NCBI GenBank assembly: GCA_025363835.1
Contig: JANYLD010000235.1
Location: 1 to 33,930 of the forward strand
Length of the DNA: 33,930 nt
Direction of reading: 5' to 3'
Source: Armatimonadota bacterium
GTDB lineage: Bacteria > Armatimonadota > Fimbriimonadia > Fimbriimonadales > Fimbriimonadaceae
Under the pieces are notes generated by a model, which was not told the origin of the DNA, did no database searches, and saw nothing but the letters and a program-made list of their open reading frames with translations. The position numbers and the translations under genes were made by a program. Below, piece by piece: positions 1-33,930 of the stretch (position 1 is the stretch's first letter; the number at the start of each line of letters is the position of its first letter).

Positions 1-576
1 GGGACTCTGCGCCTGACTACACCTGGCTATGAGAAGATCACAGGACTCCCCTGTGGCGTGATTATCTGCGGATGGCACGGCAAGTCGCTCATTCCAGGCT
101 ATTTCTTCCGAGGCAAGGGCCTTTGGGTGGTGATCAGCCAGTCCAGGGACGGTGATATCCAGAACGTGGTGTTCAGCAGCCTTGGCTACAAGGTGATCCG
201 CGGTAGTACGGGACGCGGCGGCGTAAGGGCGGCTGTGGAGGCGATCCGGGCTCTGCGGAACGGCGGTTCCATGGCGATGACGCCGGACGGGCCACGAGGG
301 CCATCCGGTGTGGTGCAAGGCGGAGTCATGCTGATGGCGCAAAAGTCGGGGGCGGCGTTAATTCCAGTTGGCATTAGCGCACGTCCCCGAACTCTGGCCA
401 AGTCTTGGGATCGGTATCTGGTTCCTTGGGCGTTTGGGCGGGCGGTGTTCCTGTTTGGCGATCCGATCTATGTGCCGGCCGATGCGAGCGAAGGCGAGAT
501 CGAGACGCTTCGATTGAAGCTGGAACAGGAGATTCATGCCTGCGAAACGGCTGCGGAGGCGGAGCTTTTTGGCTAG
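1..576 (+). CDS. Lysophospholipid acyltransferase family protein (DUF374-like), 5' partial
   Basis: The reading frame is open from the first base, so the N-terminus lies outside the window; 191 residues are visible. The protein has the DUF374 pattern: a WHG motif near the visible start (residues 25-27 of the fragment), then S-x-S-R-D-G-D, RGSTGRGG, and the hallmark TPDGPRGP, followed by a hydrophobic AGAALIPVG-like stretch (here SGAALIPVG). Members of this family resemble glycerolipid acyltransferases and are thought to transfer acyl chains to lipid or lipid A-type acceptors at the inner membrane; the actual substrate cannot be read from the sequence. It is followed 52 bases later by tatD on the same strand, so the two may be co-transcribed. 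Family assignment is firm, substrate is unknown. Confidence 0.85.
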   Translation, partial: GTLRLTTPGYEKITGLPCGVIICGWHGKSLIPGYFFRGKGLWVVISQSRDGDIQNVVFSSLGYKVIRGSTGRGGVRAAVEAIRALRNGGSMAMTPDGPRGPSGVVQGGVMLMAQKSGAALIPVGISARPRTLAKSWDRYLVPWAFGRAVFLFGDPIYVPADASEGEIETLRLKLEQEIHACETAAEAELFG

Positions 577-628
577 ATTGCTTATGGGGCGTCCACGTCC
601 CGCCCTGCCGAGCTAAGCTTCACCAGAC

Positions 629-1396
629 GTGCTCATAGACACTCATTGCCACCTCAATCTAAAGGACAAGTTCCCCGACGTCGCGGCGACGGTTAAGGAA
701 GCGGTCGAGGCAGGCGTCACCCGCATGATTGTCATTGGCGTGGACGTCGTGACCTCGCGAGTAGCTTTAGAACTGGCGGATCAATTTGACGCGGTCTATG
801 GTGTCGTTGGGGTGCATCCGAATTATACGAACGACTACCAGCCGCCACAGATCAAGGAGATCGAGGAGCTACTGAAACACCCGAAAGCGCTGGCAATAGG
901 CGAGATCGGACTGGACCGGCATTGGAATTACGCCACTGACGAGCAACAGAAGGCTGCTTTATTTGATCAGTTGGATCTGGCGGAAGCCACAGGCAAGCCT
1001 GTCGTTTTTCATTGCCGAGAGGCTTATCCTGCCCTCCTCGATTTGCTGGAGAAGCGAACAAAGCTGCCGTGGCTGTTTCATTGCTTCGCCGGGGATGCGG
1101 ACGATGCTCGGCGAGCAACGGCCTTGGATGCTTACTTTGGAGTTGATGGTCCGATCACGTTTCCTAAATCGGACGATCTGCGAGCGATTGTTCGGTTGTT
1201 GCCTAAGGATCGCATTCTGATTGAAACGGACGCGCCCTACTTGACGCCGGCCCCATTCCGGGGGAAGCCGAACAGGCCGGCTTACGTTCTCTTTGTAAAT
1301 GTTGCTTTAGCGTCATGTTTGGCAATCGAGCAAGGGGAATGCGCGCTGTTGACGACGGCAAACGCAGAGCGGTTTTTCGGACTGGGCACTACGTAG
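629..1396 (+). CDS. tatD: TatD family metal-dependent hydrolase
   Basis: This 255-residue protein is a typical TatD-type DNase/hydrolase, an amidohydrolase-fold enzyme that binds two divalent metals and is linked to 3'-5' nuclease activity and DNA repair. All metal-ligand motifs are visible: DTHCH near residue 4, GEIGLD near residue 92, VFHCRE and LFHCF in the middle, and ETDAPYL near the C-terminus, followed by the usual RGKPNRP. The start is a GTG giving M-L-I-D-T-H; the family normally begins exactly here. No clear Shine-Dalgarno precedes it. Length matches the family. The gene sits between the acyltransferase and selB, with a long inverted repeat before selB. Confidence 0.93.
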   Translation: MLIDTHCHLNLKDKFPDVAATVKEAVEAGVTRMIVIGVDVVTSRVALELADQFDAVYGVVGVHPNYTNDYQPPQIKEIEELLKHPKALAIGEIGLDRHWNYATDEQQKAALFDQLDLAEATGKPVVFHCREAYPALLDLLEKRTKLPWLFHCFAGDADDARRATALDAYFGVDGPITFPKSDDLRAIVRLLPKDRILIETDAPYLTPAPFRGKPNRPAYVLFVNVALASCLAIEQGECALLTTANAERFFGLGTT

Positions 1397-1419
1397 TAAC
1401 CTGAGTTCCTTCCGTAGTT

Positions 1420-1539
1420 TTTGTCATCCCGAGCGAGTCTCCGAGTCGAGGGATCTGACCGTAAATCTCGACTGCTGGCATAGCATTCCGTGGCTTACAG
1501 TCAGGTCCCTCGACTCGGGGACTCGCTCGGGATGACAAA
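1420..1539. repeat. Long inverted repeat (45-bp arms) between tatD and selB
   Basis: The left arm at 1420-1464 and the right arm at 1495-1539 are reverse complements over 45 bases with three mismatches, separated by a 30-base loop. The outer end reads TTTGTCATCCCGAGCGAGTC. Transcribed, it would fold into a very stable hairpin that could end tatD transcription. Its symmetry and length suit a REP- or MITE-like mobile repeat better than a simple terminator. No second copy occurs in this window. Confidence 0.85.
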
Positions 1540-1563
1540 TTACAGAAAAGTTAGAAAGAATTC

Positions 1564-3402
1564 ATGGCAAAGTTAATTGGCACCGCAGGACATATCGATC
1601 ATGGGAAGACGACGCTCATTCGGGCGTTGACGGGGATCGATGCGGACCGGTTGCCGGAAGAGAAAGCGCGGGGGATGACGATCGATATCGGCTTCGCGTT
1701 TCTCGATTTGCCGGTGCATGGACGCGTTTCAATCGTTGACGTGCCAGGGCATGAGAAGTTCTTGCGGAACATGCTCGTTGGGGCCCTTGGAATCGATGTG
1801 GCGTTACTTTGCGTGGCGGCAGATGAGGCGGTCATGCAGCAGACACGAGAGCATCTCCAGATCCTCGAGCTGCTGCCGGTGGACCAGATGGTCGTGGCGT
1901 TGACACGCGCCGATCTAGCGGATGCTGACACTCTCGAGATGGCGCGGGAAGAAGTAAAGGAACTGCTTGCGCCAACCCGCTTTGCCAACGCTGCGGTCCT
2001 TGCGGTTTCCGCTCTGAAGGGCGATGGACTGGATGCATTGCGGGCTGAGTTATCCGAAGCCCTATCCAAGGAGGAAGCCAAATCAAGCGGGCCGTGGTAT
2101 CTCCCGATCGACCGGGTGTTCTCGGTAAAGGGCCACGGGTGTGTGGTAACCGGGACGCTGGCCCAGGGCACCGTGAAGGTGGGCGATAAGGCGTTTTTGG
2201 AGCCAGGCAAAGCTGAAGTGCGCGTCCGCGCCATCCACACACACGGCGATCCTCAGGAAAGCAGCGAGCAAGGTCGACGGACGGCGCTCAACCTGTCGGG
2301 CGTGAAGATGGAAGACGTCCATCGAGGTATGGCGCTTGGCGAGCCAGGGGCCTTGTTTGAGACGCAGGTGTTTGACGGGCGGATGCGGTGGCTTTCTGTG
2401 CCGAAACATGCGTCACGGGTCCGAGTTTCGATCGGATCCGAAGAGGCGATCGGGAAAGTGTTTGTTGGGCTCGATCCGGAGATTGTGCAGTTCCGTTTGG
2501 AAAGCCCCATTGCTTGTGCGCTTGGGCAGCCCCTAATTGTGCGTCAGTACAGTCCACCGGTGCTGCTTGGTGGCGGGCGCGTTTTGACCCCACAGGCGCT
2601 GTTGCGCAAGCGGGGCGAACAAGCTAAAGTTGTTGCGGCGACCGATCCATCTGAAGCCGTGTACGAAGCGATTGGAGACTCGGTGCAGGGCACGAGTACC
2701 GATGAAGTGTGCCGCGTGCTCGGCAAGACGCCGCAAGCCCTGGGGACCGTGTTTGAGGAGCTCTTGGAGAGCGGACGAGTTTTGGGCTTTGCCGGGCTAT
2801 GGTTCCAGTCGCCTGCCTTTGAAACAGGCTCTGAGCAGTTTCTTTCGGCTCTGGAGGCCGCTCACTTGGCAGAGCCACTGAAGGCCTACCTGCCTCGCGA
2901 GAAAGTAGTGGTCGCCGCGGGTGTGAAGTGGTCTGGCAAACCGCTAGACCGCATCATTTCCCACTTGGCCGCCCAGGGAACTTTGGAGGCGAACGGGACG
3001 GCCGTAAAGGCTCAGAACTTCAAGGTTCAGTTGACGCCGAGGCAGCGCGAGTTTTTGGATCGGGCGGTTTCGGAACTCAGCAAGGAGCCGATTAACACCC
3101 CCGGTGTCCACGACTTGGCAAAGGTCATTGGTGCGCCGCATCAAGCGGTTGAAGAAGTTCTGAAGCTTGGAGTTCAGGCTCGAGAGGTAGTCTCCGTGGG
3201 CGAGGGTGTGTTCTATACCCCAGCTCAGTTGGATAGTTTGAAAGCTCGGATTCGGGAGATTTCGGCGGGCAAGCCCTTTGCAGCCAGCGATGTTCGAGAC
3301 GCTCTTGGGACTACCCGGAAGTATGTGATTCCGCTGCTGGAGTATTTCGACACGACTCGATTTACGACACGTGTCGGGAATCAGCGGGCGATTAATAAAT
3401 AG
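1564..3402 (+). CDS. selB: Selenocysteine-specific translation elongation factor SelB
   Basis: SelB brings selenocysteinyl-tRNA to in-frame UGA codons with a SECIS element. The 612-residue protein has the full family layout. An EF-Tu-like GTPase domain comes first: GHIDHGKT at residues 9-16, RGMTIDIGFA switch I and DVPGHEKFLRNML switch II. The G4 motif reads TRAD instead of NKxD, a mild variation on the TKAD common in SelB. Beta-barrel domains II and III follow, then C-terminal winged helices ending in RKYVIPLLEYFD and TRVGNQR, the part that binds SECIS RNA. The ATG at 1564 directly precedes the canonical N-terminus. No selA, selD, tRNA-Sec or selenoprotein gene is visible in the window. The gene implies that the organism encodes selenoproteins elsewhere. 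Confidence 0.95.
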   Translation: MAKLIGTAGHIDHGKTTLIRALTGIDADRLPEEKARGMTIDIGFAFLDLPVHGRVSIVDVPGHEKFLRNMLVGALGIDVALLCVAADEAVMQQTREHLQILELLPVDQMVVALTRADLADADTLEMAREEVKELLAPTRFANAAVLAVSALKGDGLDALRAELSEALSKEEAKSSGPWYLPIDRVFSVKGHGCVVTGTLAQGTVKVGDKAFLEPGKAEVRVRAIHTHGDPQESSEQGRRTALNLSGVKMEDVHRGMALGEPGALFETQVFDGRMRWLSVPKHASRVRVSIGSEEAIGKVFVGLDPEIVQFRLESPIACALGQPLIVRQYSPPVLLGGGRVLTPQALLRKRGEQAKVVAATDPSEAVYEAIGDSVQGTSTDEVCRVLGKTPQALGTVFEELLESGRVLGFAGLWFQSPAFETGSEQFLSALEAAHLAEPLKAYLPREKVVVAAGVKWSGKPLDRIISHLAAQGTLEANGTAVKAQNFKVQLTPRQREFLDRAVSELSKEPINTPGVHDLAKVIGAPHQAVEEVLKLGVQAREVVSVGEGVFYTPAQLDSLKARIREISAGKPFAASDVRDALGTTRKYVIPLLEYFDTTRFTTRVGNQRAINK

Positions 3403-3404
3403 GC

Positions 3405-3433
3405 TTCCGGGAGCCGCTTGACGGGTTCCGGAA
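3405..3433. terminator. Possible hairpin between convergent selB and ABC ATPase genes
   Basis: TTCCGG at 3405-3410 pairs with CCGGAA at 3428-3433, with a further CC/GG pairing inside. It sits in the 37-base gap between two converging genes. There is no clear U-tract, so terminator function is only suggested. Confidence 0.35.
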
Positions 3434-3439
3434 AGTAGT

Positions 3440-4261
3440 TTAGATCAGCCCCAACAAACACTCTTCCAAAGTTGGCTGCCGATGGACGATGTACCGGACG
3501 TCACCGTAGCCTTCCAGAAGGAGCTTTGCGGCAAGTTGTTGGCCGTCCTGGGCCTTGAGTTTCACGGCTCCATTTTGGTGGGTGACTTCGATGGCGAAAG
3601 GGGCGGCCAGTGCTCGGACGCCCGCTTGGTTTTCGGTTGAGACTTCCAGGTCGTGATCGGTTTTGCGCGGCAAATCGAGGACGCGGCCGGCGTGTTTGAC
3701 TTGGCCGGCGTTAACGACGACAACTAAATCGCATTGCTCGACCACGTCCGGCCGGTTGGTGACGACGGCGATAGCAGCGCCGCTGGCCATGCGCTTGCGG
3801 AGTAAGTCCCAGAGGGATCGGAGGGTCCAGGGGTCCAACTGGTCAAGGTAGCCGTCCAAGCAAATCAACTCGCCTTCGTGAGAAAGGATCGGGAGCAGTT
3901 CGCAGGCGCTCTGCTGGCTGGGGCTCAGTTCCGCAACAGGGGTTTGACGGCTCTCCCAAAGTCTGGTGGCGTTGAGGGCTTCGCTGGCGCGGCCGGCCTG
4001 TCCTTGGGCGGCACCGGTGCGAGCTAGCTGTTGGGGTGTCTGCTTTTTGTCCTTGAGGGGCGTGGGCCAGCCAGCGCGGGCGCCCAACTCAATTTGCCCA
4101 GTTGGCGCAGCTTCTTGGCCGGCAATGAAGCGTAGCAGGCGCGTCTTGCCACTTGCTGCCGGTCCGACTATGGCGACGGACTGCCCGGGGTTAAGGCTCA
4201 GAGTCAGGACCGGCCCATGGGCGGCCAGGCCGACGGAGCGGAGCTTGAGAATTTCGGTCAT
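3440..4261 (-). CDS. ABC-type ATPase domain protein with degenerate catalytic motifs
   Basis: A 273-residue single ABC ATPase domain without a permease partner nearby. The Walker A motif is intact (GPAASGKT, residues 33-40). The signature reads LSPSQ (112-116) instead of LSGGQ. The Walker B aspartate D136 is followed by Gly rather than the catalytic Glu. The H-loop position carries Asn (VVTNRP, 166-171) instead of His. This suggests a protein that may bind ATP but hydrolyses it poorly, if at all. The C-terminal 80 residues after RVLDLP are an extra domain I do not recognise. The start is set at the ATG preceding TEILKL because GGAGG lies about six bases upstream; an in-frame start 18 codons further up lacks this. 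A polypyrimidine run separates it from the M24 peptidase gene upstream, so co-transcription is likely. Confidence 0.75.
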   Translation of the reverse strand: MTEILKLRSVGLAAHGPVLTLSLNPGQSVAIVGPAASGKTRLLRFIAGQEAAPTGQIELGARAGWPTPLKDKKQTPQQLARTGAAQGQAGRASEALNATRLWESRQTPVAELSPSQQSACELLPILSHEGELICLDGYLDQLDPWTLRSLWDLLRKRMASGAAIAVVTNRPDVVEQCDLVVVVNAGQVKHAGRVLDLPRKTDHDLEVSTENQAGVRALAAPFAIEVTHQNGAVKLKAQDGQQLAAKLLLEGYGDVRYIVHRQPTLEECLLGLI

Positions 4262-4339
4262 ACGGCCCTCCGGAACCCCCAACCCCATCCCCTTCCCCCT
4301 CCAGCGCACAAGCATCGCCGTAAGGGGCAGGAGCTCGGA

Positions 4340-5410
4340 TCAGGGCAGAACAAGGAGCTCTTTGGTGGAGTGGGTGAGGATCTCAATGCCTGTTTCGGTT
4401 ACCACTACGTCGTCTTCAATTCGCACACCCCCAAAGCCGGCGATATAGACGCCAGGCTCGACGGTCCAAACTTGTCCGGGAGCAAGGATCGTCTTGCTGT
4501 TGGTGCCGAGCCGGCCTCCGTCGTGGACATTGCGCCCGAGGCCATGGCCGAGGCCGTGGCCGAAGTATTGGGCGAGGTCGTATTTGGCGAGGGTGTCTCG
4601 GGCCGCGGCGTCCACGTCATGGGCGGCAACACCGGGCTTCATGATAGCGAGGGCGGCCAGCTGAGACTCTAGCACGCAGTCGTAAATGTGCTTATGCCGG
4701 TCCGAGAGCGGAGCGAGGACCATGGTGCGGGTCATGTCGCTGCAATAGCCATCCAGCTTCGCGCCGAAGTCGAGGGTGACGAAACCGCCGGCCTCTAATA
4801 TCTTCTCGCTTGCCCGGCCGTGCGGCAACGCGCTGCGCTGGCCGCTTGCGACGATGGGGGAGAAGCCGATTTCCGCCATGTTGCGGCGAAAGAAAAATTC
4901 GATATCCAGGCTGATGTCCCATTCGCTAACGCCAGGTTGGATTAGGCGCAGGACATGCTCAAAGCACTTGTCCGCCAGCTGGCAAGCGGCTCTGATTTTT
5001 TCGATCTCTTCGGGTGACTTCACCAAACGGAGGTCGGTGAAAATGTCGGGCGCGGGCATCAGCTCAATGCCATTCAGCTTCCCTTTTAGGTTCTCAAACT
5101 GCTCATAGGTCGTCGTGTTGGCTTCAAAAGCAATCTTGCTGACGCCCATCATCTTAAGCTGTTGGGCGACAAAGTCGGTCATCTGGACAGGGCTGGCAAA
5201 AGACGTCACGGGTACGCCCTTGACTTCCTCGTTGGCTTGAATCGTGTAGCGGCTGTCGGTGATGAAAAGAGCGTCGTCCGGGGTCACCACAACGTTGGCG
5301 CTGGATCCGCTGAAGCCGGTCATCCAACCGGCGTTATCCACGTTGCTTACCAGCATGGCGGGCAGGTTCTGTTCGCGCATTTTCTCTCGAACTCTAGTTA
5401 AGGCACTCAT
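4340..5410 (-). CDS. M24 family aminopeptidase (Xaa-Pro aminopeptidase-like)
   Basis: The 356-residue protein is an M24B metallopeptidase that removes N-terminal residues before proline in the cytoplasm. An N-terminal creatinase-type domain (residues 1-125, with NVDNAGWMTGFSGSSAN) precedes the pita-bread catalytic domain. Metal ligands and active-site motifs are all present: LPHGR, LDFGAKLDGYCSDMTRT (two Asp), GHGLGHGLGRNVHD (His), VEPGVY (Glu) and VRIEDDVVV (Glu). The start codon overlaps the aroQ stop by one base (TAATG), which indicates translational coupling. Such a pairing of aroQ and an M24 peptidase is common in Firmicutes and related lineages. Confidence 0.92.
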   Translation of the reverse strand: MSALTRVREKMREQNLPAMLVSNVDNAGWMTGFSGSSANVVVTPDDALFITDSRYTIQANEEVKGVPVTSFASPVQMTDFVAQQLKMMGVSKIAFEANTTTYEQFENLKGKLNGIELMPAPDIFTDLRLVKSPEEIEKIRAACQLADKCFEHVLRLIQPGVSEWDISLDIEFFFRRNMAEIGFSPIVASGQRSALPHGRASEKILEAGGFVTLDFGAKLDGYCSDMTRTMVLAPLSDRHKHIYDCVLESQLAALAIMKPGVAAHDVDAAARDTLAKYDLAQYFGHGLGHGLGRNVHDGGRLGTNSKTILAPGQVWTVEPGVYIAGFGGVRIEDDVVVTETGIEILTHSTKELLVLP

Positions 5411-5865
5411 TAAAGAACTTCCTTTTCAACGTTTAACAATGCTTCAATGGCGAGAATGTATCCGAACCCGCCAAAGCCGATAACCTGACCAACTGTAACG
5501 GGTGCAACCACCGAATGGCGACGGAACTCTTCACGGTTGTGAATATTGCTCAGATGAACTTCTACCACCGGCAGCCGCACGCTCGTTAGCGCGTCGCGAA
5601 GGGCGATCGAATAATGGGACAGACCGCCGGGGTTGATAACGATGGCATCGGCCCAGCGACGGTGCTCCTGAATCGTGTCGATCAAGACGCCTTCCGAGTT
5701 GGACTGCAGGATACGGACTTCAACGTTCAGCTTAACTGCGGCCGCCTGGATGTCCGCGTCAATCTCGTCCAAGGGCTTCTTCCCATAGACGTCGGGCTCT
5801 CGGAAGCCGGTCAAGTTCAAGTTGGGGCCGTGGAGGATAAGGACTTTGTAGCCGGCGCCGCTCAT
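5410..5865 (-). CDS. aroQ: Type II 3-dehydroquinate dehydratase
   Basis: AroQ converts 3-dehydroquinate to 3-dehydroshikimate, the third step of the shikimate pathway, as a dodecamer. The 151-residue length is standard. Family motifs are clear: HGPNLNL near the N-terminus, REPxVYG with the active-site Arg/Tyr loop, [22 protein letters not shown], and [18 protein letters not shown] with the catalytic His. Its ATG overlaps the stop of the Trm112-like gene as ATGA, and its own stop overlaps the peptidase start, placing it inside a tight operon. Confidence 0.96.
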
Positions 5866-6050
5866 TGGGTTTTGTCCTTCATCACTTCGGGTGGGATCGC
5901 GCTTTCAGGGAGGAGCCGGGGAATACCGTCCTCGATGGGGAAGCCGGTGCCGTCCTTGGTGCAGACCAGATAGTTACCAACCTGTTTCAACGGGCTACGC
6001 TCCGCGCATGCGGGGCAGCCGAGCAGGGCGAGGAATTCCGGTTTGATCAC
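5862..6050 (-). CDS. Trm112-like / UPF0434 zinc-ribbon protein
   Basis: This 62-residue protein matches the Trm112/UPF0434 (YcaR-like) pattern: [14 protein letters not shown] at the start, a central Cys in YLVCTKD, then the conserved [13 protein letters not shown] tail. Proteins of this family are small Zn-binding partners, in eukaryotes and archaea of methyltransferases; the bacterial role is poorly defined. The start is a GTG at 6050, preceded by AAGGAGG eight bases upstream; a longer reading from further up would add 17 unlikely residues. The GTG overlaps the TGA of the glycosyltransferase gene (GTGA), and the 3' end overlaps aroQ by four bases. Confidence 0.88.
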
Positions 6051-7138
6051 CCCAGAACCTCCTTGTAAACTTCCAGCGTCTTCCGCGCGGTCTCCTCCCA
6101 TGTAAATCGTTTAGCGCGCTCCAATCCCCTCGTTCGAAGCTCTTCGAGCTTACTCGAATCACCCAGCAAAGCCTGGATATCACGGGCCCAGTCGGCCGCC
6201 TCCCAGCTTGACTCGACCTGCGCCCCATCGCCCGCCACTTCGGGAAGCGCGCCTCCGGAGCTGCAAAGAACGGGACATCCGCACTCAAACGCTTCAATGA
6301 GCGGAATTCCGAAGCCTTCGTGCCGGCTTGGCGCGAGGTAGAGATCAGCCGCACTATACAGAGCGGAGAGTTGATCGAAGCTTACATAGCCGGTGGAGAT
6401 GACGCGCCCGTTTTCACACTGCTCACCCCAGCCTTCTTTGCCCGTGAGAACGAGCTTGTGGCCCAGCTCGGCGGGAAGCATCTCCATGGCAGAAACCGCG
6501 AGCTGCATATTCTTCCTCGGCCATTTGGTGCCCACCGACAGAACAAACGGACCCTCCAGCTTCAGGCTCTTCTTGAGCCCATTCTTGGCAGCCAGCTTCT
6601 TCTGCGGCAAAATCGCGGGATGGGCAGCCAGATAGGTGACACGTACCTTCTGGCCGGAGAACGGAAACCGCTCCTGGATCTCTTTGCGAGAGGTCTCTGA
6701 AACTGTTATCACCCGCGCTGCCCGCTTTATGCTGGACGGCACCGTTGTACGCAGGATAGTCCGGTCTTTGGGCTTAAACCACTGCGGGCCAATCATAAAG
6801 GAGATGTCGTGGACTGTCGTAATACCAGTTTTGCCCGCAAGCGGCGAGAGGCTGTATTGCGTGTGGATAGCGCCTGCGCCCATCCGCCTCGCATTCAACG
6901 GAAATCGGGTCAAACTCCACCACCGAGAACTGCGCGCCGGAATGCGAATCCACTGGAAATTCTCGGATTCGGGAATGCCTTGAGGCTTGCGAGCGTTAGA
7001 GAAGAGCAGAAACCGGAAATTAGCGTTAACGCGGCTAAGGCCCAAAAGGAGGCCGGTCCAGTACGTGCTATCTCCGGTGCTCTGGCCGCCTAAGAGACGC
7101 GCATCGATCGCGATTTTTGGCGCGGTTTCTGATACCAT
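6047..7138 (-). CDS. Glycosyltransferase family 4 (GT-B fold)
   Basis: A 363-residue GT4-type retaining glycosyltransferase. The N-terminal Rossmann half begins KIAIDARLLGG. HDISFM and VITVSETSRKEI mark the domain middle. The C-terminal half has the nucleotide-sugar site: VLSVGTKWPRKN, then the E-x7-E signature region in SRHEGFGIPLIEAFECGCPV, followed by SSGGALPEVAGD. It likely builds a cell-surface polysaccharide or glycolipid; donor and acceptor cannot be told. It is the first gene of the minus-strand operon. Upstream, TAATAAT lies only about ten bases before the ATG, so the transcript may have almost no leader. Confidence 0.9.
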   Translation of the reverse strand: MVSETAPKIAIDARLLGGQSTGDSTYWTGLLLGLSRVNANFRFLLFSNARKPQGIPESENFQWIRIPARSSRWWSLTRFPLNARRMGAGAIHTQYSLSPLAGKTGITTVHDISFMIGPQWFKPKDRTILRTTVPSSIKRAARVITVSETSRKEIQERFPFSGQKVRVTYLAAHPAILPQKKLAAKNGLKKSLKLEGPFVLSVGTKWPRKNMQLAVSAMEMLPAELGHKLVLTGKEGWGEQCENGRVISTGYVSFDQLSALYSAADLYLAPSRHEGFGIPLIEAFECGCPVLCSSGGALPEVAGDGAQVESSWEAADWARDIQALLGDSSKLEELRTRGLERAKRFTWEETARKTLEVYKEVLG

Positions 7139-7174
7139 CTAAGTAGCCATTATTATCGAAAGGTTCGTATCCAA

Positions 7175-7597
7175 ATGAAGAAGCGCAAGAAACCTATTTT
7201 CCTAGCCGCGATTGTTATCCTGCTCCTGGTCTCGGTTATGGCGTTCAATGCGAGCGCCTTTTCCGCCGCAACCCAAACCCCGAGTGCCAATGCCGGCCAG
7301 CTTACGCCCGAGCAGCAGGCCGAGAAAGCCAAGTTAGACCAAGACAAGAAGAAGCTCGCCGAAGATGACGCGGCTAGGACCAAAAAAATTGCTGGGTCAA
7401 AGCCGGCTTCGGGTGTTATGGTTGTCGACAAGAGCGACGACGACATGCCCGTTAAAGGTCATGGAGTCGAGGCGATTTCCAAGGACCAGCCCAAGATTAT
7501 GGCACCGGCCTATACCCCGCCCAAAAAGGTCGACCCGCAAGATGCAAGCGTCAATTCGCAAAGCCAGTGGTATAGCAAAGAATCAGGCGCAGGCTAG
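7175..7597 (+). CDS. Hypothetical exported or membrane-anchored small protein
   Basis: I do not recognise this 140-residue protein. It has a basic N-terminus (KKRKKP), a hydrophobic segment at about residues 8-29, and an AFNASA^FSA-like possible signal peptidase site. The rest is highly charged and rich in Ala, Lys, Asp and Gln: a short alpha-helical stretch (QQAEKAKLDQDKKKLAEDD) followed by a Pro/Lys-rich tail. It probably acts outside the cytoplasmic membrane. It is transcribed divergently from the glycosyltransferase gene with only 36 bases between the starts. The ATG follows CGTATCCAA directly, and the AAAGG further up is too distant to be a good ribosome site. Its last bases overlap the end of the convergent ABC ATPase gene by four bases. 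Confidence 0.65.
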   Translation: MKKRKKPIFLAAIVILLLVSVMAFNASAFSAATQTPSANAGQLTPEQQAEKAKLDQDKKKLAEDDAARTKKIAGSKPASGVMVVDKSDDDMPVKGHGVEAISKDQPKIMAPAYTPPKKVDPQDASVNSQSQWYSKESGAG

Positions 7598-8376
7598 GCT
7601 TTTGATGTAAATAAAGGGCTTAAACGGATTGATCCGTCTAAGCCCTTTATTCTTTCAAAGCTCGTTCCGTAAACCTTGTCCAGGCGGCTATCCGACAAGA
7701 CTTCTCCAATCCTTCCTTGGCAGGCGATCTGCTTGTTACCAAGCAAAACCCCATCATCGGCCAGATGCACGGCAAGGTTGAGATCGTGGAGAGCGACGAG
7801 CACGGCGAGCCCTCCGGCTGCCAGCGAACGAACAAGCTTGACCACGCTCACCTGGTGGCCAGGATCGAGATGGGAAGTGGGTTCGTCCAGTAGCAGGATC
7901 GGCGCCTTCTGAGCCAGGGCCCTGGCGATTAGGGCTCTCTGCCTTTCTCCCGCGCTCACGTGCATGATCGTTCGGTCTGCCACATGCTGGCACTCTGCTT
8001 GGTCCATCGCTTCCTCGGCGATTCGCTTGTCTTCTTCGCTATCGAACAAACCCTCGGAGTGCGGAATGCGGCCCAAGGCGACAATCTCTCGAACAAGAAA
8101 TGGGAACTCGCTGCGCTCTTCCGAGGGAACAAACGCCACTTGTTTGGCCCGCTCTCGGGTGCTGAATTGGCCGGAGGGACGGCCGGCGATTGAGAGGGAG
8201 CCGGATAGGGGAGCGATCTCGCCCGTAATGGTTTTAAGGAGCGTGGACTTACCGCTACCGTTCGGGCCAAGAAGGGCGACGACCGTGCCCGCATTTACCT
8301 CCAAGTTGATGTTCTCGAGCACTATCCTGTCTGGATAGCCGCAAGTGAGGTCCTGGCATAGGATCGCTGAGTTCAA
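7594..8376 (-). CDS. ABC transporter ATP-binding protein (FecE/BtuD/HmuV-like)
   Basis: A 260-residue ATPase of the iron-siderophore/heme/cobalamin uptake class. Walker A is GPNGSGKST, the signature is the variant VSAGERQR, Walker B is ILLLDEPTSHLD, and the H-loop is ALHDLNLA. The ATRPase pattern VAFVPSEE and VREIVALGR is typical of FecE-type subunits. No permease or binding protein is next to it; those must lie elsewhere, or the protein works with the exporter upstream. The start is a TTG at 8376, just after the exporter stop, preceded by GAGGAG. The C-terminus is encoded through the terminator hairpin of the convergent gene. Confidence 0.85.
   Translation of the reverse strand: MNSAILCQDLTCGYPDRIVLENINLEVNAGTVVALLGPNGSGKSTLLKTITGEIAPLSGSLSIAGRPSGQFSTRERAKQVAFVPSEERSEFPFLVREIVALGRIPHSEGLFDSEEDKRIAEEAMDQAECQHVADRTIMHVSAGERQRALIARALAQKAPILLLDEPTSHLDPGHQVSVVKLVRSLAAGGLAVLVALHDLNLAVHLADDGVLLGNKQIACQGRIGEVLSDSRLDKVYGTSFERIKGLDGSIRLSPLFTSKA
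7610..7651. terminator. 20-bp stem terminator, inside the coding end of the opposite gene
   Basis: Bases 7610-7629 pair with 7632-7651 with a single mismatch around a two-base loop. In the plus direction the stem ends in TTTATTCTTTC, so it should stop transcripts of the small exported protein gene. The hairpin lies within the last 15 codons of the ABC ATPase gene on the minus strand. Confidence 0.75.
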
Positions 8377-8378
8377 GC

Positions 8379-10397
8379 CTAGCTGATCTCCTCTGCAAGG
8401 ACGCCGCTGTTAAAGGCGCGGTACATGGCCGCATAAGCGCCGTTGGCCGAGATAAGCTCGGCATGGGAGCCTTGTTCGATAATTTCGCCCCGCCTCAGCA
8501 TGGCGATTCTGTCAGCCCGTGCTGCTGTGGTGAGGCGGTGAGCGATGAAAAGGGTGGTGCGCTGGCTCATGACTTCATCCAAAGCCTCCTGGACCTTCTT
8601 CTCGCTGTGAGCGTCCAGCGCGCTCGTCGCTTCGTCGAGAAGGAGCATAGTTGGCTTGCGGACGAGGGCGCGGGCAATGGCAACGCGCTGCATCTGCCCT
8701 CCGCTGAGGCGTACGCCTCGCTCGTGGACGAGCGTGTCATACGCCTCGGGAATCTCGGTAACGAACTCATCGGCGTGGGCCGCCTTCGCCGCTTCCTTCA
8801 CCTCTTCATCAGTGGCCGTCGGGTTGCCCATTCGGATGTTCTCGGCAATGGTGCCGGCAAAGAGGAACGTCTGCTGGGGTACGACGCCGATTTGCGATCG
8901 CAGCCACTCCAAGTTCAATTCGCGCACGTCCACACCGTCGAAGAGGACTTGGCCTTGGGTGGGGTCGTAGAAGCGGAGCATCAGGTCCGCAATCGTGCTC
9001 TTCCCTCCTCCGCTTGGCCCGACGAGAGCGAGGCTGGTTCCGGGTTGGATGGTGAAGGAGACATCTTTGAGAGCTGCGGTGCCGTCCGGGTAGGTGAAGG
9101 AGACGTTTTTAAACTCAATCTCCCCGCGGGTGGTCGGCAGAGCTTTGTTGCCGCGCGAATCGACGTGCTCGTCGGGGACGCTGAGTATCTCGTCGTAGAT
9201 GTGGTTGGTGGCGGCTTGGACCTGGGCGTAGGTGTTCTGCACGTTGCCGATACTGCGAAAGCCTTGGTTGATATTGTCGAGAAGAATGAGAATGGCGGCG
9301 ATATCCGCCACAAACAGCGAGCCACCCCGGGCGAGGAATCCACAGAGGAGCAGCACGGCCGCGAGGCCAACGGCGCCGATGAGTTCAACCGCCGGCCTTA
9401 GCTTGGCGATGTATCCAACCGCCCGCATCTGACGGCGGAAGCCCGTTTCCACCAGTTGCCGGTATCGAACCTCCATCGAGTCTTCGGCAGAGAACGCTCG
9501 AATGATGCGGGTGCCGAGGAGGCTCTCGTTCGTCATCGCGGAAACGTCGGCCAAGTTTTCCTGAACCACCTTTTGAGCCTGCTTCATCTTCCGCGCGTTA
9601 CGCTGAATGACGATGATCATGAACGGAAATATGAGTAAAGCAACCGCGAATAAGCGCCATTGCAGCATGGCAATGATGGTCGCGGAAACGATCATCTTAA
9701 TCGGACCTTCCAGGCTGTCACGAACAATCCCCACGGCATTTTCGAAGACGTTGACATCGTTGGTGAGAACGCTCTGGATGGCGCCCGCCCGCTTCTCATT
9801 GAAGTAGCTGATGGGCAGGCGCTGGAGCTTGTTAAACAGCTTGATGCGGAGGTCGCTGGAAAGGCGGTTGGCGGCTTCACCGAGGTAATAGGTGAGGCCC
9901 CGCGTGAACCAGTACCGCATGATGTAGAGCGCGATAATGAAGCCGCACCAGAAGAGGAGGCGGTTCATCGGCGAGGCATCGCCTAGCGGGTCCTTTTGAG
10001 CCCACGCCCCAACTCGTTGTAGGAACGTAAGGTTTTTGGCTTTGGCAACGCCCAGCCTTAAGTCGTAAACGATCTGAAGCTGGTCGTGAAGGTCCCTCCA
10101 TTGCACACGCATCGATTGGGCCAGGCGGAACTCTTCGGTTTGAGTCAGGTTGCCGCGGTTTGGGCGCAGTTGCTCGATTGCCGCGAGGTCCTTCGCCATC
10201 ACGACAGGCGACTTATGGACACCACTCGCAACCTGGCGAACTTCGCTCGCTCCCATGATGCGCTGGTCTTGGATCTGCTCAAGATCACTGATCGCCTGAA
10301 TGCTGTACTTGACCAAGATAGCGGAAAAGGCTGCGCTTAAAGCCACGAAAAGGACGCAGATCAGCCCTTTGGCGATCGTTCTACGCTGAGACTTCAA
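8379..10397 (-). CDS. ABC transporter, fused permease and ATPase (MsbA-like exporter)
   Basis: A half-transporter with an N-terminal six-helix domain and a C-terminal ATPase: GPSGGGKST at about residue 457, LSGGQMQR at about 563, LLLDEATSALD at about 583 and an AHRLTT switch. It likely exports a lipid, peptide or drug as a homodimer. A loop of about 100 residues between TM1 and TM2 is longer than in MsbA. The coordinates use a TTG start, but the frame stays open upstream and reads RLPIFKRFDPRLSSE, which looks like a genuine exporter N-terminus. The best alternative start is a CTG at 10445, four bases past the asnS stop region, with GGAG seven bases before it. That would give 688 residues. Confidence 0.9.
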   Translation of the reverse strand: MKSQRRTIAKGLICVLFVALSAAFSAILVKYSIQAISDLEQIQDQRIMGASEVRQVASGVHKSPVVMAKDLAAIEQLRPNRGNLTQTEEFRLAQSMRVQWRDLHDQLQIVYDLRLGVAKAKNLTFLQRVGAWAQKDPLGDASPMNRLLFWCGFIIALYIMRYWFTRGLTYYLGEAANRLSSDLRIKLFNKLQRLPISYFNEKRAGAIQSVLTNDVNVFENAVGIVRDSLEGPIKMIVSATIIAMLQWRLFAVALLIFPFMIIVIQRNARKMKQAQKVVQENLADVSAMTNESLLGTRIIRAFSAEDSMEVRYRQLVETGFRRQMRAVGYIAKLRPAVELIGAVGLAAVLLLCGFLARGGSLFVADIAAILILLDNINQGFRSIGNVQNTYAQVQAATNHIYDEILSVPDEHVDSRGNKALPTTRGEIEFKNVSFTYPDGTAALKDVSFTIQPGTSLALVGPSGGGKSTIADLMLRFYDPTQGQVLFDGVDVRELNLEWLRSQIGVVPQQTFLFAGTIAENIRMGNPTATDEEVKEAAKAAHADEFVTEIPEAYDTLVHERGVRLSGGQMQRVAIARALVRKPTMLLLDEATSALDAHSEKKVQEALDEVMSQRTTLFIAHRLTTAARADRIAMLRRGEIIEQGSHAELISANGAYAAMYRAFNSGVLAEEIS

Positions 10398-10446
10398 CTC
10401 GCTCGAAAGACGAGGGTCGAAGCGTTTAAAGATGGGTAGGCGCAGC

Positions 10447-11862
10447 TTAAAACTCCGCGTGGCCGGGCGTGCGGTGGAACGGGATGACGTCCCTGATGTT
10501 CTTCATGCCGGTCACGTACATGAGAAATCGCTCAAAGCCAAGGCCAAACCCGGCGTGAGGCGCGGAGCCGAAGCGTCGAAGGTCCAGATACCACCAATAC
10601 GGTTCCAGCGGCAGTCCGGATTCCTCGATTCGGGATTTCAGAAGGTCGAGACGCTCCTCCCTTTGAGAACCGCCGATAATTTCGCCGATGCGCGGCGCCA
10701 ATACGTCCATAGCGCGAACCGTCTTCCCGTCTGGGTTCATGCGCATGTAAAAGGCCTTGATCTCCTTCGGATAGTCGGTCAGGATAACGGGGCGTCCCAC
10801 TTTAGTCTCAGTCAGCCAACGCTCATGCTCGCTCTGCAGGTCCGCGCCCCAAAAAACCGGATATTCAAACCTCTCCCCACTGCTCTCGAGGTGCTTAACG
10901 GCCTCGGTGTAGGTCATCCTTTCGAAGTCAGACTTGGTCACGTGCTCGAGTGTCTTCAGAAGCGTGGGCTCAATTCGCTGGTTGAAGAACTCTAGGTCGT
11001 CCGCCCGCTTGTCCAGCAAGTGGGAGATGGTCTCTTTAAGGAACTCCTCGGCCAAGTTCATGTTGCCTTCCAGGTCACAAAAGGCCATCTCCGGTTCGAC
11101 CATCCAGAACTCCGCGAGATGACGGCTCGTGCTGGAATTTTCAGCTCGGAAAGTTGGGCCGAAGGTGTACACGTTGGTCATGCTCAACGCGAGCGACTCC
11201 GCTTCAAGCTGGCCGCTCACGGTTAGGAACGCCGGCTTGGCAAAGAAATCCTCAGCCGGGTCTGTGCCCTTCAAACGCCACTTGGAGCTTTCTCCCTCCG
11301 GCGTCGAGCAAAGCTCGGACTCCAGCAAGGTGCTGACCGCAAACATTGCCCCCGCACCCTCGCAATCGCTAGCGGTGATGATTGGAGTCTGGATGTAGTG
11401 GAACCCGCGCTTGTGATAGAAGCTGTGGATCGCTTGTGCCGCCTCGGCGCGAATGCGGAAAACTGCGCCAAACGTGTTGCCGCGCGACCGAAGGTGGGCG
11501 ATTTCCCGAAGAAACTCAAAGGACGCGCCCTTCTTCTGAAGCGGATAACTCTGCGGATCCGCCGGTCCAAATATTTCTGCCCCACGTGCCCGCAACTCAA
11601 CCGCCTGGCCCGCGGCAGGGGATTCAACGATCTCACCGTCGAAACGGACGCAAGCTCCGGTAGTGATGCGCTTGAGATCGTCGTCGCCAATCATCCCGTC
11701 GTTGACGATCACCTGCAGGTCTTGGAAACAGGAGCCGTCGTTCACCTGGACAAACGAGATGCCCTTGCTGTCTCGCCGCGTCTTAACCCACCCATAAGCA
11801 GACGCCTGCGTGCCCGGTGCAAGTTTGAGCAAGTCGCTGACGTACTGTCGCCTATAGTCCAT
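10447..11862 (-). CDS. asnS: Asparaginyl-tRNA synthetase
   Basis: AsnRS charges tRNA-Asn with asparagine. The 471-residue protein has an N-terminal OB-fold anticodon-binding domain ([24 protein letters not shown]) and a class II catalytic core. Motif 2 appears as [21 protein letters not shown]-type sequence and motif 3 as [15 protein letters not shown]. The DCEGAGAMF and [10 protein letters not shown] stretches favour AsnRS over AspRS. The N-terminus MDYRRQYV is chosen at the ATG at 11862; TAAAAT lies about 12 bases upstream, so the leader may be very short. It appears to head the unit asnS-exporter-ATPase. Confidence 0.96.
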
Positions 11863-11905
11863 GGGAGCGCAGATTTTACCGTTGAACTAGGAACGCGCTA
11901 TTGAC

Positions 11906-12706
11906 TTAGCTGGTGATGTCGTCCCAGTGTTCTTTGACATCCTTTAGAATCTCATCGCGAAACGCCTTGCCTGCCGGGGATTTGGGATCATAACCCGATG
12001 GAGACTTGGCGTCGGCGGGATAAGCGTCTTGGGGGATCGTGATGTCGATTCCGTCGGCCAACCCTGCATCGTAATAATTTGGCCGGAAGCGGCCTACAGC
12101 CTGCCCGTCCACCCAGTGAGGAGGCACGCGAACGATGGCTCTTCCGAACCCGTCGGCAATCGCGTCGGCGTACTCTCCTTGAATGATCGCCCGGTTTGTG
12201 TCGGAAAGGTCGTCGACTGGCATGTAGTGCTTGGAATCGCCATTCGCCGCTGCGTCGACGTTGTCGAATTTGACTTCGTAGCTGAATCCGGGGGGCGCGG
12301 TCATTCCAAAGGCGCGGCCCTGGACAACCTTGTCATGATCGTAAATTCCGTCCGTCACGACGCGATTCGCCGCATGCGGAATATGTGGAGTGAAACGGTT
12401 ATAACTCGAGGCGATTCCCATAACCGCAACGGCGGCCAGGGCCCATATCCACAGCCGCTTCTTCAACCATTCTCCGGCCGGCATGGGTTCACCCGGAAGT
12501 AGCTGTTTGGCTCGTAGATCCTGGACCATTTGCGCAACCTGCCAAGTCGGCAAACCGAGCGTCTCAGCCATATCCTGCACTGTGACCTGCTCGTCAAAAG
12601 CAGCTTCCCGGTGTTGGTAGTTCCGAATCAACTCCTTCGCTTCCTCGACGGATAACCGTTGAGGGCCGGGGTCTTGATCCTGGGACGAGAAGACGTGGCT
12701 CACCAT
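11906..12706 (-). CDS. Unknown protein with N-terminal HTH-like region and one membrane helix (paralog 1)
   Basis: I cannot name this 266-residue protein. Residues 15-70 look like a small helical, HTH-like module (EEAKELIRNYQHREA, VTVQDMAETLGLP, VAQMVQDLRAKQ). A membrane segment follows at about 87-103 (LWIWALAAVAVMGIASS). The last 160 residues should be outside the membrane and contain GMTAPPGFSYEV, KHYMPVDDL, PPHWVDGQAV, NYYDAG and a closing KEHWDDIT. The same blocks occur in the same order in the neighbour at 12801-13631, so the genes are tandem duplicates. The start is the ATG at 12706, where the paralogs align (MVSH); TATACT lies four bases upstream, so the mRNA is probably leaderless. 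Confidence 0.75.
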   Translation of the reverse strand: MVSHVFSSQDQDPGPQRLSVEEAKELIRNYQHREAAFDEQVTVQDMAETLGLPTWQVAQMVQDLRAKQLLPGEPMPAGEWLKKRLWIWALAAVAVMGIASSYNRFTPHIPHAANRVVTDGIYDHDKVVQGRAFGMTAPPGFSYEVKFDNVDAAANGDSKHYMPVDDLSDTNRAIIQGEYADAIADGFGRAIVRVPPHWVDGQAVGRFRPNYYDAGLADGIDITIPQDAYPADAKSPSGYDPKSPAGKAFRDEILKDVKEHWDDITS

Positions 12707-12710
12707 TTGA

Positions 12711-12716
12711 AGTATA
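12711..12716 (-). promoter_or_regulatory. -10 element (TATACT) abutting the start of paralog 1
   Basis: TATACT on the minus strand, then TCAA and the ATG. The block CTCGTATACTTC is repeated before the tandem paralog with the same spacing. A transcript from here would start at or next to the start codon. No consensus -35 is visible. Confidence 0.5.
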
Positions 12717-12800
12717 CGAGCGGGATTGCGAATGGGTTGTAGCCAAAGGCCCAATGGCGAACTTGCGACTGGATAACCGCACTAAGGTTCGCAGCTTCGC

Positions 12801-13631
12801 CTAGAAGTGAGTCGAGACGTCGTCCGGTTTTCGATAATGCGGCTCGGTTATCTTCTCCCAGTTCTCCTTGATCGAGTTGAGGACCGAATCGTGAAGCGCT
12901 TTACCTTCTGGGCTGGAGGGCTTGTAAGGAAATTGCGACTTCCTCACCGTGTATGTCGAAGGAACGGGATCGCCGCCCAAGTAGTAATTGCTAAGGGCTT
13001 CGGCCACGGCTTCTCCGTTAACCCATTTAGGCGGACTTTGAGCGACCATCTTGTTCAGGGCGTCGATCACGTCGTTCGTCAACTCTTCCTGGAAGACGTG
13101 GGAGTTCTCCGGCGTAATGTCCGCCATGGGGATGAAATGCTTTATGGAGCCGAGCGTTGCGACGTCGTCGGCATCGATCCTAATCTCATAGCTGAACCCT
13201 GCAGGCGCGGTAATGCCCAGCCTTTTGCCCGCCAAAACCGCGTCATGCGCATACAAGTTTTCTCCGGCATAACTAGGATACGTGGTGGAGTCCTCCCGGC
13301 CGAAGGGATTCACCGCTGAAACCAAAATCACTACGAAAGCGGTGGTGAGGAGAACGGCCATCATGGCGACAGTAGGCAACAATCGGTGGTTCCTCCGATG
13401 ACCAGGAGTAAAAATGGGCTGAGCCACGATCCGTTTCCTAGCCCTGAGCCCGTTCAGCATTTCCTGAACTTCGGCGTCCGGCAGCCCAAGTGTCTCAGCC
13501 ATATCCCGCACGGTCACGCCCGCATCCAAATGCGCCTCGCGGTGTTGGTGGATGCGAATGAGCTCCTTGGCCTCATCCATCGAAAGGTGGTTAGGAGCGG
13601 GTTCGGGCGTGTAGAAGCCGTGGCTCACCAA
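12801..13631 (-). CDS. Unknown protein with N-terminal HTH-like region and one membrane helix (paralog 2)
   Basis: This 276-residue protein is the tandem paralog of the gene at 11906-12706 and is likewise of unknown function. The N-terminal module is the best conserved part (DEAKELIRIHQHREA, VTVRDMAETLGLP). A membrane helix follows at about residues 88-108 (VAMMAVLLTTAFVVILVSAV). The outer domain has GITAPAGFSYEI, KHFIPMADI, PPKWVNGEAV, NYYLGG and KENWEKIT. An HTH inside plus a sensor-like domain outside suggests a membrane-bound regulator, but this is inference. The start is a TTG aligning exactly with the ATG of paralog 1; the next codon is GTG and could serve instead. TATACT lies four bases before the TTG. 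Confidence 0.75.
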   Translation of the reverse strand: MVSHGFYTPEPAPNHLSMDEAKELIRIHQHREAHLDAGVTVRDMAETLGLPDAEVQEMLNGLRARKRIVAQPIFTPGHRRNHRLLPTVAMMAVLLTTAFVVILVSAVNPFGREDSTTYPSYAGENLYAHDAVLAGKRLGITAPAGFSYEIRIDADDVATLGSIKHFIPMADITPENSHVFQEELTNDVIDALNKMVAQSPPKWVNGEAVAEALSNYYLGGDPVPSTYTVRKSQFPYKPSSPEGKALHDSVLNSIKENWEKITEPHYRKPDDVSTHF

Positions 13632-13635
13632 AGGA

Positions 13636-13641
13636 AGTATA
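13636..13641 (-). promoter_or_regulatory. -10 element (TATACT) abutting the start of paralog 2
   Basis: TATACT on the minus strand, followed by TCCT and the TTG start. The surrounding CTCGTATACTTC is identical to that before paralog 1, supporting leaderless expression of both. Confidence 0.5.
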
Positions 13642-13785
13642 CGAGTCCGGGAGTGGGATCGTTCAGCTCTCCCTGGATATCTTCATTCCTCATCCCAACC
13701 CCCCTAGGGCGGGTTGAGGAAATGTGACACTTCAAATTCCGAGTTCCGCGCAAGGATTTCGGGGGTCCTCCCACCCCGATGGCTG

Positions 13786-13791
13786 TATAAT
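13786..13791 (+). promoter_or_regulatory. Probable pyrG promoter -10 (TATAAT)
   Basis: A perfect TATAAT preceded directly by TG, about 113 bases before pyrG. No good -35 is seen. The intervening leader holds no obvious attenuator; GGAGG at 13895-13899 precedes the ATG. The 270-base gap between the paralog and pyrG otherwise shows only an imperfect hairpin around 13690-13723. Confidence 0.5.
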
Positions 13792-13903
13792 CTCTCAAAC
13801 CCCCCAAAGGTTTTTTGCGCGAGCGCATCGTTGCGTTTGTGCTCGGCGTCTTTGTGCGTGGTTTCGTTGCTCCTGATTAGTCGGGAAGGGGTTCGGAGGA
13901 AGC

Positions 13904-15541
13904 ATGGCGAAGTTTATTTTTGTGACAGGTGGTGTCGTGAGTTCGATTGGTAAGGGAATCACCACCGCAAGCCTCGGCCGGCTCCTCAGAAATCGCGGAT
14001 TCACCGTCGCCCCAGTCAAGCTCGACCCCTACATTAACGTCGACGCAGGCACCATGAACCCGTTTCAGCACGGTGAGGTGTTCGTCACAGAGGACGGGGC
14101 CGAGACGGACCTCGACCTGGGCCACTACGAGAGGTTCATGGACGTCAACTGCTCCGGCAACTCCTCTGTCACAACCGGAAAGGTTTACTTAAGCGTCATC
14201 CAAGCTGAGCGCAGGGGCGACTACTTGGGCGCCACTGTCCAGGTAATTCCCCATGTCACCAACGAAATCAAGAAGCGCATCGTGGACCTCGCCAAAGAGC
14301 AAGAGGCGGACGTCGTCATCGCGGAAATCGGCGGCACCGTGGGGGACATCGAGAGCCTTCCCTTTCTGGAAGCCATTCGCCAGATGCGGACCGAGTTTGG
14401 GCTTGAGAACACTCTATACGTCCATGTAACCCTCGTCCCCCAGGTCGGGCCTTGGCATGAGGTGAAGACCAAGCCGACCCAGCACAGCGTCATGCAGCTC
14501 CGCGAGATCGGTATCGCCCCAGACGTGCTCGTCTGCCGCACGGAAGTGCCGCTCGCCCAAGAAGTTAAAGAGAAGATCTCTCTGTTTTGCGGTGTCCCCC
14601 CGGAAGCGGTAATCGAGTCGCGCAATGCGGCCACCATCTACGAAGTCCCTCTCCACTACGAAAATGATGGTCTCGGCGAGTTTGTCTGCAAAAGACTCAG
14701 CCTCGAGGCAACCCATAACGACCTCGACGAATGGAAATCGATCGTCAAGACCCTCAAGAGCCCGCAGAACCAATGCCGCATCGCGGTGGTCGGCAAGTAC
14801 ACCAGCAATGGCGACTCGTACAAGTCCATCGCAGAGTCACTCATCCACGCCGGAATTCCGAACGACTGCTCGGTCGACATCACATGGATCGAGAGTGACA
14901 CGATGGAGAGCGGCAGGCCGCCGGAGGAGATGCTGAAAGGCGTCGACGGTTTGGTTGTTGCGCCTGGGTTTGGAGAGAGGGGCATCGAAGGGAAGATCGA
15001 AGCAATTCGCTATGCCAGGGAGATCGGCCTGCCGTTCCTAGGCATCTGCTACGGCCTCCAGATGGCCGTCGTCGAGTTCGCGCGAAACATGTGCGGCCTT
15101 ACCGGGGCCAACACGGAGGAGGTGGTTGCAAATCCGCCTTATCCCGTCATTCACCTGCTGCCTGAGCAAAAGGGAGTCGCTGAAAAGGGCGCCACCATGC
15201 GATTGGGCTCGTGGCCGTGCAACCTCGTCAACGGAACGATCGCCCAGAAGCTCTACGGTTCAACGCGCATCACCGAGCGGCATCGGCATCGGTACGAGGT
15301 TAACAACGACTTCCGGGAGAAGCTGACCGAACATGGAATGGTTATATCGGGAGTCTCGCCCGATTATCGATTGGTCGAAATGATCGAAATCCCGGGGCAT
15401 CCGTTCTTTGTCGGAACTCAGGCCCATCCGGAATTTAAGTCGAGACCGAACCGGCCGCACCCACTATTCCAAGGACTGGTCAAGGCCGCATTGGTCCATA
15501 AGAGGAAGGCGCTTGCCGCGCAACCGGTAGAAGCCATCTAG
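13904..15541 (+). CDS. pyrG: CTP synthase
   Basis: CTP synthase makes CTP from UTP, ATP and glutamine. The 545-residue length is standard. The N-terminal synthase domain starts MAKFIFVTGGVVSSIGKGI, with KLDPYINVDAGTMNPFQHGEVFVTEDGAETDLDLGHYERF. The C-terminal class I glutamine amidotransferase domain has LGICYGLQ with the nucleophile Cys, and a C-terminal QAHPEFKSRPNRPHPLF block with catalytic His and Glu. A GGAGG four bases before the ATG supports the start. It is single and followed by a strong hairpin. Confidence 0.98.
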   Translation: MAKFIFVTGGVVSSIGKGITTASLGRLLRNRGFTVAPVKLDPYINVDAGTMNPFQHGEVFVTEDGAETDLDLGHYERFMDVNCSGNSSVTTGKVYLSVIQAERRGDYLGATVQVIPHVTNEIKKRIVDLAKEQEADVVIAEIGGTVGDIESLPFLEAIRQMRTEFGLENTLYVHVTLVPQVGPWHEVKTKPTQHSVMQLREIGIAPDVLVCRTEVPLAQEVKEKISLFCGVPPEAVIESRNAATIYEVPLHYENDGLGEFVCKRLSLEATHNDLDEWKSIVKTLKSPQNQCRIAVVGKYTSNGDSYKSIAESLIHAGIPNDCSVDITWIESDTMESGRPPEEMLKGVDGLVVAPGFGERGIEGKIEAIRYAREIGLPFLGICYGLQMAVVEFARNMCGLTGANTEEVVANPPYPVIHLLPEQKGVAEKGATMRLGSWPCNLVNGTIAQKLYGSTRITERHRHRYEVNNDFREKLTEHGMVISGVSPDYRLVEMIEIPGHPFFVGTQAHPEFKSRPNRPHPLFQGLVKAALVHKRKALAAQPVEAI

Positions 15542-15575
15542 GGCCCGGCCAATATTCTGGGTTTTGGCCCGGGTC
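15542..15575 (+). terminator. Stable hairpin after pyrG
   Basis: GGCCCGGCCAA at 15542-15552 pairs with 15564-15575 over 11 base pairs with one bulged C, immediately after the pyrG stop. No U-tract follows, so it may end or protect the transcript without being a classical terminator. Confidence 0.45.
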
Positions 15576-15646
15576 AGCTAAGAATTCTCCAAACGCAGGC
15601 TTTTTACCGGCTACAGCGCCGCCCATAGGGTGCCGATTAGTCAAGC

Positions 15647-16129
15647 ATGTCTACGCATGCCCGCATGAAACGGCGCTCTAAGGTCCAGAGCGGCAACGTA
15701 CTGATCGATTGCATTATCGGTCTGATCCTGCTTTCCATGGGAGCTGCGAGCTTCTACAGCATGTTCCCCGTCATCTCTAAGTCCCACGCGATGGGAGATG
15801 AGGAGCAAAAGGCGACCCAGATTTGCACCAAGATGCTCGAACACATTCAGTTGCTCTCGCCCACGAAGCTAACTGCGACAAACCTCACCGGAATGCTTCT
15901 TGTCGATGGTGGCCAGAACGCTTCGCCGTACACCTTTAATCACTGCCCGCTCGACGACGCGATGGATTACGCGCCGGCAGACAGCCTTCATAACGGCACC
16001 GGGACCCTGACGATCACAACCATCAATTACGGTTCATCTCAGGTAATTGCCACTGTGACTTGGAAGAATCCTTTCGGAACAACTGAGACAGTATCCATGG
16101 GAACCATCCTTGGAGCCTTCCGATCATGA
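15647..16129 (+). CDS. Type IV pilin-like minor pseudopilin (PilV/GspI-like)
   Basis: A 160-residue protein with a class III signal: a basic leader (MKRRSKVQSG) followed by NVLIDCIIGLILLSMGAASF. Prepilin peptidase would cut after the Gly, leaving Asn at position 1 and Asp in place of the usual Glu at position 5. The rest is a short, beta-rich globular domain with two cysteines. It is the first gene of a three-gene unit, overlapping the next by four bases (ATGA). The proteins likely form part of a type II secretion-like or type IV pilus tip complex. Translation may begin at the first ATG or at the ATG six codons later; neither has a good ribosome site. Confidence 0.78.
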   Translation: MSTHARMKRRSKVQSGNVLIDCIIGLILLSMGAASFYSMFPVISKSHAMGDEEQKATQICTKMLEHIQLLSPTKLTATNLTGMLLVDGGQNASPYTFNHCPLDDAMDYAPADSLHNGTGTLTITTINYGSSQVIATVTWKNPFGTTETVSMGTILGAFRS

Positions 16130-16695
16130 AGAAAGCAAAAGGATTTACGCTTGTCGAACTCGTCACTGGCGCGGGCCTGATGATGTTCATCACTCTAGGC
16201 ACCTTATCTCTCATGGTGACGGGCCTTACCTACATGGCTCGGACCACCGCGGACTTAACGAATGGGGGCAAGAACGCGCAGGGCTTGCGATGGATGAGTG
16301 AATTTGCCAGAACCGCAATGTCCGCTACGATCGTAAACGGCGGCAACGAAGTCGACTTCACGTTGCCAAAGGTTGGGACCACCACAGACACAAATACTGG
16401 CGAGAAAGAATACATCTACCCGCTCACCGGCGACGGCGTTGCGCGTGGCTTCAAGGTGGACTTTGTGGCAGGAACTTTGACGGATGTACGGACCGGCCAG
16501 GTCTTGTGCAAGAACATTACCGGCATCGATCCGGACCCAACCTCCACCACCTACCACCAGGCCTACGTGCCTTTCACTTTTTCCATTGTAGGGGCGCATA
16601 AAGTCATCGTCATGCAACTCATGACCCAGCAAAAAATTAACGGAAACATTCGCTACGAACGGATGAAAGAGACTGTCAAGTTGAGGAACACATAA
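16126..16695 (+). CDS. Prepilin-type protein (PilW/GspJ-like)
   Basis: 189 residues with a canonical prepilin start, MKKAKG^FTLVELVTGAGLMMFITLGTLSL-type, including Glu at position 5 and a long hydrophobic helix. The remainder is typical of minor pseudopilins: a helix running on through GLRWMSEFARTAM, then beta-rich sequence with FTLPKVG and RGFKVDFVAGTL. It overlaps the upstream pseudopilin by four bases and its stop overlaps the next start (TAATG), indicating coupled translation and a stoichiometric complex. Confidence 0.82.
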   Translation: MKKAKGFTLVELVTGAGLMMFITLGTLSLMVTGLTYMARTTADLTNGGKNAQGLRWMSEFARTAMSATIVNGGNEVDFTLPKVGTTTDTNTGEKEYIYPLTGDGVARGFKVDFVAGTLTDVRTGQVLCKNITGIDPDPTSTTYHQAYVPFTFSIVGAHKVIVMQLMTQQKINGNIRYERMKETVKLRNT

Positions 16696-18398
16696 TGAGA
16701 AGAAGAGATAAGGGAGTGGTGGCTGCTTACGTCGTCCTAGCGCTGGGCGTGCTCATCACGGTATGCCTCGGCGTCGCAAGCCTAGGCACACAGAGCCTGC
16801 GGAGGATCAAGCACGACCGTGATTCCATGATCGCAGAGCAGGCGTCCTTTGCCGCTCTCGACCAGATGACGGGGAAGTGTTACCAAACGCTGCAGACACA
16901 AACAAGCGGCGGCATCACACTGGCGGCGATGTCGACTGACTTGAGTAGCGATCTCAACGTCGTTGCACCAGGCTGTACCGCTACCGGTTGGGTGACGCCC
17001 ACCAGTGGAACCTTCGCCTACTGCACCGCAACGGTTACCTATAACGGCATTACGCGAAGCGCACGCTGCTATTTCAAGGCCCATAACGTCGGAATTTGGA
17101 ACAACGCGATCTTCGCCGGAGCTGGTGCCAGCGGCCAAGCCATAAACGGCAACGTCGACATCATGGGCTCCGTGCACATTCTTGGTGACGGAGAACCGTA
17201 TCTGGACCTTTATGGAACCGGCACGTACTTCTCCGGCGACCCTTACACGGACAAGAATAAAAATGGCCACTGGGATGCTGGGGAACCTTTTACCGACCTT
17301 CTAGGAACGGGAACGTACGCCCCGCCCGATCCTTTCAACGACCTTAATGCAAACGGCGTGTATGACCCGCCCATGACTCAAACCAGCTTGGATACGAGCT
17401 TTTCTGGAACGGCGATGATCGGCAACAACTACTCCACCATGCCGGCAAGCCTTATGGCGCAAATCCCTCCAATCCCAACGGTCGGAGGAATCAAGACGCT
17501 TAGCGCAGAAGTCCGCGTCAAACACGGAGAAGTGTCTATCAGCGGTACTGCCTCGATTGGCCAGACTGGCGTGGTTGACAGCGGGCTGAGCAAAGGCACT
17601 GTTGACGGCACGTATGTAAGTGACGGCTATACGGGAAACAAGGGCGCTTCCTCTGTTTACAGCGACAACGGCACCACCAACACTTATGACCTCGGCAATC
17701 TCGGTATGACGTTCCCGATCCTCACGGGCATCGGCGCCCAGACGTACGTTGACAAGAACGGCACTTCGTGGACTGACCAGAAGAGCTTCCTAGACGCCAA
17801 TTCGATGACCATCCCAATCACGACTATTCTCGCAAACACGGCCGCGTTTAGCTACGGTCCAGATTCTCACGGCAACAAGATCACCTTTACGCCTGGAACG
17901 CCTGGATTGATCAACATCACGGGGATCGTCAAGGTATCAGGCAACCTGCAGTTGGGCGCCAAGGGCAGCGATCTATCCTACATCGGAAGCGGAACTTTCT
18001 ACTGCACCCAGAGCGTCAACGTCGACGGCAACCTATTGCCTAAGAACGGACAAATCTTCCCAACACAAACCCGGCTGGGAGTTATTGCTGCAGGAAACCT
18101 GAACCTGGCGACGGGCGCTGGATCTGCGCAGCTTTCGATGGCCGGCGCGTTCTATGCCCAGGACACCATCCAGAGCGCCAAGCAGAATCAGATCGCAGGA
18201 ACGTTCGTCTCCACCAACTTCAACATGGGCTCCAACGTCCCCAACATTTACCAGGTGCCCTCTCTGCCGCAGAACATGCCCCCTGGAATGCCAGGCGACA
18301 AGAACTACGTCTCGTTCACGGTTGCAACCGTACGTGACCGCTCGCCGTTACCGGGTGCAACGGACTCGTTCAGCGGCGGCACACCGTTTGGAGGCTAG
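16695..18398 (+). CDS. PilX-like large pseudopilin/adhesin with duplicated calcium-loop motifs
   Basis: A 567-residue protein starting MRRRDKGVVAAYVVLALGV, a PilX-like N-terminal helix lacking the Glu5. After about residue 170 there is a duplicated block: a D-x-N-x-N-G-x-W/Y-D loop appears as DKNKNGHWD at residues 186-194 and DLNANGVYD at 216-224, each preceded by a GTGTY...DP(Y/F) stretch 30 residues apart. These resemble EF-hand or thrombospondin type-3 calcium loops. The remaining 300 residues are Gly/Thr/Ser/Asn-rich and look like a beta-helix or bactofilin-like fold. It is probably the large tip or surface component of the pilus-like machine, with calcium stabilising the stalk; this is inference. 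Confidence 0.72.
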   Translation: MRRRDKGVVAAYVVLALGVLITVCLGVASLGTQSLRRIKHDRDSMIAEQASFAALDQMTGKCYQTLQTQTSGGITLAAMSTDLSSDLNVVAPGCTATGWVTPTSGTFAYCTATVTYNGITRSARCYFKAHNVGIWNNAIFAGAGASGQAINGNVDIMGSVHILGDGEPYLDLYGTGTYFSGDPYTDKNKNGHWDAGEPFTDLLGTGTYAPPDPFNDLNANGVYDPPMTQTSLDTSFSGTAMIGNNYSTMPASLMAQIPPIPTVGGIKTLSAEVRVKHGEVSISGTASIGQTGVVDSGLSKGTVDGTYVSDGYTGNKGASSVYSDNGTTNTYDLGNLGMTFPILTGIGAQTYVDKNGTSWTDQKSFLDANSMTIPITTILANTAAFSYGPDSHGNKITFTPGTPGLINITGIVKVSGNLQLGAKGSDLSYIGSGTFYCTQSVNVDGNLLPKNGQIFPTQTRLGVIAAGNLNLATGAGSAQLSMAGAFYAQDTIQSAKQNQIAGTFVSTNFNMGSNVPNIYQVPSLPQNMPPGMPGDKNYVSFTVATVRDRSPLPGATDSFSGGTPFGG

Positions 18399-18415
18399 TC
18401 TAGAAGGACAAGCAG

Positions 18416-18443
18416 TAACCGGTGACGGATAACGGGTAACGGG
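18416..18443 (+). repeat. Heptanucleotide array (TAACGGG type, 4 units)
   Basis: Four consecutive 7-bp units: TAACCGG, TGACGGA, TAACGGG, TAACGGG. The last units pair with an inverted copy at 18455-18465. Confidence 0.75.
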
Positions 18444-18465
18444 TCCAAGAGGCTCGTTACCCGTT
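18431..18465. terminator. Hairpin between convergent pseudopilin and AI-2E genes
   Basis: AACGGGTAACG at 18431-18441 is a perfect inverted copy of 18455-18465. The right arm contains the stop codon of the AI-2E gene. The hairpin is built from the heptamer array, and TTTTCG follows shortly in the plus direction. Confidence 0.55.
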
Positions 18466-19566
18466 GCCATTTTCGTTAACGACCACACTCAGCTCCGTCG
18501 TTCCTCGGACTCGCTCCCGGACGACATCCTGCAGGGCTAGCAACACTGCCAAAACCATCGGGCCGGCGACCAAGCCAACAGGGCCGAACATATACACCCC
18601 ACCTAGAATCCCAAAGAAAATACCAATCGGATGGAGGTTGGTGCGGTTGCCAATGAGGAGCGGGCGCAAGAAGTAGTCCAGCTTGGTGACAACGAGCCCG
18701 AAGGCCATCACGATACCGGCGTGAACGTATTGGCCGTTAGCCGCGAGAAGGATTGCAGCGGGGATGTAGATAAGCGGCGCGCCCACTAAGGGGATCGTGC
18801 ACAAAAAGACGGCCATGATCCCGAACAGGAAAGCATTAGGCACGTGTGCGATCTCAAATCCAATCGCGAGGAGGAAGGCCTGTATGATTGCGACCAGCAC
18901 CGTGCCTATAAACACTGCATAGACGGTTTCACCGATGTGCTTAATAATCGCCGCCGTTCGCTCGGGTGCGAGCGGAAGAAGTTCGTAGGCGGGCTGCCTC
19001 AGCCGCTCGCCATCTCGCAGCATGAAGAACATCGTGAGTAAGGCAATCACGAGGGAAACGCCGGTGAAGATGATTTTTCCGGCCGCATGGCTAACCGGCT
19101 CCTGGAGAGCCTTTACAATCTCAGGGCTGTTCGCCTGGGCATAGTCCCCCAGGCTCAAAGTGCCAGTGCCGAAGCGGGCCGTTATGGGTTTAATCGCATC
19201 GTCGACATGGCGAAGAACCTCCGCAACCATGCTTTCGTTCCCAGTCTGCGTGGCCTTAAATTGATGGAGCAATGCTGCGACCTGCGCGTAAAGGCCAATG
19301 CCGATGAGAACGAACGGGACGCATATGATCAAGAAAGTAACGAACGCAGTCAAACTGCTTGCCCACGTCTCTGCGCTCCTTTTGAAGCCCTTTCGACGCA
19401 AAAAGGCGGTCAGCCGTTTATACATCGGATACATCAAGATGCTGAAGACAACCGCCCAGAGCAAAGCTGGGAGAAACGGAAGGATGATAACGACTCCGAG
19501 GATCAGCGTTCCAAGAAGTAGGGTGAGGAACGCCGCCCCTCGATACCGATCAGCAAAATTCTCCAT
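18457..19566 (-). CDS. AI-2E family transporter (UPF0118/PerM-like)
   Basis: A 369-residue integral membrane protein of the AI-2E transporter family. Hydrophobic segments run FLTLLLGTLILGVVIILPFLPALLWAVVFSILMYPMY-like at the N-terminus (two helices), then a third, a soluble stretch, and a cluster of helices in the C-terminal half with the family pattern IPLVGAPLIYIPAAILL, LRPLLIGNRTNLHP and GPVGLVAGPMVLAVL. Members export various small molecules or ions (TqsA, sodium/lithium antiport in some), so the substrate is unknown. Single gene; a TAAAAT lies about 40 bases upstream of the ATG. Its 3' end runs into the shared hairpin. Confidence 0.92.
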   Translation of the reverse strand: MENFADRYRGAAFLTLLLGTLILGVVIILPFLPALLWAVVFSILMYPMYKRLTAFLRRKGFKRSAETWASSLTAFVTFLIICVPFVLIGIGLYAQVAALLHQFKATQTGNESMVAEVLRHVDDAIKPITARFGTGTLSLGDYAQANSPEIVKALQEPVSHAAGKIIFTGVSLVIALLTMFFMLRDGERLRQPAYELLPLAPERTAAIIKHIGETVYAVFIGTVLVAIIQAFLLAIGFEIAHVPNAFLFGIMAVFLCTIPLVGAPLIYIPAAILLAANGQYVHAGIVMAFGLVVTKLDYFLRPLLIGNRTNLHPIGIFFGILGGVYMFGPVGLVAGPMVLAVLLALQDVVRERVRGTTELSVVVNENGNG

Positions 19567-19627
19567 TCGTCGTCCGGCAAGAGCGGACGCAACATTTTAC
19601 GCGCATAACGCGATTTGGTTGCGAATA

Positions 19628-19699
19628 TAGGGGCGCAGGGATTTGAACCCTGGACCAACGGCTTAAAAGGCCGCTGCTCTACCACTGAGCTACGCCCCC
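19628..19699 (-). tRNA. tRNA-Lys (anticodon UUU)
   Basis: Read on the minus strand, 72 bases fold into a full cloverleaf: acceptor GGGGGCG with CGCCCCT (G1-U72 wobble), TA at 8-9, D-arm GCTC/GAGC with a seven-base loop, anticodon arm GCGGC/GCCGT with loop CTTTTAA, variable loop of five, T-arm CAGGG/CCCTG with TTCAAAT, and discriminator A. The anticodon is TTT. CCA is not encoded. Confidence 0.95.
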
Positions 19700-19780
19700 G
19701 GGAACAACCGGAGAATCTACCTTACGGAGGGTGTTAGGTGTTGGGAACGGGCCTTTTTCGACAAATTCGACTTTCGGGAT

Positions 19781-19920
19781 TTCACCACAACAGCTCAACA
19801 AACACAACGGTTCACGACGCCGGAATCGCCCGTTTCTCAGGCAGAACCTCGCTTCTACGCACCATCGTATTCGGGATCCAGCGTTGTGAACCGTTGTGCT
19901 CCTACTGCCGTTGTGGTGAA
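19781..19920. repeat. Imperfect long inverted repeat upstream of purM
   Basis: TTCACCACAAC at 19781-19791 matches the reverse complement of 19910-19920, and CACAACGGTTCAC at 19803-19815 matches 19886-19898. The two perfect blocks lie in the same order with similar spacing, giving an overall arm of about 40-50 bases. It occupies most of the 300-base gap between tRNA-Lys and purM. No convincing gene is seen there. Confidence 0.65.
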
Positions 19921-19949
19921 GTGTCCCAAAGCCGAGGCAGAGCCGAGAG

Positions 19950-19977
19950 CCCAATGCCCAATGCCCAATGCCCAATG
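19950..19977 (+). repeat. Heptanucleotide array (CCCAATG x 4)
   Basis: Four exact copies of CCCAATG, ending 22 bases before the purM start. Same period as the other arrays in this window, different unit. Confidence 0.85.
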
Positions 19978-19999
19978 CCCTCCATGCCACAATAAATCC

Positions 20000-21040
20000 A
20001 TGCCCCACGATTCCCTCACGTACCGCCAGGCAGGCGTGGACATCGACGAAGCGCAAAGGGCTTTGCGGGCTATTGCGGGTGGGCTCCAGAGCACTTATAA
20101 CGATCGCGTCATCGGCGGCATTGGTGGGTTCGGCGCATTGTTTCGGGCTTCCTTCCCGGAGATCGAGAATCCGATTTTGGTCAGCTCGATAGACGGCGTT
20201 GGCACGAAGACTAAGGTTGCGGCCATGGTAGGGCGTTACTCTGACCTCGGCAAGGACCTCGTCAACCACTGCGCCAACGACATCCTTTGTCAGGGTGCCC
20301 GGCCGCTCTTCTTTCTCGACTATTTCGGTTGTTCGCGCCTATCGGGCTTGATTTTTGAGGAAGTGCTCGGCGGCATGACCGAATCGTGTGCCTCGATGGG
20401 CTGCGCCCTTATTGGCGGAGAGACGGCTGAGATGCCCGGCGTTTACGTTGAAGACGAAATCGACATCGTCGGCGCTATTGTCGGCATTGTAGACGCTTCC
20501 AAGAAGCTCCCCCGCGGCAAGATGGAGCCCGGTGCGGCGATCATCGGGCTCATGAGCGACGGCCTTCATACAAACGGGTACACGCTTGCTCGACGCGCTC
20601 TCCTGGAGCTGGGTGGACTCTCGGTGAGGGACGAGATTCCGATCTTAGGCAACACACTCGGCGAAGAGCTCCTTCGGCCCCACCGCTGCTATTTCAACGG
20701 CGTCTATCCGCTCCTTCAAGAGTCGGAAGCGATCTACGCTATTGCTCACATCACCGGCGGCGGACTTTACGACAACTTGCCTCGCGTGATGCCTTCGGAC
20801 ATAAGAGCCGTCATTGAGCGACGCTCGTGGACCGTACCACCGATCTTTCGGCTCATCCAAGAATCGGGCCAGGTGCCGGATCAGGAGATGTTCCGCGCCT
20901 TCAATATGGGGATTGGCCTTGTCTTGTTTGCTCAACGCGAAGCCGCACCAGGCATCGTCCACAAGCTTCATTTGGCCGGAGAAACCGCCGCGATCATCGG
21001 CGAGACGCAAGCAGGCGCCCACGACGTGCAGATAGTTTAA
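20000..21040 (+). CDS. purM: Phosphoribosylformylglycinamidine cyclo-ligase (AIR synthase)
   Basis: PurM closes the imidazole ring to give AIR in purine synthesis, using ATP. The 346-residue protein begins MPHDSLTYRQAGVDIDEA and has the family motifs GGFGALF, SSIDGVGTKTKVA, HCANDILCQGARPLFFLDYF, GETAEMPGVY, GLMSDGLHTNGYTLAR and ITGGGLYDNLPR. The ATG at 20000 is chosen since the residues upstream are encoded by the CCCAATG array and repeat DNA. The glycine-rich C-terminal MGIGLVLF is also canonical. It converges on dnaA. Confidence 0.96.
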   Translation: MPHDSLTYRQAGVDIDEAQRALRAIAGGLQSTYNDRVIGGIGGFGALFRASFPEIENPILVSSIDGVGTKTKVAAMVGRYSDLGKDLVNHCANDILCQGARPLFFLDYFGCSRLSGLIFEEVLGGMTESCASMGCALIGGETAEMPGVYVEDEIDIVGAIVGIVDASKKLPRGKMEPGAAIIGLMSDGLHTNGYTLARRALLELGGLSVRDEIPILGNTLGEELLRPHRCYFNGVYPLLQESEAIYAIAHITGGGLYDNLPRVMPSDIRAVIERRSWTVPPIFRLIQESGQVPDQEMFRAFNMGIGLVLFAQREAAPGIVHKLHLAGETAAIIGETQAGAHDVQIV

Positions 21041-21046
21041 GCTACT

Positions 21047-21152
21047 AGTGCTGAGTGCTGAGGGCTGAGCGGTCCTCGGAGTGTGAAGGGTGCAAACAAA
21101 GTCCTGTGCTCAGCACTCAGCACTCAGCACTCAGCATTCAGCCCTGAGCACT
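21047..21152. repeat. Paired heptanucleotide arrays between purM and dnaA
   Basis: Left block 21047-21067: AGTGCTG, AGTGCTG, AGGGCTG. Right block 21111-21152: CAGCACT three times, CAGCATT, CAGCCCT, GAGCACT. The units of the two blocks are exact reverse complements, so a stem of at least 14 bp can form between the ends of two convergent genes. It may act as a bidirectional terminator. Confidence 0.85.
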
Positions 21153-21158
21153 GGCATC

Positions 21159-22535
21159 CTACGCATCCGGATAGAGGTTTCGGATAATCATCTTGACAAC
21201 TGCACGCAGGTCTTTGTCTCGCTGCATCATCACGGAGATTTTTTGATACCCGTGCATCATCGAAGTGTGGTCTCGATCTCCGAAGAGCGAGCCGATGTGC
21301 TTCCAAGAGTCCTTGGTGATTTCCCGAGTCACGAAGACCGCTACATGGCGGGCGTGGACAATCGGAGCCTTTCTGGATACGCCTTTGATGTCGGGCGATG
21401 CGATCTTAAAGTGCCTGCTGACCGCATCAACGATTTGATCGAAGCCGGGCTTGGCTAAAACGCCTGAACGGTAATACTTTTCGACCAACTCCTGGGCGAG
21501 TTCGAGATTGACCTGCATGCCGAAGAGGCTGGCTTGAGCCGCTAATTTGGTCAGCGCTCCTTCCAAAACTCGAATATTGCCGGGCACGTTCTCGGCGAGA
21601 AACATCGCCACCGAGTGATCGAGATGGACTCGCTCCTGGACCGCCTTGCTCAAAAGAATCGCACAACGAGTCTCCGTGTCCGGCATCTGGATGTCCGCGA
21701 CAAGGCCCGCTTCGAAACGGGAGCGCAGTCGCTCGTCCATCAAATAGAGATCCCTTGGCGGCCGGTCGGAGGTGAGAACGATCTGCTTTCCGAGCGATTG
21801 GAGGTGGTTAAACGTGTGGAATAGCTCTTCTTGGGTCTTATCTTTGCCCGCGATAAATTGGATGTCATCCACAAGCCACATGCTCACGTTGCGTTGCGAC
21901 TTCCGGAATTGGTCGATGCGATTGTTCTGCAACGCGGTTACGAACTCTTCCGCAAACTGCTGGGCGGACACGTAGACCAGAGGATATTTCGGATTGCGTG
22001 CAAGGATCTCGCGAGCAATGCCGTGCAAAAGGTGAGTCTTACCGAGTCCGGACGGACCATAGATGAATAGCGGGTTGTACTTAACTCCCGGATCGGCGGC
22101 AACTGCGTTGGCGCCCGCAAAGGCCAGGCGATTGCTCTGTCCCACCACATAGGTCTCGAACGTATACCGCTCAAACGGCCTAAAATTGCTTTCTTCGATC
22201 TTGTGGTTGATCGAAACTGGAGCACTTGTCGTCGCCGAGCCTGGCTTCTCTCGCGGCTCAAGCCTCAAGTCAATCGTAATCGGCTCGCCGATTTCGTCGC
22301 TCAACAAGGTCTCGAGCGTGCCGATGTAACGCTCCTTAACCCACTCCATCACGAAGCGGCCAGGAACCTCCAAATTCGCAACCCCGCCCTCTATGGAAAC
22401 CGGCATCAGGGGTCGAATAAAACGCTCTAACCAGGCCGGAGGAACCTCCGCTGAAAGCCTTCTCAACACCGCATCCCAGGCGCGTCGGAGCCGCACTAGG
22501 TCGGCTGTGTCTTCCAGAGAAAGTTGGTCATTCAT
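21159..22535 (-). CDS. dnaA: Chromosomal replication initiator protein DnaA
   Basis: DnaA binds oriC boxes and opens the origin. The 458-residue protein has domain I (WDAVLRRLSAEVPPAWLERFI), a short linker, the AAA+ domain with Walker A GPSGLGKT at residues 160-167, Walker B WLVDDIQFIAGK, sensor 1 LTSDRPP and the arginine finger region DERLRSRFEAGL. Domain IV ends with the DNA-binding signature FGDRDHTSMMHGYQKI, a variant of the common GGRDHTTVLHA. The start MNDQLSLE is chosen; a longer reading would cross the promoter. TATACT (22578-22583, minus strand) lies about 43 bases upstream. Confidence 0.96.
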   Translation of the reverse strand: MNDQLSLEDTADLVRLRRAWDAVLRRLSAEVPPAWLERFIRPLMPVSIEGGVANLEVPGRFVMEWVKERYIGTLETLLSDEIGEPITIDLRLEPREKPGSATTSAPVSINHKIEESNFRPFERYTFETYVVGQSNRLAFAGANAVAADPGVKYNPLFIYGPSGLGKTHLLHGIAREILARNPKYPLVYVSAQQFAEEFVTALQNNRIDQFRKSQRNVSMWLVDDIQFIAGKDKTQEELFHTFNHLQSLGKQIVLTSDRPPRDLYLMDERLRSRFEAGLVADIQMPDTETRCAILLSKAVQERVHLDHSVAMFLAENVPGNIRVLEGALTKLAAQASLFGMQVNLELAQELVEKYYRSGVLAKPGFDQIVDAVSRHFKIASPDIKGVSRKAPIVHARHVAVFVTREITKDSWKHIGSLFGDRDHTSMMHGYQKISVMMQRDKDLRAVVKMIIRNLYPDA

Positions 22536-22577
22536 TTGAAGGGTTCTTTTGGCGTTCGGGCCTTTGGAGGGAAACGC

Positions 22578-22583
22578 AGTATA
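22578..22583 (-). promoter_or_regulatory. Probable dnaA promoter -10 (TATACT)
   Basis: TATACT on the minus strand in the context GTGTATACTGCG, about 43 bases before the dnaA ATG. No clear -35. Confidence 0.45.
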
Positions 22584-22585
22584 CA

Positions 22586-22846
22586 CACGCTACGACTTTT
22601 TCCACCTTCATTCCAAGTCCCTGAATGGCCTAGAATCCGACTAAAAATGCCCCTGCACGGCTTTCACACCCATATAGAGTTGAATTACTGAATTTTGCAA
22701 TTGTTTTCTGCCGATAACTCCCATTCTGTCAAGCGCAACCGACACCTGTCTACACGGTTAGAATTCTTTTAGGATTATGCCTTTCGTCCTAATTCTATAC
22801 ACATGGATTCCCCCCGACTAATCCACACTTCAGGTAGAAGGGAGGT
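22586..22846. other. Candidate replication origin region
   Basis: A 260-base gene-free stretch next to dnaA. It holds an AT-rich tract (about 22671-22709) and degenerate DnaA-box-like sequences: TAATCCACA at 22819-22827 and TGTGGAAAA at 22846-22854, each one mismatch from TTATCCACA or its complement, and TTTTCCACC at 22598-22606 (two mismatches). A small stem (TTAGGA/TCCTAA) lies near 22770-22793. The box number is low, so the origin call is tentative. Confidence 0.4.
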
Positions 22847-23494
22847 GTGGAAAACTCTCTGCGGTTGCTGGGCGTTCTCGCAGGCGGAGACCTTTCAAGG
22901 GACTTGGTGCAAAGGTGGGCGGAGGGTGCCGACAGGATCATTGCGGCGGACGCGGGAGCAGACCTGCTTCTTGCTATAGAAACCGTTCCCGACCTGATCA
23001 TCGGTGACATGGATTCAATTTCCCCGGGCAGTCTGGCAAGCGGCGCAGAGCAGCTCTTTGTCGCGGATCAAGACACCACAGATTGCGACAAACTCCTCGG
23101 ACAAGCCGCGCAAGAGGGTCACCCTTCAATCACTCTCATCGGCGTGGAGGGGGATTTGCCTGATCACGTATTGGCGACACTCCAAAGCGCAGCGAGGTCA
23201 GAACTTGACGTCCGCCTCGCCTACCGGCGGGGCGTGGGCTGGATCGTAAAGCCAGGACGCCCCCGGCGTCTCGCCACGAAGCCCGGCCGAAGGCTGTCTC
23301 TGCTCGGACTGGAACCGTGTGACGGAGTTCATTTGACGGGTTGCCAATGGCCGTTGAAAGGCGCCCAACTTGGCATCCAAAAATCCACCAGCATTTCTAA
23401 TCGAACTGAAGCGGAGCAAGTCACCGTCACGATTGACAAGGGAGCGGCGCTACTCTTCATTGAATATCCAGTTGAAGAGATGCCGGTCTGGTGA
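22847..23494 (+). CDS. thiN: Thiamine pyrophosphokinase
   Basis: This enzyme makes thiamine diphosphate from thiamine and ATP. The 215-residue protein shows the TPK pattern: AADAGADLLL, PDLIIGDMDSISPG, DQDTTDCDKLL and a GVEGDLPDHVLATL block in place of the usual GGxGGRxDH. Residues 150-215 make the beta-rich thiamine-binding domain, ending with the ISNRTEAEQVTVTIDKG pattern. The GTG at 22847 lies only one base after GGGAGG, which is too close; a start a few codons downstream is possible. It leads the run of genes up to 25401. Confidence 0.88.
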   Translation: MENSLRLLGVLAGGDLSRDLVQRWAEGADRIIAADAGADLLLAIETVPDLIIGDMDSISPGSLASGAEQLFVADQDTTDCDKLLGQAAQEGHPSITLIGVEGDLPDHVLATLQSAARSELDVRLAYRRGVGWIVKPGRPRRLATKPGRRLSLLGLEPCDGVHLTGCQWPLKGAQLGIQKSTSISNRTEAEQVTVTIDKGAALLFIEYPVEEMPVW

Positions 23495-23549
23495 TGAAGA
23501 TCGGCAGTAAAGTAATCTGAGCACTTGCTCTTGGAGGGTATTTGGATTG

Positions 23550-24050
23550 ATGTCCACCGACGAACCGATGCCGACTGATGTGGAACCTGCTGCAACCGTA
23601 GCAACGGAACCTGAGGATCCGCAGCCTGAGGCTGACCATCCTCATGCAGGCGTAGCCGCTGAAGGTTTCAGCACCCCTTTGGACGACTTCCCTGGCCATG
23701 AGGCTTCCTGTGGAGAGATCACGGTCAAACGCGGAGGCGCGCCCACCGATATCAAGTTCCCCATAAGCCCACCCGCTGTCATAGGAAGATTCGATCCGGC
23801 AGTAGGGCCTGTCGACGTTGATCTGGCCAGCCTGCCGGAAGGCTCTTACGTCTCGCGGAAGCATGCCAAGATAACGTGCGACAACAACGTTTGGACCCTG
23901 TCCGACATGGGGTCGTCCAACGGAACATTCATTCTGCGCAGCGATTTTGAGCGCGTGGACGAAAGCGAGATCAAAGACGGCGACGAGTTCGCCCTTGGCA
24001 ACGCACGCTTCGTCTTCCATGTGCTCGATGTCTGCGAACCGCAAGCATGA
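23550..24050 (+). CDS. FHA domain protein
   Basis: A 166-residue soluble protein. The first 60 residues are acidic and Pro/Ala-rich, probably disordered. Residues 75-160 form a forkhead-associated domain, a phosphothreonine-binding fold: VIGRF, SYVSRKHAKITCDNNVWTL-like core, then the diagnostic SSNGTF and a final EIKDGDEFALGNARFVFHV. It probably binds a phosphorylated partner of a Ser/Thr kinase. The start is uncertain: GGAGGG is 11 bases before the ATG at 23550 and eight before an in-frame TTG at 23547. Its stop overlaps the next start (ATGA). Confidence 0.88.
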   Translation: MSTDEPMPTDVEPAATVATEPEDPQPEADHPHAGVAAEGFSTPLDDFPGHEASCGEITVKRGGAPTDIKFPISPPAVIGRFDPAVGPVDVDLASLPEGSYVSRKHAKITCDNNVWTLSDMGSSNGTFILRSDFERVDESEIKDGDEFALGNARFVFHVLDVCEPQA

Positions 24051-24796
24051 TCCTCTCCGAATTGACTTGGCAGGACGTGGCCGCGCTGAGTCGCGACGTG
24101 ACCATTCTTGTGCCCACTGGTTCGCTGGAACAACATGGCCCTCATCTGCCTTTGTTTACCGACTCCTTGATCGCGACCGCGGTAGCCCAAGGCGTAGAAA
24201 GAAACCTGCCGGACCAAGTTGTCCTTGCCCCAACCTTGTGGATGGGCGCCTCTGGCCACCATCTCGCCTTCCCAGGCACTATTAGCGCCTCTTTTGAGGC
24301 TTACGAGGGCGCTATAACAAGTCTGGTCGAATCCCTCCTTCCTCATGGCTTCCGCAAGTTCTATTTCCTTAATGGCCACGGAGGCAACACCGAGCCGAAC
24401 GGGGTCGCGCTGCGAAAGCTTAAAGCTCGGTTTGGGACCGCCTTGTTTGGACATCTGGGTTACTTTTCCCTCATCACGGATGAGATCGCAACAACACTCG
24501 AGGGCCCGGCCAAAGACATGCGCCACGCGTGTGAGGCGGAGGCTAGTCTCATGATGCACCTGCACCCGCACTTGGTGCGAAAGGATAGGCTAAGAGACGA
24601 TGGATTGAAAACCGAGCCACCGGTCAAGGGGGCCGTCCTTCAGTTCGATGAAATCACTGAAGAGGGCTCGCTGGGATACGCCACCCTCGCCACGGCTAAG
24701 AAGGGTGAGACGATCTATAAAGCAGCCGTTGAAGCGTCAACGACTGAAATTAAGCGATTTACAGAGGGTTTTGTGCTCGTCGGTATCGAACCTTGA
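24047..24796 (+). CDS. Creatininase family amidohydrolase
   Basis: A 249-residue metal-dependent hydrolase of the creatininase/MftE-like family, which cleaves cyclic or peptide amide bonds. The metal-ligand motifs are clear: GSLEQHGPHLPLFTDS (Glu, His, Asp), SGHHLAFPGTIS, LNGHGGNTEPN (His) and a conserved Glu in ACEAEASLM. True creatininase, a mycofactocin-maturase homolog or formamide hydrolase cannot be distinguished. The gene overlaps the FHA gene by four bases, so the two are translationally coupled. Confidence 0.88.
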   Translation: MILSELTWQDVAALSRDVTILVPTGSLEQHGPHLPLFTDSLIATAVAQGVERNLPDQVVLAPTLWMGASGHHLAFPGTISASFEAYEGAITSLVESLLPHGFRKFYFLNGHGGNTEPNGVALRKLKARFGTALFGHLGYFSLITDEIATTLEGPAKDMRHACEAEASLMMHLHPHLVRKDRLRDDGLKTEPPVKGAVLQFDEITEEGSLGYATLATAKKGETIYKAAVEASTTEIKRFTEGFVLVGIEP

Positions 24797-24840
24797 AGCC
24801 AAATTGTGTTAACGTAAGTCATTGCATGAGGAGATTGGAG

Positions 24841-25401
24841 ATGAGCAAGGTTTTTTTAAGATGTTTTTGTTTGGCTGGCTTACTGGGTGTGAGCCTTCTC
24901 GCTAACGCGCAGAACTCGAAGTGGAAGTTCGATTACATCGGTTTCGAGGCGGGCGTTTTTAGACCTACGAGCGGCCTCCTGCGTGAACGCTTTGGAGCCA
25001 GCGTTTTGCGACTGGGCCTCACCCCCATGATGGTCCGTCGAACGGCTGACTGGCGTCCCAGCATCGAGTTAGGATTCGTCGGCGCTTCAGGGCATGGCGA
25101 CCACTTCGCCGTGTATCCGGTAACGGTTGGTGTTCAGAAGTCGTTCGGCAACGCCGATGAGACTGTCGTTCCATTCATTAGGGCCGGCGTGGGTGGATCC
25201 TACTTCGACTACAAAGTCACCGACGATTCTTCCGTGATCCACAGAGGCCACAAGATCGGAGCCGCGACGGCTTTTGAGGCGGGCGTCATGAGCGGGAAGA
25301 ACTTCCGGGCGTCAATCCGTTACTATGCGATGCCCAAGCAAAGCGGGGTCGACTTCAGCGGCTTCCTGATTTCCGCATCGTTCGGTATTTTCAAGCTCTA
25401 A
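24841..25401 (+). CDS. Secreted beta-barrel-like protein of unknown function
   Basis: 186 residues with a signal peptide (MSKVFLRCFCLAGLLGVSLLANAQ, cut after the last AQ or ANA). The mature part alternates hydrophobic and polar residues with aromatic strand ends (FDYIGFEAGVFRP, IELGFVGASG, VTVGVQKSF, PFIRAGVGGSYFDY, ASIRYYAMP) and ends in SGFLISASFGIFKL, in the style of small outer-membrane beta barrels. This implies a diderm envelope. The ATG at 24841 is chosen because the signal peptide begins there and GAGGAG lies about eight bases upstream; an in-frame ATG five codons earlier is less likely. Confidence 0.7.
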   Translation: MSKVFLRCFCLAGLLGVSLLANAQNSKWKFDYIGFEAGVFRPTSGLLRERFGASVLRLGLTPMMVRRTADWRPSIELGFVGASGHGDHFAVYPVTVGVQKSFGNADETVVPFIRAGVGGSYFDYKVTDDSSVIHRGHKIGAATAFEAGVMSGKNFRASIRYYAMPKQSGVDFSGFLISASFGIFKL

Positions 25402-25404
25402 CCT

Positions 25405-25442
25405 AATATGGAGTGCGGTGCTTTAGCGCCGCACTCCATATT
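25405..25442 (+). terminator. Rho-independent-like terminator after the beta-barrel gene
   Basis: Bases 25405-25421 pair with 25426-25442 over 17 bp (one G-U) around a TTTA loop, four bases after the stop codon. A short T-rich stretch (TTTGGTT) follows. Confidence 0.75.
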
Positions 25443-25472
25443 TGGTTGGCCCAGTGCGTCAAGATAGAGCCT

Positions 25473-26750
25473 ATGGCCCGCGGGCTCGAAGAGACTCAGA
25501 GTTCAACCGAAACGGCGGTTCTTGTCTACATCAACATGGACGAGAACGATGACCTTATGGTCGAAGAGGAGCTGGAGGGACTCTGCGAGGCCGCCGCCGT
25601 AGAACCCATCGCCGTAATCCGCCAACGTTTGGATCGTCCCCACAAGGGCACCTACCTGGGCAAAGGGAAAATCGAGGAAGTGGCCGCGCTCGCCAAAGAG
25701 GTTGGGAGCGACATGGTTGTTGTCGACGCGGAGCTTTCCGGCATCCAAGGCCGCAACCTGGAAGAGGCGTTTGAGCGAAAGGTCATAGATCGCACCCAGC
25801 TCATCCTCGACATATTTGCTCGCCGGGCACGAAGCAAAGAAGGGATGCTGCAGGTCGAGCTTGCTCAACTCTCGTACATGCTGCCCAAGCTCATGTCCGT
25901 TTACACAAAATTTGAGAGACAGCGCGGTGGCATCGGCATGCGGGGCCCAGGCGAAACGAAGTTGGAGAGCGACCGCCGCATGGTCAAGGACCGGATTGCC
26001 CGCCTAACGGAAGACATCGAAGACGTCAAGCGAATTCGTGACCAACAGCGAGTTAGCCGCCGCAAGCACCCGTTCCCGTTTGCAAGCATCGTTGGCTACA
26101 CCAGCGCCGGTAAGTCGACCCTAATGAACAGAATGTCCGGAACGGAGCTACTGGCAGATGCGATGCCCTTTGCTACGCTCGATCCAACCACCCGAAAGGT
26201 GGATCTGCCAGAGGGCTACGCGCTTTTCTTAACCGATACAGTCGGCTTCATCCGCCACTTACCCACCAAGCTCGTCGCTGCTTTCCGATCCACGTTAGAA
26301 GAGGTCACTTATTCCGACTTCGTCCTTCACGTCATCGATGTGAGCACGCCCTCCTGGGAGTCGCAGCGTGACTCCGTCATGGAGACCTTGGCTGGGCTTA
26401 AAGCCGAAGACAAGCCGATGGTCATTCTTTTCAACAAGATCGACCGCCTCAAGGACCCTGCCGAGGCACGACGCCTGGTAGCAGAGTGGCCCAATTCGGC
26501 CGCCATCAGCGCCTCCAAGGGGACGGGGATGGATGACCTGATGAATCTCCTCGTCAACCAGGTCAAAAACTTGCTCACGCACGTAAAAGCCCTGGTGCCC
26601 TACAGCAACGCCGCGATTGTGCAGGATTGCTACGACTACGGCCGCGTCCTCACGGTCGACTATCGAGACGAAGGAATCTTTGTGGAGGCGGATTTGGTCG
26701 CCGAAATGCACAAGAAGCTTTCCAAATATGCCGTGGCCGATGAGGCTTGA
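25473..26750 (+). CDS. hflX: GTPase HflX
   Basis: HflX is a ribosome-associated GTPase that splits stalled 70S or 100S ribosomes. The 425-residue protein has the N-terminal HflX domain with KGTYLGKGKIEE and a glycine-rich GGIGMRGPGETKLESDRR linker, followed by the GTPase domain: GYTSAGKST at about 208-216, DPTTRKVDLP switch, DTVGFIRHLP and NKID. The start MARGLEE is chosen at the ATG at 25473, right after the terminator of the previous gene; no clear ribosome site precedes it. It overlaps prmC by 11 bases. Confidence 0.95.
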   Translation: MARGLEETQSSTETAVLVYINMDENDDLMVEEELEGLCEAAAVEPIAVIRQRLDRPHKGTYLGKGKIEEVAALAKEVGSDMVVVDAELSGIQGRNLEEAFERKVIDRTQLILDIFARRARSKEGMLQVELAQLSYMLPKLMSVYTKFERQRGGIGMRGPGETKLESDRRMVKDRIARLTEDIEDVKRIRDQQRVSRRKHPFPFASIVGYTSAGKSTLMNRMSGTELLADAMPFATLDPTTRKVDLPEGYALFLTDTVGFIRHLPTKLVAAFRSTLEEVTYSDFVLHVIDVSTPSWESQRDSVMETLAGLKAEDKPMVILFNKIDRLKDPAEARRLVAEWPNSAAISASKGTGMDDLMNLLVNQVKNLLTHVKALVPYSNAAIVQDCYDYGRVLTVDYRDEGIFVEADLVAEMHKKLSKYAVADEA

Positions 26751-27567
26751 CGAGTGGCTGCGTCAGGCTGAGCAGCACTTGACCGCTAAGGGCATAGAGA
26801 GCGCGCGCCTAGAAGCGCAAATGCTTGGCGCCCATGCACTCCGTGTCGATCGCACCTGGCTTCTCGCTCACCCCGATCACGACTTTTCAGAACTGGCCGG
26901 TGAGCACCTTCTCCAGCGGCGCCTCGCCCACGAGCCCCTTTCCTACATCACGGGCTGGCGCGAGTTCTACGGCCGCCGCTTCTCAGTACGGCCCGGAGTT
27001 CTGATTCCGCGTCATGAGACAGAGGTCTTGGTCGACGCTGCCCTCGAAATCGGAGGCTCTTCGGCAGCATTGAAAGTGCTCGACATCGGCACCGGTTCCG
27101 GCTGCCTCGCCGCAACATTGAAGCTCGAGAGGCCATCTTGGACCGTTCTGGCCGGCGACTTTTCAATGGAAGCTTTACATATCGCTTCCGAGAACTGCGA
27201 TCAACTAGGAGCCAACGTCCAACTCGTCAGGTGCGATGCCTTTTCAGGCTTTGCGCGCACCGCTTTCAATCTCATCGTAACAAATCCACCCTACGTTGCT
27301 GTCGACGACGATCTACCGGATGAAATCAAGAGTTGGGAGCCGCACCTGGCCCTGTTTGCAGAGGAGGACGGCTACGCCTTCTATCGTCGATTAAGCCAAG
27401 AAGCCCATGCAGTTCTTAAGCCTGGCGGCACGATGGTTTTGGAATTGGGACAAGGGCAACTTCAGCGAGTCCGGGAGATATTCGAATCTAAGGGGTGGGA
27501 ATTTGCGAAGTCTTGGAGAGACCTCTCCGGACTTGAGCGCGTGTTAGGCGTTACCCACCCGCACTAA
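26740..27567 (+). CDS. prmC: Peptide chain release factor N5-glutamine methyltransferase
   Basis: PrmC methylates the Gln of the GGQ motif in RF1 and RF2 using SAM. The 275-residue protein has the N-terminal helical domain (DEWLRQAEQHLTAKGIESARLEAQMLGAH), PLSYITGWREFYGRRFSV, VLIPRHETEVLVD, the SAM site VLDIGTGSGCLA and the catalytic NPPY at 182-185. The start ATG lies inside the end of hflX in another frame, giving an 11-base overlap and likely coupled translation. Confidence 0.95.
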   Translation: MRLDEWLRQAEQHLTAKGIESARLEAQMLGAHALRVDRTWLLAHPDHDFSELAGEHLLQRRLAHEPLSYITGWREFYGRRFSVRPGVLIPRHETEVLVDAALEIGGSSAALKVLDIGTGSGCLAATLKLERPSWTVLAGDFSMEALHIASENCDQLGANVQLVRCDAFSGFARTAFNLIVTNPPYVAVDDDLPDEIKSWEPHLALFAEEDGYAFYRRLSQEAHAVLKPGGTMVLELGQGQLQRVREIFESKGWEFAKSWRDLSGLERVLGVTHPH

Positions 27568-27596
27568 TTGCTGTACTGGGGCGGCTCCGGCTCGGA

Positions 27597-27621
27597 CCAT
27601 CCACACCGTGGAGGTGGATGG
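27597..27621 (+). terminator. Hairpin after prmC
   Basis: CCATCCAC at 27597-27604 is perfectly complementary to GTGGATGG at 27614-27621, 30 bases past the prmC stop. There is no U-tract, so this is a weak terminator candidate. Confidence 0.4.
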
Positions 27622-27665
27622 CTCTAACTCTTGCGGCACTTTGTTCCTCAGTCCACGCGCCCCTC

Positions 27666-27686
27666 GTATCCCGAATCCCGAATCCC
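27666..27686 (+). repeat. Heptanucleotide array (GAATCCC type, 3 units)
   Basis: GTATCCC, GAATCCC, GAATCCC. The same GAATCCC unit recurs in the array at 28800-28862. Confidence 0.7.
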
Positions 27687-27698
27687 GTCAAAGACAAA

Positions 27699-27724
27699 GG
27701 GCGCTCGCACTAATGCTCGCGCCC
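27699..27724 (-). terminator. Terminator of the 43-residue protein gene
   Basis: On the minus strand, GGGCGC at 27724-27719 pairs with GCGCCC at 27704-27699, followed by TTTGTCTTTG. It lies 19 bases after the stop of the small gene. Confidence 0.55.
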
Positions 27725-27742
27725 TCCTATGACTTCCCGGGC

Positions 27743-27874
27743 CTACTTAGACCGGGTCTTGGAAGTGCTGTTGCGACGGCGGGTTTCCCAGCCTTTCTTG
27801 GCGGCTTCGCTTCGGTTGGAGCTGCCACCGCGGCGGCTCTCGCTCTTGCCGCTGTGCTTGTTATCTTTCGGCAT
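27743..27874 (-). CDS. Small basic protein with KGWETRR tail (43 residues)
   Basis: A short gene easily missed. It reads MPKDNKHSGKSESRRGG, then SSNRSEAAKKGWETRRRN and a Ser/Thr/Lys tail. The middle block closely matches the C-terminus of the upstream protein at 27983-28279 (SSRSDAAKKGWETRRKN). GGAGG lies about nine bases before the ATG, and a terminator follows. The protein is strongly basic and lacks hydrophobic segments, so it is probably disordered or nucleic-acid binding; the function is unknown. It resembles small stress-induced KGG-type proteins only in composition. Confidence 0.72.
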   Translation of the reverse strand: MPKDNKHSGKSESRRGGSSNRSEAAKKGWETRRRNSTSKTRSK

Positions 27875-27911
27875 TCTTCTTTACCTCCGTGAATGCCCAG
27901 CAAAAGTGCTG

Positions 27912-27954
27912 GATGAATTGCATTCATCGCTGGTGACTGATGCATCTTCATGAA
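27912..27954. promoter_or_regulatory. Cluster of palindromes upstream of the 43-residue protein gene
   Basis: GATGAAT-TGC-ATTCATC (27912-27928), GATGCATC (27939-27946) and TTCATGAA (27947-27954) lie 38-80 bases before the start. A related palindrome, GATGCA-AC-TGCATC at 28306-28319, precedes the paralog. Possible shared operator. Confidence 0.35.
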
Positions 27955-27982
27955 TGTTCGAGCAAAGGGCCTCGAAAGAACA

Positions 27983-28279
27983 CTATTTGGATCGATTTTT
28001 TCTTCGCGTTTCCCACCCCTTTTTGGCCGCATCACTTCTTGAACTGTGGGACCCACTGGAGCCGCCCTTTTGGCCGCCCTTTCTCATAGGAGAATGATCT
28101 TCAGATTGCCCTCTGCCCGACCCCGATTTCTTTCCGCCACCCGAAACCTTGTTGACCGTCGCCCATGCGCGCTGCTCTGCCTCCTTTTCGCTCGTGCCCC
28201 GCTTTTCATAGCCTTCCTCGATATGCTCGGCCATCCTTTTTTGCTTATCCGTATAGGAACCTTTATCGCCTCTTGGCAT
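27983..28279 (-). CDS. Small hydrophilic protein, so-called plasmid stabilization-type, with KGWETRR tail
   Basis: A 98-residue, highly charged protein. Residues 1-50 (MPRGDKGSYTDKQKRMAEHI..., with EEGYEKRGTSEKEAEQRAWATVNK and then SGGGKKSGSGRG) match a widespread family that is often labelled plasmid stabilization protein although no such role is established for most members. The C-terminal part, SSRSDAAKKGWETRRKN, is shared with the 43-residue protein downstream. The start MPRGDK is chosen: AAGGAG is eight bases before it and the family begins there. Possibly stress related; inference only. Confidence 0.82.
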   Translation of the reverse strand: MPRGDKGSYTDKQKRMAEHIEEGYEKRGTSEKEAEQRAWATVNKVSGGGKKSGSGRGQSEDHSPMRKGGQKGGSSGSHSSRSDAAKKGWETRRKNRSK

Positions 28280-28399
28280 TTGTGTATCTCCTTTGCGATG
28301 AATTCGATGCAACTGCATCCGATAGAGCTGACTCGCTGCAAAAAACGGTTGTTCGCATCTTTTCCACTAGCGCAGCACACTGTGGAAGGGTGACAATGA

Positions 28400-28600
28400 T
28401 CTCGTCGTGGAGCCCTGCTGTCGTAGCAAGGCTTAAACGGGGGAAGTCCGGTTAGAATCCGGCGCTGTGCCGCAGCGGTGTGGCGATCTCGGATCTAGGA
28501 TCTCGGATCTCGGAAAGAATTATTTCCGCGATCCGCGATCCAAGATCCAAGATCGACCGAGCCCGAATGCCCGATCCACGAGTGTGTTACGTGAGTCGTC
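28400..28600 (+). ncRNA. Cobalamin riboswitch
   Basis: The conserved core is clear: AAACGGGGGAAGTCCGGT at 28435-28452, then GAATCCGGCGCTGTGCCGC and AGCGGTG, matching the GGGAA-GGT-AATCC-CTG-CCGC pattern of the B12-binding aptamer. The B12-box side appears as GACCGAGCCCGAATGCCCG at 28555-28573. Between the two lies an arm made of heptamer repeats. The exact outer limits are approximate. The next plus-strand gene is the pseudopilin at 28746; no corrinoid gene is in the window. Confidence 0.87.
28485..28554 (+). repeat. Paired heptanucleotide arrays forming an arm of the riboswitch
   Basis: Left: GATCTCG, GATCTAG, GATCTCG, GATCTCG (28485-28512). Right: CGCGATC twice, CAAGATC twice (28527-28554). 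The right block is a near reverse complement of the left, giving an about 28-bp imperfect stem with a 14-base loop. Confidence 0.82.
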
Positions 28601-28633
28601 GCCTACGAGCATAGGTACAGCGGATCGAGATCA

Positions 28634-28661
28634 GCCTGCCGGGCATAGATGCCGGGCAGGC
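28634..28661 (+). promoter_or_regulatory. Hairpin in the riboswitch expression platform
   Basis: Bases 28634-28646 pair with 28649-28661 (13 bp, one mismatch). No U-tract follows. Just after it, ACCTCC at 28668-28673 is complementary to GGAGGT at 28732-28737, the ribosome site of the next gene, so control of translation by sequestration is possible. Confidence 0.45.
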
Positions 28662-28745
28662 AGAACAACCTCCCCGCCTTTGTTCCAAACACGATGACCT
28701 CAATCGTCCGGGCAAGCCCATGTGCCCATTCGGAGGTCTCCTTAG

Positions 28746-29612
28746 TTGAAACTCAGAACTCGGAATTCATCTATAACGCGCACTCCAAATTGGAAATCGC
28801 GTATCACTCATCTCGAATCCCGAATCCCATATCCCCTATCCCGTATCGCAAATCCCGCGTCGCGGGCCTTCACGCTCATCGAACTCCTCGTCGTCGTCGC
28901 CATCCTCGCCATCCTCGCCTCCATCCTCTTCCCCGTCTTTGCGGGCGCCAAGATGGCCGCCAAGAAGACCGCGTCGCTCTCCAACCTGCGCCAGATAGGT
29001 CTCGCCTGGACCATGTACAACGAGGACTACGACGAGACCCTCATGCGCGTGCACATCCCCGATGGGACGAAGGAGTATTTCTGGTGGGGCTCTTGGGACG
29101 GCACGACGGAGAAGCCCGAGGAGGGCCTCCTATACCCCTACACCCGCGGAGCCGGCATCCAGGTCGATCCATCGTTTGACAACAAGCTGCGGACCAATCT
29201 CGGCTTCACCGGCTACGGCTACAACTATTTCTATCTCAGCCCTTCCACGTATTCCCCGCCCGACTACGTGGAAGTCCCGCTCCCTGTCATGGAGGGCCAG
29301 ATCGGCACTCCGACAGAGACCGTATGCTTCGCTACCTGCGCCCGCATCAACAACTGGACCTACGCCACGCCAACTCTGGAGGGCAGCACCTACCTGGATC
29401 CACCGTCAAACGCCTACCCCGGCTTCCACGGTCGCACAAACGGCGTCGGCAACATCCTCTGGTGCGACGGCCACGCCAACGCCCGCCGCCCCGTCATGCG
29501 GTCGGGCACGTTCGGCTTCGGCTTCAACTCAGACGACTTCCGCAAAGAGAACCTCGGCGACATCGACCAGGACGGCAATCTCAGCACGGATGAGCTGTTT
29601 GATTTGAACTGA
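28746..29612 (+). CDS. Prepilin-type pseudopilin with H-X9-DG motif and C-terminal EF-hand
   Basis: A 288-residue protein with a prepilin motif (SRA^FTLIELLVVVAILAILAS) followed by FPVFAGAKMAAKKTASLSNLRQIG, the DUF1559-like layout found in planctomycetes, verrucomicrobia and Armatimonadota. Near residue 230-250 is HGRTNGVGNILWCDGHAN, the H-X9-DG motif. The last residues, DIDQDGNLSTDELFD, form an EF-hand calcium loop. The start is TTG, nine bases after GGAGG. The leader is unusually long (about 45 residues) and carries a seven-residue repeat (SRITHLE, SRIPYPL, SRIANPA) encoded by a heptamer DNA array. It follows a cobalamin riboswitch. Confidence 0.85.
   Translation: MKLRTRNSSITRTPNWKSRITHLESRIPYPLSRIANPASRAFTLIELLVVVAILAILASILFPVFAGAKMAAKKTASLSNLRQIGLAWTMYNEDYDETLMRVHIPDGTKEYFWWGSWDGTTEKPEEGLLYPYTRGAGIQVDPSFDNKLRTNLGFTGYGYNYFYLSPSTYSPPDYVEVPLPVMEGQIGTPTETVCFATCARINNWTYATPTLEGSTYLDPPSNAYPGFHGRTNGVGNILWCDGHANARRPVMRSGTFGFGFNSDDFRKENLGDIDQDGNLSTDELFDLN
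28748..28862 (+). repeat. Heptanucleotide array running into the pseudopilin gene
   Basis: The best-defined part is 28800-28862, nine units such as CGTATCA, CGAATCC, CGAATCC, CATATCC, CCTATCC, CGTATCG, CAAATCC. Weaker units (GAAACTC, AGAACTC, GGAATTC) start at 28748. The array is coding and ends two residues before the prepilin cleavage site. Confidence 0.75.
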
Positions 29613-29624
29613 TGGCTTCGCCGT

Positions 29625-29735
29625 GTAAATCGTTAATCGTAAATTGTAAATCGCCCGGATTCGAAAATCCGTCCAGCGGGTTTCAATAACTCGCATCCCC
29701 CTCCGGCGATTAACGATTTACGATTTACGATTTAC
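29625..29735. repeat. Inverted pair of heptanucleotide arrays between pseudopilin and osmC genes
   Basis: Left 29625-29652: GTAAATC, GTTAATC, GTAAATT, GTAAATC. Right 29708-29735: GATTAAC, GATTTAC three times. The right block is the reverse complement of the left with few differences, so a 28-bp stem can form. The 55-base loop contains CGGATT-CGAA-AATCCG. It may end the pseudopilin transcript. Confidence 0.85.
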
Positions 29736-29768
29736 GCGCGCAGCGCCCATGCAAGTAAGCTTCCCCAA

Positions 29769-30191
29769 ATGGTCAGCGTGGAGTGGAAGGGCGACATGGA
29801 GTTCGAGGCGTGCCCTCCGACTGGAATCAAGTTCACAATCGACGCCCATCCGGATCACGGCGGCCAAGGCAAGGGCCCAACCCCCGTCGAGACCCTGCTC
29901 GCCTCCATCGCCGCCTGCAGCGCCATGGACGTCGTCTCCATCCTCTTAAAGAAGCGCCAAGTCATCACCAGCTACCGAATCGAAGTAGACGGAGACCGCC
30001 CGCCCCCCGGCGCCTTCCCCCGCCCCTTCAGCGAGATCCGAGTCAAACACATCCTCGTGGGCGAAGACCTCGACCCGCTGGCCGTTCAAAAGGCGGTTGA
30101 GTTGAGCGACGATAAATATTGCACGGTCATCACGACGCTTCGCGCGGCACCAGAAGTGAAATCCACTTGGGAAATCGAGGCCGCGAAATAG
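29769..30191 (+). CDS. OsmC family protein
   Basis: A 140-residue OsmC/Ohr-type protein; members are thiol-dependent peroxidases for organic hydroperoxides. Both redox cysteines are present: PTPVETLLASIAACSAMDVV at about residues 38-57 and KYCTVITTL near residue 117. The N-terminal strand SVEWKGDMEFEA and the IEVDGDRP stretch match the family. The arginine that often positions the peroxide is not obvious. The ATG at 29769 has no clear ribosome site; the upstream heptamer array ends 33 bases before it. Confidence 0.9.
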   Translation: MVSVEWKGDMEFEACPPTGIKFTIDAHPDHGGQGKGPTPVETLLASIAACSAMDVVSILLKKRQVITSYRIEVDGDRPPPGAFPRPFSEIRVKHILVGEDLDPLAVQKAVELSDDKYCTVITTLRAAPEVKSTWEIEAAK

Positions 30192-30253
30192 TCCCCCGCG
30201 GCGGCGCTAGCCTGCCCGATCGTAGTCGGGGATTGGGCGTTTCAGCCACACGC

Positions 30254-30311
30254 GGCGGCTTGTAAGGCGCGAGTCAACCTAGCTATAGGGGGGAATTAGG
30301 TTCTTGCCGCC
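30254..30311. terminator. Nested hairpin between osmC and rsmI ends
   Basis: GGCGGC at 30254-30259 pairs with GCCGCC at 30306-30311, and inside it AACCTA at 30276-30281 pairs with TAGGTT at 30297-30302. It lies in the gap between two convergent genes. Terminator role is a guess. Confidence 0.35.
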
Positions 30312-30324
30312 TATCAACTCCAGC

Positions 30325-30366
30325 GCTCAAGGCTCAAGGCTTAACGCTTAACGCTTAACGCTTCCG
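30325..30366. repeat. Heptanucleotide array overlapping the 3' end of rsmI
   Basis: Six units: GCTCAAG, GCTCAAG, GCTTAAC, GCTTAAC, GCTTAAC, GCTTCCG. The rsmI stop codon (TAA on the minus strand, 30355-30357) lies inside a GCTTAAC unit. Confidence 0.82.
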
Positions 30367-31041
30367 CCGACCCTCGATCACAATCGTGAACTCGCCCTTC
30401 CTGGGCACCTCACCGTCCGTCGGTACATAGGGAAGGCGCGACCGGAAAACCTGCTCGTGCGACTTCGTCATCTCCCGGCAGATGGCATACCGCCGATCCC
30501 CCAAAACCTTCCCCGCCGCCTCCAGCAAACCCTTCAGACGAAACTGCGACTCAAATAAAATCAGCGTCAATGGAGAGTCTGCAAAAGGCGCGAACTCCGA
30601 GCGCATCTCCCCCGCCTTTCGCGGCAGAAATCCCAGAAAAACAAACCGCTGCCCGAAAAATCCACTCAGACTCAGCGCCAAGACCGGTGCGCAAGGTCCC
30701 GGAATCGCCTCCACGACCAAACCCGCCTCATGGCATAAGTCGCACAAAATAGCCCCTGGGTCGCTCACCACAGGCGTTCCGCCATCCGTCAGAACCGCGG
30801 CCCGTGCCCCCGCCACAACCTCTTCCAAATAGCGCTGAATCTGCTCTTGCTTCGTGTGGTCGTTCAGGACACGCATAGGTTTCCGAACGCCCAAATGCGA
30901 TTGCAGCTTTCCGCTGATCCGGCTGTCCTCTACAAACCAAACGTCTGCGGAGGAGATCGCCTCAATTGCGCGCGGCGAGAGATCGGATAGGTTTCCGATC
31001 GGAGTCGCCACGAGTACAAGGCTTCCGCGGGGTCCGTTCAC
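30355..31041 (-). CDS. rsmI: 16S rRNA (cytidine(1402)-2'-O)-methyltransferase
   Basis: RsmI methylates C1402 of 16S rRNA with SAM, tuning start-codon fidelity. The 228-residue protein has LVLVATPIGNLSDLSPRA, EDSR (usually EDTR), LTDGGTPVVSDPG (usually SDAGTP), IPGPCAPVLALSLSGF, FLGFLPRK and ICREMTKSHEQVFR. It is shorter than E. coli RsmI (286), ending soon after GEFTIVIEG at a stop supplied by a heptamer array, so it lacks the C-terminal extension. The start is GTG, overlapping the TGA of the upstream chaperone gene (GTGA). Confidence 0.93.
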   Translation of the reverse strand: MNGPRGSLVLVATPIGNLSDLSPRAIEAISSADVWFVEDSRISGKLQSHLGVRKPMRVLNDHTKQEQIQRYLEEVVAGARAAVLTDGGTPVVSDPGAILCDLCHEAGLVVEAIPGPCAPVLALSLSGFFGQRFVFLGFLPRKAGEMRSEFAPFADSPLTLILFESQFRLKGLLEAAGKVLGDRRYAICREMTKSHEQVFRSRLPYVPTDGEVPRKGEFTIVIEGRRKR

Positions 31042-32804
31042 TTGCCCGTTGTGGCGTTAGCCGGTGGGGCGGTGTTGGTCTTAGGAGGCGTTGTTATAGG
31101 AGCGGCTGGCTTCGCAGTCGATTTGGCCTTTGCGGCGGCTGCGGCAGCATCGGCTGCATTCTTCTTCATAAGCTCTTCGTTCTTCTTTCTGTTCTCCGCG
31201 TCCTGGCGCTCCGACTCGAGCTTCATAGCATCCTCTTGATGCATTGTAACGAGCCAGTGGTCGAGCGCGCCCTGTATCGACTTGGCGTCTAGATCGTTGA
31301 TCTTCTTCGCTTCCTTCATCTTGTCAAGCTTGGCCAGGATCCCTTCATAGTTCTTCTGATCCTCCACAGACGTGCCAGTCAGCGCTATCGCGGCCGATTT
31401 CACTTGGTTGGCCGCATCTGTTGAGTCGTTCGTCGCCAAGTAGAGATCCGCTAGTTCCAAACGCAAAGTCGGGCTCTCGCTGCCTTGAAGAAGGGCGTTC
31501 AAAGCACTGATTCGATCCGGTGCCATCGCCTTCTTCCTGTCCGGCGTCGCTGACTGATACAGCGCATTGTTGGCCGCATAGTAGGCAAGAGCCGCGACGC
31601 GGCCGTCTGAGCCCTTCAGCGCATTCTTCGCTTCTGTCTCGACCTCTGCCAGCTTCGCTTCTCGCTTGTCTGGCGCCAAAGAGGGGTCCTGGATCGTCGT
31701 GTTGAAATCGTAGACGGCTTGGTAAGCAGGGCTAAACCACTTAGGAGGGTTCGCCTTTTTGAACTTTTCAAGGTCCGCCATCATGGTCGTACTTGCAGTC
31801 TGCTGCTGAAAATTCTTGCGGAGCTGATCCTTGTTCTTCTCAAAATCTGGCGGCAAGGTCTGAGTTATCTTGACGATCTTAAAAATAGACGTGCCCGTGT
31901 TCATATCGATCGGATCGCTTACTTCGCCCTGCTTAAGTTTGAAGAGAGGCTTGTACTCAGGCAAATACTGTGCAATCTGAGCAGAAATGTCGATCGGATC
32001 GGTAATGGATTTGCCGGCTTGAGCTTTCGCCGTGCTGTACTTCTTGATCGCATCCTCAAAGCTCATTCCTGCCTTGATGTCCGCAAGCGCCTTCGTGACC
32101 AGTGCCTGTCCCTCAGAACCGGTTTTTCCCTCGAATGAGATTCGCTGGGCGGAAACAGTGCTGTATGAGGCCTTGAGATCGTCGTCGGTGACGTTTGTCT
32201 GAGCTTGGTACTGGGCGGTCAGGCTTTGGTTAGCGACTTCGGATCGGATTAATTCCTTCTTTTGAGGATCACTAAAAGCAGTGTTGAAGTTGTCGGTGAA
32301 TTGCTGTCGTTCCTCTTCTAGCGAGTGGCCGGCATCCTTTTGAAAGGCGTCTTCAAATTCTTTGCCGGAGGCATTGGGTGCAAGTTTATGGTTCTGGACC
32401 AAGATATCTCGGTGGGTCTTCACCTGCTGTGCCCAGAGGCTGGGGATCGCCTCTTGAACCGCTTTATCATCCAACGTAAGCCCTTTGCTGGCAGCAAAAG
32501 CAAGGCCGTAGACGTGATCCAGGACGTTATTGAGCGCTTGCCCGTATGATGTGGCTTCGTCAGTCGCCGTGAACGAGGGGGCACTGTTCCGCTGGGAGTT
32601 CACAATCCCGTCAATTTCGTCGCTCGTGGCCGAGAACTTGGCCACAGTGGCGATTGGCGTTGACGTGTTTTCCTGCGCGCCCTGCCCTCCGGCTCTGTTG
32701 CCGCATTGAAGAGTAAGAGCGGAAATGGAGAAGGAAAGAAACAGCAGCGCGAAGCAGCCGATCCCATATTTTTCTACGAATTTGCGTACGGATTCTATTG
32801 ACAC
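31038..32804 (-). CDS. Membrane-anchored SurA/PpiD-like parvulin chaperone
   Basis: A 588-residue extracytoplasmic folding factor. Residues 15-33 form an N-terminal membrane anchor or uncleaved signal (GCFALLFLSFSISALTLQC); the Cys is not in a strict lipobox. A SurA_N-like helical region follows (about 75-220). A rotamase-like section of about 100 residues starts near 225 (AQRISFEGKTGSEGQALVTKALADIKAGMSFEDAIKKYS, KQGEVSDPIDMNTG). The C-terminal third is helical, TPR-like (LRLELADLYLATNDSTDAANQV), ending in an Ala/Lys/Pro/Thr-rich tail. Prolyl isomerase activity is uncertain. The start is GTG with no ribosome site; TAGCTT lies three bases upstream, so it may be leaderless. Confidence 0.8.
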   Translation of the reverse strand: MSIESVRKFVEKYGIGCFALLFLSFSISALTLQCGNRAGGQGAQENTSTPIATVAKFSATSDEIDGIVNSQRNSAPSFTATDEATSYGQALNNVLDHVYGLAFAASKGLTLDDKAVQEAIPSLWAQQVKTHRDILVQNHKLAPNASGKEFEDAFQKDAGHSLEEERQQFTDNFNTAFSDPQKKELIRSEVANQSLTAQYQAQTNVTDDDLKASYSTVSAQRISFEGKTGSEGQALVTKALADIKAGMSFEDAIKKYSTAKAQAGKSITDPIDISAQIAQYLPEYKPLFKLKQGEVSDPIDMNTGTSIFKIVKITQTLPPDFEKNKDQLRKNFQQQTASTTMMADLEKFKKANPPKWFSPAYQAVYDFNTTIQDPSLAPDKREAKLAEVETEAKNALKGSDGRVAALAYYAANNALYQSATPDRKKAMAPDRISALNALLQGSESPTLRLELADLYLATNDSTDAANQVKSAAIALTGTSVEDQKNYEGILAKLDKMKEAKKINDLDAKSIQGALDHWLVTMHQEDAMKLESERQDAENRKKNEELMKKNAADAAAAAAKAKSTAKPAAPITTPPKTNTAPPANATTGK

Positions 32805-32889
32805 TTGAAGCTAGCACCTATCCCGAAGGCGACCATGAGTATGACAGAACGCTCTAATTCTTGCGATTTTGGAGTTACCCCCTAGACTA

Positions 32890-32930
32890 GTAGACACAAA
32901 GGACGTATAATGCGTCTACAGGCTCGTAGA
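32890..32930 (+). promoter_or_regulatory. lexA promoter with a possible LexA operator
   Basis: TATAAT at 32906-32911 is a perfect -10. GTAGAC (32890-32895) and GTCTAC (32914-32919) flank it symmetrically. TCTAC-N6-GTAGA at 32915-32930 forms a second palindrome right at the expected transcription start. These half-sites are good candidates for autorepression. An ATG at 32910 overlaps the -10 and is not the start. Confidence 0.5.
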
Positions 32931-32972
32931 AATTATTCTCTACCGGCCTTGTCCAACTCGAAGGAGCAATCG

Positions 32973-33605
32973 ATGGCGAAGGGTCTTACCAAACGACAAG
33001 AGCTTATCCTGCAATATATCTTGGATTACATCCAGAAAGAAGGCTTTCCACCGTCGATCCGAGAAATCGGACGAGATTTTCAGATCGGTTCTTTGCGCGG
33101 CGTCACCGTTCACCTCGACGCTCTGGAGCGGAAGAGCTACATCACTCGAGCCAACACTCCGCGTTCCATCCGCGTTATTCACCCTGCCTATCAAGTTTCC
33201 AACAAGGTCGTCATGCTGCCCCTCGTGGGATCCATTGCCGCAGGCGTACCCATTGAAGCCCAAGAGCACATCGAGGACATGATCCCTGTTCCTTACGAGA
33301 TGGTCCGCAACGTGGACAAGGCTTTCCTCTTGCGCGTTCGTGGAGACTCGATGATCGGAGACGGCATTCTGCCCCGCGACCTCGTTGTCATCAAGCCTCA
33401 AAAGACCGCCAACCACGGGGACCTTGTTGCGGCAATGTTGGGCGACGAAGCGACGGTCAAGCGCATCCACTTCGATGCCAACATGAACGTAAAACTGATG
33501 CCGAGCAACCCCGCATATCAACCGATCGAAGTCGATCGGGAAGATTCCATGGTCATCGGCAAAGTCGTCGGCCTTATCCGTGACTACGAAGGCATGGCCT
33601 TCTAG
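32973..33605 (+). CDS. lexA: LexA repressor
   Basis: LexA represses the SOS regulon and cleaves itself when RecA filaments form. The 210-residue protein has the N-terminal winged HTH (MAKGLTKRQELILQYILDYI, FPPSIREIGRDFQI, VTVHLDALERKSYI). The cleavage site is Ala-Gly in SIAAGVPIEA. The catalytic Ser is in RGDSMIGDGILPRD and the Lys in DEATVKRI. AAGGAG six bases before the ATG at 32973 fixes the start; an in-frame ATG 21 codons upstream lies in the promoter. It is divergent from the parvulin gene and followed by a strong terminator. Confidence 0.97.
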   Translation: MAKGLTKRQELILQYILDYIQKEGFPPSIREIGRDFQIGSLRGVTVHLDALERKSYITRANTPRSIRVIHPAYQVSNKVVMLPLVGSIAAGVPIEAQEHIEDMIPVPYEMVRNVDKAFLLRVRGDSMIGDGILPRDLVVIKPQKTANHGDLVAAMLGDEATVKRIHFDANMNVKLMPSNPAYQPIEVDREDSMVIGKVVGLIRDYEGMAF

Positions 33606-33626
33606 ATTTCAGAGCACCCCCCTCTT

Positions 33627-33654
33627 AAGGCCGGCGCCTGCCGGCCTTTTTTTT
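33627..33654 (+). terminator. Rho-independent terminator of lexA
   Basis: AAGGCCGGC at 33627-33635 pairs perfectly with GCCGGCCTT at 33640-33648 around a GCCT loop, followed by eight T (33647-33654). Confidence 0.95.
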
Positions 33655-33823
33655 CACGCAAGCTATTTGGAAGTGCGCGAGCAAGGAGACTGTTGCAATG
33701 GCTCGGCAGGGCAATTTTGAAGTGACGTCGAGTGATGAATTTTTCCCAGGGGGCGAAATGGGATTGCGAAAGAGTGGGTTGTGCGCCCAAAAAACACTCC
33801 ATCTGGGCTTTCGTGTGGGATTT

Positions 33824-33930
33824 TCAGGGGATGAGCCCTGTAAGGATCTGGAGATTAAAGGTTAGGGCGGCCAGGCCGAATTCGATGCCTGCTTTTTCCT
33901 TGCCTCGGAGCCTAAACTTTCGCAATCGAT
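33824..33930 (-). CDS. C-terminal end of a transposase (IS1182/DDE-like), partial
   Basis: The minus-strand frame is open from the window edge and ends in a TGA at 33824. It reads RLRKFRLRGKEKAGIEF, then GLAALTFNLQ. The RGKEK-x-x-x-EFGL-x-A-x-x-NL pattern is typical of the C-terminus of IS1182/IS5-like DDE transposases. Only 35 residues are visible, so family and integrity are uncertain. The 170 bases between the lexA terminator and this stop contain no gene I can support and may include the element's terminal repeat. Confidence 0.6.
   Translation of the reverse strand, partial: RLRKFRLRGKEKAGIEFGLAALTFNLQILTGLIP

Follow-up and report, generated by a model that had tools for sequence, protein, structure and literature searches.

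How did a cobalamin riboswitch come to carry arrays of tandem heptamers, and does its function depend on them? This question is raised by a locus in the window, the whole stretch of 33,930 nucleotides analysed here, which comes from contig JANYLD010000235.1 of an Armatimonadota bacterium of the family Fimbriimonadaceae (assembly GCA_025363835.1; genome G000 below). The riboswitch and the gene behind it lie on the forward strand.

The heptamer arrays within the aptamer

The Rfam covariance model RF00174 matches positions 28391-28594 over model positions 1-189 and scores 38.4 bits (cut-off 31.5), which is usual for the riboswitches of the Fimbriimonadaceae; its alignment puts the arrays within the aptamer, 5' of the B12 box. 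As a guard against circularity, a local covariance model, R1, was built from 45 short-armed riboswitches of the family, with the window and the long-armed members excluded. R1 aligns 28405-28627 of the window (89.7 bits, E = 5.4e-21); it accommodates the arrays by a 63-nt insertion located exactly at the peripheral hairpin, and the alignment continues past the insertion through the B12 box and the P13 hairpin. The initial annotation had set the arrays between the conserved core and the B12 box, and both alignments agree. This alignment was the check on which the proposal could have failed; as both models place the arrays inside the aptamer, it favours the initial annotation, and a position outside the aptamer is ruled out. 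The two matches together delimit a riboswitch of aptamer and P13 hairpin at 28391-28627, besides which the Rfam search found no other cobalamin riboswitch in the fragmented assembly of this genome.

The GUGCCGC core and AGCCCGAAUGCC are present in the window and near-invariant among the 45 relatives. So is the P5-type hairpin read from the sequence at 28449-28463 (± 1), CCGG-UUAGAAU-CCGG. The conserved core segment of the P6 region, CUGUGCCGCAGCGGU at 28466-28480 (± 1), contains CUGUGCCGC, which is invariant in the relatives. The enlarged peripheral hairpin follows at 28482-28558, delimited by its pairing and by the insertion relative to R1; it is a P6 extension and P7-like. Directly behind it, at 28559-28570 (± 1), stands the near-invariant B12 box or J6/3, AGCCCGAATGCC, as placed by the Rfam alignment. 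The P13 hairpin CCUACGAGCAUAGG at 28602-28615 (± 2), which carries the kissing partner L13 and belongs to the expression platform, was aligned by R1, and all five pairs of its stem covary in the relatives. The loop sequences of L5 and L13 are conserved in the 45-relative alignment. A pairing between UCGU in the 5' hairpin loop and ACGA in L13, noticed by eye, is invariant where present and missing in many relatives; covariation thus lends it no support, and we do not propose it.

With its core, B12 box, P5 and P13, the window riboswitch resembles the class II type of RF00174 with a variable P6 accessory region (PMC9600662, PMC11260477). The large P8-P12 peripheral extension that is the hallmark of class I was not found: the arm of the relatives measures 4-24 nt and that of the window is a single repeat hairpin. 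Class II is marked by a truncated P6 extension, with GGAA in J3/4 in class IIb. The short or absent arm of the orthologs and GGGGGAAG in the window agree with class II, but the extension of the window riboswitch itself is long, and a UCU motif in J6/3, as in class IIb, was not seen there.

The arm itself consists of a left array at 28485-28512 (GATCTCG, GATCTAG, GATCTCG, GATCTCG), an apical stem-loop at 28513-28526 that separates the arrays, and a right complementary array at 28527-28554 (CGCGATC twice, CAAGATC twice), which reads in an alternative phase as GCGATCC, GCGATCC, AAGATCC, AAGATC. Four GATCTCG-type units followed by four complementary ones, as annotated initially, are indeed present; among the left units there is one GATCTAG, and the right array is made of two kinds of unit, neither of which complements GATCTCG exactly. 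The lag-7 self-identity of the arm is 0.65, and none of 2000 dinucleotide shuffles reached it, even over all lags from 4 to 14. Folded alone, the arm has a free energy of -55.1 kcal/mol (z = -7.0; 0 of 200 shuffles as low), and the hairpin also forms within the surrounding 281 nt. Pairing is strictly in register, and a single 1x1 mismatch falls within each heptamer (C.A, A.A, U.C and U.C).

Comparison with relatives and with the genome's own repeats

The distance from core to B12 box was compared in 66 riboswitches of the family. It is 4-24 nt in 57 and 31-35 nt in four, and the five longest arms measure 54, 79, 81 (the window), 85 and 112 nt. At the position of the window arm most orthologs carry a short arm or none, as the comparison proposed with the initial annotation brought out. 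This short arm is a genuine hairpin with compensatory changes in four of four tested stem pairs, and covariation over the whole riboswitch structure exceeds that of all shuffles in the 45 short-armed relatives. Because the relatives carry 4-24 nt there, the window arm is an enlarged small conserved hairpin, not a substitute for essential structure. Hence the suggestion that the arm was built of, or replaced by, STRR DNA stands in its first half, on the evidence of two models and the orthologs; enlargement takes the place of the second.

A prepilin-like gene lies downstream in 59 of the 66 loci, which makes these riboswitch loci orthologs in a practical sense. In the window the gene is intact and occupies 28746-29612, with a probable TTG start, GGAGG just 5' of it, and Pfam matches to N_methyl and, weakly, to DUF1559. 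A cobalamin riboswitch in front of such a gene perhaps marks an unusual B12 regulon concerned with surface uptake. At another locus (L049) the prepilin-like gene is followed by a DUF4465 gene, and PEP-CTERM proteins follow in several loci. About seven ATCCCGA heptamers stand at 28810-28857, between the probable start and the pseudopilin signature; as they lie within the leader, a slip of one unit would change its reading frame. Genome G006 has a second, armless riboswitch of the family (L043, contig C8) upstream of the gene for the small chain of ribonucleotide reductase, a classical B12-controlled target.

The arm units are common in the window's genome. For the exact arm dimer GATCTCGGATCTCG, 60 copies were counted in G000, against 14 for the reversed-pattern control, and one copy in eight relatives combined; an 18-mer of the right array occurs 14 times in G000. 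Therefore, the arm is made of the dispersed repeat of G000 itself, and it is STRR-type DNA, with a 7-nt unit that stands in tandem at many genomic sites, 60 of them exact arm-unit dimers. Period 7 predominates among the tandem repeats of this genome. Arrays of period 7, 14 or 21 number 19 per 100 kb in G000 (from 253 kb of contigs), 10 in G016, 5 in G095, 3.3 in G006 and 0-1.7 in five control genomes without repeat arms. Further repeats are seen at 29625-29736 of the window, between the prepilin-like and OsmC genes, where GTAAATC and CGATTTA arrays oppose each other as a long hairpin; CGATTTA- and CGTAAAT-type repeats are also present on other contigs.

Repeat-built arms were found in four family riboswitches: with GATCTCG in the window, GATTGAC with AAATCCA in G016 (L044), GATTGCG with AATCCGC in G095 (L058), and 8-nt units in G061 (L067). 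The periodicity is significant at lag 7 in the first three and at lag 8 in the last; when the best of lags 4-14 was taken, no more than 3 of 2000 shuffles equalled the arm in each case. The four belong to four genera and require four changes on the tree of the downstream prepilin protein; heptamer or octamer arms with differing unit sequences have originated at least four times. Within one genus, and with matching flanks, the arm of L067 has 85 nt and that of L045 has 19. The 54-nt arm of G077 (L063) is long without periodicity and was dropped as a repeat-built arm.

A pattern scan for long arms in 84,980 species genomes gave three matches, two of which are the known family members in G077 and G061. 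The third is a cobalamin riboswitch in an unrelated low-GC MAG outside the known family (L193, 4753-4871, reverse strand); its arm measures 94 nt and is periodic at 8 nt, and its P5 hairpin is likewise enlarged. G016 has, in addition to its class II switch with a repeat arm, a class I cobalamin riboswitch (L009, G016:C41:5197-5447) with an 82-nt insertion of weaker 7/14-nt periodicity.

The same genomes have long RNase P RNAs: 428 nt in G000 (C83:591-1018, L172), 403 nt in G016 (C1:1201155-1201557) and 433 nt in G095 (C5:341716-342148), against a family median of 323 nt. The excess consists of repeats and forms one heptamer-rich helix of significant periodicity, assigned here as P12 in the standard numbering; its units in G000 are GGGTATT and GGGTGTT versus CCCAATA and CCCAAAA. 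Three genomes combine a long riboswitch arm with an RNase P RNA of at least 380 nt, two have the arm alone, none the long RNase P RNA alone and 53 neither (Fisher p = 3e-4, with cut-offs set post hoc and genomes that are not fully independent). The association is not strict, since G061 has a long arm and a normal RNase P RNA. The RNase P RNAs of G006 (periodicity not significant) and G035 (weak, lag 7 only, 26 of 2000 shuffles) were not used as repeat-extended cases. No expansion of tmRNA was found in G000, G016 and G095 (355, 351 and 351 nt). The repeats occupy tolerant sites rather than disrupt RNAs at random.

Origin of the arm and its possible effect on the switch

We think it likely that the riboswitch of the window is an unexceptional Fimbriimonadaceae cobalamin riboswitch of the class II type, whose small P6-extension hairpin, unconstrained in sequence, was enlarged by the dispersed STRR heptamers of the genome, and that the arm is neutral or nearly so. 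Repeat DNA would have arisen in, or entered, a hairpin that is tolerant of length and free in sequence, and either slippage or inserted repeat DNA would have lengthened the arm; with both flanks expanded, the stem would have stayed paired. Presumably the switch tolerates the arm because the 7-nt repeats of the two flanks still pair with each other and point away from the junction that binds the ligand, and on the best reading STRR arms are retained in peripheral helices because pairing persists. We expect the RNA to bind cobalamin and to control the prepilin-like gene in the manner of its armless orthologs; the arm would be structurally neutral or close to it. That armless orthologs precede the same gene argues that the arm is dispensable.

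The initial annotation proposed that the arm could lengthen or shorten by slippage, 7 bp at a time, while pairing is kept. Such steps fit the units shared with dispersed arrays, the length differences at genus level and the fold calculation, in which every further unit pair stabilises the arm by about 10-12 kcal/mol and a hairpin persists when only one side changes; slippage as their cause is what we infer. It further suggested that the ligand response may be tuned in this way. In a fuller form of the idea, slippage by 7 nt would alter the length of the arm and thereby folding speed, ligand affinity or switching, so that the B12 response would vary heritably. The preservation of the hairpin upon gain or loss of units and the independent recurrence of such arms are consistent with tuning, as are chimeras of another cobalamin riboswitch, in which exchange of the P6 accessory region altered corrinoid selectivity (PMC9600662), so that an arm of this length may matter. 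However, orthologs upstream of the same gene lack the arm, repeat arms follow the genome-wide density of repeats, and repeats have also entered RNase P RNA, which is not a switch. We regard tuning as unlikely, and give it some weight because of these chimeras (PMC9600662). Its extension to a heritable length dial, by which the cells of a population would differ in unit number and hence in the B12 response of the pseudopilin gene, seems to us decidedly unlikely.

Selection of the arm for another role in the RNA, for instance to shield it from RNase III or expose it to that enzyme, or to bind a protein, with the mismatches at every 7 bp averting a long perfect duplex, is very improbable. The single mismatch in each heptamer and the occurrence of paired arms in riboswitch and RNase P RNA alike would suit it, but unit sequence and period vary by lineage (7 versus 8 nt), and the mismatches sit at positions at which the unit types of the two sides differ, as in arrays that drift independently. 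We give hardly any credence to a decaying riboswitch, no longer needed and hence invaded by repeats: the Rfam score of 38.4 bits is low and repeats stand in the downstream leader as well (28810-28857), but such low scores are the rule in this family, the core, the B12 box and the loop of P13 show no damage, the match to the relatives reaches 89.7 bits, and the gene that follows is intact as well as conserved. Finally, similar heptamer hairpins do exist in nearby intergenic DNA (29625-29736), but the notion that the arrays are a chance similarity or an intergenic element beyond the aptamer is practically negligible, as two covariance models put them between P6 and the B12 box and none of 2000 shuffles reached their periodicity.

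Relation to known repeat-bearing RNAs and significance

The preferred reading, a tolerant hairpin enlarged by the genome's own repeats, has parallels in cyanobacteria. STRR sequences have been described in the RNase P RNA of heterocyst-forming cyanobacteria (Vioque 1997, Nucleic Acids Res 25:3471, cited in PMC2858038). As far as the cited account goes, these are likewise short tandem repeats of a dispersed family within a structured RNA gene, as is P12 of the G000 RNase P RNA; unlike them, the present repeats belong to another phylum, have other units, and are hosted also by a ligand-sensing riboswitch aptamer. The comparison is one of similar behaviour and claims no homology. In Nostoc, the P6b stem-loop of the tRNA-Leu(UAA) group I intron (trnL) carries heptanucleotide repeats that ensure pairing over 50-126 nt, and the repeat types were swapped independently several times (PMC4476775). 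It shares with our arm a peripheral stem-loop of 7-nt pairing repeats, variable length and independent turnover, whereas the host there is a self-splicing intron with two fixed motif classes and here a riboswitch with genome-specific units (PMC4476775). Among riboswitches, the metE cobalamin riboswitch of M. tuberculosis has a uORF within its P9-P10 extension (PMC11260477). There, too, the extra element sits in the variable extension of the aptamer, but it is coding and functional, and that of the window is repeat DNA (PMC11260477).

Repeats in RNase P RNA and in trnL P6b are thus already known from cyanobacteria. The literature searched, outside which most subscription papers lay, contained no RF00174 member with an extension of dispersed tandem repeats and no paper that connects a riboswitch arm with STRRs or tandem repeats; for that literature the initial statement that no riboswitch with such an arm had been described holds, and the repeat-built riboswitch arm has no precedent in it.

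The orthologous riboswitches, mostly in front of the same gene, form a natural series of arm lengths from 4 to 112 nt, and the effect of a peripheral helix on riboswitch function is therefore directly testable. Within one bacterial family, and with internal controls, repeats have repeatedly entered the P6 extension of the riboswitch and P12 of RNase P RNA while tmRNA was spared. Simple repeats can settle in tolerant spots of structured RNAs.
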